From: a bacterium
Lineage (GTDB): Bacteria > Gemmatimonadota > Glassbacteria > GWA2-58-10
Direction: 5' to 3'
DNA: 49,574 nucleotides
NCBI GenBank assembly: GCA_021372515.1
Contig: JAJFUG010000134.1
Span: forward strand, 1-49,574
Under the pieces are notes generated by a model, which was not told the origin of the DNA, did no database searches, and saw only the letters and a program-made list of their open reading frames with translations. Positions 1 through 49,574 of this stretch are shown here, in pieces (within the stretch, counting starts at the first letter, position 1; each line of letters starts with the position of its first letter). The position numbers and the translations under genes are program-made.

Positions 1-634
1 CGGGAAGGTCGAGGCCGCTCCAGCCCAGCAGGCTCATGACTTCGAAAACCTCTTGTGCGTTGAGCTTCAGGATATCCGCCCGACGCATGCTCGCGGTCAC
101 GGTCTGCGGGCTGTAGCAGCCTTGCCGCAGGTTGAGGTCCAGAAATTTGAGAGCCCCCACTGCGCTGTCCAGGAGTCTGTGCAGTGTTTCCCGGCTTATC
201 TCCGTGCGCTGGACCAGTGTGCCGAAACAGACACAGCGCGCCGTGGCCGCCGCATGCTCCAGCTCGGGGGTGAATTGTATCCGGTCATAGGCCCGGTCCG
301 GCAGGATCGTGAACTCCGGGTTACCCTCGGCGGAGAGAGCCACCTCCACCGCTCCGGTCACCTGCGTGCTGTCGCGCTGGATCAGGCTGGTGTCCAGACC
401 CAGGGCGCGGACCTGTTCCAGCGCCCGGCGGCCCTCGCTGTCGAGGCCCACCCGGCTCACCATGCGGGCATTCACCCCGAGGCCGGCCAGGCGCAGGGCC
501 AGGTTGAGCGGCGCGCCGCCCAGCACCGCGCCGCCGGGTAAGCGGTCCCAGAGCACCTCGCCGTAGGAGAGGACAGTCGGATTCTTACGGCCTTTTGTTA
601 TCGTCGCTTTTACCTGGCGCCAGCAGCAGGGCAT
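1..634 (-). CDS. PfkB-family sugar kinase (fructokinase-like), 3' end outside window
   Basis: The first 211 residues are visible; the C-terminal part, with the catalytic Asp and the ATP-binding segment, lies beyond the window edge. The protein reads SYGEVLWDRLPGGAVLGGAP near the N-terminus, followed by NLALRLAGLG and VSRVGLDSEGR: the sugar-binding N-terminal lobe of PfkB/ribokinase kinases. ADILKLNAQE near the end is the usual fructokinase segment. The family phosphorylates a sugar or related small alcohol with ATP in the cytoplasm; fructose is the likeliest substrate but cannot be proven from this half. ATG at 634 is chosen because AGGAG lies 8 nt upstream, overlapping the stop of the preceding gene, so it is probably translated in one operon with the secreted protein (640-1554) and the carboxypeptidase. 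Confidence 0.88.
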   Translation of the reverse strand, partial: MPCCWRQVKATITKGRKNPTVLSYGEVLWDRLPGGAVLGGAPLNLALRLAGLGVNARMVSRVGLDSEGRRALEQVRALGLDTSLIQRDSTQVTGAVEVALSAEGNPEFTILPDRAYDRIQFTPELEHAAATARCVCFGTLVQRTEISRETLHRLLDSAVGALKFLDLNLRQGCYSPQTVTASMRRADILKLNAQEVFEVMSLLGWSGLDLP

Positions 635-639
635 CGGCG

Positions 640-1554
640 CTACTCCTGCGGGCTGACCCAGCGGGCCTTGTACAGGTGCTGCCCGGGAAGCTCGATCTGT
701 CCGGGCGGGTTCTGCAGCCGCACGACTGAGGTCCACCAGTCGGGGCTGTCGGCGCGGGTCCAGGAAATGCGACCGTTCACCGGGTTCACGCTGATACTTT
801 TCACATCCGCACTGTCGGCCAGCAGGGGGTGCGGCTCGAGGCTCCAGTCATCGCGGTCGAACAGCCAGCAATGATTCGAAGTGCTGACCGCGAGGAACGG
901 TGTCCCCGGCACGGGCTGCATCTCGTGGCCGATCCCCTCGGGCAGGGAGATCAGGGCCTGACGGCTCAGATGATCGAATCTGTTGCCAGAGAATATAAGT
1001 TTATATATACGAATATCCTTTCCTGCCAGAGCATACAGTTTCTGCCGAGTGCTGTCCCAGACCACTCCGTGCCCCCAGGGGAGGCTATCCTCAGCCAGAA
1101 TTCGGCCCGGTGTGGAAAGATCGAACACGAGCAGGCGGTCCCCGCGGCCGGACTCATCCATCGAGGCGGCCACAGCCAGCAGCCCGCCGGGAAGAATATC
1201 GGCCGAGTGGGCGTTGGCTACAGTGGCGTAGAACAGGGCCTTGCCTGTCGCGCGCTCCACCAGCGCCACGCCCTCAGCCGATGAGGTGACAACGAATTCC
1301 CGTCCACCCTCCACCGGCTTGCAGTCGGAGGTGGTGGCAAATCTGGCCCGTATGGAGTCGGGCAGGCCGCTCGCCTCATCCGCGCGCCAGGACCAGATTT
1401 TTTCGGGCGCTCCCGCACCCAGCCGCAGCACGAACACCTCATCCCAGCCGCAGAGAACGATCTCCGGGGCGGCATTCTGCGCCCTTACCCCGGGGGCGGC
1501 TGTCGCGGCCAGGGCCAGCGCCAGGACTGAAATCCAGCTCTTGCCAAACATCAT
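640..1554 (-). CDS. secreted beta-propeller-like protein (DUF6528-like)
   Basis: About 304 residues. A hydrophobic signal peptide ends near GVRAQN, so the mature protein is periplasmic or extracellular. The body has repeated short strands with W and D at turns (IVLCGWDEVFVLRL, KIWSWRADEASGLPDSIR, LLVFDLSTPGR, WGHGVVWDSTRQKLYALAGK), which is propeller-like and resembles the DUF6528 family found with glycan-degradation genes. No catalytic motif is evident. Start: a GTG at 1563 overlaps the upstream stop as GTGA but lacks a ribosome site. GAGG precedes ATG codons at 1554 (3 nt spacing) and 1551 (6 nt spacing), so either ATG is likelier. The family assignment is from memory of sequence style and is tentative; secretion is firm. 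Confidence 0.72.
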   Translation of the reverse strand: MMFGKSWISVLALALAATAAPGVRAQNAAPEIVLCGWDEVFVLRLGAGAPEKIWSWRADEASGLPDSIRARFATTSDCKPVEGGREFVVTSSAEGVALVERATGKALFYATVANAHSADILPGGLLAVAASMDESGRGDRLLVFDLSTPGRILAEDSLPWGHGVVWDSTRQKLYALAGKDIRIYKLIFSGNRFDHLSRQALISLPEGIGHEMQPVPGTPFLAVSTSNHCWLFDRDDWSLEPHPLLADSADVKSISVNPVNGRISWTRADSPDWWTSVVRLQNPPGQIELPGQHLYKARWVSPQE

Positions 1555-1559
1555 TTTCC

Positions 1560-3080
1560 TCACAGGTCGAGGTTGAACAGCTCGCCGTATTTACGGCTGA
1601 GGTAGGCGAAAAACGGCTCCGGGCCCAGGGGCGCGCCGGTCACCACCCGCACCAGCTCGGGGGCGCGGTGGCGCATGCCCTGGCTGTGGACTTTCCGGTG
1701 CAGCCAGTCACGCAGGGGCCCGAAATCCCCGGCGCCAAGCCGGCGTTCCAGGCCGGGAAGCTCGCGCTCGGCCGCGGCGTAGAACTGGGCGGCGTAGAGG
1801 TTGCCCAGGCAATAGGTGGGGAAATAGCCGATCAGGCCGCTGGCCCAGTGGGTGTCCTGCAGGCAGCCCTCGGAATGGGAACTCACGCTCAGGCCCAGCA
1901 GCTCACGGAAGCGTGCGTTCCAGGCCGCGGGCAGGTCGGCCACGCTGAGGTCGCCGCGCACCAGGGCGCGCTCCAGCTCGAAGCGCAGCACGATATGCAG
2001 GTTGTAGCTCACCTCATCCGCCTCCACCCGGATGAACGAGCGCCGCACCCGGTTGACCGCGCGCAGGAACATGTCAAGCTCCATTCCCTCCAGGCTGCCG
2101 TGGAACACCCCCTTGGCCTTGGGCAGGAAATGGGTCCAGAAAGCCCGCGAGCGCCCGACAATATTTTCCCACATCCGCGACTGCGACTCGTGGATGGCAA
2201 GGGAGACCGCCTCGCCGCGCGGAGCGCCCCAATGCTCACGCTCCAGACCCTGCTCGTACAGGCCGTGCCCGGCCTCGTGCAGGATGCCGAAAAAGGCCGG
2301 GGCGAAATTGTCCCGCTCGAAGCGCGTGGTGATCCGCACATCTCCCGGGCCGATCGTGGTGCAGAACGGGTGCACCACCTCATCCAGACGCCCGGCGGAG
2401 AAATCGAAGCCCATGGCCGCGGCCGCCATTTCGCCGAACACGCGCTGGCGCTCCAGCGGGAAATCCGCCTCCGGAAGCTCGGCGCCCGCTCTGTCGCCGG
2501 CCTCCTCTATCCGCGCGACCAACGGGGGCAAACTTTGCGCCAGGGCTGAGAACACGCGCTCCAGGTTGGCCTCGCTCTCGCCCGGCTCGTAGTCCTGCAG
2601 CAGGGCCGTGTAGGGCGATTCCCCCGAGCCGTAGCAGGCGGCCTGCTCGCGCTTCAGGGCCAAGATCCGCTCCAGGTGCGGGGCGAAACGCCCGAAATCG
2701 CCGCTGCGGCGGGCCTCGACCCAGTCGGCGTGGGCCAGCGCGGTCACACGGGCCAACTCCTCGACCAGGCGCTTGGGCAGCCGTCGGCGGCGCTCGAAAC
2801 GCAGGCGAATCTCCCGCAGGTTGACCGCCCGGTCCGAAAGCGGGTCATCACCCGCCGCAGCCGACTCGCAGGCGGCCAGAAGGTCGCCGGTCTCATGGGC
2901 GGTCAGGCGCTCGTGCGACAGGCGCGCGGTCAGGGCGAGCTGCTCGGCCCGGTGCTGTGCACCCTGGCGCGGCATGCCGGTCTCCTGGTCCCATTCCAGC
3001 AGGCAGCTGATCGAATCCAGCAGCGAGGCCTCACGGACAATTTCCAGCAGCTTGTCGTAATTGTTGTCTTTATCTGCCAT
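1560..3080 (-). CDS. thermostable carboxypeptidase Taq-type, peptidase family M32
   Basis: 506 residues, the usual length of M32 metallocarboxypeptidases, which remove C-terminal residues from peptides in the cytoplasm. The zinc site is visible: HEAGH at 268-272 and the downstream IHESQSRMWEN with the third ligand Glu near 298. The family DxRxT motif appears as DVRITTRF near 247. Large helical N- and C-terminal regions match the family; there is no signal peptide. I start at ATG 3080 (MADKDNNYDK), which fits family N-termini. The frame stays open upstream to 3266, but that stretch is low-complexity and runs into the start of the divergent photolyase. Its stop overlaps the possible GTG of the next gene, so the two are probably co-transcribed. 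Confidence 0.93.
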   Translation of the reverse strand: MADKDNNYDKLLEIVREASLLDSISCLLEWDQETGMPRQGAQHRAEQLALTARLSHERLTAHETGDLLAACESAAAGDDPLSDRAVNLREIRLRFERRRRLPKRLVEELARVTALAHADWVEARRSGDFGRFAPHLERILALKREQAACYGSGESPYTALLQDYEPGESEANLERVFSALAQSLPPLVARIEEAGDRAGAELPEADFPLERQRVFGEMAAAAMGFDFSAGRLDEVVHPFCTTIGPGDVRITTRFERDNFAPAFFGILHEAGHGLYEQGLEREHWGAPRGEAVSLAIHESQSRMWENIVGRSRAFWTHFLPKAKGVFHGSLEGMELDMFLRAVNRVRRSFIRVEADEVSYNLHIVLRFELERALVRGDLSVADLPAAWNARFRELLGLSVSSHSEGCLQDTHWASGLIGYFPTYCLGNLYAAQFYAAAERELPGLERRLGAGDFGPLRDWLHRKVHSQGMRHRAPELVRVVTGAPLGPEPFFAYLSRKYGELFNLDL

Positions 3081-3193
3081 TACAATGTCCCCGTTCAGGG
3101 TGTAGGCTTGATTGGCCGCGGCTGATACACGCGCGGCCCGTTGTGTTTCTCTCTTTTGACAGGCAGGCATCTCCTGAGGTAATATAATGGCAG

Positions 3194-4576
3194 ATGGCTG
3201 TCTCTTTCCACCAAAACGGGGGCTGGCCGATGGAAACCGAGCGTATTTTCCGCCTGAACCACGCACGGCCCGGACGCGGACCGGTGATGTACTGGATGAG
3301 CCGCGAGCAGCGCGCCGCGGATAACCACGCCCTGGCGGCCGCGCTCGAGCTGGCCCGCGAGCGGCGAGTCCCCTGCCACGTAGCTTTCTGCCTGGCGCCC
3401 GCGTTCGCCGGGGCGGGCCTGCGGCATTACGCTTTCATGCTGGAGGGCCTGCGCCGCACAGTCGAGGAAATCAATGAGCACGGTTTGCCGTTTCACCTTC
3501 TGGAGGGGGAGCCGGGAGACGAGGTGCCGCGCCTGGCGCGCGAGCTGGAGGCCGGCGCCGTGCTCGCCGATTTCGACCCGCTGAGGCTCAAGCGCACCTG
3601 GCAGGCCCGTACGGCCGAGGCCCTGGCTGTCGAGTTCCTGGAGCTGGACAGCCACAATACCGTGCCCTGCCGCTTTGTCTCCGGCCACCAGGAGTGGAGC
3701 GCGTTCACCCTGCGGCGCAAGATTACCCGCTGCCTGGACAGTTTCCTGCACGAGCCGCCGCCGTTGACCCCGCAGAACTGGGCGCGGCCCGAGATTCCCG
3801 TGCTGGACTGGGACTCCGCGCTGGCGAGGCTGGCCCCGGACCCGACAGTTCCAGTGCTGGCTGAACCGCGGCCTGGAGCGCAGGCGGCGCGGCTCTGTAT
3901 GGAGACATTCATCCGGGAGCGCCTGCCGCGCTACCACCTGGAGCGTAACGACCCGAACGCCTGGGTGCAGTCGGGATTGTCGCCCTACCTGCATTTCGGC
4001 CAGCTCGCCCCGCTGCGCGTGGCGCTTGAGGTGAGCCGCTCAAGCGCGCCGGCTGCGGCGAGAGATGCGTTCCTGGAAGAACTTATCGTGCGGCGCGAGC
4101 TGGCCGACAACTATTGCCATTTCAACCCGGACTACGACCGCAGGGAGGGCCTTCCCGACTGGGCGCGCCGCAGCCTGGACCAGCACCGGTGCGATGATCG
4201 CGAGTACCTCTACACCCCGGAGGAATTCGAGGCCGCCCGGACCCACGACAGCCTGTGGAACGCCGCCCAGCTACAGATGGTAAAAACCGGCCGGATGCAC
4301 GGGTTCCTGCGCATGTACTGGGCCAAGAAAATCCTGGAGTGGAGCGAAAGCCCGGAGACGGCCCAGCAGACCGCGATCCGGCTCAACGACAGATATTCGC
4401 TGGACGGCCGCGACCCGAACGGTTATGTTGGAGTGGCCTGGAGCGTGGGCGGCCTGCATGACCGTCCCTGGGGACGGCGGCCCGTGTTCGGCACTGTGCG
4501 CTACATGAGCCGGGCCGGCTGCGCGCGCAAGTTCCAGGTGGAACGGTTCGTGGAAAGTATATATAAGCTTGTATAA
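3194..4576 (+). CDS. class II CPD photolyase
   Basis: Light-dependent repair of cyclobutane pyrimidine dimers with FAD. Class II identity is clear: YWMSREQRAADNHAL near the N-terminus (Rossmann antenna domain), and in the C-terminal FAD domain the ordered blocks RMYWAKKILEWS, LNDRYSLDGRDPNGYVG, AWSVGGLHDRPWG and FGTVRYMS. The length (460 residues) is normal. Start is uncertain: ATG 3194 has GAGG about 13 nt upstream, while ATG 3230 (METERIFRLN) better matches homologue N-termini but has only a G-run as ribosome site. It is divergent from the M32 peptidase across a 113-bp gap and is followed after 23 nt by the antiporter gene, so the two plus-strand genes are probably one operon. Confidence 0.95.
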   Translation: MAVSFHQNGGWPMETERIFRLNHARPGRGPVMYWMSREQRAADNHALAAALELARERRVPCHVAFCLAPAFAGAGLRHYAFMLEGLRRTVEEINEHGLPFHLLEGEPGDEVPRLARELEAGAVLADFDPLRLKRTWQARTAEALAVEFLELDSHNTVPCRFVSGHQEWSAFTLRRKITRCLDSFLHEPPPLTPQNWARPEIPVLDWDSALARLAPDPTVPVLAEPRPGAQAARLCMETFIRERLPRYHLERNDPNAWVQSGLSPYLHFGQLAPLRVALEVSRSSAPAAARDAFLEELIVRRELADNYCHFNPDYDRREGLPDWARRSLDQHRCDDREYLYTPEEFEAARTHDSLWNAAQLQMVKTGRMHGFLRMYWAKKILEWSESPETAQQTAIRLNDRYSLDGRDPNGYVGVAWSVGGLHDRPWGRRPVFGTVRYMSRAGCARKFQVERFVESIYKLV

Positions 4577-4599
4577 TTAAGAAGCGGAAAGGGGCATGT

Positions 4600-6285
4600 A
4601 TGGGCGCCTGGGAGACACTGCTCAGCCTGTTGATCCTGTTCGCCGCGGCCCTGGTGCTGGGCACCCTGGCCCAGGAACTGCGTCAGAGTTCGATAGTGGG
4701 GTACCTGGCCGCCGGGATGCTGGTGGGCCCGCACGCCCTGGGCTGGGTGGGCGAGGCCGGGGCGGTGGAGGCCATCGCCGAGCTGGGCGTGGCCCTGCTG
4801 CTGTTTTCCATCGGGCTGGAGTTCTCGTTCAAGCGCCTGCTGGCCCTGGGTCCGGTGACATTCGTCGGCGGGACGGCCCAGGTGGTGCTGACCGCGGCGG
4901 CGATAGCCCTGGTGGGACGCTGGTGCGGCCTGGGCTGGCCAGTGGCCGTGGCCCTGGGCGCGATGGCTTCGCTTTCCAGCACGGCCTGCGTGGTGCGCAT
5001 CCTGATCGACAACGCCCAGATCGACAGCCTGTGGGGGCGCGGCTCGATCGGGGTGCTCCTGCTGCAGGACATAGCCGTGGTGCCGCTGGTGCTGCTGGTG
5101 GCGGCCCTGGGCGGGCAGCATTCGCCGCAGCAGTCGCTGCTGCTGCTGGGCCGCACCGTGCTGCTGGGCGCGGTGATGTTCGCTGCGTTCTACGCCGCAG
5201 TCAACTATCTGGTCCCGCGCCTCCTGACCCGCGAGAGTTGGGTGCGCAACCGTGAGCTGCCCGTGCTCCTGGCCATGGTCTCGGCCACTGGCTCGGCCTG
5301 GGCCGCGCACGCGGCGGGGCTCAGCCCCTCGTTCGGCGCTTTCCTGGCCGGGCTGCTGCTGGCCGGCTCACCTTACGCCGTGCAGATCCGGGCCGATATC
5401 AGCCCCTTGCGTTCCCTGCTGGTGACTCTCTTTTTCGCCGGCATCGGCATGCTGGTCGACCCGGCCTGGGCCGTATGTCACCCGCTGCTCATCCTGGGCA
5501 CGGCGGCCCTGGTGCTGGCACTCAAGCCGCTCATTGTCATGGCTGTGCTCAAGACGCTGCGCTACAGCGCCGGGATCGGCCTGGCGACCGGCCTGTCCCT
5601 GGCCCAGGTGGGCGAGTTCTCTTTCGTGCTGGCCGGGATCGCCGCCGCCGGTGGGCTGCTCCAGCCGGACCTGTTCCGACTGGTGATCTCGGTCACAGTG
5701 CTGACCCTGTTTGTCACCCCGTACCTCGTGCAGGCCGCCCCGGTGTTATGCCGCGTGGTCGAGGGCTTCGGTGGCCAGTTCGGGCGGGGGCCTCAGGACG
5801 CCGGTGCGGAGGGAGCGGAGGGCCGGTCAGCCACGGAATCCCTCGCCGGGCGGATCATCATAATCGGGTTCGGACCGGCCGGACAGCGCGTGGCCGAGGG
5901 ACTGTACGCCCGTCACAAGGACGACCTCCTGATCCTGGACCTCAACCGTCGCAACGAGAAGATCGCGCTCAGCTACGGCCTCAAGTTCATGCTTGGTGAT
6001 GCCAGCCTGCGCGAGGTTCTGGAGCATGCCCATATCGGCCAGACCCGGGCTGTGATTGTGGCCCTGCCCGACCCGGAGACCTGCCGGATGATCATCCACC
6101 TGACGCGGACCCTGGCTCCCGCGGCCCGGATTTTCGCCCGCGCGCGCTATCATGTGGTCCAGTGGGACCTGCTGCTATCCGGGGCCGAAGCCGTGGTGAG
6201 TGAGGAGGACCAGGTGGGCGAGCGCCTGGCCCAGGAGGTTCTGTCCGCTTTGCACGGCCAGGACCTGCCGGTCGAAAGCGGATAG
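4600..6285 (+). CDS. CPA2 monovalent cation:proton antiporter with TrkA-N domain (KefB-like)
   Basis: 561 residues. Residues 5-385 hold about 12 hydrophobic segments of the Na+/H+ exchanger fold, including the family phrase SSIVGYLAAGMLVGPHALGW and ELGVALLLFSIGLEFSFKRL. A cytoplasmic TrkA-N (RCK) domain follows: a Rossmann dinucleotide motif GFGPAG at 423-428 and LILDLNRRNEKIALSYG, then a GDASLREVL segment. The family exchanges K+ or Na+ for H+ across the inner membrane under nucleotide gating; which ion is not deducible. The Kef glutathione site cannot be confirmed. Start ATG 4600 has AGGGG 5-6 nt upstream. It follows the photolyase closely and ends before a shared terminator. Confidence 0.9.
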   Translation: MGAWETLLSLLILFAAALVLGTLAQELRQSSIVGYLAAGMLVGPHALGWVGEAGAVEAIAELGVALLLFSIGLEFSFKRLLALGPVTFVGGTAQVVLTAAAIALVGRWCGLGWPVAVALGAMASLSSTACVVRILIDNAQIDSLWGRGSIGVLLLQDIAVVPLVLLVAALGGQHSPQQSLLLLGRTVLLGAVMFAAFYAAVNYLVPRLLTRESWVRNRELPVLLAMVSATGSAWAAHAAGLSPSFGAFLAGLLLAGSPYAVQIRADISPLRSLLVTLFFAGIGMLVDPAWAVCHPLLILGTAALVLALKPLIVMAVLKTLRYSAGIGLATGLSLAQVGEFSFVLAGIAAAGGLLQPDLFRLVISVTVLTLFVTPYLVQAAPVLCRVVEGFGGQFGRGPQDAGAEGAEGRSATESLAGRIIIIGFGPAGQRVAEGLYARHKDDLLILDLNRRNEKIALSYGLKFMLGDASLREVLEHAHIGQTRAVIVALPDPETCRMIIHLTRTLAPAARIFARARYHVVQWDLLLSGAEAVVSEEDQVGERLAQEVLSALHGQDLPVESG

Positions 6286-6355
6286 GGTGGAGAGGGACGC
6301 GACGGGATCTGAGACCGGGCCGGCCGGCTCAAAGAAGGCTTATATAAATTATAAT

Positions 6356-6390
6356 AAAAAAGGGCTGCCCGGAGATTCGGACAGCCCCTT
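6356..6390 (-). terminator. hairpin terminator between convergent genes
   Basis: A 10-bp stem with one mismatch (6362-6371 pairing with 6378-6387, loop about 6 nt). On the minus strand it is followed by a run of six T (6361-6356), the classic Rho-independent form for the heparinase-like gene ending at 6406. In plus orientation the tail is weaker, but the hairpin also lies downstream of the antiporter gene ending at 6285. Confidence 0.8.
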
Positions 6391-6405
6391 GAAAAATTCC
6401 GCTGA

Positions 6406-8763
6406 TTATTTTGCCTGCCAGACGATCATCCGCACCACGAACGCAGCCGCACGACGCTTATCTTTGGTCGAGACAGTCAGGTGCCACTGGTTGGGGTAGC
6501 CAGGCCCGGGGCTCTCGCTGAACTGGTCGGTCTGCGAGAAAGTCAGTCCCTGAGGCTCCAGGAATTCCACGGTCAGACGCGCGCGGCCCTTTTTCACGGT
6601 CACGGTGCGGGCCCTCTCGTCGATCTCCATTTTCTCCAGGGCGTGCAGCAGCCAGTCAAAGCGGACATCTTTGGGCGCCTGGAGGTCATCCAGGATCAGG
6701 AACTCGTCCGGGCGACGGTAGAACACCCGGCGCACGAACTTGTCCAGACGGCCGGCGTAGGACGGGGTGGCATCCGCGGCCGCGTAATCCAGCGAGCCCT
6801 CCGCCCCCGAGCCGAACGACCACTCGATTATTTTCCCGTTGGCGGCGCGATCACGGCCCGTGGTCTGGCCCTCACCGTCCACCAGCACCGAGTTGTGCGC
6901 CCGGGTCTGCCAGGTCCAGGCTTTGTGGTGCGGGTGGCCGTAATGAGGATAATAGCCGCTCTGGATAGCCAGCGCCTCGCCGAACCCTTGGATGTAGAAC
7001 GAGTTCTGGTCGGCGTAGGTGTGGCTCCAGGCCCCGTGCGGCGAGCTTTTGAGCAGGAAATAGATTTCCTGCGGGTCGGCCGGGTCCTGGTGGAACGCCA
7101 CCAGGCCGATATCACGGAACACCCAGCAGCGCGGCAGGTCCGCGGGCGGCAGTGCGGCCACGTGGCCGGGGCCCTCATCCAGCCAGAGGAAACTGAATAT
7201 CCCGCTCGGGACCTCGGTCTCGTTCACCGGCAGTTCCCCGGGCCGGCTCATCTCGGCGCGCCAGCGGAAATAGGGGTTGTCGAACAGCGTGGCCAGATGG
7301 TAGAGGTTGAGCTTGTCCGCCGGCCAGTAAGAGCCGATCCCGGTGTCGCCGAACGGCAGCATGGCTCCGAAATACGGGTAGCCGTAGAGCTTGAACCAGC
7401 CGTTGTTCCGGTAGAACGGCTTTTTCAGGATATCCAGGCCCGTGGCGCAGCGGATTGCGTCCGCCGACTGGAGCATGTAGTTGAAATACATCATCCAGTA
7501 GCTGGGGCCCTCCGAGTAGCCGCCGTCACGCCCGCCCCAAGGCGGGTAGAACGTGGTGACCATGGGCAGGACATAGGCCAGCCACTTGTCCGCTTCGGGA
7601 CTTTCGCCGTGGAGGACTATGCCCGCCTGCGAGATGTAATTGACCAGCCGGGTCTCGTGACTGGCGAAAGGTTTCAGGTGGTAGGGCCGTTTCTGCCAGC
7701 GCTGGTAGGCCTGGTCGGCGCGCAGGGCGAGCATCGCGCGGATACTGTCGCGCTCGGCCGGGGCGAGGCTGCCGTAGATCCAGTCCCAGGCGCGCGCGCC
7801 GTTCAGCAGGATCGGCATCGCCACCTCGTCGTTGTACTCCATGTTGCTGGAGCCGTCCGGGTCCCAGGCGGTCAGGTGAAGGAGCCACTCGCGGGCGCGG
7901 TCGGCGTACCTGGCCTCGCCGGTGACAAGATAGCAGAACCCCAGGAAATCCAGAGTCTGCCCCATCTTGCGCGCCTGGTCGTAGTAATCGCGCCAGAGGG
8001 CGTAGTTGAACGGCCCCTCGGGGAAACGGGGCGGCTCCTGCATCAGCGGGCGGGTGAGCAGCGAGTCGTCGGTGAAGCGCTGGATGCGCTCCCAGAGACG
8101 CCTGTGGGGCTCGGAGGAGACTATTAAACTTTTAATACTGTCCAACTGCCCGGCCCGGACCAGAAGGCGCGGGTGGCCGGCGGGGATGCGGGCCAGAAGC
8201 TCACTGATTTTCGGCACGGTGTACTCGATCGCCTCGGCGGCCACCGTGAAACGCCGCACCGCCGCGGGCGGGGTCAGGCTGCCGTCCGGCAGCACGCAGC
8301 GCCAGCGCCAGAACCACTGGCCCGGCCCCAGGCCGAAGCTGGGGTGGTAGAGCGGCAGCGGCAGCCCGGCCACGAGCCAGGAGCGGCCGCCCTGGGCCGG
8401 GAGCGGGTCCGCGCCCGGGGAAGCGGGCACCAGGGGGCCCTGTCCGCGCGCCTTTTCCAGAAGCCCATCGCTCTCCAGGAATTCCGGGTCACGGGAGACC
8501 TCGAACACGAAGGCGCGCGCGCTGTCCTCGGGCTGCCAGTTGAACCCCGGCGGGTCGTTCAGCACGGTGTCGCCATCCGCCGGGGCCGGGCGCAGCAGCT
8601 CGGGATCAAAGTCCGGCGCGGGGCCGAGGTATTTGAACTCGCCCTGGGCCAGGCGCGGGCCGTCGCCACCGGCCGGGCCGGGTTTACAGCCGCTGCAAAC
8701 CAGCAGAGCCAGGAAGGATGCGGCTAAAACCAACCGGATCAGGACTGCCGACACGTGCTCCAC
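6406..8763 (-). CDS. heparinase II/III-family polysaccharide lyase-like lipoprotein
   Basis: 785 residues. The N-terminus has a hydrophobic stretch ending in a probable lipobox with Cys26 (VCSGC), so it is likely membrane-anchored in the periplasm or at the cell surface. An N-terminal beta-rich region (about 45-185, DUF4962-like) precedes an alpha-helical toroid (about 190-500, with WDPDGSSNMEYNDEVAMPIL and FASHETRLVNYISQAG) and a C-terminal beta-sandwich typical of heparinase II/III enzymes (SPHGAWSHTYADQNSFYIQG, YGHPHHKAWTWQTRAHNSVL). The His, Tyr and Asn residues in those blocks fit lyase active sites. Such enzymes cleave uronic-acid polysaccharides by beta-elimination; the substrate is unknown. 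Start GTG 8763 has AGGAGG about 4 nt upstream. Nearby rhamnosidase and hydrolase genes suggest glycan breakdown. Confidence 0.87.
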   Translation of the reverse strand: MEHVSAVLIRLVLAASFLALLVCSGCKPGPAGGDGPRLAQGEFKYLGPAPDFDPELLRPAPADGDTVLNDPPGFNWQPEDSARAFVFEVSRDPEFLESDGLLEKARGQGPLVPASPGADPLPAQGGRSWLVAGLPLPLYHPSFGLGPGQWFWRWRCVLPDGSLTPPAAVRRFTVAAEAIEYTVPKISELLARIPAGHPRLLVRAGQLDSIKSLIVSSEPHRRLWERIQRFTDDSLLTRPLMQEPPRFPEGPFNYALWRDYYDQARKMGQTLDFLGFCYLVTGEARYADRAREWLLHLTAWDPDGSSNMEYNDEVAMPILLNGARAWDWIYGSLAPAERDSIRAMLALRADQAYQRWQKRPYHLKPFASHETRLVNYISQAGIVLHGESPEADKWLAYVLPMVTTFYPPWGGRDGGYSEGPSYWMMYFNYMLQSADAIRCATGLDILKKPFYRNNGWFKLYGYPYFGAMLPFGDTGIGSYWPADKLNLYHLATLFDNPYFRWRAEMSRPGELPVNETEVPSGIFSFLWLDEGPGHVAALPPADLPRCWVFRDIGLVAFHQDPADPQEIYFLLKSSPHGAWSHTYADQNSFYIQGFGEALAIQSGYYPHYGHPHHKAWTWQTRAHNSVLVDGEGQTTGRDRAANGKIIEWSFGSGAEGSLDYAAADATPSYAGRLDKFVRRVFYRRPDEFLILDDLQAPKDVRFDWLLHALEKMEIDERARTVTVKKGRARLTVEFLEPQGLTFSQTDQFSESPGPGYPNQWHLTVSTKDKRRAAAFVVRMIVWQAK

Positions 8764-8829
8764 GCTCCCTCCTTTCGCCGCAACCTCAGAAGGCCGGTAT
8801 ATCGGGAAGCAATATAAAAATTATGACAA

Positions 8830-9867
8830 TCACTTGCTCCAGCGCGCCAGCCAGGCCAGGGCCGCACGGTAGACTATCTCGTGGCCGCCCTCGAACAGGG
8901 TCACCCGGGCCGGGCCGGCGCTGCGCCGGAACAGGACTGTCTTTTCTGCATAGAGGCTGTCCGGCTCGGCCTGCCCAGTCAGCTCGGGCGGCAGGCTCTG
9001 GTTCGCCACGACAGAGTCGATCTGCGAATCGGTCAGGTATTTCTCGGGAGCGCCGTTCACCCGGGCCAGAAGGTTGAATGCGCGCAGGCTGTGGCTTACA
9101 GGCACCGACCCGCTGTGCCCGTCATGTATGCCGGCGTTGATATCCAGCGGCAGAGCGGCGGCCTGAGCGAGCCAGGTGAGAGCTGAGCGCCGCGCGTACT
9201 GGCTGTCCACAGCGGCCGAGGAGCCGGGCGCTCCGCCGCAGACCGCGACGAGGTTCCCGGCGTAGCCCTGGTTCGGGTTGCCGGGCGCGGAGCACTGGGC
9301 CTGCCAGGCGGCCAACTCGCTGATCGGCACCCAGGCCGAGGCCGCGGTCCAGGTGGACCGGCTGCGGCCGGCCATCAGCAGGGTGAGGTAGCCCCCGCCG
9401 GAGCAGCCGACCAGGTAAATCCGGCGGCTGTCCACCTGGGTGTTGGCCTTGGCGTACTCCACCGCGTCCAGGACATCCTGCACCACGGCCTCGCTGCCGC
9501 AGGCCTCGGGCTGCACGTTGGGGCCGCGGAAATTGGGGTGGATGAAGACCCAGCCCCGCTCGCGGCAACCCTCCCAGTAATTGATGCTTTCGGCCTGACG
9601 GTAGTCGCCGCTCCAGGTGTGAAGGGCCACCAGCAGCGGGTGCGGCCCGGCGCCCTCCGGCGTCCAGAACATAGCCGGCTGCGCGGTCCCGTCCAGGCTG
9701 CTCGTGATCGCCACTTCCTGCACCTCGGCCGGCCAGGACGGGGCCTGACTTCCGGCTGTCGAATCGGCGGCGCTGACCGGTGCGGCGGGCTTGTCACCGG
9801 CGCCGGAGGAGCAGCCGCACAGCAGTGACAGAATCACAATCAACTCCTTGTACTCAAGTTTGAGCAT
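8830..9867 (-). CDS. alpha/beta-hydrolase lipoprotein (prolyl oligopeptidase-like esterase)
   Basis: 345 residues from ATG 9867. A lipoprotein signal (LSLLCGCSSG, Cys19) is followed by a linker and an alpha/beta-hydrolase fold. The nucleophile elbow is GCSGGG with Ser156. HPLLVALHTWSGDY gives the oxyanion strand, GIHDGHSG a candidate acidic region, and FEGGHEIVY the likely catalytic His near the C-terminus. The family hydrolyses esters or peptides; close to a lyase and a rhamnosidase, a carbohydrate esterase role is plausible but inferred. GGAGG lies 9 nt before GTG 9870 and 12 nt before ATG 9867, so translation begins at one of these; a TTG at 9900 would put extra charged residues ahead of the signal peptide and is less likely. 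Confidence 0.88.
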   Translation of the reverse strand: MLKLEYKELIVILSLLCGCSSGAGDKPAAPVSAADSTAGSQAPSWPAEVQEVAITSSLDGTAQPAMFWTPEGAGPHPLLVALHTWSGDYRQAESINYWEGCRERGWVFIHPNFRGPNVQPEACGSEAVVQDVLDAVEYAKANTQVDSRRIYLVGCSGGGYLTLLMAGRSRSTWTAASAWVPISELAAWQAQCSAPGNPNQGYAGNLVAVCGGAPGSSAAVDSQYARRSALTWLAQAAALPLDINAGIHDGHSGSVPVSHSLRAFNLLARVNGAPEKYLTDSQIDSVVANQSLPPELTGQAEPDSLYAEKTVLFRRSAGPARVTLFEGGHEIVYRAALAWLARWSK

Positions 9868-9956
9868 CACGCGCTTAATCCTCCGTCGTTCCTGAAACAA
9901 TGATCAACCTGAAATTCGATAGTTACATGGACTCATTCAGAGCAATCCGGACCGGT

Positions 9957-10244
9957 TCAATCGGGGGTCCAGATTTTTCCGGCGGTCATGAGTTCGCAAC
10001 GGCTGTCCAGCCTCAACGGGTTGACTGATATGGTGTAAAACAGGAGCCCGCGATAAGCCGTGAGGTATTTGTGTTTGCGGCCGAGAAAGCCGCCGGGGGC
10101 TGTGACCACGAGCGGCGAGTCGGTCCGGGCGAGGATCGACTCGAACGCCGCTGGTTCCACCTGAACGATCGCTCCCGAGGCTTTTATCGCCCGTGCGGCG
10201 GCGGCAGCAGCGGCGGCAGCGCCGGCAGCGGCTCCATAGCTCAT
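9957..10244 (-). CDS. small Ala-rich conserved hypothetical protein
   Basis: 95 residues. The first 19 are almost pure Ala/Gly after MSYG, then comes a compact domain: AIKASGAIVQVEPAAFESIL, SPLVVTAPGGFLGRKHKYL and TAYRGLLFYTISVNPLRL. I have a memory of similar small proteins in unrelated environmental bacteria with the same Ala-run and the pattern RxxxPLVV...YLTxYKGL; no function is known to me. The Ala run is too short and too uninterrupted by larger hydrophobics to be a sure membrane anchor. ATG 10244 is chosen because GGAGG lies 6 nt upstream. It lies between the rhamnosidase and the hydrolase on the same strand, with a strong hairpin just upstream. Confidence 0.75.
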   Translation of the reverse strand: MSYGAAAGAAAAAAAAARAIKASGAIVQVEPAAFESILARTDSPLVVTAPGGFLGRKHKYLTAYRGLLFYTISVNPLRLDSRCELMTAGKIWTPD

Positions 10245-10275
10245 GACAAGCCTCCCTCTGGACACGGAATACAGC

Positions 10276-10305
10276 CGCGAGGAAAGGATTCGTCCTTTCC
10301 CCGCG
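10276..10305 (-). other. long hairpin with 4-nt loop upstream of the small Ala-rich gene
   Basis: Thirteen paired positions with one mismatch (10276-10288 against 10293-10305) close a 4-nt loop: TTCG on the plus strand, CGAA on the transcribed minus strand. It sits between the rhamnosidase stop (10336) and the small gene start (10244). No T-run follows, so it may be a Rho-dependent or weak terminator, an RNA-processing site, or a leader structure that sets expression of the small gene. Confidence 0.5.
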
Positions 10306-10335
10306 CGAATTGGCAGCGGCTGCGTGGCTGCAATC

Positions 10336-12762
10336 TTACTTGTTCTTGCCCGGCAGCTCGATCTTGTTTACACCCGGCACGAGGCCGTACTCCACGCCGT
10401 CCCAGACGAACGCCCCGCGCAGCGCGCCGGGCAGCTCGATCGACGCGCTCAGGCCGCGGGCGCCCTTGCGCTCCAGGCTGACCGCGAGCGTGCCCTCCGG
10501 GTGCGGCATGCTGGCCTTGACCTGTTTCAGGGGGCCGAGGGCGGGCTCGATCCGCACCGTGCGGAAACCGGGCGAGGCCGGGCGGATGCCGCAGACCGAG
10601 GAGAGCAAGCCCCAGGCCGGGCTGGCGCTCCAGGCGTGGCAGTCGGAGCGGGTGGGCTCGGGGGTCTCGGCAAAAGTAGTCAGGCCGTAACGGATCATGT
10701 CGCGCCAGGGCTCCAGCCGGGCCACGTAGTCCTGGCCCAGGCCGCAGTGGCGCATGGCCTCGAGCACGTAGAACTGGAAATAGAAAGTCGCCCGGACAAC
10801 ATCCGGCTCGGTGGAGATCCGCTCGAACACCTTTTTCTGCTCCTGCGGCGGAATAATATCGAGCAGGATCGCCAGGGCGTTGGCGTGCTGCGAGAACAGC
10901 TTTTTCTCGGGGGTGTTGGCCACGAGGCCGCGCTCGGCGGACCAGCAGGCGGCGTAGGTCGCCCGGGCGACACGCTCGGACAGTTCGCGGTAGTGCGCCG
11001 CCTCCCAGTCGCGGCCGAAAGCCAGCGACATCTGCGAGGCGCAGCGCAGGGCGTAGGCGAACTGGAGCGAAACCACGGCCGAGCCGCCCTCGGCCGCCCC
11101 GGGCGGCACGCCGTAGGGGTACTGGTCCACCCAGTCCACGAAATTCCACCAGGGCAGCGGCCCCAGCACACCGTCCTGGCCCAGGCGGTTTTCGAACCAT
11201 TCGAGCACACCCCGCACGCCGCTCAGGTGCGCCTGGACGAAGGCTTCATCCGGGCGGTGCATCCAGTAGTCGTGCAGCATCAGCACCCAGAACAGCGAGA
11301 ACGGCGGTATGACCTGGGCCACGCGGCTGGGGTAGCGGCTCTGGGTCAGGCCCTCGGGCAGACGGGAGTCGTCGTAATGGTTGATCGCCTGGCGCATCAG
11401 ACGGTCATCGCCGGTGAGGTAGAGCGAGATGAGCGCCTGGATGCGGGTGTCGCCCACGTACTGGAACTGCTCGTAGTAGGGGCAGTCAAAATAGTTTTCG
11501 CCTGCGCACAGACGGGCCGTGCGCCAGGCCACGTTCCAGATCGAGGTGAGCGAGGGGTCGTCGCTGGCGAAAGTAGCGTTGAGCTTGAACGGGTAGCCGG
11601 TGAACGGGTTCTTGAGCGAGTTGAGCGTGAGCGGCTCGCCGGCGGTGATCACATCCCTCTGCAGGTAACGGAACGTGCGGAACCAGAGGGTGAAAAAGCG
11701 CCTGTCCGCACCGCCGTCCGGCAGGAACTCGTCATAGTTGCCGAACACGTGCATGCCGTCGATCTTGTCCCGGTTGTGCTTGGCGCCGGCGGAATCGACC
11801 AGGGCCTCGGCCCAGACCAGTCGGACCAGCGCGCCCTTGCCGCCGGAGACACTCAGCTCGGGGTAGGCATTGGTCAGGTAGCCCTGGTCGATCAGCAGGC
11901 TGACCCGGCTGTTGGCCGGAACATTTAAAGGCTTGCCCCCGTTAAGGAAACCCTCGTCCGCGGCGATCCCGGCCGCGCGGCGGATGTGGCCCGGCGCCTC
12001 GGGGCGTTTCTCCATGGGCGGGATGGGACGCGGGATGAGGTTCCAGGGCGAGCCGCCGTCCAGCATGCCACGCGGGGCAGGATTGCGGCTGCCCGCCACG
12101 ACCGGGGCCAGCCAGGCGGAATCATCGAAATCGAGGCCGGTCCAGCCCCAGGGGTGAAGGCCCGCCTCTACGTGGTCGCCCGGGCCCACGACCCGGAAAT
12201 CGAAAATCCCCTCGGCCTTGTCCAGCGCGGCATCCCAACCGGAGGGGATTGTGGTGAACGCCTTGTCCTGCATCACTTTCCAGGTTTCGGTCCCGCTGTT
12301 GACCAGTTGTTCGGCCAGGCCGTCGCCCTGCAGCACGAAAGCACTGCGGCAGGACATCTGGGCCCAGGGCCGCTGCTCGCCGTAGTTCCAGACCAGGGCG
12401 GCCAGCACGTTGCGGCCGGCTTTGAGGCGCGGGGCCAGGTCCACCGTCTCGTAACGCCAGTGGTCTGGGTCGCCGCGCGAGGGGCCCTCCGAGACCTCCT
12501 CCCCGTTGAGGTACAGGCGGTAGCGGTTGTCGGCGCTCACGTGGACAATGAACTTCTCCGGCACGCCGGCCAGCTCGAAAGTCCGGCGGAAAAGGCTCAC
12601 CGCGCAGCCCTGCGCCTCCACGCCCGGGCAGGCGATCCAGGACGAGGGCCAGGACTGGTTGAACAGGTCGGGTGCGGTCTGGGCGGCGAGCGGCGTTGAA
12701 TCGAGCAGACAGAGGAAAGCCAGGGCGGCGGAAAGGCTCAGAAAGCAGGAGGATTTTTTCAT
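10336..12762 (-). CDS. secreted alpha-L-rhamnosidase-like glycoside hydrolase (GH78-type)
   Basis: 808 residues with a Sec signal peptide (KKSSCFLSL...STPLAAQ). N-terminal beta-sandwich modules (about 30-180 and 240-400; AGVPEKFIVHVSADNRYRLY and GYLTNAYPELSVSGGKG) precede an (alpha/alpha)6 barrel. The barrel motif FDCPYYEQFQYVGD at 425-438 corresponds to the GH78 general-acid region, with Glu431 and Asp438 as candidates. A C-terminal beta domain has the family-like phrase FRTVRIEPALGPLKQVKASM. Such enzymes remove terminal L-rhamnose from plant or bacterial polysaccharides and glycosides. ATG 12762 has AAGG about 8 nt upstream. It is followed by the small Ala-rich gene and the hydrolase on the same strand, and preceded by the sensor kinase 72 nt away. 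Confidence 0.88.
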   Translation of the reverse strand: MKKSSCFLSLSAALAFLCLLDSTPLAAQTAPDLFNQSWPSSWIACPGVEAQGCAVSLFRRTFELAGVPEKFIVHVSADNRYRLYLNGEEVSEGPSRGDPDHWRYETVDLAPRLKAGRNVLAALVWNYGEQRPWAQMSCRSAFVLQGDGLAEQLVNSGTETWKVMQDKAFTTIPSGWDAALDKAEGIFDFRVVGPGDHVEAGLHPWGWTGLDFDDSAWLAPVVAGSRNPAPRGMLDGGSPWNLIPRPIPPMEKRPEAPGHIRRAAGIAADEGFLNGGKPLNVPANSRVSLLIDQGYLTNAYPELSVSGGKGALVRLVWAEALVDSAGAKHNRDKIDGMHVFGNYDEFLPDGGADRRFFTLWFRTFRYLQRDVITAGEPLTLNSLKNPFTGYPFKLNATFASDDPSLTSIWNVAWRTARLCAGENYFDCPYYEQFQYVGDTRIQALISLYLTGDDRLMRQAINHYDDSRLPEGLTQSRYPSRVAQVIPPFSLFWVLMLHDYWMHRPDEAFVQAHLSGVRGVLEWFENRLGQDGVLGPLPWWNFVDWVDQYPYGVPPGAAEGGSAVVSLQFAYALRCASQMSLAFGRDWEAAHYRELSERVARATYAACWSAERGLVANTPEKKLFSQHANALAILLDIIPPQEQKKVFERISTEPDVVRATFYFQFYVLEAMRHCGLGQDYVARLEPWRDMIRYGLTTFAETPEPTRSDCHAWSASPAWGLLSSVCGIRPASPGFRTVRIEPALGPLKQVKASMPHPEGTLAVSLERKGARGLSASIELPGALRGAFVWDGVEYGLVPGVNKIELPGKNK

Positions 12763-12834
12763 CGCTGCGCCTTCGATGGAAAATGTGAGAGTTGGAAGCG
12801 GGATAGGCCGGGATGCCTGCTCGGAACCGGTGCT

Positions 12835-15800
12835 TCAAGGCTCGTACAGGACCCGGTTCATGACAGCTTTCAGTTCCTCGAGACGGTAGGGCTTGGTCAT
12901 TATACCACTGAAACCGTATTTGCGGAAGTCTGAAAGCACCTGTTCGTTGGAGTATCCGCTGGAGACTATGGCTTTGACTTGAGGGTCGATCTCGAGCAGT
13001 TTCTGCACCGCCTCGCGCCCGCCCATGCCGCCGGGGATGGTCAGGTCCATGATGACCGCGTCGAACGGCTTGCCCTGGGCCAGCCGCTGGATGAAAAGCT
13101 CCACCGCCGCATCCCCGTCCGCCGCCTGCTCCACCCGGTAGCCCAGCTTTTCGAGCATGCCCTGAAGCACCTTGCGCACCGCGGCCTCGTCATCCATCAC
13201 CAGTATGGATTCGCCGCGCCCGGCACGGACCGCCGACTTTTCCTCCAAGGCAGTCTGTTTCTGACTGGAGGCCGGGAACCAGAGCTTGAAAGTGGTGCCT
13301 TTCTGCAGTTCGCTTTCCACAACAATGACGCCGCCGTGACGCTTCACGATCGAATAGACCGTGGCCAGGCCCAGGCCGCTGCCTTTCTGCTTGGTGGTGA
13401 AATAGGGGTCGAAGATGCGCGGCATGAGTTCGGGGGCGATGCCGATACCGCTGTCCGAAAGGCTCATCCGTACATAGCGTCCCGCCTCCAGGCCCGGGAC
13501 CTGGTTTTTGCGCAGACGGCAGTTGTCCAGGCTGATCCGGATTGTCCCGCCCTTGGGCATGGCCTGGTCCGCGTTGATTATCAGGTTGTTCAGCACCTGG
13601 TTGATCTGGCCGGGATCGACCTCCACCGCCCAGAGCTGCGGCTGGAATTTCAGCTCGTAGCTGACACTCGATCCGCTGAGGGCGAATTTCACCGCCTCCT
13701 GCACCAGGTCGGCCAGCGAGGCGATGCGCTTGACCGGCTGGCCGCCGCGGCTGAAAGTCAGCAGCTGCATGGTCAGCTCGCGGGCGCGCAGGCTGGAGTT
13801 CTCGATCGCGCTCAGCGGCTCGGTCACGCTGTCCTCCGGCTTGACCATCATCCGGGCCAGGGAGGCGTTGCCCAGGATGGAGGTGAGGATGTTGTTGAAA
13901 TCGTGGGCGATCCCCCCGGCTAACAGGCCGATCGATTCGAGCTTATCCGAGCGCAGGCGCTCCTGCTCGAGCAGCTTGAGCTCGGAGATGTCCTTGAAGC
14001 TTTCCACGATCCCCAGCAGCTTGCCCTCCGGGTCGCGGAAAGGCGTGACAGTCAGGATGCAGGGCAGCTTGCTGCCGTCCAGCAGTCTCTTTTCGATCTC
14101 CAGCTCGTACTTGTCCAGGCCGGAGCGTATCTTTTCGAGCGGGCAGTTGGCCGTATTGCAGCGGGTGCCGGACCACAGGTCGCAGCACTGCTGCCCGACC
14201 AGGTCCTCTATCCTCTGCCCGAAAACCTCGATCCAGCTGCGGTTGACCCGCAGGACCGACTTGTCGGCCCCGATCACCGCAATGGGATTGGTGGCGTTGA
14301 AGATCTGGTCCAGCTCGGAGTGCGCCTGGGCCAGTTGAGCCGCGGCTATATGGCGCTCGGTGATGTCGCGCACCAGCGCCAGCACCTGGGTCGGATCGAT
14401 GGCGACCATCCTGCATTCGTAAAAATGCATCCCATCGGGCATCGCCAGCTCGTACTCGAACCACTCCATGAGGCCGGACTGCAATGTCTGCTCGATTTTA
14501 CGCATCAGGGTTTCGGCGATATGCCCGGGCATCACTTCACTGATGGATTTTCCAAGGAACTGATCCGGCTGCAGATAGAGCCAGTCCTTGTGTCCCTTGT
14601 AATCCAGGAACATGCCCTGCCTGTCCAGCCGGAACATCAGGTCGGGTATGGCCTCCAGCATGGCCCGGCTGCGGGCCTCGCTTTCAAGCAGGAGACGCTG
14701 GGCTTTCTTGCGTTCGGTGATATCGCGCACCTGGATCATGATCATATTCCGGCCCTCGAGCTGGAACAGGGTGCCGAAAACCTCCACCGGCACACTGCTG
14801 CCGTCTTTCCGGAAATTGGTAATCTCCTGAAGGTGGAACTCGCAATCCTTGAGCAGCCGTTCGAAGTTCTTTTCCGTAAGCTCCGGGTCATGGGTCATCG
14901 CGTAGGGTGTCAGGCCGATGAACTCCTCCCTGGAATAACCGTAAAGCTCCAGGGCCGCACGGTTGGCCTCGATGAAGGTCTGGTCCTTCAAATCAAAAAC
15001 GCAGAGGGCTTCCGAGGAGGTGTCGAACAGCGCCCGGTAGCGGCGCTCCCGCTCGCGCAGCGCCTCCTCGGCGCGCTTGCGCTCTGTGATGTCCCGCGCC
15101 TGGGCCAGGATGTACCTGTGTCCGTCGAGCGAAAAGGGGGCGGCATAAATCTCGACCGGGATGCGGGTCTTGTTCTTGTGCAGGTGGATCATCTCGAAGC
15201 GGTGGACCTTGTCACTGGCGATTATGTCCTTCATGTGCTGCAGGGATTGCTCCGGCTCCGGGTTCAGGTCCTGGGGCTTTATATCCTCGAGGAATTCCTT
15301 TCTGGTATAGCCGAAAAGTTCCTGCCCGGCACGGTTGACCTCGATATAGCGCCCGGTTTCGACGTCGATAATTGAGAGGGCCTCGGAGGAGGTATCGAAC
15401 AGCACCCGGTACTTGCGCTCGCTGTCGCGCAGGGCGGCCTCGCCGCGCTTGCGCGCGGTGATGTCGCGGATGACGCTCTGGACGGTCCGGGTTTCCAGGT
15501 CGATCAGCTTGGAGCTGATTTCCACTTCGATCCGGCTGCCGTCGGCACGCAGGAGCCGGGACTCGATCGATATGCCGCCTTGCAGGCCGATGCCCTGGAG
15601 GTGACGCTGGCCGGATTCGCGGTCCGCCTCGGGATGCAGGGAGACGACATGGCGGTCCAGAAGTTCCGCGCGCGTGTAGCCCAGCATGCGGCAGGCCTGG
15701 CGGTTGACATCCAGGGTGCGGCCCTCCAGGTCGTGGATGAAGACCGCGTCGTTGGAGTGCTCGAACAGCTCGCGGAAACGTTTTTCGCTGCGGCGCAGCG

Positions 15801-17691
15801 CCTCCTCGCTCTGACGGATGGCGGTGATGTCGGTGCTGACCCCGAATATCCGGCAGACTTTGCCCGCGGCATTCCGCTCCGCGATCTTGACCGTGTACAG
15901 ACGGTGAAGCTGTCCCTTGCGGTCCCGCACGTTCTGCTCCAGGACATGTTTGTCTTTCGAGCCCTCGAGCAACTCCCGGTCGGCCTGCCTGGAGTTCAGG
16001 CCGTCCTCACGGTCCAGGAAGAACTCATCGGAGTATTTTCCGGTTATCTCCTCCGGCCCGACCCCCAGGAAATGCCTGAAAGTCTCGTTCGCCAGAATGT
16101 TGCGGCCCTCTTCATCCAGCACGTAGATCATGCTGGGGTTCATGTCGATCACCTGCCGCAGGAACTGGTGCTGCTCCTCCTGGACCTTATGGGAGCGTAT
16201 CCGCTCCTCGATCCCCCGGATGGCCGCCAGGTGCACCGGCAGGCCCTGCCAGGTGAAATGCCGGGCGTTTATCTCCACCGGGAACACGGCACCGTCTTTG
16301 CGGCGGTGCCAGCGCACCGGGATGACGGTCAGCCTGCTCAACGTGGCGGCGTGGGTTTGGTCCGGCTCACCTGAGAGGTCGAGGTTACGCAGGCGGAGCA
16401 GCTCGCTGCGGCTGTAGCCGTACATTTCCACCGCCGCCTGGTTCACCTCCAGTATCCTGCCGTCCACGTTGGAGATCAGGAACAGGGCGTCCGATTCCAT
16501 CTCGAACAGGGCGCGGTACTTTTCCTCGCTGAACCGGATTTTCTCCGCCGAGCGTTTCTGCTCGGTGATGTCCTCGAACATCAGGGTCCAGCGCAGCCCG
16601 TCGTGCACCTCCCGGCCCATGCGCAACTTGAACCGCCGCCCGTTCATGCCCTTGAGCCCCACCTCCACCTCGAACGGGATACGGAAACGGTTGACCCGGA
16701 ACAGTGACTTGCGGGTCAGGACGCGTATCCCGAAGAAACGGGCCTGGCCGGCGAAGGTGGTGAACCCGAGGTAGGGGCTGCGATCATAGACCGCGTCGGA
16801 ATCGATAGTCTCCAGCAGTGGCATCTTCCGGCCGGTCTTAAGGTCGGTCATCCAGCGTCTTATCCTCCCGCCCGTGCGCTCGACCACGATCTCGTAATCC
16901 CGGTCCGAAGCCAGGACCTCGTGCCGGAGCACCAGGTCGGTGGCCTGGCGCTGGATGCGTGTCTGCGTGTTGTAAAGCGAGGCGACGCAAACCGTGTAGC
17001 CCAGGCTGTCGCAGAGCATTTCCTCGTTGCCGAGCGCCCCGCCGATCACCAGGGAGAAGTCGCGCATGCGGTTGTGGGCGTGTCCGGTGTGGATGCGGTA
17101 GATCACTTTAATGTCCCGGTCCGGACGGTTCAGGGACCGGTCGAGCATCAGATAGCAGTCCGCCTCGCTCTCCGGGTGGAAACGGTGCTCGAGCTCCATG
17201 CGGCCGTCGCGCCGGACCAGGCGCCAGTGGCTCGGGTCGCAGGAGCGCGAGACCCGCCAGTCCCGGCCGATCCGCTCTTTGTCATCCGGGCCTTCGTATT
17301 CCACCACCCAGGGCTCGTCGTTCCGGTCGAAGGGCAGGCCGGCCAGGGCCTCGATCTGGGAGAAATGCGCCTCTATTTTCTGGAAATCACCGTCCTGGAG
17401 AAGTTCGCTCAGGGGGGCCTTTTTGGCGGCCAGTTCCGAAACCCATTCGCGCAGGGTGCTGAAATTGCCCCAGTAGCCGGTCAGCCGCCATTGGCTGTCG
17501 ACACTGACACCGGGCATGTTGATTGCGGACAGGAGCGAGTAGTAGTTGCGGGCGAGCGTGTCGCGCTGTTCCTGGGATTGGGCCAGCTCAGTTTCGAGCT
17601 GTGCGATGCGATGGTGGGAATTGTCCTGGCTCCGTCCGCCGGGGGCTGAACCGCCTGGCGTCCGGTTGGGCCGGCCTGAGCGAGAGGGCAT
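12835..17691 (-). CDS. multi-PAS hybrid histidine kinase with C-terminal receiver domain
   Basis: 1618 residues, with no signal peptide or membrane segment, so a cytoplasmic sensor. Order: short coiled coil (about 28-50); PAS-like N-half (52-130); a beta-rich, lectin/LamG-like stretch (about 145-326; YEIVVERTGGRIRRW, PYLGFTTFAGQARFFGIRVL); a PAS-like C-half (334-378; LRWTLMFEDITEQKR); then seven PAS repeats starting near 388, each opening like EEKYRALFE and most closing in DITxRK. The last PAS carries Cys-rich CCDLWSGTRCNTANC. HisKA has GGIAHDFNN with His1263; the ATPase has N-box NNLIINADQAM and G-box GSGLGLATVYS. The receiver (about 1497-1615) has Asp1549 and MTKPYR. It should autophosphorylate His1263 and pass phosphate to Asp1549. 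No output domain or partner regulator is adjacent. ATG 17691 has only a weak GGGA site. Confidence 0.93.
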   Translation of the reverse strand: MPSRSGRPNRTPGGSAPGGRSQDNSHHRIAQLETELAQSQEQRDTLARNYYSLLSAINMPGVSVDSQWRLTGYWGNFSTLREWVSELAAKKAPLSELLQDGDFQKIEAHFSQIEALAGLPFDRNDEPWVVEYEGPDDKERIGRDWRVSRSCDPSHWRLVRRDGRMELEHRFHPESEADCYLMLDRSLNRPDRDIKVIYRIHTGHAHNRMRDFSLVIGGALGNEEMLCDSLGYTVCVASLYNTQTRIQRQATDLVLRHEVLASDRDYEIVVERTGGRIRRWMTDLKTGRKMPLLETIDSDAVYDRSPYLGFTTFAGQARFFGIRVLTRKSLFRVNRFRIPFEVEVGLKGMNGRRFKLRMGREVHDGLRWTLMFEDITEQKRSAEKIRFSEEKYRALFEMESDALFLISNVDGRILEVNQAAVEMYGYSRSELLRLRNLDLSGEPDQTHAATLSRLTVIPVRWHRRKDGAVFPVEINARHFTWQGLPVHLAAIRGIEERIRSHKVQEEQHQFLRQVIDMNPSMIYVLDEEGRNILANETFRHFLGVGPEEITGKYSDEFFLDREDGLNSRQADRELLEGSKDKHVLEQNVRDRKGQLHRLYTVKIAERNAAGKVCRIFGVSTDITAIRQSEEALRRSEKRFRELFEHSNDAVFIHDLEGRTLDVNRQACRMLGYTRAELLDRHVVSLHPEADRESGQRHLQGIGLQGGISIESRLLRADGSRIEVEISSKLIDLETRTVQSVIRDITARKRGEAALRDSERKYRVLFDTSSEALSIIDVETGRYIEVNRAGQELFGYTRKEFLEDIKPQDLNPEPEQSLQHMKDIIASDKVHRFEMIHLHKNKTRIPVEIYAAPFSLDGHRYILAQARDITERKRAEEALRERERRYRALFDTSSEALCVFDLKDQTFIEANRAALELYGYSREEFIGLTPYAMTHDPELTEKNFERLLKDCEFHLQEITNFRKDGSSVPVEVFGTLFQLEGRNMIMIQVRDITERKKAQRLLLESEARSRAMLEAIPDLMFRLDRQGMFLDYKGHKDWLYLQPDQFLGKSISEVMPGHIAETLMRKIEQTLQSGLMEWFEYELAMPDGMHFYECRMVAIDPTQVLALVRDITERHIAAAQLAQAHSELDQIFNATNPIAVIGADKSVLRVNRSWIEVFGQRIEDLVGQQCCDLWSGTRCNTANCPLEKIRSGLDKYELEIEKRLLDGSKLPCILTVTPFRDPEGKLLGIVESFKDISELKLLEQERLRSDKLESIGLLAGGIAHDFNNILTSILGNASLARMMVKPEDSVTEPLSAIENSSLRARELTMQLLTFSRGGQPVKRIASLADLVQEAVKFALSGSSVSYELKFQPQLWAVEVDPGQINQVLNNLIINADQAMPKGGTIRISLDNCRLRKNQVPGLEAGRYVRMSLSDSGIGIAPELMPRIFDPYFTTKQKGSGLGLATVYSIVKRHGGVIVVESELQKGTTFKLWFPASSQKQTALEEKSAVRAGRGESILVMDDEAAVRKVLQGMLEKLGYRVEQAADGDAAVELFIQRLAQGKPFDAVIMDLTIPGGMGGREAVQKLLEIDPQVKAIVSSGYSNEQVLSDFRKYGFSGIMTKPYRLEELKAVMNRVLYEP

Positions 17692-17847
17692 CTTAAATCC
17701 CGATCATTTTAGAGCTATCCGGGAACGGTAAATCCAGAATCGCCCGCGATGGAAACTCAATCTTGGGCTCTTAAAATGTAACTGTTTCAATACGAAAAAG
17801 TAAAGACAGGACCCTCTACAAACCGTGGCGGCTCCGGGGCTTAATAT

Positions 17848-17876
17848 CCCCCGGCCGGAACCGTTCCGGCCGGGGG
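17848..17876 (-). terminator. perfect 13-bp hairpin downstream of the M49 peptidase gene
   Basis: Stem 17848-17860 pairs perfectly with 17864-17876 around a 3-nt loop. It begins 18 nt past the stop of the minus-strand gene ending at 17894 and lies before the kinase gene. The minus-strand tail is ATATTAAG, not a T-run, so termination is probable but not textbook. The remaining 150 bp up to 17691 would hold the kinase promoter and leader. Confidence 0.65.
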
Positions 17877-17893
17877 ACTGGTCTGCGGGCTTC

Positions 17894-19966
17894 TCAATTC
17901 GTAACGGGCAGGAACGAATAGGTATCGGCATAGTACAGCATCTGGGCCGTGAAATCCTCCGGGTACTCCACTTGCACGTCCACCACGTTCCCGTCCTGCA
18001 GCACGGGCTTGAGCAGCGGGTTGATGAAACCCGAATAGGGCGCGATGTTCAGCTTGGCGTAGCGCGCCAGCACCTCCTGGTGCAGCGCCGGGTCCACCTT
18101 GACGCCGTAGTTTTCCACCAGGGCCTGCCCGCCGGTGTAGTCGCCCTCGCTCTCAATGCGCTGTATCTCGCGCAGGAGCGCGCCGAACAGCACGCGCAGC
18201 TTGTCGTAGTCGTTCACCACGTAGTAGGTCTTGCCGTCCTGGGTGACCGGCTCCACCACCTTGTCCGGGGCGCCTTTTTCCAGCACCCAGCGGCAGACCA
18301 GGGCCCGGTTGCGCATGTGGGCCTCCTCGATCTGCTCGCCGGGCTTGACCCGCGCCAGCTGCACCAGCAGGCCGTTGGTGATGTAGTCGTCATAGGCGGC
18401 CTTGCCCACCTCCGGCGTGGAGATCACGCCGATCTCGACCATCTTGGGGTCGGGCAGGTAGTACAGGGCCACCAGGTCGGCGCGGGCCTCCTCCAGGGTG
18501 CTGCCGTAGTTCTTCAGCGTTTCCTTGGGCTGGCCCACGCCCGGGTTTATCTGCCCGCTGGCGTGTCCGATCACCTCGTGCAGGTCGGTGTGCAGGTTGT
18601 CGGCCAGGTCGCCCCACTGGCGCTGGCGCTCGATGCTCTCGGGCCGGAGGTTGAATTCCTCCAGCACGCCGCTGGTGCGGGCCACCTCATCGTAGGCATG
18701 GACCAGGTTGCTGATAGTGATGCTCTTGGAGCCGTAGCGCGTCCGGATCCAGTTGGCGTTTGGCAGGTTGATCCCGATGGGCGTGGAGGGGGTGACATCC
18801 CCGGCCTCGCCGGCCACGGCGACCACCCGGCCGCTGATCCCGGTGACTTTTTTCTTCTTGTGCTGGTCCAGGATCGGCGAGTGGTCCTCGAACCACTGGG
18901 CCTGGCCGGCGATGGCCTCCATGCGCCGGGTGGACTCCCGGTCCTTGAAATAGACCAGCGACTCGTAGGTGGCCCGGAACCCGAGGGCATCGCCGTAGGT
19001 CTCGATGAACCCGTTTATCACATCCACCGTGGCGGTGGAGTCCTCGACCCAGAGGATACTGAACTGGTCGAACTGTTTCAGGTCGCCGCTGCGGTAGAAC
19101 TGTATCAGCGCCTCCAGGGCCTTGCGCTGGCTTTCGTTCTCGGCCACGCCGGCGGCTTTTTCCAGCCAGAACACGATCTTCTCGATGGCCGGGCCGTACA
19201 TCCCGCCCACTTTCCAGACCCGCTCCTCGATCTGGCCGTTCTCTTTGACCAGCTTGGAGTTGAGGCCCCAGGAGACCGGTTCCGGGTCCTGGGGGTTCAT
19301 TTTCGCCTTATAGTAAGCCTCGGCCTCGGCCTGGGTCACGCCCTCGTAGAAATTGTTGGCGCTGGAGGTGACCAGGTCCACGCTTGAATCGAGGTTCACC
19401 CGCTTGGCCGCCACCGCGGGGTCGAACAGCACCGGGGTCAGGCGCGCGGCGAGTTGGGCCACGCTCTCGCCGTCCTGCAGCGGGAAACCGGCCGGGTCGG
19501 AGCCCTCGGCCAGCTCGGCGAAATATTCGGCCGGGAAACCGGGCATGATCTTGTTGTTCGAGTAGTGATGGTGGATTCCGTTGGAGAACCAGACCCGCTT
19601 CACGTAGACCATGAAATCCTTCCAGTTCTGGCTCTCGCGGTCACCCTTGTAAGTGCGTACGATGTTCTCGAGGCTGTGGCGCACCGTGAGGTTGTACTTG
19701 CAGTTCTGGTCCCAGAGGATGTCGCGGCCGCTCAGGCCGGCCTCGTACAGGTAGTAGACCAGCGCTTTCTGCTGCGGGCTGAGCTGCTCGAAAGCCGGAA
19801 TCTGGTAGCGCAGGACTTTCAGGTCGGCGAACTGCTCGGCCAGGTACTTGAACTGGGGTCCGGTCTGGGTTGCGGATTGCATACGGTCTTTGTTCTCCCC
19901 GCCGCGGCAGGCTGTCAGGGCAAGGACAGCTGTCAGGGCCATGAACGCCACGTTTCTGGTCAGCAA
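17894..19966 (-). CDS. dipeptidyl-peptidase III-like metallopeptidase (family M49), lipoprotein
   Basis: 690 residues. The M49 zinc motif HEVIGH is at 463-468 (family HExxGH, one residue longer than the common HExxH), and the second motif EEARAD is at 492-497 with Glu493 as the expected third ligand. The family releases dipeptides from the N-terminus of oligopeptides. A lipoprotein signal with Cys20 (LALTACRGG) implies a periplasmic or surface location, whereas eukaryotic DPP III is cytosolic. The start is TTG at 19966, supported by AGGAGG 4 nt upstream; there is no in-frame ATG before the signal peptide core. It is upstream of the hybrid kinase on the same strand but separated by a strong hairpin, so probably its own transcript. 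Confidence 0.92.
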   Translation of the reverse strand: MLTRNVAFMALTAVLALTACRGGENKDRMQSATQTGPQFKYLAEQFADLKVLRYQIPAFEQLSPQQKALVYYLYEAGLSGRDILWDQNCKYNLTVRHSLENIVRTYKGDRESQNWKDFMVYVKRVWFSNGIHHHYSNNKIMPGFPAEYFAELAEGSDPAGFPLQDGESVAQLAARLTPVLFDPAVAAKRVNLDSSVDLVTSSANNFYEGVTQAEAEAYYKAKMNPQDPEPVSWGLNSKLVKENGQIEERVWKVGGMYGPAIEKIVFWLEKAAGVAENESQRKALEALIQFYRSGDLKQFDQFSILWVEDSTATVDVINGFIETYGDALGFRATYESLVYFKDRESTRRMEAIAGQAQWFEDHSPILDQHKKKKVTGISGRVVAVAGEAGDVTPSTPIGINLPNANWIRTRYGSKSITISNLVHAYDEVARTSGVLEEFNLRPESIERQRQWGDLADNLHTDLHEVIGHASGQINPGVGQPKETLKNYGSTLEEARADLVALYYLPDPKMVEIGVISTPEVGKAAYDDYITNGLLVQLARVKPGEQIEEAHMRNRALVCRWVLEKGAPDKVVEPVTQDGKTYYVVNDYDKLRVLFGALLREIQRIESEGDYTGGQALVENYGVKVDPALHQEVLARYAKLNIAPYSGFINPLLKPVLQDGNVVDVQVEYPEDFTAQMLYYADTYSFLPVTN

Positions 19967-20096
19967 ATGTCCTCCTTGAGGAAGGGTTGATGTATGGATG
20001 AATAGTACCGTATCCGGCGGCCGGAGTCAATCCACTTGCGCAGTATGGCCTTGGCCTCGCAGCATATGCGGGGACTGCGTGCAGTGTGCGGAAGGT

Positions 20097-21308
20097 TCAG
20101 AACACAAGACGGAGCCACAGCGCGGCGATAAGGAGCGTGGCCAGGGTGACCGGCACCCCCACCCGGGCGTGCTCGCTCCAGGTGATCCGGACCCCGTAGC
20201 GGCCGGCCTGGTCGGCCACGATCAGGTTGGCGATGGAGCCGACCAGCAGGAAATTGCCGGCCAGGGTGGAGGACAGGGCCAGCACCGCCCCGGCCTGTGG
20301 CTGCGTGGCCGAGGGCAGAAGGAGCATCACCGCGGGCACGTTGGAGACCAGGTTGCTCAGGGCCGCGCTCAGCACGAACAGCCAGCCGGGGGCGGCCGGG
20401 TCCATACCCCGCTCGGCGGCGCCCTGCAGAAAGACCTCCAGCCAGCCGCTTTGCTGAAGGGCGTAATTGACCACGAACAACCCGCAGAACAGCACGATCA
20501 ACTGCCAGTCCACCAGGGCCAGCATCTCGCGCGAGCGCATCCGCCGCGAGCAGAGCAACAGGCCGGCCGCAGCGAGGGCCGCCGCCTCGCGCGGCCAGGG
20601 GGCCAGCAGGAAAAAGACCACCAGCGCCACCAGCACGGCCAGGCCCTTGTAGGCCTGCCAGCGGTTGATCGGCGGCCCGTCCACCGGAGCGCCGCCGCCC
20701 GGACGGCGCCATTTCTTGCGGTAGAGCAGGTACACCACCGCCCAGACCACGGCCAGGCCCAGGGCCACCGGCGCGAACGCGGTCAGCAGGTAGCCGCGGA
20801 ACGACAGGTGCAGCACCTGGCCGATCAGCATGTTCTGCGGGTTGCCGATCAGCGTGGCCGCGGAGCCGACGTTGGCCGAACAGGCCAGGGCCAGAAGGAA
20901 CGGCAGCGGGTCCAGCCCGCGGGCGCGGCAGCATTCGATCAGCACCGGGGCCACCGCCAGGCAGACTATGTCATTGGCCAGCAGGGCGGAAAGCCCCGCC
21001 ACGGTCAGGATCACCAGGGCCAGGAGCCACGGCGGGCTCACCCGCGCCGCTCCCACCCGCCGCACCAGCCAGGTGTAGAACCCGGCCAGGCGGAACTGCG
21101 CCGAAACTATCATCAGCCCGAACAGAAGGGCCATGGTGGGAAGGTCCACCGCCTGCGCGGCCGAGCCGGTGCCCACCCGTCCCAGGGCCAGCAGGGCGAT
21201 CGAGCCCAGCAGAGCCACCCCGGTGCGGTCGAGCGCCAGCGGCGGTATCCCGCCCAGGAACATCCCCAGGTACACCAGCAGAAAGATTGCCAGGACCGAA
21301 TAATCCAC
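20097..21308 (-). CDS. SLC13/ArsB-NhaD-type (IT superfamily) anion permease
   Basis: 403 residues from GTG 21308, with about 10-12 hydrophobic segments throughout. Recognisable family features are ALLANDIVCLAVAPVLIECC in the middle, GSAATLIGNPQNMLIGQVLH just after it, and LSNLVSNVPAVMLLLPSA with GNFLLVGSIANLIVADQA in the second half: the two inverted halves with their N-P-containing hairpins. Members move dicarboxylates, citrate, sulfate or arsenite, or exchange Na+/H+; the substrate cannot be set from sequence. The frame is open upstream to 21575, but that part is not membrane-like and has no ribosome site, so GTG 21308 (VDYSVLAIFLLVYLGMFLGG) is preferred. It is divergent from the UPF0173 gene across 286 bp, which must hold both promoters. 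Confidence 0.85.
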   Translation of the reverse strand: MDYSVLAIFLLVYLGMFLGGIPPLALDRTGVALLGSIALLALGRVGTGSAAQAVDLPTMALLFGLMIVSAQFRLAGFYTWLVRRVGAARVSPPWLLALVILTVAGLSALLANDIVCLAVAPVLIECCRARGLDPLPFLLALACSANVGSAATLIGNPQNMLIGQVLHLSFRGYLLTAFAPVALGLAVVWAVVYLLYRKKWRRPGGGAPVDGPPINRWQAYKGLAVLVALVVFFLLAPWPREAAALAAAGLLLCSRRMRSREMLALVDWQLIVLFCGLFVVNYALQQSGWLEVFLQGAAERGMDPAAPGWLFVLSAALSNLVSNVPAVMLLLPSATQPQAGAVLALSSTLAGNFLLVGSIANLIVADQAGRYGVRITWSEHARVGVPVTLATLLIAALWLRLVF

Positions 21309-21594
21309 TGTCGCCCCGCCGCAGGAGAGTATTTCCTGGGCCCGACCCGATCGGGCCGGCCCAGCGGAACATGAATAATATCTTGAAGCGCCCCGCCTGG
21401 CAACAACCTGCTTCCACAGTCGGACCGGAGCTCCCGTCCGGCGGTCCCGCCCGTGGCGCGGCCCCGGCGGCGGCTTCGCCTCTCCCTTGAACATATGGGG
21501 CCATGGATTTATATTGGAACTCCGGGCTGGCCCCAGGGAGCAGGCAGCTCCCTCGCCCCCCGCACCCCCCAACACAACCAGGGAGCGCCACCCA

Positions 21595-22278
21595 ATGGCA
21601 AGCCTTACCTATTACGGACACGCCGCGTTCCGGATCGACACCGGGCGGCACAAGGTTCTGTTCGACCCCTACCTGACCGGTAACCCGCACGCCACGGTCA
21701 AGGCGGAGAGCGTGGAGTGCGACGCGATCCTGCTCAGCCACGGCCACAGCGACCACCTGGGCGACACGGTCGCCATCTCGCGCCGCACCGGCGCGCCGGT
21801 GGTCACCACCTACGAGCTGGCCGGGTTCCTCGCCGAGAAGGGCGTTTCGGTCCACCGCATGCACATCGGCGGAAAGTACGAGTTCGAGTTCGGCACGGTC
21901 AAGCTCACTCCGGCCTTTCACGGCGGCGGAGTGGAGGGGGCCCCGGGGGTCTACTGCACGCCCTGCGGTTTCCTGCTCAAGTCCGAGGGCCACACGGTAT
22001 ATTATCCCGGCGATACGGCCCTGACCATCGAGTTCGACCTGATCGGGCGGCTCAACCACATCGACACTGTCCTGCTGCCCATCGGCGACAATTTCACCAT
22101 GGGACCGGAGGACGCCCTCGAGGCGGTGCGGATGCTGCGGCCCAAGACAGTGGTGCCCCTGCACTACAACACCTGGGAGGTGATCACCCAGGACCCGGAG
22201 GCTTTCAAGCGCCGGGTGGAGGCCCTGACCCCGGCTCAGGTGACCGTGGTCCGGCCCGGCGACACCGTGGAGCTTTGA
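21595..22278 (+). CDS. UPF0173 metallo-beta-lactamase-fold hydrolase
   Basis: 227 residues, the standard size. The zinc motif HGHSDH (His49, His51, Asp53, His54) follows [18 protein letters not shown] supplies the bridging Asp and [10 protein letters not shown] the last His. The N-terminus [14 protein letters not shown] is the hallmark of the UPF0173 group (conserved, cytoplasmic, substrate unknown, often called metal-dependent hydrolase). ATG 21595 is chosen because GGGAG lies 9 nt upstream; the open frame continues 36 codons further but is proline-rich and unlike homologues. The glycine cleavage subunit gene starts 50 nt downstream on the same strand. Confidence 0.9.
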
Positions 22279-22328
22279 CCCGGGCGGCAAACGCCGGCCC
22301 TGAATGTAAACGAACAACTTCAGTCTTT

Positions 22329-23840
22329 ATGGACAGAAACGACCGTGCCATGGATTCCAGCCCGAACAGCACCATTTTCAACCTCTCCCGCGAGGGACGC
22401 CGCGGGGTGCGTTTCCCGGAGCCGGATGTGCCGGTGCGCCCGTTGACCGAGCTCCTGCCGGCCTGGGCCCGCCGCGCCGCGGCGCCCGAGTTGCCCGAGG
22501 TGGACGAGGTGGACGCCGTGCGGCATTTCGTGCGCCTTTCCACGCTCAACTACCACGTGGACAAGGGCCTCTATCCCCTGGGTTCCTGCACGATGAAACA
22601 CAACCCCAAAGTGAACGAGGCCGCGGCCCGTCACCCGCGTTTCGCCGGCCTGCACCCGCACACGCCCGCGGCGGCGAGCCAGGGCGCGCTGCAGGTGATG
22701 CACGAGCTGGCCTCGTACCTGGCCGAGATCGCCGGGGTGTCGCGGGTGACTCTCCAGCCCTCGGCTGGAGCGCAGGGCGAGTTGACCGGCATGCTGGTGA
22801 TCCGCGCCTGGCACCAGGCCCAGGGCCATCCCCGCAGCAAGGTGCTGATCCCGGACAGCGCCCACGGCACCAACCCGGCCAGCCTGGCCATTGCCGGCTA
22901 CCAGCCCGTGGTGCTCAAGAGCGGGCCGGACGGGCTTATCGACCTGGAGCGGCTGGCCGCCCTGACTGACAGCGACACCGCGGCCATGATGATCACCAAC
23001 CCCAACACCCTGGGGCTGTTCGAGAAGAACCTGCCCAAGGCCGCCGGGATCCTGCACGCGGCCGGGGCCAAGCTCTACATGGATGGGGCCAACCTGAACG
23101 CCCTGCTCGGGCGCGCCCGCCCCGGGGATCTGGGGGTGGACGTCCTGCATTTCAACCTGCACAAGACATTCAGCACGCCCCACGGCGGCGGAGGACCGGG
23201 CGCCGGGCCGGTGGGAGTGAGCGCAGAGCTGGCTCCGTTCCTGCCCGTGCCGGTGGTGGAAAAGGGCGAGGTGGGCTACTACCTGGACTACGACCGCCCG
23301 CAGTCCATCGGCAAGCTGCACGGGCTGTACGGCAATTTCGGGGTGCTGCTGCGGGCCTGGGTCTACATCCGCATGCACGGGGCCGCGGGCCTCAAGCGCG
23401 TGACCGAGATGGCGGTGCTCAACGCCAACTACATCAAGAACCGGCTTCTGCCGCATTTCGACCTGCCCTACAGCGGGGACTGCCTTCACGAGTGTGTGTT
23501 CAGCGGCACGCGCCAGAAAGCCCAGGGCGTGCGCACTCTGGACATGGCCAAGCGCCTTCTCGACTACGGGTTCCACGCGCCCACGATCTATTTCCCGCTG
23601 ATCGTGCAGGAGGCGCTGATGATCGAGCCGACCGAGACCGAGAGCCCGGAGAGTCTGGACTCTTTCTGCGAGGCCATGATCCGGGTGGCGGCAGAGGCGC
23701 GGGAGAACCCCGATCTGCTGCAGAAAGCGCCCGTCACCACTCCGGTGGGCCGTCTCAACGAGGGCAAGGCCGCCCGTGAGCTGAATGTCTGCTGCCGGAT
23801 CGACCTGCCGGGCTACGGGGACACGCCGGATGAGCCCTGA
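22329..23840 (+). CDS. gcvPB: glycine dehydrogenase (decarboxylating) subunit 2
   Basis: 504 residues; the C-terminal half of the two-subunit form of glycine cleavage P-protein. With subunit 1 and PLP it decarboxylates glycine and passes the aminomethyl group to lipoylated H-protein. The PLP lysine lies in [20 protein letters not shown] (about Lys279). [28 protein letters not shown] and [16 protein letters not shown] are family blocks. ATG 22329 is used; ATG 22350 is an alternative, and neither has a clear ribosome site. The open frame extends upstream inside the UPF0173 gene but is a shadow there. No gcvPA, gcvT or gcvH is in the window, although gcvPA normally precedes gcvPB. Its last 11 nt overlap the acyltransferase gene. 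Confidence 0.95.
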
Positions 23841-24687
23841 GTTTGGCCGTCCCTGGCGTTTCCTGGACAGCGGTCCGGGCGGGGCTGCGTTCAACATGGC
23901 CCTGGACGAGGCCATTCTACGCGCGGTGTCAGCGGGAGAATCGCCGCCCGTGCTGCGGGTCTACCGCTGGAGCGGTCCCGCTGTCTCCCTGGGCTATGCC
24001 CAGCGCGCCGGGCGCGAGCTGGACCTCGCCGCCTGCGCCGCCGCCGGGGTGAGCGTGGTGCGCCGCTTGACCGGCGGGCGCGCCGTGTGGCATGATGATG
24101 AGCTGACCTACTCTTTCGCCGGGCCCTCCGGCACGGAACGCCTGGGAGGCTCCATCAGCGAGAGCTGGTGGCTGATCGCGCAGGCTATCGCCGGGTCGCT
24201 GGAGGGCCTGGGCGCACGCACCGACCTGGCCGCCACTGGCTGGCCGCGCAAGGCCGCCTCGCACCCCGGCTCGGCCAACCCCTGCTTTTCCAGCGCCACC
24301 CGTCACGAGATCGCATTCCAGGGCCGCAAACTGGTTGGCAGCGCCCAGCGTCGGGTGGAGGGCGCGTTCCTGCAGCAGGGCTCGCTCCTTCTGACCAACT
24401 GCCAGGGCCGTTTCCTGGATTTCCTGCCCGCCTGGGTGGATGAGGACTCCCGCGCCCGGATGCGCCAGGCCCTGGAGCAGGGCGTGACCGGCCTTGACCG
24501 GGCGGCCGGACGGTATGTATGCTATGAGGAGGCCGCCGCGGCGTTCCACCTCGGGTTCGCGCAGTCGTTCGGGACAGCCCTGGAGCCGGATACGCCGAGC
24601 GATTTTGAGATGAGCCTGGCCCGGCACCTGGCCCGCAGCCGCTACAGCGACCCGGACTGGCCGAACCGTGAGCGTAAAAATCAATAA
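23830..24687 (+). CDS. lipoate-protein ligase / octanoyltransferase (LipM-like)
   Basis: 285 residues, biotin/lipoate transferase fold. [20 protein letters not shown] (about 76-95) is the substrate-binding block. [20 protein letters not shown] carries Cys152 and Lys167, and LQQGSLLL follows. A Cys at that position is the nucleophile in LipM octanoyltransferases; LplA ligases usually lack it, so I favour octanoyl transfer from acyl-ACP to GcvH or E2 domains, with lipoate ligation as the alternative. There is no separate LplA C-terminal domain. The start ATG 23830 lies inside the end of gcvPB (11-nt overlap), implying translational coupling and a role in lipoylating the glycine cleavage H-protein. 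Confidence 0.88.
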
Positions 24688-24712
24688 CTGAGAACCCGAA
24701 CCGGACGGAAGC

Positions 24713-25393
24713 ATGCCGATACAGATACATCCCTCGATCCTGAACGCCGACCACGCGCACATGCAGAGCGAGTTCGACCGGATCAAAGCGGCCGGGGCGG
24801 ATGGCATCCACCTGGACATAATGGACGGCCGTTTCGTGGAGCCGGTCACGTTCGACCTGGACACGATCCGGCGCTACGTGCAAATGATCGACTTGCCGTT
24901 CGACGCCCACCTGATGATCGTGGAGCCGGAGCGTCACGTGGATGAGTATGTGGACGCCGGGGCGAGCCTGGTCAATTTCCACCTCGAAGTGACCGACAAT
25001 CCCGGAGCGATAATCGACCACCTGCACGGCCGCGGGGTGAAAGCCGGGGTGACGATCAACCCCGACACACCGGTGGACGGCGTGCTGAAGCTGGCGGGCA
25101 AGGTCGAGCTGGTGCTGTTCATGAGCGTGTTTCCGGGCTACGGCGGACAGAAATTCATCCCCGGCGTGCTGGACAAGGTGCGCGAGCTGCGCCGCCACTA
25201 TGAAAAATCGGGCTTGGAAACGCCCATGGTCCAGATCGACGGGGGGATCAACCTGGAGACCGCCCCTCTGGCCGTGGCCGCCGGGGTGAACAACCTGGTG
25301 GTCGGGACGTTCATTTTCCGCAGCCCGGACTACGCGGCCACTATCGGCTCGCTGCGCCGGGCGTGCGAGGGCGTGGCTCTGGACTGGAAATGA
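24713..25393 (+). CDS. rpe: ribulose-phosphate 3-epimerase
   Basis: 226 residues, a TIM barrel that interconverts ribulose-5-P and xylulose-5-P in the pentose phosphate pathway. Visible family blocks are HPSILNADHAHM at the start, GIHLDIMDGRFVEPVTF (metal-binding His and Asp), FDAHLMIVEPERHV, VLFMSVFPGYGGQKFIP and VQIDGGINLETA with a GTFIF phosphate loop. Length and order are normal. The spacing from the preceding acyltransferase is 25 nt, so it may share the gcvPB transcript. The dispersed repeat begins 64 nt after its stop. Confidence 0.96.
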   Translation: MPIQIHPSILNADHAHMQSEFDRIKAAGADGIHLDIMDGRFVEPVTFDLDTIRRYVQMIDLPFDAHLMIVEPERHVDEYVDAGASLVNFHLEVTDNPGAIIDHLHGRGVKAGVTINPDTPVDGVLKLAGKVELVLFMSVFPGYGGQKFIPGVLDKVRELRRHYEKSGLETPMVQIDGGINLETAPLAVAAGVNNLVVGTFIFRSPDYAATIGSLRRACEGVALDWK

Positions 25394-25457
25394 GCTTTGA
25401 TGAAGGGGCACGGCATACCGAGCCAGATTTATAAGATTGAATCCCCTCGCTCCCAGC

Positions 25458-25842
25458 AATGTCCGGTTAGGGAGTTGCAGTGAGAAGACGAAAGACTCTG
25501 TTCTGCTTTAGTTTCGGCCAAAGCAGCAAAGCCAGCGGGGGCCGGTACAGGCCGCTTGCCTCGTCCAAACCGCGACATTGTTTCTGACTATGGTGTTCAC
25601 GAAGTATCGATTTCGCTGCCGCGATGCAGCGGCGGAGCTGCCGCGAATCGCCGCCGGGCTGTGCGGCAATTACATCCCTGGCCGTTTCAGGCTCGATTGC
25701 ACGCTGCCCTGGCGGGAGGCTCAGACAGGTGCGGCCCCCAAAGGCAACAACCGCGGCGGCCTGACAGCCGCAGGCGGGTTTACTCTTCTGGGATGCCGGG
25801 CGGTGTCGTAGGGGCGAACCTTGTGTTCGCCCGTGAAACTTT
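25458..25842 (+). repeat. dispersed non-coding repeat, copy A
   Basis: Fills most of the 494-bp gap between rpe and the NUDIX gene. It matches copy B (34315-34685) in four blocks: 25504-25544 (41 nt, 1 difference), 25614-25659 (46 nt, 1), 25680-25742 (63 nt, 2) and 25810-25834 (25 nt, 0), plus a weaker match from AATGTCCGGT at 25458. Spacers differ: 69 vs 58 nt after block 1 and 67 vs 65 nt before block 4, so no reading frame is kept. Block 1 folds as hairpin 25503-25511/25518-25526, block 2 as 25613-25619/25626-25632, block 4 as 25812-25819/25825-25832. It has the same orientation as its neighbours. The rest of the gap (25394-25457, 25843-25887) holds only the NUDIX ribosome site. Confidence 0.9.
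25812..25832 (+). other. terminal hairpin of repeat copy A
   Basis: GGGCGAAC and GTTCGCCC form a perfect 8-bp stem around CTTGT; the identical 25-nt block closes copy B. Similar short hairpins (GGGGCGAACCTTGTGTTCGCCC and relatives) are, from memory, scattered between genes in various environmental bacteria, so this part may be an older, wider repeat attached to the larger unit. No T-run follows. Confidence 0.75.
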
Positions 25843-25887
25843 GCCGTTGTGGCCGGACTGAAGACCGGATAAGGGAGTGTGTTTGAG

Positions 25888-26448
25888 ATGAGCGATCCCA
25901 CAGGCAAGAAAGTCTCCGGCGAGCGGGTGCTGGACGGCTGGCTGCTGAAAGTCGATGTGGACCAGGTGATCGAGCCGGGGCACACGGACGCGGTCCGGCG
26001 CGAGGTGGTGCATCACCCGGGGGCCTCGGCTGTGGTGGCCTGCCTGCCGGGGGGCAGGATCGTGCTGGTGCGCCAGTACCGCTACGCCCTGGATGAGTAT
26101 GTCTGGGAGGTCCCCGCCGGCCGTCTGGAGCCGGGCGAGGACCCGCTGGCCGCCGCGCGCCGCGAGCTGGCCGAGGAGACCGGCTATGTCGCGCGCGAGC
26201 TGACCCTGCTTGCCCGCCTCCACAGCTCGCCGGGTTTCAGCGACGAGGTGGTCTACCTCTACCGCGCCGAGGGTCTCGTTCCGGGCGAACCAAGCCCAGA
26301 CCCGCAGGAGCGTCTGGAGGTCCGCGAGTTCAACCTCCTGGAGGCGCTGGACCTGATCGACGCGGGCCTTATCACCGACTCCAAGACCGTGAGCGCCATC
26401 CTGCTGGCCGGGCGGGATATCTGCCCAGTGGCTGGCCGTCATTCCTGA
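25888..26448 (+). CDS. NUDIX hydrolase, ADP-ribose pyrophosphatase type
   Basis: 186 residues. The Nudix box GRLEPGEDPLAAARRELAEE followed by TGY fits Gx5Ex7REUxEExGU exactly. The preceding VRQYRYALDEYVWEVPAG and the following SPGFSDEVVYLYRAEGL are typical of ADP-ribose pyrophosphatases (NudF group), which hydrolyse ADP-ribose to AMP and ribose-5-P in housecleaning. ATG 25888 is preferred because GGGAG lies 10 nt upstream; GTG 25879 is in frame but abuts that ribosome site. It starts 45 nt after repeat copy A and is 22 nt ahead of the dehydrogenase gene, probably co-transcribed. Confidence 0.92.
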   Translation: MSDPTGKKVSGERVLDGWLLKVDVDQVIEPGHTDAVRREVVHHPGASAVVACLPGGRIVLVRQYRYALDEYVWEVPAGRLEPGEDPLAAARRELAEETGYVARELTLLARLHSSPGFSDEVVYLYRAEGLVPGEPSPDPQERLEVREFNLLEALDLIDAGLITDSKTVSAILLAGRDICPVAGRHS

Positions 26449-26470
26449 TCCCAGAGACGGAAATCCGCAT

Positions 26471-27433
26471 ATGTCCTTCAAAGTCCTGGTCACCCGCCGG
26501 GTGCCCGGTCCGGCCCTGGATGAGCTTTGCTCCCGTTACGCTGTGACGCTCAACCCCGAGGACCGCGACCTGGACAGCGCGGAGCTCGACAGTCTGTCGC
26601 GCGGCTGCAGCGGCATCCTCAGCATGCTGAGCGACCGGATCGACCGGGAGTTCATCGCGGGCCACCCCGAGTTGCGCGTGGTCTCGAACTATGCCGTGGG
26701 TTACAACAACATCGACCTGGCAGCGGCCAAAGAGCACGGTCTGATAGTGACCCACACCCCCGGCGTGCTGACCGAGGCCACCGCCGACTTGGCCTGGGCG
26801 CTGATCGTCTCCGCCTGCCGCCGCGTTCCCGAGGCCGACCGATACACCCGCGAGGGCAGGTTCCAGGGCTGGGCCCCGGAGATGTTTCTTGGCCAGGACA
26901 TCCACGGCCGCACCCTGGGCGTGGTCGGCCTGGGGCGGATCGGGCTGGCCGTGGCGCGACGGGCCGTGGGGTTCGGGATGAAAATCCTCTACTGGGGACG
27001 CAGCGCCCACCCGGAGGCGGAAGCGAGCCTGGGCGCGCGCCGGGTCGAGCTGGATGACCTTCTGCGCGAAAGCGATATCGTGAGCCTGCACGTGCCGCTC
27101 ACCCCGGCCACCACGCGGCTCATCGACCGGCGGCGGCTGGGGCTTCTCAAGCCTACGGCCGTGCTGATCAACACCGCCCGCGGCCCGGTGCTGGATGAGG
27201 CCGCCCTGGTGGAGGCCCTGCGTGAACATCGTATTTTCGCTGCCGGGCTGGATGTCTACGAGGCCGAGCCGCAGTTACATCCCGGCCTGGCCGAACTGCC
27301 GAACGTGGTGCTGCTGCCGCACCTGGGCAGCGCCACCCTGGCCACCCGCAGCCGCATGACCCGTCTGGCCGTGGACAACCTGGTCGAGGCCCTGGAGGGC
27401 CGCGCCCCGGCCCATCCGGTGCCCTTGCCCTGA
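26471..27433 (+). CDS. D-2-hydroxyacid dehydrogenase (glyoxylate/hydroxypyruvate reductase-like)
   Basis: 320 residues. The NAD(P)-binding motif GLGRIGLAVARRAVGFGMK sits in the middle; the catalytic Arg is in INTARGPVLDEAAL, the Glu in GLDVYEAEP and the His in LLPHLGSATLATR. The substrate half has SNYAVGYNNIDLAAAKEHG and THTPGVLTEATADLAW, as in bacterial GyaR enzymes, which reduce glyoxylate or hydroxypyruvate. Being near glycine cleavage genes, a link with glycine/serine-glyoxylate metabolism is plausible but inferred; phosphoglycerate or other 2-ketoacid substrates remain possible. There is no ACT domain. It follows the NUDIX gene by 22 nt. Confidence 0.92.
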   Translation: MSFKVLVTRRVPGPALDELCSRYAVTLNPEDRDLDSAELDSLSRGCSGILSMLSDRIDREFIAGHPELRVVSNYAVGYNNIDLAAAKEHGLIVTHTPGVLTEATADLAWALIVSACRRVPEADRYTREGRFQGWAPEMFLGQDIHGRTLGVVGLGRIGLAVARRAVGFGMKILYWGRSAHPEAEASLGARRVELDDLLRESDIVSLHVPLTPATTRLIDRRRLGLLKPTAVLINTARGPVLDEAALVEALREHRIFAAGLDVYEAEPQLHPGLAELPNVVLLPHLGSATLATRSRMTRLAVDNLVEALEGRAPAHPVPLP

Positions 27434-27519
27434 GCTGGACCGCCCTTCCCGCCGATATTTCTTGCGCCTCAGTATGTTCACTTTATTTTCATTCAGTTGT
27501 AAGTGGAGATTGTCAGCAC

Positions 27520-28407
27520 GTGAAAACACACCCCGAATGCATACCCTGCTTTATCCGCCAGACTTTGGACGCCGCCCGTCTGGTGAGCGATGACCCCGCG
27601 CTGCACGAGCGCGCCCTGCTCGAGGCCTGCGCCGTTGTCTCGGGCATGGACACCAGCGAGCCGCCGCCGGCCATGGCCGGCAGGATACAGAAAATCATCC
27701 GCCGCCTGAGCGGGGTCGCCGACCCCTACAACGGGGCCAAGTCGCGTTTCAACGGTTTCATCCTGGCGCGTGTTCCGCACCTGGAAAGCCTGATCCGGGG
27801 CGCGTCCGACCCGTTCGAGACCGCGCTGCGCCTGGCCATCGCGGGCAATATCATCGATTTCGGCATCCATATCGGCCTGAGCGAGGCGGATGTGGAGGCG
27901 GCGATAGAGCACTCGCTCTCCGTCGAACTGGACCGCGACTCCGTGCACAGCCTGCGCCGCGCGCTGGCCGGGGCCCGGCGCCTTCTGTACGTGGGCGACA
28001 ACGCCGGCGAGGTGGTGTTCGACCGTCTGTTCCTGGAGCAGATCAAGGCCCTGAACCCGGGCCTTACGGTGACATTTGCCACGCGCGGCGCGCCGATCCT
28101 GAACGACATCACGCGTGAGGACGCCCTCCAGGCGGGGGTGGACCGTTTCGCCCGGGTGATCGACAACGGGGATGACTCGGCCGGTTGCGTTCTCTCGCTC
28201 TGCGGGGCGGAGTTCCTGGAGGAGCTTGGACGGGCGGACCTGCTCATATCGAAGGGCCAGGGGAATTTCGAGACATTGAACGAGACCACGCTGGAGGCGT
28301 TTTTCCTGCTCAAGGCCAAGTGTCCGGTGATAGCGCGGGTGGCCGGCGCGCGGCAGGGCGACCTCCTGGTGCTGCACCGTCCGGCCGCGCCGGATGAATC
28401 GCGTTGA
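27520..28407 (+). CDS. DUF89 / ARMT1-like metal-dependent phosphatase
   Basis: 295 residues. A CxxC pair at Cys7/Cys10 (HPECIPCF) opens the protein, as in the archaeal/bacterial DUF89 subgroup. LYVGDNAGEVVFD, RGAPILNDITREDA, FARVIDNGDD and LISKGQGNFETLNE are the conserved acidic metal-binding blocks. DUF89 proteins are Mn/Ni/Co-dependent phosphatases thought to remove damaged or over-reactive sugar phosphates (metabolite repair). The start is GTG 27520 with GGAG about 11 nt upstream; an AT-rich promoter-like stretch (TTGCGC, 16 nt, TATTTT) lies at 27461-27488. The exact substrate is not deducible. Confidence 0.88.
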   Translation: MKTHPECIPCFIRQTLDAARLVSDDPALHERALLEACAVVSGMDTSEPPPAMAGRIQKIIRRLSGVADPYNGAKSRFNGFILARVPHLESLIRGASDPFETALRLAIAGNIIDFGIHIGLSEADVEAAIEHSLSVELDRDSVHSLRRALAGARRLLYVGDNAGEVVFDRLFLEQIKALNPGLTVTFATRGAPILNDITREDALQAGVDRFARVIDNGDDSAGCVLSLCGAEFLEELGRADLLISKGQGNFETLNETTLEAFFLLKAKCPVIARVAGARQGDLLVLHRPAAPDESR

Positions 28408-28450
28408 ATTGAACGAGTGCCAATACTTAATTCAGAGCGAGGAGCATATC

Positions 28451-29818
28451 ATGACCCAGGGACGACGCGGATTCCTGCGCAGCCTGATCGGCTCGGGCGC
28501 GCTGCTGGGGGCTTTCGGCGGGCGGGCCGTGGCCGCGGGCAGTGAGCCCGCCGCCGAGCGGCACTACGACATCCTGGTGGCAGGCGGAGGCCCGGGCGGG
28601 GTCTGCGCCGCCGTGGCCGCCGCGCGCGCGGGCAAGAAAGTGCTGCTTGTCGAGCGCTACGGGTTCCTGGGCGGCATGGCCACCGCCGGGCTGGTCGAGC
28701 CGTTCATGCCGTTCGAGACCGCGGGTGCGCAGGTCAACTCCGGGCTGTTCGAGGAGGTGCGCCAGGGCCTGATCAAAGCGGGCGGCTACGGCTCGCCGAT
28801 GCACAAGGACGCCACGGACAGCGAAGTGCTGAAGATGGTCGAGCTGGACCTTCTGCTTGCCAGCGGTGCGGATGTGTTGTTCCACTCCTTCGTGTTCGGG
28901 GCCACGGTGCGGCGCAAGAAAGTGAGCGCGGTCAAGGTGGCGACCAAATCGGGCGAGATGCGCTTTTCGGCGGACTATTTCGTGGACGCCACCGGGGATG
29001 GCGACCTGGCCTGTTTCGCCGGAGCGGACTGGGAGCTGGGCCGCCGCGAGGACGGGTTCACGCAGCCCTCGACGCTCTTTTTCAAAATGAGCGGGGTCGA
29101 CCTGGACCGCGCCATGAAAGCGATCAAGAAAAACAAGTGGGACCGCAGTTTCAAGGCCCTGACCGAAAAAGCCCGCGCCGCGGGCGAGTTCAGCTCGCCG
29201 CGCGAGGACACGCTCTGGTTCTGCACCCCGCGCGAGGGCGTGATCGCGTTCAACACCACCCGTCTGGTCAAGTATGACGCCACCAACCCCTGGGACCAGA
29301 CTCAGATGGAGATCAAGGGCCTGGGCCAGGTGCGCGACACCGCGCGTTTCGCCGTCAAATACCTGCCCGGGTTCGAGAAAGCCTACCTCTCGCAGGTGGC
29401 CTCCCAGGTGGGCGTGCGCGAGAGCCGCCGCGTGGTCTGCGACTATCAGGTGACCCAGGATGACCTGCTCAGTTGCCGCGAGTTCGAGGACAGCATCGCC
29501 CGCGGCTGCTACCCGATCGACATCCACAACCCCACCGGCAGCGGCACCACGATCATCGGGATCCCGGAGGGCAAGAGCTACGGCATCCCCTACCGCTCCA
29601 TGACAGTCAAGGGCCTGGACAACCTGGTCATGGGCTGCCGGGCGATCTGGGGCACCCACGAGGCGCACAGCGCCTACCGCGTGCAGCCGATCGTGATGTG
29701 CATCGGGCACGCCGCCGGGGTGGCTGCCTCTGCCGCGCACACGGGCGGCAGTGGCCTGCGGGATATCGATATCGCCAAAGTCCGCGCGGACCTCAAAGCC
29801 CAGGGCGCGGTGGTCTGA
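28451..29818 (+). CDS. Tat-exported FAD-dependent oxidoreductase (FAD_oxidored family)
   Basis: 455 residues from ATG 28451, which has AGGAG 7 nt upstream; an earlier in-frame ATG overlaps the DUF89 gene and would put 19 residues before the signal. The N-terminus GRRGFLRSLIGSGALLGAFG is a twin-arginine signal (Arg5-Arg6), so the folded flavoprotein is probably exported. The FAD Rossmann motif is DILVAGGGPGGVCAAVAAAR, followed by LLVERYGFLGGMATAGLVEP. FVDATGDGDLACFAGADWE and the C-terminal GIPYRSMTVKGLDNLVMGCR with HAAGVAASAA complete the FAD-binding fold. The family includes oxidoreductases of unknown substrate found beside carbohydrate genes. It is followed 25 nt later by the membrane protein gene. 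Confidence 0.9.
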   Translation: MTQGRRGFLRSLIGSGALLGAFGGRAVAAGSEPAAERHYDILVAGGGPGGVCAAVAAARAGKKVLLVERYGFLGGMATAGLVEPFMPFETAGAQVNSGLFEEVRQGLIKAGGYGSPMHKDATDSEVLKMVELDLLLASGADVLFHSFVFGATVRRKKVSAVKVATKSGEMRFSADYFVDATGDGDLACFAGADWELGRREDGFTQPSTLFFKMSGVDLDRAMKAIKKNKWDRSFKALTEKARAAGEFSSPREDTLWFCTPREGVIAFNTTRLVKYDATNPWDQTQMEIKGLGQVRDTARFAVKYLPGFEKAYLSQVASQVGVRESRRVVCDYQVTQDDLLSCREFEDSIARGCYPIDIHNPTGSGTTIIGIPEGKSYGIPYRSMTVKGLDNLVMGCRAIWGTHEAHSAYRVQPIVMCIGHAAGVAASAAHTGGSGLRDIDIAKVRADLKAQGAVV

Positions 29819-29843
29819 CCGCCCCTCTTTCCGAGGAGGACGT

Positions 29844-31889
29844 ATCGCAACCCAGGCGAACAAGCCCGCGGCGCGACAAGACAAGGGCTTTCCGGGCTAC
29901 CTTTTTCTCCTGCCGCTGCTCTGGTCGGCCCTGACAGTGCTGCCGCTGACCGGCGGCCCCTCCTGGCTCTGGGGCCTTATCGCGGGCCAGGCCGCGGCTG
30001 CGGTCTGGCTGCCCGCCTGGCTGACCGTTACGCTCCTGGCGCTGGCCGGCCTGGCCGGCAAGAGCGGCTGGTTCGAGCGCGAGCCGCCTGGGCTGACCAG
30101 TAGTGTGAACAGTGTCTGGGAGGGGTTGGGCACGCCAGGCCGGAAATGGTTCTGGCCGTCGCTGGCGGTTGTGGCGGTGGGCTGGGGCCTGCGCGAACAG
30201 AACTTTTTTATGGGAGATGGTTGGGCGCTGATCGACAATGTCCGCAAGCCGTTCTACCTGCATCCCAACGAGCCGCTCGACTTTTTCACCCACCAGCTGT
30301 TCCAGCGTCTGCTCACGCTGCTCGGGATAGCCGACGGGGCCGTGGCCTACGCCCTTCTGGCCGTGCTGCTGCTGCCGGTGCTGCTGTGGCTGACCTGGCG
30401 TATGGCTGGGCTGCTCTGCCGGGACAGCCGCGAAAGCCGGACAGCCGTGTTCCTGATCCTGGCTTTCGGCGGTACGCTCCAGCTGTTCCTGGGATATGTT
30501 GAAAGCTACACCCTGGTCAACCTGTTTGCCTGCCTGTTTCTCTACCTGGGGATCAAGGCTCTCTCCGGGGAGGGAAAAGGCCTGCCTTGGGCTCTGAGCA
30601 TCGCGGCGGCCCTGGCGTTGCTGTCGCACCTGAGCGCCGCGATGCTGCTGCCGGCCCTGCTTTTTGTCTGGCTGCGCGGACGGGCTCCGGCGGGGGACCG
30701 CGCTGTCAAGACCGCCAAGCGGGATTTCGGTGTCATCCTCACACTCTGCGTTCTGGGAGCGCTGGCCGGCCTGCTGTTTTTCAACCCCCCGGGGCTGACA
30801 CCGCTCTGGCCCTCCCTCTTGAGCGAGCAGGCCCCGTTCACCCTGTACGATCCCCGTTATCTGCTGTTCAAGCTCAATCTCCTGCTGCTCGTCGCCCCGG
30901 CGGCGTTCCTGCTGCTGTTGGCGGCCACGTTCGGCGGGTGGCGCCGCATCGGTCGGCAGGAGCGGCCCGTATTCCATTTCCTGCTGCTGAGCGCGGCCGG
31001 GACCCTGTTTTTCTTTTTCAGCGCCAACGCCATGCTGGGCATCCGCGACTGGGACCTGCTCTGCCTGCCCGCGCTGCCGTTCACTGTGCTGGCCGCCTGG
31101 GTTTTCCTGCGCCTTCGCCGCAGCGGGCCGGGCCGCACTCTCTGGCTGGGCCTCACTGCCCTGGCCGCAGCGGCGCAGACCCTGGCTTTTGTCTGGGTCA
31201 ACTCCAGCCAGGACAGCGGGGTGGCGTTCCTGGACCGGATGCTGCCGCACGAGGTGTATGTCGGGAGCAACGTGCTGCAGCTGGGCTTCTTATTTGAGGA
31301 AAGGGAATATCGGCAGGAGGCCCTGAACCAGTACCGCGCCATGAAACGGCACGAGCTGAGCGCCACCCGGGCGGTGAATTTGGGGGTGATGCTGGTTCAG
31401 TTCGGAAAGCCGGACAGCGTGATCACTGTAACGCGCGAAATACTGGACGGCCTCAACGCCAGCCCCAGCGCCACGGGCCTGACCCTGCTGTATTCGAACC
31501 TCTCAATGGCTTACGACATGATCGGAAAGCCTGACAGCGCTTTGGTTTATTTTATTCGCTGTTCGGAGTGTGGAGGGACTATCAAGGCGGCTTATGTCGG
31601 GATGTGGGTCGACTGCCTGCGTCAACGCGTGGTCCAGCAGGGCTGGCTGCGCGGGGGGTTGGACAACCTGAGCGATTACGACGCCCTTCAGCTGCTGGTG
31701 CGCTTGTACGCCCTGACCAAGGACACGGCCAACATGAAACTGATCTACAACCGGATTTTCCAGTGCCATTTCGACTGCGGGCAGTGGCGGACCCTGCTGG
31801 CGCTGACCCGCAGAGTGGTGAACCCCGGGTTCGCCGATCGTCTGGCCGCCCGGGCGGCCCTGGAATGCCCGGAAATGGCCGCGCAATAA
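29844..31889 (+). CDS. polytopic membrane protein, GT-C-like, with TPR-like C-terminal tail
   Basis: About 681 residues. Around ten to twelve hydrophobic segments fill roughly residues 15-455. A loop near residues 115-150 reads FFMGDGWALIDNVRKPFYL and a later one GYVESYTLVNL, which is reminiscent of GT-C membrane glycosyltransferases using lipid-linked sugars, but no DxD or family signature is certain. The tail (about 460-680) is helical and TPR-like (FEEREYRQEALNQYRAMKRH, LYSNLSMAYDMIGKPDSALV). Start problem: AGGAGG at 29834-29839 precedes ATC at 29844, with no ATG, GTG or TTG in frame nearby. The frame is open back to a GTG at 29751 inside the upstream gene, without a ribosome site. The 3' end is secure. 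Confidence 0.75.
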   Translation: MATQANKPAARQDKGFPGYLFLLPLLWSALTVLPLTGGPSWLWGLIAGQAAAAVWLPAWLTVTLLALAGLAGKSGWFEREPPGLTSSVNSVWEGLGTPGRKWFWPSLAVVAVGWGLREQNFFMGDGWALIDNVRKPFYLHPNEPLDFFTHQLFQRLLTLLGIADGAVAYALLAVLLLPVLLWLTWRMAGLLCRDSRESRTAVFLILAFGGTLQLFLGYVESYTLVNLFACLFLYLGIKALSGEGKGLPWALSIAAALALLSHLSAAMLLPALLFVWLRGRAPAGDRAVKTAKRDFGVILTLCVLGALAGLLFFNPPGLTPLWPSLLSEQAPFTLYDPRYLLFKLNLLLLVAPAAFLLLLAATFGGWRRIGRQERPVFHFLLLSAAGTLFFFFSANAMLGIRDWDLLCLPALPFTVLAAWVFLRLRRSGPGRTLWLGLTALAAAAQTLAFVWVNSSQDSGVAFLDRMLPHEVYVGSNVLQLGFLFEEREYRQEALNQYRAMKRHELSATRAVNLGVMLVQFGKPDSVITVTREILDGLNASPSATGLTLLYSNLSMAYDMIGKPDSALVYFIRCSECGGTIKAAYVGMWVDCLRQRVVQQGWLRGGLDNLSDYDALQLLVRLYALTKDTANMKLIYNRIFQCHFDCGQWRTLLALTRRVVNPGFADRLAARAALECPEMAAQ

Positions 31890-31945
31890 AAACCGGCAGA
31901 CAGGGGTTCCCGCCGGCCGGATCTCATCCTGTCTCTATGAGCTTA

Positions 31946-32848
31946 TCAATCCCGCTCGTCCAGGGCCTCGCGCAGAAGCTCTCTCAGTTCCCAGAGCATC
32001 CCGCGCCAGGGCACCGTCTCGCCCAGCCACCAGCCCAGAGATTCCATCCCCTGAATTATCAGCATGTCCAGCCCGCCCACGCAGGTGCAGCCGGCCATTT
32101 CCGCGCGCTCGAGCAGCAGGGTGGGTTCCGGGTTGTAGATCGTGTCGAACACCACGCTGCCCTCGCGCGGGGTGAGCGCCTCCGGCAGGGGTGAATCCTC
32201 CACGTGCGGCTTCATCCCCAGCGGGGTGACATTCACCGTAAGCTGGGCCGCGGCCAGGGCCTCTTCCAGCTTGGCAGTCTCGCCCAGCCCGAACGAGCGC
32301 ACCCGCACGGAGGAAAAGTGCGGCAGGAACCAGCGCAGCAGCTCATCCGCCTTGGCGAGCGTGCGGTTGGCCAGACTGATCTGGCGCACCCCGGCCAGGC
32401 CGAGACCGTAGAGGATCGCCCGCGCCGCGCCGCCCGCACCCAGCACCAGGGCGGATTGCCCTTCCAGCGGCTCTTTTAGCCCGCGCAGCTGGAGTGCGCC
32501 CAGAAACCCGGCGACATCCGTATTGTGCCCGGCCAGACGGCCCTCCGGGTCGAGCCCCAGGGTGTTGACCGCGCCCACGGCGGCGGCCTCCCGGCTCAGC
32601 ACCTCGGCTTGCGCCGCGGCGGCCTCCTTGTGCGGCAGAGTGACATTCAGGCCGGACAGGCCCAGGGTGCGAAGGGCGGAGCCCACCTGCGGCCCCAGCT
32701 CGCGTTTCACATGGAATGCCATGTAGCGCGCATCCAGGCCCAGGCGCTCCAGCACGAAATTGTGCAGCACCGGGCTGAGGCTGTGCTCCACCGGGTCGCC
32801 GATCACGCCGAAGGTGCGCGTGCGGCTGGTTATATGCGGGCGGCTCAA
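31946..32848 (-). CDS. aroE: shikimate dehydrogenase
   Basis: 300 residues; reduces 3-dehydroshikimate to shikimate with NADPH in chorismate synthesis. Family blocks: FGVIGDPVEHSLSPVLHN (substrate SxS), GLNVTLPHKEAA (catalytic Lys), GHNTDVAGFLGAL (Asp), ALVLGAGGAARAILYGLG (NADPH motif) and SLANRTLAKADELL. The start is probably TTG 32848: GGGAG lies 8 nt upstream and TTGA overlaps the aroA stop by 4 nt, the usual coupling. ATG 32866 is in frame but overlaps aroA by 22 nt and has no ribosome site. It is the last gene of the minus-strand aromatic cluster. Confidence 0.95.
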   Translation of the reverse strand: MSRPHITSRTRTFGVIGDPVEHSLSPVLHNFVLERLGLDARYMAFHVKRELGPQVGSALRTLGLSGLNVTLPHKEAAAAQAEVLSREAAAVGAVNTLGLDPEGRLAGHNTDVAGFLGALQLRGLKEPLEGQSALVLGAGGAARAILYGLGLAGVRQISLANRTLAKADELLRWFLPHFSSVRVRSFGLGETAKLEEALAAAQLTVNVTPLGMKPHVEDSPLPEALTPREGSVVFDTIYNPEPTLLLERAEMAGCTCVGGLDMLIIQGMESLGWWLGETVPWRGMLWELRELLREALDERD

Positions 32849-34140
32849 GCTTTTTTCTCCCGGCATAGTCCGCGCAACAGGTCGTAGAAACCGGGGAACG
32901 AGATGTCGGCGCAGCCGGCGTCCTGGATCACGGTCTCACCCGAGGCGATCAGGCCCGCCACGCTGAACGCCATGGCGATCCGGTGGTCGCCGTAGCTCTC
33001 CAGCGCGCAGCCGGTCAGCGGGGTGGGGCCCTCGATGTCCAGGCCCGCGGCGTGCTCCTCCACGGAGGCGCCCATGGCGCGCAGGTTGTCGGCGATGGCG
33101 CGGAGGCGGTCGGTCTCCTTGACCCGCAGCTCACCGGCGTCGCGGATACGGGTAACGCCGTGGGCCTGGGTTGCCACCACGGCCAGGATCGGTATCTCGT
33201 CGATCAGGCTGGGCACCTCGGCCCCCTCCACCGTGGCGGCCTTGAGTTCCGAAAAGCTCAACTCCAGGTCGGCCACCGGCTCGCCGGCGGAAAAACGCTC
33301 CTCCAGGCGGTCCAGGTGCGCTCCCATGCGCGCCAGCACCTCGTAGAACGCGGCCCGGGTGGGGTTCAGGGTCAGGTTGGGAAGACACACCCGGCTGCCC
33401 GGCACGAGCGCTGCCGCGGCGGCGAAAAACGCGGCCGAGCTGGGATCGCCGGGGACCACTATATCGCAAGCGGAAAGCGTGCTCCCGCCGCGTACGCACA
33501 CCTCCAGGGCGTCCACTGTCACTGTCACCCCGAACAGGGGCAGCATGCGCTCGGTATGGTCACGGCTGGGCACGCTCTCCACCACGCGGGTCTCGCCGGA
33601 GGCGAACAGCCCGGCCAGCAGCACGCAGGACTTGACCTGGGCGCTGGGCACTGGCAGGTAGTAGGTGATCCCCTCCAGGTCGCCGCCGTGGATGGTCAGC
33701 GGGGGATGCCCGCCCGGGGCGCTCTCCACCGTGGCGCCCATCATCTCCAGCGGCTCGATCACCCGTTTCATCGGGCGGCGGACCAGATACTGGTCGCCGC
33801 TGATCGTGCTGGTGAAACGCTGCCCGGCCAGGACCCCGGAAAGAAGGCGGATCGTGGTGCCGGAGTTGCCGGCGTCCAGTTCGGCGGAAGGGGCGGCCAG
33901 GCCTTTTTTCCCGGCCCCGTGGACTTTCAGCGCGCCGGCCTTGCCTGTCTCAATATTGGCGCCGAGCGCGCGCATGCAGGCGCCAGTGCTGGCCACATCC
34001 AGCCCCGGCGAGAGGCCTTCGATACGGGAGGTTCCCGCGGCCATACCGGCCAGCATCAAAGCCCGGTGGCTGATCGATTTGTCGCCCGGCACGCGGACCT
34101 CGCCCGACAATGGCTCTGCGGCCTTGAATTTCTGGATCAT
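32845..34140 (-). CDS. aroA: 3-phosphoshikimate 1-carboxyvinyltransferase (EPSP synthase)
   Basis: 431 residues, standard length. It transfers enolpyruvyl from PEP to shikimate-3-phosphate. VPGDKSISHRALMLAGMAAG carries the phosphate-binding Lys/Ser; DAGNSGTTIRLLSGVLAGQ, RRPMKRVIEPLEMMGA, ESVPSRDHTERMLPLFG, VPGDPSSAAFFAAAA, DEIPILAVVA and LRVKETDRLRAI are all present, so it is intact. The start at 34140 has an AGGAA close upstream. The upstream neighbour in the same direction is tyrA, but 615 bp containing repeat copy B separate them. The stretch 34141-34314 between the repeat and aroA holds no gene I can see and must contain aroA's own promoter if the repeat blocks readthrough. Confidence 0.97.
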   Translation of the reverse strand: MIQKFKAAEPLSGEVRVPGDKSISHRALMLAGMAAGTSRIEGLSPGLDVASTGACMRALGANIETGKAGALKVHGAGKKGLAAPSAELDAGNSGTTIRLLSGVLAGQRFTSTISGDQYLVRRPMKRVIEPLEMMGATVESAPGGHPPLTIHGGDLEGITYYLPVPSAQVKSCVLLAGLFASGETRVVESVPSRDHTERMLPLFGVTVTVDALEVCVRGGSTLSACDIVVPGDPSSAAFFAAAAALVPGSRVCLPNLTLNPTRAAFYEVLARMGAHLDRLEERFSAGEPVADLELSFSELKAATVEGAEVPSLIDEIPILAVVATQAHGVTRIRDAGELRVKETDRLRAIADNLRAMGASVEEHAAGLDIEGPTPLTGCALESYGDHRIAMAFSVAGLIASGETVIQDAGCADISFPGFYDLLRGLCREKKA

Positions 34141-34314
34141 TTCCTGTCTTTCCGGATATTTGATTCAGCGTGCGTTCGGGGCAGGCCTCGAACGGAAAGT
34201 CGCCTGGGCACCGTGCAGCGTGACCCTACGAAAGACTACTTGTATCCGCGCCATCCGTGATGCAAATGTAGCGGAGCGTCAAGGGGCAGAGGCTGCAACC
34301 CCCTGGTTTCCGTT

Positions 34315-34685
34315 AATGTCCGGTCAAGAGCTTGCAGTGATAAACCCTAAGACTCTATTTTGCTTTGGTTTCGGCCAAAGCAGCAAAGCCAGCGGGGGCC
34401 GCAAACTCGTCCCAGCTACACCTCTGCTTCAGCCGATTGTGTGCCCGGTACTTCGATTCCGCTGCCGCGATGCAGCGGCGGCGCTGCCGCGAATCGCCGC
34501 CGGGCAGTACTGCATTTTCAGCCCCGGCCGTTTCAGGCTCGATTACACGCTGCCCTGGCGGGAGGCTCAAACAGGTGCGGCCCCCAAAAGCTGAACAGCG
34601 GCGGCCTGACAGCCGCATGCGATTATTTGCTACGAGACCCCACACGGTATCGCAGGGGCGAACCTTGTGTTCGCCCGTAAACCTT
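34315..34685 (+). repeat. dispersed non-coding repeat, copy B
   Basis: Fills the middle of the 615-bp gap between tyrA and aroA. Blocks matching copy A are 34361-34401, 34460-34505, 34526-34588 and 34654-34678, starting from AATGTCCGGT at 34315. Hairpins: 34360-34368/34375-34383 (block 1), 34459-34465/34472-34478 (block 2) and 34656-34663/34669-34676 (block 4). Relative to copy A, the outer pair of the first hairpin is T-G instead of C-G, and that of the second is C-G instead of T-G. Read in the same sense as copy A, it points opposite to its flanking minus-strand genes. Open frames through it (for example minus 34355-34645) are not kept between copies. Confidence 0.9.
34656..34676 (+). other. 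terminal hairpin of repeat copy B
   Basis: The same perfect 8-bp stem and 5-nt loop as in copy A; the surrounding 25 nt are identical between copies, the only fully invariant block of the repeat. Confidence 0.75.
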
Positions 34686-34712
34686 GTAACAACCTAAAGA
34701 GGCTTCTAAATT

Positions 34713-34730
34713 CCCCCTTAAAAAAGGGGG
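34713..34730 (-). terminator. palindromic hairpin downstream of tyrA
   Basis: CCCCCTT and AAGGGGG pair around AAAA; a second weaker GC hairpin lies at about 34732-34750. They sit just past the tyrA stop (34756) and before repeat copy B, so they could end tyrA transcription. The minus-strand tail is AATTTAG, a poor T-run, so the call is tentative. C5/G5 palindromes of this kind are also common as short dispersed intergenic repeats. Confidence 0.45.
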
Positions 34731-34755
34731 TGCCCGCTTCAGTGGGCGGGGGTTG

Positions 34756-35901
34756 TCACTCCCGTTCGCGGCAGGGGAACCCCAGGCCGCGCAGCACCTG
34801 CTGCGCCGTATGGCGCTCGGTCTGGCTCGCGAATCCCAGCAGGATCGTGCCGCCCTCGCCCTCGCGGACTTTGAGCACCTCGATGTCCTTGATGTTGATC
34901 CCGGCCCCGGCCAGGCCCTGGGCCAGGCGCAGGATCACGCCCACCTCATCCGGCGCGGTGACCACCACCTGCCAGAGCCTCGTGAGGAAACCCTTGCTGT
35001 CGCGGTGGATCAGGGCGCGCGCCCGGGCCGACTGCGAGAAATCATCAGCCAGGGATTCGCTCCCCACCTGTTCGCGCAGCTTGCCCAGACGGGCGATGAA
35101 CAGGTCTATCAGCGTTGTGATCTGGTCGGCGTTGGTGGCGCAGATATCGCGCCAGATGTCGAACGGGCTGGAGGCGATCCGGGTCAGGTCGCGGAAGCCC
35201 CCGGCGGCGAGCTGCAGCGTGGCGCTGTCCTGCGCGTTCTGTTCGGCTGCCAGGTCCATCAGGCTCACGGCAAGCATCTGCGGCAGATGGCTGATCGTGG
35301 CCGCGATGCGGTCGTGCCGCTCGGGAGTCATCAACACCACCCGCGCCCCGATACGGGCGACCAGCTCGCAGTAACGTTCCGCCGCCGCGCTGTCGCCGGC
35401 CCGGGAGGGCGTGATCACGTAGACCGCGTTCTGGAACAGGAACGGGTCGGCCTCATCCACGCCGGTGTTCTCGGAGCCGGCCATCGGGTGCCCGCCCACG
35501 AAATGCACGCCCTCAGGCAGGTGCGTGCGGGCGGCCTGCACGATGGCGCGCTTGGTGCTGCCCACGTCGGTCACAGTGGCCCCGGGGGCGAAAAGAGGCC
35601 CCAGGTGGCCCAGTTGCTCCACGATCACCGAAACCGGCGCGCCCAGCACTACTAAATCAGCCTGGGCCAGGGCGCGCTCGGCCTGCTCGCGCGGGAAACC
35701 CTCGTCGATCACCCCCAGCTCCAAGGCGCGCTCGATAGTGGCCGGACGGCTGACCCCCAACACCCGGCGCACCGCGTGCGCGCGCTTGAACGCCAGGGCC
35801 AGCGAGCCGCCGATCAGGCCCACGCCCAGCACGGCCACGGTGTCATACAGCGGGGGCGCGGCCTTGGATGTCTCAGCCTTTTCCGTAGGTCTCGGCCTCA
35901 T
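34756..35901 (-). CDS. tyrA: prephenate dehydrogenase with C-terminal ACT domain
   Basis: 381 residues. The NAD motif VAVLGVGLIGGSLALAF (about 22-38) is followed by the family blocks VGGHPMAGSENTGVDEADP and LMTPERHDRIAATISHLPQM (catalytic His regions). A C-terminal ACT domain (about 305-380; VTAPDEVGVILRLAQGLAGA, INIKDIEVLKVREGEGG) suggests allosteric control, probably by tyrosine. It oxidatively decarboxylates prephenate (or arogenate) in tyrosine synthesis. ATG 35901 overlaps the 3' end of hisI by 29 nt and lacks a clear ribosome site, so it may rely on translational coupling. Repeat copy B lies downstream, between it and aroA. Confidence 0.93.
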   Translation of the reverse strand: MRPRPTEKAETSKAAPPLYDTVAVLGVGLIGGSLALAFKRAHAVRRVLGVSRPATIERALELGVIDEGFPREQAERALAQADLVVLGAPVSVIVEQLGHLGPLFAPGATVTDVGSTKRAIVQAARTHLPEGVHFVGGHPMAGSENTGVDEADPFLFQNAVYVITPSRAGDSAAAERYCELVARIGARVVLMTPERHDRIAATISHLPQMLAVSLMDLAAEQNAQDSATLQLAAGGFRDLTRIASSPFDIWRDICATNADQITTLIDLFIARLGKLREQVGSESLADDFSQSARARALIHRDSKGFLTRLWQVVVTAPDEVGVILRLAQGLAGAGINIKDIEVLKVREGEGGTILLGFASQTERHTAQQVLRGLGFPCRERE

Positions 35902-36271
35902 CGAAGACTTTTTTGCCCACCACGGTCAGCTCGCCCTCGGGCGTGGCCTCGCGGTAGAAACAACTGCGGTAGCCGGTGTGGCAGGCCCCGCCCACCTGTT
36001 CGATTTGCATCACCACGGCGTCCATGTCACAGTCGAAAAAGATGTGGCGCACTTTCTGGAAATGCCCGCTGGTCTCGCCCTTGACCCAGAGCTTGCCCCG
36101 CGAGCGGCTCCAGTAGCAGGCCACGCGCCGTTCCAGGGTGTTGCGCAGGGCCTCGCGGTTCATGAACGCCACCATCAGCACCTGGCCGTTGTCACAGTCC
36201 TGGGCCACGGCGGTGACCAGGCCCTTGTCGTCGTACTTTACCGCGTCCAGCAATTCCTCGATCTTCGACAT
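35873..36271 (-). CDS. hisI: phosphoribosyl-AMP cyclohydrolase
   Basis: 132 residues, the single-domain form without HisE fusion. It opens the adenine ring of PR-AMP, the third step of histidine synthesis. The metal sites are visible: FFDCDMDAVVMQIEQVGG and ACHTGYRSCFYRE, together with YWSRSRGKLWVKGETSGH. ATG 36271 is chosen because GGAG lies 6 nt upstream; a TTG at 36283 is in frame but adds a short unusual leader. No other histidine genes are in the window. Its 3' end overlaps tyrA by 29 nt, and pgi lies 61 nt upstream. Confidence 0.95.
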   Translation of the reverse strand: MSKIEELLDAVKYDDKGLVTAVAQDCDNGQVLMVAFMNREALRNTLERRVACYWSRSRGKLWVKGETSGHFQKVRHIFFDCDMDAVVMQIEQVGGACHTGYRSCFYREATPEGELTVVGKKVFDEAETYGKG

Positions 36272-36332
36272 GCAGCACTCCAAATCTGGCGTCCCCAGCT
36301 CGGCTTACAGCCCGGCGGAGGCACGGTTAACC

Positions 36333-37775
36333 TTAAAGAATGAATTTCTCGTTGCGCGCCTTGCGCGAGGCCAGCTCGCCTCTCACGCTCTCGAAACCCT
36401 CGCGGCCCATCAGGCCGTAGGTGAGCTTCTTGCCCAGCTCCACTCCCGGCTGGTCGAACGGGTCGATGTTGTACAGGCCGCCGGTGAACGCGGTCTGGAC
36501 CTCCAGCATGTACAGGAGCTGGCCCACGGTGAACGGGTTCACCTCGGGCAGAGTGAGGGTCATGCTGGGACGGCCAGCCTGCAGCATGGCGTCCTCGGTG
36601 GCCAGGCGCTCGGCCTGGAACAGCTCGGCCAGGCTATGGCCGCCCAGGTAGGCCAGGTCGGGCAGGTCGCTGTAGAGCTTGGGGATCGGGCACTGCTCGG
36701 CGAATTTCTCGACCGCCAGGAACACGGTGGACTTGTCGAACGGGCCCTCCATATAAAGCTGGGTCTGGCTGTGCTGGTCGGTCACGCCGAGGGCCTTGAC
36801 CGGTGTCAGGCCGGTGAACACCTCCTGGCCGCCGAGCGAGTTTTTCTTGCCCAGGGATTCGGCCCAGAGCTGACGGAACCAGTCGGCGATGTCGTAGAGG
36901 CTGTCGCTGTACGACATCATGACCGTAATGTGCCGTCCGCGTAGCTTGTCGGCCAGGAACAGAAGCGCCCCCGCCACGTAGGCCGGGTTGCTCATCAGGT
37001 CCGCGCCGCTCGTGCGGCTGTCCATGTACGCCGCGCCGTCCAGCAGTTCCTCCAGGTCGATCCCCATCAGGGCCGCGGGCAGCAGGCCCACCGGGGTGAA
37101 CACGCTGAACCGTCCGCCCACGTTGCCCGGGATGATGAAATCCTCCAGGTCCTCGCGTTCTGCGATAATGCGCAGAAGGCCTTTCTGGCTGTCGGTGACC
37201 GCCACCAGGTGCTGGGACACTTTCTTGCGGCCGACCTCTTTTTCCAGCAGACGGCGCACGATCAGGAACTGGCTCATCGTCTCGGCCGTGGTGCCGCTCT
37301 TGGTCACCACGATGAACAACGTCTTGCTCGGGTCCACGGCGCGCAGAAGGCGGCTGAACCCGTCCGGGTCGATGTTGTCGGCGAAGAAGAAACGCGGTAC
37401 GCCGCCGCGCTGGCGGCGGGTGGCCAGGTTGGCCCACATCCCGCCGATCAGCGAGCTGTGCAGGGCCTTGGGCCCCAGGCTGGAACCGCCGATGCCCAGG
37501 ATCACCACGTTCTGGAACGAGCGGCGCGCTTTCTTGGCGAACGCCTCGATTTTGGCGCTGGTGGCGCGGTCGTGGGGCAGGTTGTAGAACCCGATCTTGC
37601 CGCCCTCGCGCTTGGCTTTCAGGTCGGCGTGGATACGGGCGGCGATCTCGCTCAGGCCCGACAGGTCCTCCACGCTCAGGCCGTGGCGGGGTCCGACATA
37701 CTCGCTCAGCATGTAGTTGAAATCGAGTTTCAGGGCCATGCGGCGCTGCCACTTGGCCGTACGCCGGTTGAACAT
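36333..37775 (-). CDS. pgi: glucose-6-phosphate isomerase
   Basis: 480 residues, the shorter bacterial form. It interconverts glucose-6-P and fructose-6-P. SIS-fold blocks: VVILGIGGSSLGPKALHSSL, FIVVTKSGTTAETMSQFLIV (phosphate-binding Ser/Thr), GNVGGRFSVFTPVGLLPAAL, and ALGVTDQHSQTQLYMEGPFD. The C-terminal FDQPGVELGKKLTYGLMG gives the catalytic Lys. ATG 37775 has AGGAGG 5 nt upstream, a strong site. A good promoter (TTGACA, 18 nt, TAAGTT) lies about 100 nt upstream, so pgi-hisI-tyrA may form a transcript separate from mltG. Confidence 0.95.
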   Translation of the reverse strand: MFNRRTAKWQRRMALKLDFNYMLSEYVGPRHGLSVEDLSGLSEIAARIHADLKAKREGGKIGFYNLPHDRATSAKIEAFAKKARRSFQNVVILGIGGSSLGPKALHSSLIGGMWANLATRRQRGGVPRFFFADNIDPDGFSRLLRAVDPSKTLFIVVTKSGTTAETMSQFLIVRRLLEKEVGRKKVSQHLVAVTDSQKGLLRIIAEREDLEDFIIPGNVGGRFSVFTPVGLLPAALMGIDLEELLDGAAYMDSRTSGADLMSNPAYVAGALLFLADKLRGRHITVMMSYSDSLYDIADWFRQLWAESLGKKNSLGGQEVFTGLTPVKALGVTDQHSQTQLYMEGPFDKSTVFLAVEKFAEQCPIPKLYSDLPDLAYLGGHSLAELFQAERLATEDAMLQAGRPSMTLTLPEVNPFTVGQLLYMLEVQTAFTGGLYNIDPFDQPGVELGKKLTYGLMGREGFESVRGELASRKARNEKFIL

Positions 37776-37873
37776 TTGCGCCTCCTTCCGGCCGCGGAGC
37801 GCTCCGCCGGCACGGTGGTTGAACAGGGTCAGGTCAGGCTGGAATGCATCCGGGTCGCGCCCGCTACGGGCTA

Positions 37874-37903
37874 AACTTACGCCGCCCGCGGCCGGGCTGT
37901 CAA
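37874..37903 (-). promoter_or_regulatory. probable sigma-70-type promoter of pgi
   Basis: On the minus strand, TTGACA (37903-37898) is followed after 18 nt by TAAGTT (37879-37874). This is a perfect -35 box with an imperfect -10 box, in the 144-bp gap before pgi and on the coding strand. Confidence 0.6.
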
Positions 37904-37919
37904 GACAGAGGCGGCGGGC

Positions 37920-38948
37920 TCAGCCGCCGGGGCCGCGCCGCCCGATACGGTTCTTGGCGTTGACATGCTCCTCAAGCGAGCGGCTGAACACGTGGCTGCC
38001 GTCACCGCGGGCCACGAAATACAGGTAATCGGTGCGCGAGGGGTTGAGCACGGCCTCCAGGCTCTTGCGCCCCGGGTTGCAGATCGGTCCAGGGGGCAGG
38101 CCGCCGTGGAGGTAGGTGTTGTAGGGCGATTCGATTTCCAGGTCGGTGTAGAGCAGGTGCGACTTGTGCTTGCCCAGCACGTACAGCACTGTGGCGCAGG
38201 ATTCGAGGGGACGTCCCAGCTTGAGGCGGTTTAGGAACACCGAGGCGATCACCGGGCGCTCGCTGTCGCGCACGGCCTCGTTCTCGACAATCGAGGCCAG
38301 GATCACGTTCTCCCGCTCGCTCAGGCCGTTGGCCGGGGAGGAGCTGCCGCAGACCTGGCGCCAGACCTCCTGGAACCGCCCGACCATCAACGTAAGCATC
38401 TCGCGCTCGCCGATCGAGGGCGGGACGAGGTAGGTGTCCGGGAACAGATAGCCGATCAGGGCCTCGCTGCCCAGGCCCAGCTCACGGGCGAATGACGGGT
38501 CGCGGGCGAGCCGGCGCAGCTCCAGGCTGTCCAGGCTTGGGATCGAGTCGGCCAGGCGGGCGAACATCTGCATGTCGGTCAGGCCCTCGGGCAGGGTGAC
38601 CCGGGTCAGCTCGCCCTGGCCGCTGGCCAGGATGTCGATCACGCCCCAGGGGGTGATCCCGGGCGGGATCTCGTAGTCACCGGCGCGCAGGTTCCCGCCG
38701 CGGCCGCGCAGGCGGACCAGCAGTCCGAACGTGAGGCCGTCGTTGATCACCCGCTCCTGTTTCAGGATACGGGCGATCTGGCGCACCCCGGAGCCGGAGG
38801 GCACATGCACCCGCACGGCCTGCTGGCGCGAGGGGGCAAAAGTGAGGTAGAAAGCCAGCAGAAGGACCGCATCCACGGCCAGGAATGCCGCAAAAAGCGG
38901 CCCGAGCGTGCTCCAGTAGCTTTTTTCGCGAGACACTTCCTCCGGCAT
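37920..38948 (-). CDS. mltG: endolytic murein transglycosylase MltG (YceG-like)
   Basis: 342 residues. A single N-terminal membrane anchor (about 14-38, LGPLFAAFLAVDAVLLLAFY) leaves the rest in the periplasm. A LysM-like subdomain (VRVHVPSGSGVRQIARILKQ) precedes the YceG catalytic domain with GYLFPDTYLVPPS, ILASIVENEAV (catalytic Glu), VIASVFLNRLKLGRPLES and the C-terminal SPYNTYLHGGLPPGPICNPG, a family signature. It cleaves nascent peptidoglycan strands and limits glycan chain length. It follows ruvX by 14 nt in the same direction, a frequent bacterial pairing. Confidence 0.95.
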   Translation of the reverse strand: MPEEVSREKSYWSTLGPLFAAFLAVDAVLLLAFYLTFAPSRQQAVRVHVPSGSGVRQIARILKQERVINDGLTFGLLVRLRGRGGNLRAGDYEIPPGITPWGVIDILASGQGELTRVTLPEGLTDMQMFARLADSIPSLDSLELRRLARDPSFARELGLGSEALIGYLFPDTYLVPPSIGEREMLTLMVGRFQEVWRQVCGSSSPANGLSERENVILASIVENEAVRDSERPVIASVFLNRLKLGRPLESCATVLYVLGKHKSHLLYTDLEIESPYNTYLHGGLPPGPICNPGRKSLEAVLNPSRTDYLYFVARGDGSHVFSRSLEEHVNAKNRIGRRGPGG

Positions 38949-38962
38949 CGCCGGCCTCCGTA

Positions 38963-39430
38963 TCAGTCGGGATCAGCCTCGTTCAATCCACCACCGCCGC
39001 GCCGCCAGGCCAGGTAATTCTGCAGCAGGATCACCGCGGCCAGCGAGTCCACCTTGCCCTTGTCGCGCCGTTTGGTCAGCGGAATCCCCAGTTCGGCGCG
39101 CACACGCTGGGCGGCCACGCTGGTCAGGCGCTCATCCCAGGTGTTGACCGGCACCCCGCCCAGGGCCGCCTTGAGCAATGCGCCGAAAGCGATCACTTTC
39201 TGCGCGGCCTCGCCCTGGCTGCCGTCCATGTTGATCGGCAGCCCCAGCACCACCTCGGCCACCTCCCACTCGGCCACGACCCGCGCGATGGCCGCTTCCA
39301 GAGTCTGCCCGCGGGGCAAGGCCTTGCGGTCGAGGGTCGGGGGCGTGGCGGACACCAGGATCGCGTTCTCATCCGAGAGGGCCAGGCCCACCCGGCGCTC
39401 GCCGTAGTCCACGGCCAGGATTCTTCCCAT
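38963..39430 (-). CDS. ruvX: YqgF/RuvX-type putative Holliday junction resolvase
   Basis: 155 residues, RNase H-like fold. ILAVDYGERRVGLALSDEN holds the first catalytic Asp; VVLGLPINMDGSQGEAAQ and TWDERLTSVAAQR follow, with RDKGKVDSLAAVILLQNYL carrying the last Asp. Members act in 16S rRNA 5'-end maturation and are also annotated as Holliday junction resolvases. ATG 39430 fits homologues, with AGG 7 nt upstream; an in-frame ATG at 39445 lies inside the promoter region. It is the first gene of the ruvX-mltG pair. Confidence 0.93.
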   Translation of the reverse strand: MGRILAVDYGERRVGLALSDENAILVSATPPTLDRKALPRGQTLEAAIARVVAEWEVAEVVLGLPINMDGSQGEAAQKVIAFGALLKAALGGVPVNTWDERLTSVAAQRVRAELGIPLTKRRDKGKVDSLAAVILLQNYLAWRRGGGGLNEADPD

Positions 39431-39447
39431 ATGCAAACCTGCCATTC

Positions 39448-39477
39448 AATATAAAAGGCCGGGGAGCGCTTTGTAAA
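39448..39477 (-). promoter_or_regulatory. probable promoter of ruvX-mltG
   Basis: On the minus strand, TTTACA (39477-39472), an 18-nt spacer, then TATATT (39453-39448). The start codon at 39430 is only about 18 nt past the -10 box, implying a very short leader. TATATT recurs upstream of other genes in the window. Confidence 0.55.
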
Positions 39478-39509
39478 CCGCGGCTCGCTCTGACCGGCCG
39501 TCCGCCTGC

Positions 39510-39546
39510 CCGGGAGAGCGCGCCGTGCCCGGCCCCGCTCTCCCGG
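39510..39546 (-). terminator. 11-bp hairpin downstream of rho
   Basis: 39510-39520 pairs perfectly with 39536-39546 around a 15-nt GC-rich loop. It lies 49 nt past the rho stop and before the ruvX promoter, so it probably ends or stabilises the rho transcript. There is no T-run after it on the minus strand, so intrinsic termination would be weak. Confidence 0.5.
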
Positions 39547-39594
39547 TGTGATAATATAACCTCTGTACACCCGCCGCTGTCCTGCGCGGCCGGC

Positions 39595-40857
<1,263 letters not shown>

Positions 40858-41485
40858 GGGTGTCGCTCCTTCAAAAAGGTTTGAATATGACGGCCCGGCC
40901 CGTCAACCGTTCCGCGTGATAAACGTCATATTGAATTAGGGTTTCCCGCCGTGCGGGAATCCATTTCAACTGTAAGATGGAGATTTTGGTCCGATCGTCT
41001 GCTCGATTGCTGCAGGGCGGAGTTCCAAACTGCTGCCGGGATCAGCCATCAACGCGGCGCGGTGATTTCTGGACGCGCAGGCCGCGGAAATCAAGACTTG
41101 CGGCTTCGGCAGAGTTAAAACAATTTCTCTGAGTGTATTCAAAGGGGGCGGAAAAACCGCTGATTCTCCAACAGGGCGATCCGGCCGGCCAGAAATACGG
41201 CGGCAAACTCGAATGCATGCTCTCAAGCTGAACAGTATCGGGAGTTACGGGATAAATGGCGTGTAGCGATACTATCTGAAAAGCTTCTGTGAGCGGACAT
41301 TGCACATCTTAAAATACAGGGATTGAGAAAAACTGTCAAGTATTTGTTGAAAAAAAGTGGCCTGCCGCAATCAGCAATTATACATTATGTTATATTGAGC
41401 TTAAGCCGCCCCTGTCCGGCCATACCTGTCCGGGAGTGGCGCAGGCGCGGAATCGCGGTCCCGGGAGGACCGGAGAGAGCACACG
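40858..41485. other. 628-bp gene-free region between divergent rho and the zinc-ribbon gene
   Basis: No coding frame here has a plausible protein or ribosome site. One perfect 7-bp hairpin with a 3-nt loop lies at 40943-40959 (TTCCCGC/GCGGGAA), next to GGAATCCATTTC, resembling a degenerate form of a common GCGGGAATCC-type dispersed repeat. The stretch 41310-41400 is markedly AT-rich with TATACAT and TATATT boxes, suiting a promoter for the plus-strand gene at 41486. The rest would be a long rho leader or untranscribed. Confidence 0.6.
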
Positions 41486-43204
41486 ATGGGTGAGAAATCG
41501 CCGTTGTTCAACCGTCTTGAGCTTACGGCCCTGGCGGTCTGCGGTTCCTTGGTGGCTCTGCACGTGCTGTTCTGGCGTCAGCTCCGGGGCCACCCGGCCA
41601 TATCCCTGGCGCTGCTGGGCGGTATCCTGGCCGTGGCGGGCGGGGTCTGGGTCTACCGCAATTACCGCCTGGTAGCAGTGCGGGCCAAACGGGTCAAAGC
41701 GATCGAGGAGAAGCTGGAGGGCATAGTCTACAGCCTGTTCTTCCCGCGCGGCTACGACCTGCTGGAGCCGCTGCGCGTGGACCAGCAGGATATCGGCTGG
41801 GCCTCGTTGCGCGACAGCGGGGGCATCCCGGTGTCGCTGGAGTACCTGGACGTGGAGATGAACCGGGCCGTGGGCGGCGAGCAGGTCCGGCGGCTGCTGG
41901 AGCGCATGAACGTGAACAACGCACCCAAGGGCATCTGCCTGACCACCGGGTCGTTTGACCAGGAGGCCCTGGAGCTGGCCAAGCGGAGCAATGTGCTGAC
42001 CCGGGACGGCCAGCAGCTGGTCGAAATGGTCAAGCGGGCCGAGGCGGAGGCCGCGGGCGCCCAGGAGCACCTCTGCCCGCACTGCAGCTCCAAGCTGATC
42101 GAGAGTTCCGAGATCATCGGCCTGTGGCGCTGCCCCAACCCCAACTGCCGCAAGGAATTCAAAGTCGAGGACCTGGAGTCGTCCGAGGAGGGGGCCGGTC
42201 ATAAAGGCCCGCGCAACGTGAAAGCTTTCACCATTTCCTGCTACGGCTGCGGCCGTCCGGTGGAGCTGGACACCACGATGAGCGGCCTGATGGAGTGCCC
42301 TTACGATGACTGCTCCTGGATCATCAACGTGGACAACGAGCTGCTGGCCCTGCGCGGCGGCCTGGACAAGCGGGTCTCCGAGCGCCTGACCGAGATCAAG
42401 TGCCCGCGCTGCGAACGGATGATCAAGGTGCCGGCGGATGCCGAGGGCCTGATGGAATGCCCCTGCGAGGAGAAATGGATAATCGACGTGGGGGCGGCGT
42501 TGGGTGAGCGCGCCCAGGCCCAGATCGCCGAGGGTTCACCGGAGGTCGAGGCCGAGAGCCGCGCCCCGGTGATCCGCTCGGTGCAGGCCGTCGATTACCC
42601 CCATCCGGTCGCCGGCAATCCGGCTCCAGCCTTTGCGCCTGCACCCGCACCCCCGGCGGTCGAGCTGCCGGTCGAGCCGGAGAGCGGCCGCCGGATCGAC
42701 CGTGCCCTGATCCGCGCCCAGCGGATTATAATACTCAGGAAACAGCAGGAGGCGGCCCGGAGCGCGCCGACGCAGACGGCCCCGATGTTCGAGCTGGTCC
42801 GGGAGCCAGGTGCGGTGTTCTCGGCGGCCGCTTCAGCCGCTGCGGCCGGCATGTCGCCCCCGGCCGTCCCCGAACCGCCTCTGTCGACCCCGGAGGCGCC
42901 GGTCCTGGAAATCCAGGCCCATCCCGCTGCGGAACCGTCCCTGGTCGACTGCCCCGGCTGCGGAGCGGGTGTCCCCGGCGACCTCGCGGCCTGCCCGGTC
43001 TGCGGCGCGGCCCTGCATCCGGCGGTGGAGGAGGCGCTGCCCGCAGCCGAGGCCACGCTCAGCGTCGATACGCCGCCGCCCGTGGCGCAGCCCGAAGTGA
43101 CTCACCGTCGGACATTCTTCGCCCTGAGCACCCCGGCGCTGATCTTTTTCTTCGTGTTCTCGGTGGCCGCTTTCCTGCTCTTCGTCTATTTCATCGCGCG
43201 CTGA
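41486..43204 (+). CDS. membrane-anchored multi-zinc-ribbon protein with Mrr-like domain
   Basis: 572 residues. Two N-terminal membrane helices (about 11-30 and 38-57) precede a segment (about 68-185) with the outline of the Mrr restriction-endonuclease fold: GYDLLEPLRVDQQDIGWASL, then GICLTTGSFDQEALELAKRS and VLTRDGQQLVEM. Where active Mrr enzymes have QxK, this has LEYLD, so nuclease activity is doubtful. Three zinc ribbons follow (Cys197/200-216/221; 252/255-271/276; 306/309-325/327), then a Pro/Ala-rich linker, a fourth ribbon (Cys489/492-503/506) and a C-terminal membrane helix (about 547-571). I know no function for this architecture. GGAG lies about 10 nt before ATG 41486. Homology to Mrr is my inference from pattern. 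Confidence 0.8.
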   Translation: MGEKSPLFNRLELTALAVCGSLVALHVLFWRQLRGHPAISLALLGGILAVAGGVWVYRNYRLVAVRAKRVKAIEEKLEGIVYSLFFPRGYDLLEPLRVDQQDIGWASLRDSGGIPVSLEYLDVEMNRAVGGEQVRRLLERMNVNNAPKGICLTTGSFDQEALELAKRSNVLTRDGQQLVEMVKRAEAEAAGAQEHLCPHCSSKLIESSEIIGLWRCPNPNCRKEFKVEDLESSEEGAGHKGPRNVKAFTISCYGCGRPVELDTTMSGLMECPYDDCSWIINVDNELLALRGGLDKRVSERLTEIKCPRCERMIKVPADAEGLMECPCEEKWIIDVGAALGERAQAQIAEGSPEVEAESRAPVIRSVQAVDYPHPVAGNPAPAFAPAPAPPAVELPVEPESGRRIDRALIRAQRIIILRKQQEAARSAPTQTAPMFELVREPGAVFSAAASAAAAGMSPPAVPEPPLSTPEAPVLEIQAHPAAEPSLVDCPGCGAGVPGDLAACPVCGAALHPAVEEALPAAEATLSVDTPPPVAQPEVTHRRTFFALSTPALIFFFVFSVAAFLLFVYFIAR

Positions 43205-43303
43205 ACGGGTGGGCGGATTTATATCTTGCGCCGCGGCGTGGTTGGACTAAATTTGGTATAGGGAGCGCGGGTTGCGGCCACGCTCCAACCTTGGGGAAAA
43301 CTC

Positions 43304-43600
43304 ATGCAGGACAACAAGAAAGTCATCAAGGCCGATAAGGTGGCCTCGGGCGAGGTGCACGTGGAAACCGTGCGCCTGGGGATGCGCCGTTTCCATGATA
43401 AGGTCTTCAGGGACCTGCCGGAAGAGGGCCGGGTGGAGTTGGGCGAGGCCCCGTACGCCAGGGACGCGGCGGAGGACGGGCACGGCGCAGGCGGCGAGGT
43501 GGAGGTCCAGAAGACCTACGACGACCGCGGCGTGCTGCAGAGCGTGCGCCTTGTCTGCCGCTGCGGCGAGGTGATCGAGCTCGAATTCTCGGAGGAATGA
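43304..43600 (+). CDS. small uncharacterised protein ending in a CRC motif
   Basis: 98 residues, charged and without membrane segment or signal. The C-terminus reads YDDRGVLQSVRLVCRCGEVI followed by ELEFSEE, with two Cys only two residues apart; this could bind a metal if it dimerises, but that is speculation. ATG 43304 has GGGGA 6 nt upstream. A TATATCTTGCGCC promoter-like stretch lies about 80 nt upstream (43221-43233). It is downstream of the zinc-ribbon protein and upstream of the zf-HC2 gene. Not recognised. Confidence 0.7.
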   Translation: MQDNKKVIKADKVASGEVHVETVRLGMRRFHDKVFRDLPEEGRVELGEAPYARDAAEDGHGAGGEVEVQKTYDDRGVLQSVRLVCRCGEVIELEFSEE

Positions 43601-43757
43601 GGCCGCCCCGGATGGCCCGGCCCCAGCCTCCGAATGTCCCGGCAAGAAAAGCGGAACATCATCCGGACGATGCAGGTATTTAACAGCAAAGCCCTGGAAG
43701 ATAATCGGCTGACAAAAGGAGCCCGCCAGGATAATTTTCTTGTGAGGAATGCCCCCC

Positions 43758-44336
43758 ATGGATTGTCGTGCCTTCAAAAAGCTGTTTTCCCTTTTTGTTG
43801 ACGGGGAACTGGATGAGCGCCGCAACGAGCGCGCCCGCAAGCATCTGGCGGTCTGCCCGCTCTGCTGCCGTCTGGTGGCCGCCTATCGCGCCGGTGCGGA
43901 CAGCCTGGAGCGCCAGGCCCGGCTGGAGCCGCCCGCGGACCTGTTCGAGCGGGTGATGGGTGCGGTGGGGCAGGCCCCGGCAACGGCTGTGCGGCCGCGG
44001 GTGCGCCGGGAGAGGCCGTCCCTGTCGCTGCTGCGTCCCCGGGTGATGCTGCCCGGTCTGGCCGCCGCGGCTGCAGCCCTGTCTTTCGGGATATTCCTCT
44101 TGATCGGCGGCGGCGCTCAGCCCGAGCCGGCGCCGTTCATGGTGCAGGTCGATTCGACCATGGACATGATCAACTATCAGGTGGCCGAGCAACTGGCGCG
44201 CAAAGAGAACTCGCAGCGGGCCAGGGCGGTCCAGCTGGCCTCTTACGCACGGGTGGAGGATGAGTCCTCGCAGAAATCCGGGATCAGCCGCAGCCCGGTG
44301 ATCGTGCTCTCCGGAGTCTCCGATTTCGCTGAATAG
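43758..44336 (+). CDS. zf-HC2 (anti-sigma-like) membrane protein
   Basis: 192 residues. The N-terminal putative zinc finger (CRAFKKLFSLFVDGELDERR, then ARKHLAVCPLCCRLVAAYR) has the HxxxCxxC pattern of anti-sigma factors. One membrane helix (about 97-117, MLPGLAAAAAALSFGIFLLI) leads to a small periplasmic tail with VQVDSTMDMINYQVAEQLAR. Such proteins hold ECF sigma factors at the membrane, but no sigma gene is in the window, so its partner is unknown or it is a stand-alone zinc-finger protein. ATG 43758 is preferred (GAGG about 10 nt upstream); ATG 43749 overlaps the site. It ends at a strong terminator. Confidence 0.83.
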   Translation: MDCRAFKKLFSLFVDGELDERRNERARKHLAVCPLCCRLVAAYRAGADSLERQARLEPPADLFERVMGAVGQAPATAVRPRVRRERPSLSLLRPRVMLPGLAAAAAALSFGIFLLIGGGAQPEPAPFMVQVDSTMDMINYQVAEQLARKENSQRARAVQLASYARVEDESSQKSGISRSPVIVLSGVSDFAE

Positions 44337-44373
44337 CTGGTCTGTAAGAGCGCGAACAATGTCGAAACAAACG

Positions 44374-44401
44374 AACCCGGCCCGGCCGGGTTTTTCTTTT
44401 T
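44374..44401 (+). terminator. Rho-independent terminator after the zf-HC2 gene
   Basis: AACCCGGC (44374-44381) pairs with GCCGGGTT (44385-44392) around a 3-nt loop, followed by TTTCTTTTT. This is the clearest intrinsic terminator in the window and separates the zf-HC2 gene from the holA operon. Confidence 0.92.
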
Positions 44402-44435
44402 GGGGCCGTGCCGCGGGCGCGCCCGGATTTGGGCT

Positions 44436-44463
44436 TTGACTCTGTCGCGCCTCTCTTTATATT
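44436..44463 (+). promoter_or_regulatory. probable sigma-70-type promoter of holA-mutS operon
   Basis: TTGACT (44436-44441), a 16-nt spacer, then TATATT (44458-44463), with an alternative TATTAT at 18-nt spacing. It lies between a terminator and ATG 44506, so it most likely drives holA, the SPOR gene, mutS and queD. Confidence 0.65.
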
Positions 44464-44505
44464 ATATTGCGCCTTTGCAGCCGGCGGCCGTAAAAGGCCG
44501 CCGCC

Positions 44506-45576
44506 ATGAATTCAACTATCCGGAAAACCGCCATGCCCCCTGTGAGCCTGAGCCTGAACGACATAATCTCCCAGAGCCGCCAGGGACGGTTCCATGCGGT
44601 GTATTTCCTGCACGGGGACGAGAGCCGTCTGACCCGCCAGGCGGTGGAGGTGATTCTCGAATGCGCGGTGGACAAGGCCACGGCCGATTTCAATTTCGAC
44701 CGTTTCCACGGCGGCGACCTGAACCTGGAAAAGCTGGTCACTGTGCTGGACACTCCGCCCATGATGGCCCCACGAAGGGTGGTGCTGCTGCGCGACCTCG
44801 AAAAGGCCGCTCTTCCGGCCAAGGAGTTCCTCTCCAACTGGGCCGTGCGCCCGGGAAGCGGCACGCTGCTGGTGCTGGCCGCCGGGGAGAGGGTCCGGAT
44901 CGACCGTAAGAAAGCCTCGCCCAAGTGGGCCGCGCGCCTGGAGGAGCATGCCGCCAGCGCGTTGTTCTGGCCGCTCAAGGAGCCGGAGCTGATGCGCTGG
45001 CTCGGCTGGCAGGCCGAGCGGCGGGGCAAGAGCCTGGACAGCCGAGCGTCTTTCGAGCTTTACGCCCGCCTGGGCGGCGACCTCGACCGTCTGGCCGATG
45101 AGATCGAGAAACTCTCTGTCTACTGCGGCGCGCGCCTGGAGATCACCCGTCAGGATGTCCTCGACCTGAGCGCCTACCAGACCGGGGGGACGGTGTTCGA
45201 CTGGCTGGACGCCCTGGCCGGGGGGGAAACGCTCAAGGCCATTTCCCTGGCCCGCCACCTCCTGACCGCCGGAGAGTCGGCGGTGGGTGCGCTGGCTCTG
45301 GCCACCGGGCACTACACCACGTTGCTCAAGGTCCGCCGCATGAACGCGGCCCGTATCCCGGCCGAGCAGATCAAGCGCAGCCTGGGCCTGGCCCAGCGTC
45401 CGCCCGAGGCGGTCAAGGCCGTGTTCGCCCAGGCCGCCGCCCGCAGCCAGGCCAGTCTGGAGCGCGCCCTGGCCCTGCTGCTGGAGGCCGACCGCCGTCT
45501 CAAGACCAGTTCCCTGCCCGACAATATCCTGCTCGAAAGCCTGATCATCGATTTCCACCGGGAGGTGAACGCATGA
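44506..45576 (+). CDS. holA: DNA polymerase III delta subunit
   Basis: 356 residues. The AAA-like clamp-loader fold is visible: YFLHGDESRLTRQAVEVILE near the start, FDRFHGGDLNLEKLVTVLD, MMAPRRVVLLRDLEKA, LLVLAAGERVRIDRKK, and the helical collar with LGGDLDRLADEIEKLSVYCG, TVFDWLDALAGGETLKAISL and a C-terminal LERALALLLEADRRLKTSSL. Delta opens the sliding clamp during loading. ATG 44506 is used; ATG 44533 is possible, and neither ribosome site is strong. Its stop overlaps the next start as ATGA, so the operon is translationally coupled. Confidence 0.9.
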   Translation: MNSTIRKTAMPPVSLSLNDIISQSRQGRFHAVYFLHGDESRLTRQAVEVILECAVDKATADFNFDRFHGGDLNLEKLVTVLDTPPMMAPRRVVLLRDLEKAALPAKEFLSNWAVRPGSGTLLVLAAGERVRIDRKKASPKWAARLEEHAASALFWPLKEPELMRWLGWQAERRGKSLDSRASFELYARLGGDLDRLADEIEKLSVYCGARLEITRQDVLDLSAYQTGGTVFDWLDALAGGETLKAISLARHLLTAGESAVGALALATGHYTTLLKVRRMNAARIPAEQIKRSLGLAQRPPEAVKAVFAQAAARSQASLERALALLLEADRRLKTSSLPDNILLESLIIDFHREVNA

Positions 45577-46622
45577 CCGCCCGAATCTGCGCCCCGGCCA
45601 TATTCTTCGCACTGCTTGCCGCTCTTGTCCCGCCGCGGTCCGCCGCGGCCCAGGACATGCTGACCGTGGCCCGCACCCAGATGGCCGCCGGAATGACCGC
45701 GGATGCCCGGGTGATCGTGGAGTCGAGCCTGAATAGCAGCGCCGACCCCGAGCGCGCCCGCCTCTACCGCGCCCTGCTCACCGCTCCGGCCGACTCCGCC
45801 CTGGGCCGTCTGCTGGAGCTGGCCAGCCAGGGCGGCAAGAGCGCCGCGACCCAGGAGGCGCTGGAGCGCCTGGGCGATCTGGCCTACATGCGCGGCCAGT
45901 ATTCCGAGGCGGCCACGCGCTACCAGAGCGCCGCCGACCGCGCCGCCGACCCGGAGGCGAGCCGCCGCGCCATGGCCAAGCGCGCCCGCGCCGAGCTGCA
46001 CCTCGGGCAGGCCAAGTCCGCCGCCCGCACCCTCCGTCAGGCCGCAGCCCTGGGCGAGGAGGCCAACCGCGGCATGCTGCGGTTCAGCCTGGGCTGCGCC
46101 AAAGAGCAGGACGGTGACACGAATGGCGCGGCCGAGGACTACCTGGCCCTGTACCTGGACAGTCAAAGCCCCTACCAGCTCGCCGCTCTGACCCGCCTGA
46201 CCCGTATCTACGGCGGCGGGACCAGCGAGCGGGCGGGCCAGTGGCGCACCCGTCAGGCCGAGGCTTGCGACGGCACGGTGTTCGACCCGGCCTGGGTCCG
46301 TCCCGAAAGCGCCGTTTCGGCTAAATCCGGGGCGCATTCCGCCAAGCCGGAACCCGCCGCCTCGGCTCAGGCGCCTGCCTCGTCAGCCTCCGGCGGCTGG
46401 AGCCTTCAACTGGGGGCGTTCTCCGGCGCCGCGCGCGCCAACACCATGGCTGAGGAAATCCGCCGCCGCACCGGCCTGTCGCCGGTGGTCGTGCAGGTGG
46501 CCGGCAGCCGCCTCTACCGTGTCCGCCTGACCGGCTTCGGCTCCAAGGCCGACTGCCGGTCCTCCGAGGCGACCCTGAAAAAGCAGCGTATCAAGTACGA
46601 GGTCATCGAACCGGGAGACTGA
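45573..46622 (+). CDS. secreted TPR-like protein with C-terminal SPOR domain
   Basis: 349 residues. A signal peptide (FFALLAALVPPRSAAAQD) is followed by helical repeat-like segments (about 80-225; ALERLGDLAYMRGQYSEAAT, LGCAKEQDGDTNGAAEDYLA), an Ala/Pro-rich linker and a SPOR domain (about 272-346; SLQLGAFSGAARANTMAEEI, VQVAGSRLYRVRLTGFGS). SPOR domains bind denuded peptidoglycan glycans at division sites, so it is likely periplasmic and peptidoglycan-associated. ATG 45573 overlaps the holA stop by 4 nt. A division or envelope role is inferred from the domain only. Confidence 0.87.
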   Translation: MTARICAPAIFFALLAALVPPRSAAAQDMLTVARTQMAAGMTADARVIVESSLNSSADPERARLYRALLTAPADSALGRLLELASQGGKSAATQEALERLGDLAYMRGQYSEAATRYQSAADRAADPEASRRAMAKRARAELHLGQAKSAARTLRQAAALGEEANRGMLRFSLGCAKEQDGDTNGAAEDYLALYLDSQSPYQLAALTRLTRIYGGGTSERAGQWRTRQAEACDGTVFDPAWVRPESAVSAKSGAHSAKPEPAASAQAPASSASGGWSLQLGAFSGAARANTMAEEIRRRTGLSPVVVQVAGSRLYRVRLTGFGSKADCRSSEATLKKQRIKYEVIEPGD

Positions 46623-46628
46623 GCCGTC

Positions 46629-49292
46629 ATGGCCGATGAAACCCCGCTCATGCAGCAATATCAGCGGATCAAGGCCGAGCACCAGGGCGAAATCCTGCTG
46701 TTCCGGATGGGCGATTTCTACGAGATGTTCTCGGAGGACGCCAAGCTGGGCTCGAAGATCCTGGGGCTGACCCTCACCTCGCGCAACAACGGGGCGGCCG
46801 GGCGCGTGCCCCTGGCCGGGGTGCCGGTCAAGGCCGTGGAGGGCTATATCGCCAGGCTGGTGGCCGCTGGCTGCAAGGTGGCGATCTGCGAGCAGATGGA
46901 GGACCCCAAAAAGGCCAAGATAATAGTCAAGCGCCAGGTGACCGAGGTCCTCACCCCGGGCACGGTGATGACCGAGAACCTGCTCGAGGCCACCAGCAAC
47001 AGTTTCCTGGCCTGCGCCCAGCGGGCGGGCGAGCGCGCCGCCCTGGCCTGGCTCGACCTGACCACCGGGGAATTCTTCCTTGCCAGCTTGCCACTGGCCC
47101 GCCTGGGGGATGAGCTGCGGCGGATCGGGCCGCGGGAGATTCTGCTGGAGGGGGTGAACGGCCTGCCCGAGGGCCCGCGCGGGGCCCAGGCCAATGTGCC
47201 CCTGCTGGAGGCGGCCTGCGAAAAACCGGGAGGCCTCGGCTGCCCCTGCACCTGGCTCGAGGACTGGCGTTTCGACCGCGCCACCTGCGTGGAGGGCCTG
47301 AAAAAGCATTTCGGCGTGGCCACGTTCAACGGTTTCGGGATCGAGGACGATGACCCGGCCCTGGTGAGCGCCGGCGTGCTGCTGGATTACGCCGGGCGGA
47401 TGCAGCCGGCCGCCCTGGCCCATATCGTGCGCCTGCAGCCCTATTTTCCGGGTGACTACATGGTCCTCGACCGGGCCAGTGTGGCGAACCTGGAGCTGGT
47501 GAGCAATTTCTCGGGCGGACGGGGCGGCACCCTGCTCGAAACTCTTGACCGCACGCTGACCGCCATGGGCGCGCGCACCCTGCGGCGCTGGGTGCTGGAG
47601 CCGCTGCAGGATTTCCCCCAGATCGAGAAGCGCCTGGACCGCGTGGCAGCTTTCCACAGCGACAGCGCCCTACGCCGCGGTGTCCGCGACCTGCTGGCCG
47701 AGGTGGCCGACATCGAGCGCCTGGTGGGGCGTATCTCCAGCCAGCGCGCCGGGCCGCGCGAGCTGGCCTCGCTGGCCGCCTCGCTCGGACGGATCCCGGA
47801 GCTCAAGGCCGGCCTCGCGGACAGCGGCAACCCGGCCCTGGCTGGACTGGGCGAATCTCTACGGGAGTATCCGCAGCTCGTGGCTGAGATCGGCCGCGCC
47901 CTGAGTGATGACCTGCCGGCGTTGCTGGCGGACGGCAACGTGATCCGGGCGGGCTACAACGCCGGACTGGATGAGCTGCGCAGCTTTCAGACAGAGGGCA
48001 AGGACTGGCTCGTGCGCCTGGAGGCGGACCAGCGCGCGCGCAGCGGGATCGGCAACCTGAAAGTCAAGTACAACCGGGTGTTCGGCTATTTTATCGAGGT
48101 GACCCGTAGCAACCTGCACCTGGTCCCGGCGGACTACATCCGCAAGCAGACAATCTCCGGGGGCGAGCGTTTCATCACCCCGGAGCTCAAGGAGTACGAA
48201 AACAAGGTGCTGGGGGCGGAGGAGAAAATCGCCGCCTTGGAGTACGACCTGTTCTGCGCTCTGCGCGAGCACGCGGCCACGTTCAGCGCCGAGCTGCAGG
48301 AAACCGCCGCGGCCCTGGCCTGCCTGGATGTAGCCGCCGCGCTGGCCGAGGTGGCCGCGGACCTGGGCTATGTGCGTCCGTCCATGGTGGAGGGCGACCG
48401 GATTTTTATCCGCGAGGGCCGTCACCCGGTGGTCGAGCGCATGGTGCAGGGGCACAAGTTCGTGCCCAACGATATCGAGCTGGACAACCGCGAGAACCAG
48501 ATCATAGTCCTCACCGGCCCCAACATGGCGGGCAAGAGCACCCTTCTGCGCCAGGTGGGGCTGATCGTGCTCCTGGCCCATGTCGGCAGCTTCGTCCCGG
48601 CGGCCGAGGCGGCAGTCTGCCGCGTGGACCGCATTTTCACCCGCGTGGGGGCGAGCGACAACCTGGCCCGCGGCCAGAGCACGTTCATGGTGGAGATGAA
48701 CGAGACCGCCAATATCCTGAACAACGCCAGCCCCGCGAGCCTGATCCTGCTGGATGAGATCGGCCGGGGCACCAGCACGTTCGACGGTCTGTCAATCGCC
48801 TGGTCGGTGACGGAATATCTGCACGAGCAGCCCTCGCGCGCGGCCAAGACAATTTTCGCCACACATTATCACGAGTTGACCGAGCTGGAGAGCCTTCTGC
48901 CACGGGTGAAAAACTTCAACGTGATGGTCAAGGATTACGGCGAGCGGGTGATATTCCTGCACAAGATACAGCGCGGCGGGTCGGACCGCAGCTATGGGAT
49001 ACAGGTGGCGCGTCTGGCCGGAATCCCGCAGACCGTGCTCGAGCGGGCGCGCGAGGTGCTGGCCAATCTGGAGGGCGGCGAGTTCAGCGCCGGGCACGTG
49101 CCGCGCCTGGCCAGCGGCAGTCACGCCCCGCGTGCGCAGCGGCGCGACCTGGACCAGCTCAGCCTGTTCGCCGCCGCGCCCGGGCCGCCGAACCCAGCCG
49201 TGGAGCGGCTCAAAGACCTGGACCCCGACAGCCTGACGCCCATAGAGGCGCTCAAAATATTGTACGAGCTTAAGAAGGACGTCGACAAATGA
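46629..49292 (+). CDS. mutS: DNA mismatch repair protein MutS
   Basis: 887 residues, full length. The mismatch-binding Phe-x-Glu is in MGDFYEMF (Phe30, Glu32). Clamp and lever regions follow, with KVKYNRVFGYFIEVTRSNL. The ATPase has Walker A GPNMAGKSTLLRQ (630-642), FTRVGASDNLARGQSTFMVE, Walker B LILLDEIGRGTSTFDGLSIA and the ATHYHELTELE block. The C-terminus reads LDPDSLTPIEALKILYELKK, as usual. It recognises mispairs and recruits MutL. GGGAG lies 11 nt before ATG 46629. It follows the SPOR gene by 6 nt and overlaps queD by 4 nt. Confidence 0.98.
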   Translation: MADETPLMQQYQRIKAEHQGEILLFRMGDFYEMFSEDAKLGSKILGLTLTSRNNGAAGRVPLAGVPVKAVEGYIARLVAAGCKVAICEQMEDPKKAKIIVKRQVTEVLTPGTVMTENLLEATSNSFLACAQRAGERAALAWLDLTTGEFFLASLPLARLGDELRRIGPREILLEGVNGLPEGPRGAQANVPLLEAACEKPGGLGCPCTWLEDWRFDRATCVEGLKKHFGVATFNGFGIEDDDPALVSAGVLLDYAGRMQPAALAHIVRLQPYFPGDYMVLDRASVANLELVSNFSGGRGGTLLETLDRTLTAMGARTLRRWVLEPLQDFPQIEKRLDRVAAFHSDSALRRGVRDLLAEVADIERLVGRISSQRAGPRELASLAASLGRIPELKAGLADSGNPALAGLGESLREYPQLVAEIGRALSDDLPALLADGNVIRAGYNAGLDELRSFQTEGKDWLVRLEADQRARSGIGNLKVKYNRVFGYFIEVTRSNLHLVPADYIRKQTISGGERFITPELKEYENKVLGAEEKIAALEYDLFCALREHAATFSAELQETAAALACLDVAAALAEVAADLGYVRPSMVEGDRIFIREGRHPVVERMVQGHKFVPNDIELDNRENQIIVLTGPNMAGKSTLLRQVGLIVLLAHVGSFVPAAEAAVCRVDRIFTRVGASDNLARGQSTFMVEMNETANILNNASPASLILLDEIGRGTSTFDGLSIAWSVTEYLHEQPSRAAKTIFATHYHELTELESLLPRVKNFNVMVKDYGERVIFLHKIQRGGSDRSYGIQVARLAGIPQTVLERAREVLANLEGGEFSAGHVPRLASGSHAPRAQRRDLDQLSLFAAAPGPPNPAVERLKDLDPDSLTPIEALKILYELKKDVDK

Positions 49293-49574
49293 GCTACCGC
49301 ATCTCGGCCGAGGCCGAGTTCTCGAGTGCGCACCACCTGCGCGACTATCCCGGCAAGTGCGCCTCGCTGCACGGCCACAACTGGAAAGTGCGGCTGACCG
49401 TGCGCACAAGCACGCTGGACGAGCGCGGGATGGGCCTGGATTTCGGCAGCCTCAAGCGTATCCTGGCCGCCCTGGTGGCCCGGTTCGACCATGTCGACCT
49501 GAACAGCGTGCCGCCGTTCGACCGGATAAACCCCACGGCCGAGAACCTGGCCCGCACGATTTTCGAGCAGTCCG
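49289..49574 (+). CDS. queD: 6-carboxytetrahydropterin synthase family protein, 3' end outside window
   Basis: The first 95 residues are visible. The N-terminus reads EAEFSSAHHLRDYPGKCASL followed by HGHNW: the zinc-binding His triad and catalytic Cys of QueD/6-pyruvoyltetrahydropterin synthase. GMGLDFGSLKRILAALV and FDHVDLNSVPPF (the DHxxLN-type block) continue the T-fold. QueD makes 6-carboxytetrahydropterin from dihydroneopterin triphosphate for queuosine and other deazapurines. ATG 49289 overlaps the mutS stop as ATGA. The last part of the protein is beyond the edge. Confidence 0.93.
   Translation, partial: MSYRISAEAEFSSAHHLRDYPGKCASLHGHNWKVRLTVRTSTLDERGMGLDFGSLKRILAALVARFDHVDLNSVPPFDRINPTAENLARTIFEQS

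What the first reader, a model, noticed from the sequence alone, without database searches (positions are those of the whole stretch)
25458..25842. Long dispersed non-coding repeat with four near-invariant blocks (copy A; copy B at 34315-34685)
Two intergenic copies 8.9 kb apart share blocks of 41, 46, 63 and 25 nt with only 1, 1, 2 and 0 differences, separated by spacers of different length (69 vs 58, 67 vs 65 nt). Block-like conservation without a shared frame points to a structured RNA or a non-autonomous mobile unit. I do not recognise it as a described family.
Basis: seen in the sequence. Interest (0 to 1): 0.8.

Follow-up and report, generated by a model that had tools for sequence, protein, structure and literature searches.

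The report
Structured repeat carried by small transposons
The two copies are members of a repeat with about 66 places in this genome: a small non-coding transposon whose inside is a folded element of about 250 bases, conserved in related genera and absent from RNA catalogues, so a folded element of unknown job seems to spread by riding in unrelated transposons.

Summary
Observation confirmed. Copies A and B belong to an intergenic family with 66 places in this 4.87-Mb genome (reversed control 0), a Glassbacteria-like genome (Gemmatimonadota).

The finding has two layers. (1) In this genome most copies lie in a MITE: ~400 bp, ends CAGCAATGTCCGGTTAGG/CCTAACCGGACATTRCTG, 8-9 bp target duplications. 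A resident IS4-family transposase has nearly the same end. (2) Inside is a ~235-nt core with its own history. It recurs in all five held relatives of the family and as at least eight TIR-less solo copies here. Helices P1 and P2 are kept by double compensatory changes (7 of 18 pairs; 97-98% paired against <=62% when slid). Copies with decayed TIRs keep the core nearly intact. In relative G005 the same core sits in a different MITE (391 bp, TAGAGGTTATTTCAAAACC ends).

Rfam 15 has nothing at gathering scores. Core motifs (P1 hairpin, CAAAA linker, AACTCGC..GCTCARACA) recur in a second Gemmatimonadota family and in IMG/VR contigs, suggesting a widespread uncatalogued element. Best reading: a non-autonomous transposon carrying a structured, selected core, probably an RNA. 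The molecular function is unknown; RNA versus DNA hairpin is not settled.

The parts
25454..25471 (+). Copy A, 5' terminal inverted repeat CAGCAATGTCCGGTTAGG (perfect); the 3' TIR of copy A is lost
25503..25526 (+). Copy A, helix P1 hairpin CTGCTTTAG-TTTCGG-CCAAAGCAG (one A/C mismatch)
   Evidence: covariation
25527..25536 (+). Copy A, conserved linker CAAAGCCAGC
25537..25544 (+). Copy A, 5' strand of long-range helix P2 (GGGGGCCG), followed by an insertion not found in most copies
25615..25656 (+). Copy A, conserved block 3 (GCTGCCGCG...GCGAATCGCCGCCG; nested hairpins, GCGAATYGC motif)
25718..25727 (+). Copy A, conserved GGCTCAGACA motif (partner of AACTCGC)
25731..25739 (+). Copy A, 3' strand of helix P2 (GCGGCCCCC)
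25753..25771 (+). Copy A, 3' hairpin GCGGCGGCCTGACAGCCGC
25811..25832 (+). Copy A, hairpin GGGGCGAACCTTGTGTTCGCCC, also dispersed on its own in relatives
34311..34328 (+). Copy B, decayed 5' TIR (5 of 18 mismatches)
34360..34383 (+). Copy B, helix P1 hairpin TTGCTTTGG-TTTCGG-CCAAAGCAG
34394..34402 (+). Copy B, 5' strand of helix P2 (GGGGGCCGC)
34403..34409 (+). Copy B, AAACTCG motif
34461..34502 (+). Copy B, conserved block 3
34564..34573 (+). Copy B, GGCTCAAACA motif
34577..34585 (+). Copy B, 3' strand of helix P2 (GCGGCCCCC)
34598..34616 (+). Copy B, 3' hairpin GCGGCGGCCTGACAGCCGC
34655..34676 (+). Copy B, hairpin GGGGCGAACCTTGTGTTCGCCC

Best explanation
Each copy is a non-autonomous transposon (MITE) whose cargo is a structured element of about 235 nt. 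Mobility layer: a transposase of the IS4 family, encoded elsewhere in the genome, recognises the CAGYAATGTCCGGTTAGG ends and inserts the ~400-bp unit into intergenic DNA with 8-9 bp target duplications (ends and duplications shown; the match with the resident transposase is inferred from its near-identical left end). Cargo layer: the core folds into hairpin P1, a CAAAR linker, the closing helix P2 (GGGGGCCGC/GCGGCCCCC), the paired motifs AACTCGC/GCTCARACA and further hairpins. It is conserved independently of the transposon ends, exists without them, and rides in an unrelated MITE in a sister genus. It is therefore most likely a functional structured element, probably a non-coding RNA that binds a conserved partner or gives its carrier an advantage (inferred), which repeatedly becomes transposon cargo. 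Rough odds: MITE layer 0.95; selected structure 0.85; acting as RNA rather than as a DNA hairpin 0.65.
For: MITE: TIR pairs 384-404 bp apart; target duplications 9/9 at L012 (CCTCGGTCC) and L006 (CGTCCAACC), 8/9 at L005 and L014, 8 bp at L023 and L030. 69 TIR places against 3 in the control. IS4-type transposase C114:36202 with PF01609 + DUF4372, left end CAGTAGTGTCCGGTTAAG; its YKHRWQIELFFKWIK reads as the YREK motif. The IS4Sa subgroup has CA------T ends and 8-10 bp duplications (PMC2266710); TIR position 9 is T. Core: 30 distinct P1/P2 rows, 97.8% and 96.6% paired (best slid register 62%), double compensations in 2 of 9 P1 and 5 of 9 P2 pairs, several in single copies. Core in all five held family relatives. 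Eight solo copies without TIR in the own genome with compensated P1 (CTTCTTTCG/CGAAAGAAG). TIR-decayed copies L004, L008, L018, L022: 12-15 of 36 TIR mismatches but 1-4 of 97 core mismatches. Second vehicle in G005: 391-398 bp, TAGAGGTTATTTCAAAACC TIRs. 26 of 27 testable copies intergenic by a simple ORF rule.
Against: No transcription data. G-U and A-C departures are equally common (7 each), so the helices do not show which strand, or RNA rather than DNA, is selected. Gene conversion between copies could also keep the core uniform while the TIRs decay. The resident transposase gene runs to a contig end, so its right end and target duplication cannot be checked. No fixed orientation to neighbouring genes and no consistent neighbouring gene, so no role can be read from context.
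Confidence: 0.68

Rival explanations
1. A plain MITE: the interior is a junk remnant of an insertion sequence, uniform only because the family amplified recently and recombines.
For: True MITE anatomy; copies share haplotype-like spacers and two 3' ends, a sign of recombination.
Against: The interior is found in five other genomes of the family with compensatory changes, in another MITE family with unrelated ends and as solo copies without TIRs. The resident IS4 element shows no such interior (L061).
Confidence: 0.12
2. The core is selected as DNA: a single-stranded DNA hairpin or protein-binding site, like REP/BIME units handled by Y1 transposases or architectural proteins, not as RNA.
For: G-U and A-C mismatches equally frequent; dispersed intergenic copies in both orientations; G003 copies flanked by CCCCGCGGC..GCCGCGAGG hairpins.
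Against: About 235 nt of near-constant length with a long-range closing helix and unpaired conserved motifs is more than a REP-type hairpin; no conserved 5' GTAG/GTGG noticed beside the core; Y1 transposases were not searched.
Confidence: 0.2
3. A known RNA-guided mobile-element RNA (HEARO/omega RNA of IscB or TnpB, IS110 bridge RNA, retron or group II intron RNA) now mobilised in trans.
For: Structured RNA-like cargo with variable stretches in a mobile unit.
Against: No Rfam family reaches gathering score; no shared protein family consistently beside the copies; the core ends well inside the TIRs, so no guide at an element end.
Confidence: 0.06

Closest known systems
Bacterial MITEs derived from IS4-family elements (for example IS4Sa-type ends)
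   Same: TIRs beginning CA with T at position 9, 8-9 bp target duplications, no ORF, intergenic, resident transposase with a near-identical left end.
   Different: The interior is a conserved structured module that exists outside the MITE and in an unrelated MITE family.
QMITE1/QMITE2 of Coxiella burnetii and Correia repeats of Neisseria (MITEs giving rise to small RNAs; PMC5896051, PMC10969869)
   Same: MITE-borne structured sequence in tens of copies; possible source of small RNAs.
   Different: Their fold is mainly the hairpin of the MITE itself; here the fold lies inside the TIRs, is kept by compensatory changes across genera and moves between vehicles.
Dispersed elements with hairpin yTTTCTTTTG..CAAAAGAAAr, CCAAAGA and AACTCGCTNCGCTCARACA in IMG/VR contigs (no name found)
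   Same: P1-like hairpin with UUG/CAA apex, CAAAR linker, AACTCGC and GCTCARACA motifs; Gemmatimonadota genome G147 (L244) has the Glassbacteria P1 with TTTCGG loop plus AACTCGCTCCGCTCAAACA.
   Different: In Glassbacteria AACTCGC and GCTCARACA are separated by about 150-170 nt instead of a 3-nt loop.
Plant retrozymes and SINE-type elements (structured RNA in non-autonomous elements; PMC4918200, seen only as a search result)
   Same: A structured RNA as the conserved part of a non-autonomous mobile unit.
   Different: Those move through RNA; here the ends and target duplications point to DNA transposition.

Membership tests
MITE (non-autonomous DNA transposon) | Terminal inverted repeats at both ends | tested here: met
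   13 fetched copies with both TIRs at <=3 of 18 mismatches; copies A and B have lost the 3' TIR
MITE (non-autonomous DNA transposon) | Target site duplications | tested here: met
   8-9 bp in L005, L006, L012, L014, L023, L030
MITE (non-autonomous DNA transposon) | Small, no transposase ORF, multi-copy, intergenic | tested here: met
   384-404 bp; 66 core places; 26 of 27 testable copies outside predicted genes
IS4-family mobilised element | IS4-type ends and 7-13 bp duplications | tested here: met
   CA......T ends, 8-9 bp
IS4-family mobilised element | Autonomous partner with same ends in the genome | tested here: inconclusive
   Transposase C114:36202 with left end CAGTAGTGTCCGGTTAAG; right end cut at the contig end
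Conserved structured RNA | Helices kept by compensatory double changes | tested here: met
   P1 and P2, 7 of 18 pairs with double changes, slid registers 37-62% paired; 8 of 18 pairs in the alignment fold
Conserved structured RNA | Transcribed | not testable with these tools
   no expression data available
Any Rfam 15 family | Score above gathering threshold | tested here: not met
   weak chance-level matches only
Protein-coding gene | Conserved reading frame | tested here: not met
   core lengths 263-268 nt vary by non-multiples of three
REP/BIME (RAYT-linked) repeats | Short palindrome with adjacent 5' GTAG/GTGG and a Y1 transposase | not tested
   no such tetranucleotide noticed by eye; Y1 transposases were not searched
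AACTCGC/GCTCARACA element of IMG/VR contigs | P1 hairpin about 55-75 nt upstream of the motif | tested here: inconclusive
   about 11 of 34 unique motif contexts have such a pyrimidine-rich hairpin at 55-73 nt; the reverse search is weak, 3 of 74; G147 combines both

The most novel reading that the evidence does not exclude
A widespread, uncatalogued class of structured non-coding RNA (P1 hairpin, CAAAR linker, AACUCGC/GCUCARACA internal loop) exists across several bacterial phyla, and in Glassbacteria it spreads by being captured as cargo in MITEs of unrelated transposase families, a bacterial counterpart of SINE-like cargo switching.
Probability: 0.4. Interest if true: 0.82.

Novelty: new variant of a known kind. 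Interest (0 to 1): 0.62.

Why it matters
Bacterial MITEs are usually taken as empty shells of insertion sequences. Here one carries a conserved folded module that outlives the shell, occurs without it, and appears in an unrelated shell in a sister genus. That gives a natural test of whether a non-coding module can be selfish cargo or a useful gene spread by transposons. If the link to the AACTCGC/GCTCARACA element of other phyla holds, a common structured element is missing from RNA catalogues.

Tried and rejected
Rfam scans of the window, of relatives and of IMG/VR loci: nothing at gathering score; weak matches (HOTAIRM1, MicX and others) are chance. Search for an autonomous or partner gene beside the core: none consistent (neighbours are common enzyme families). 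Synteny of solo copies with relatives: none convincing. RNAalifold on the raw mixed alignment missed P1 because subtype 2 is misaligned; helix strands were extracted by anchors instead. Literature by sequence strings: nothing on these strings. Plasmid search with the IMG/VR forms: only three Pasteurella plasmids. P1 pattern in IMG/VR: mostly low-complexity chance hits. An autonomous IS with the TAGAGGTTATTTCAAAACC ends was looked for by eye; none identified.

Full report
Observation. They are two of many. A search of the own genome (4.87 Mb, 222 contigs) gave 45 matches at E<=0.001 with only 40 of 165 candidates scored. A 24-nt core string with up to 3 mismatches has 66 places, 36 on one strand and 30 on the other, with 0 for the reversed control. 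Many copies lie at contig ends, so the true number is probably higher and the repeat probably breaks the assembly. A genome-contig scan for the core found it only in MAGs named Candidatus Glassbacteria and Gemmatimonadales, and the genome search places the window's genome in the same family as these.

Mobile layer. Aligning 30 copies in one orientation shows inverted ends CAGCAATGTCCGGTTAGGaactTGCA ... TGCAaaaACCTAACCGGACATTRCTG, 384-404 bp apart. The TIR pattern has 69 places against 3 in the control. Flanks show target duplications: CCTCGGTCC twice at L012, CGTCCAACC twice at L006, 8/9 at L005 and L014, 8 bp at L023 and L030. A second MITE with the same ends but another interior lies at C197 with a 9-bp duplication GGGTAGGGG. 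The one PF01609 transposase of the genome (C114:36202; DDE_Tnp_1 plus DUF4372) is preceded by CAGTAGTGTCCGGTTAAG and ends at TTTTAACCGGAC at the contig end. Published IS4 data give IS4Sa ends CA------T and 8-10 bp duplications, and the YREK motif for the family (PMC2266710); the transposase contains YKHRWQIELFFKWIK, which fits Y(2)R(3)E(6)K (read by eye). Of 27 copies with enough flank, 26 lie between predicted genes, with no fixed orientation (simple ORF and GC3 rule). Copies A and B themselves have lost the 3' TIR, and B's 5' TIR is decayed.

Core layer. Inside the ends is a core of near-constant length, from hairpin P1 to GCGGCCCCC. Homologues were found in all five held relatives of the family: G001, G003 and G005 over full length, G002 and G004 as more distant types. 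A P1-plus-linker pattern gives 3-15 copies in each of these five genomes and 1 in G147, 0 in the other 389 of 395 Gemmatimonadota genomes, and 0 for the reversed control everywhere; the own genome scores 0 there because its P1 reads CTTTGG. Strands of P1 and P2 were taken by position for 57 copies, 30 distinct rows: 97.8% and 96.6% of cells pair, against 37-62% when slid by 1-3. P1 pair 3 occurs as GC, TA and AT, pair 8 as GC, TA and CG; P2 shows double changes at pairs 1, 2, 3, 4 and 6, several in single copies such as L007 (TGGGGCCGC/GCGGCCCCA), L067 (GGTGGCCGC/GCGGCCACC), L117 (GGGAGCCGC/GCGGCTCCC) and L296 (GGGGGACGC/GCGTCCCCC) (shuffles). Rows are related, so these are not independent counts, but the single-copy cases are separate events. 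RNAalifold on a 25-sequence alignment also finds P2 with 8 double-changed pairs of 18.

The core is not tied to the MITE. In the own genome at least eight copies (L286-L289, L291, L292, L296, L298) have the whole core with P1 as CTTCTTTCG/CGAAAGAAG or CTGCTTTCG/CGAAAGCAG and no TIR; the TIR search has no hit at those places. Among MITE copies with decayed ends (L004, L008, L018, L022) the TIRs carry 12-15 mismatches of 36, near random at some ends, while two core blocks carry 1-4 of 97. In G005 a subtype of the core sits in a 391-398 bp unit with 19-bp ends TAGAGGTTATTTCAAAACC and no long duplication, TA at the borders. In G003 the core is flanked by CCCCGCGGC..GCCGCGAGG hairpins instead. Recent amplification alone does not explain this; selection on the core does, although gene conversion could contribute.

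Wider relatives. From memory of similar repeats I searched IMG/VR for AACTCGCTNCGCTCARACA: 87 stretches. Of 34 distinct contexts about 11 have a pyrimidine-rich hairpin ending in UUG/CAA 55-73 nt upstream, mostly followed by CAAA; others lack it. In Gemmatimonadota the motif is rare: G147 once, G285 once, G346 14 times as the loop of a long hairpin without P1. G147 joins both halves: CCTCCTTTTG-TTTCGG-CAAAAGGAGG CAAAACCATT and AACTCGCTCCGCTCAAACA about 90 nt on. The reverse test, from P1 to motif, is weak because the P1 pattern is of low complexity (3 of 74 contexts against 6 of 20,000 random windows). I hold the cross-phylum link as likely but not proven. No Rfam family matches any of these at gathering score, and no paper in the held library prints the longer strings.

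Mechanism. Shown: MITE anatomy, multi-copy intergenic spread, compensated helices, core without TIRs, core in two MITE types. Inferred: mobilisation in trans by the IS4 transposase; that the core acts as RNA; that it binds a conserved factor through AACTCGC/GCTCARACA. G-U and A-C departures are equally frequent (7 and 7), so neither strand nor RNA against DNA is settled. Context gives no function.

Verdict. The MITE itself is an ordinary kind; the conserved, separable structured core that changes vehicles is the interesting part.

Noticed in passing
G000:C197:9965-10433 (L081): Another MITE with the same TIRs (CAGTAATGTCCGGTTAGG) and a 9-bp duplication GGGTAGGGG but a different interior.
   Followed up: partly
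window 25416-25437 and flanks of L009, L012, L014, L029: A palindromic repeat close to GGGCACGGCATGCCGTGCCC lies next to many insertions, often with AAATCCCCCTCGGTCC, as if the MITE favours other intergenic palindromes as targets.
   Followed up: no
window 25811-25832 and 34655-34676; G003, G004, G005: The hairpin GGGGCGAACCTTGTGTTCGCCC is dispersed on its own in relatives and is one of two alternative 3' parts of the MITE.
   Followed up: partly
L245, L247-L255 (genome G346): 14 copies of a long hairpin with loop AACTCGCTTCGCTCARACA just downstream of genes, without P1.
   Followed up: partly
G005: eight units of 391-398 bp, e.g. L300, L304: A MITE with TAGAGGTTATTTCAAAACC ends carrying core subtype 2; its transposase was not found.
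   Followed up: partly
L122, L125, L128, L132, L134, L137 (G001, G004): A further subtype with P1 CTTCTTTTG-GTGG-CAAAAGAAG and a second hairpin in place of the P2 5' strand.
   Followed up: no
L172, L186, L198, L205 (IMG/VR): AACTCGCTTCGCTCAAACACTGGCGC without any P1 hairpin, repeated in several contigs; perhaps a different element sharing the motif.
   Followed up: no
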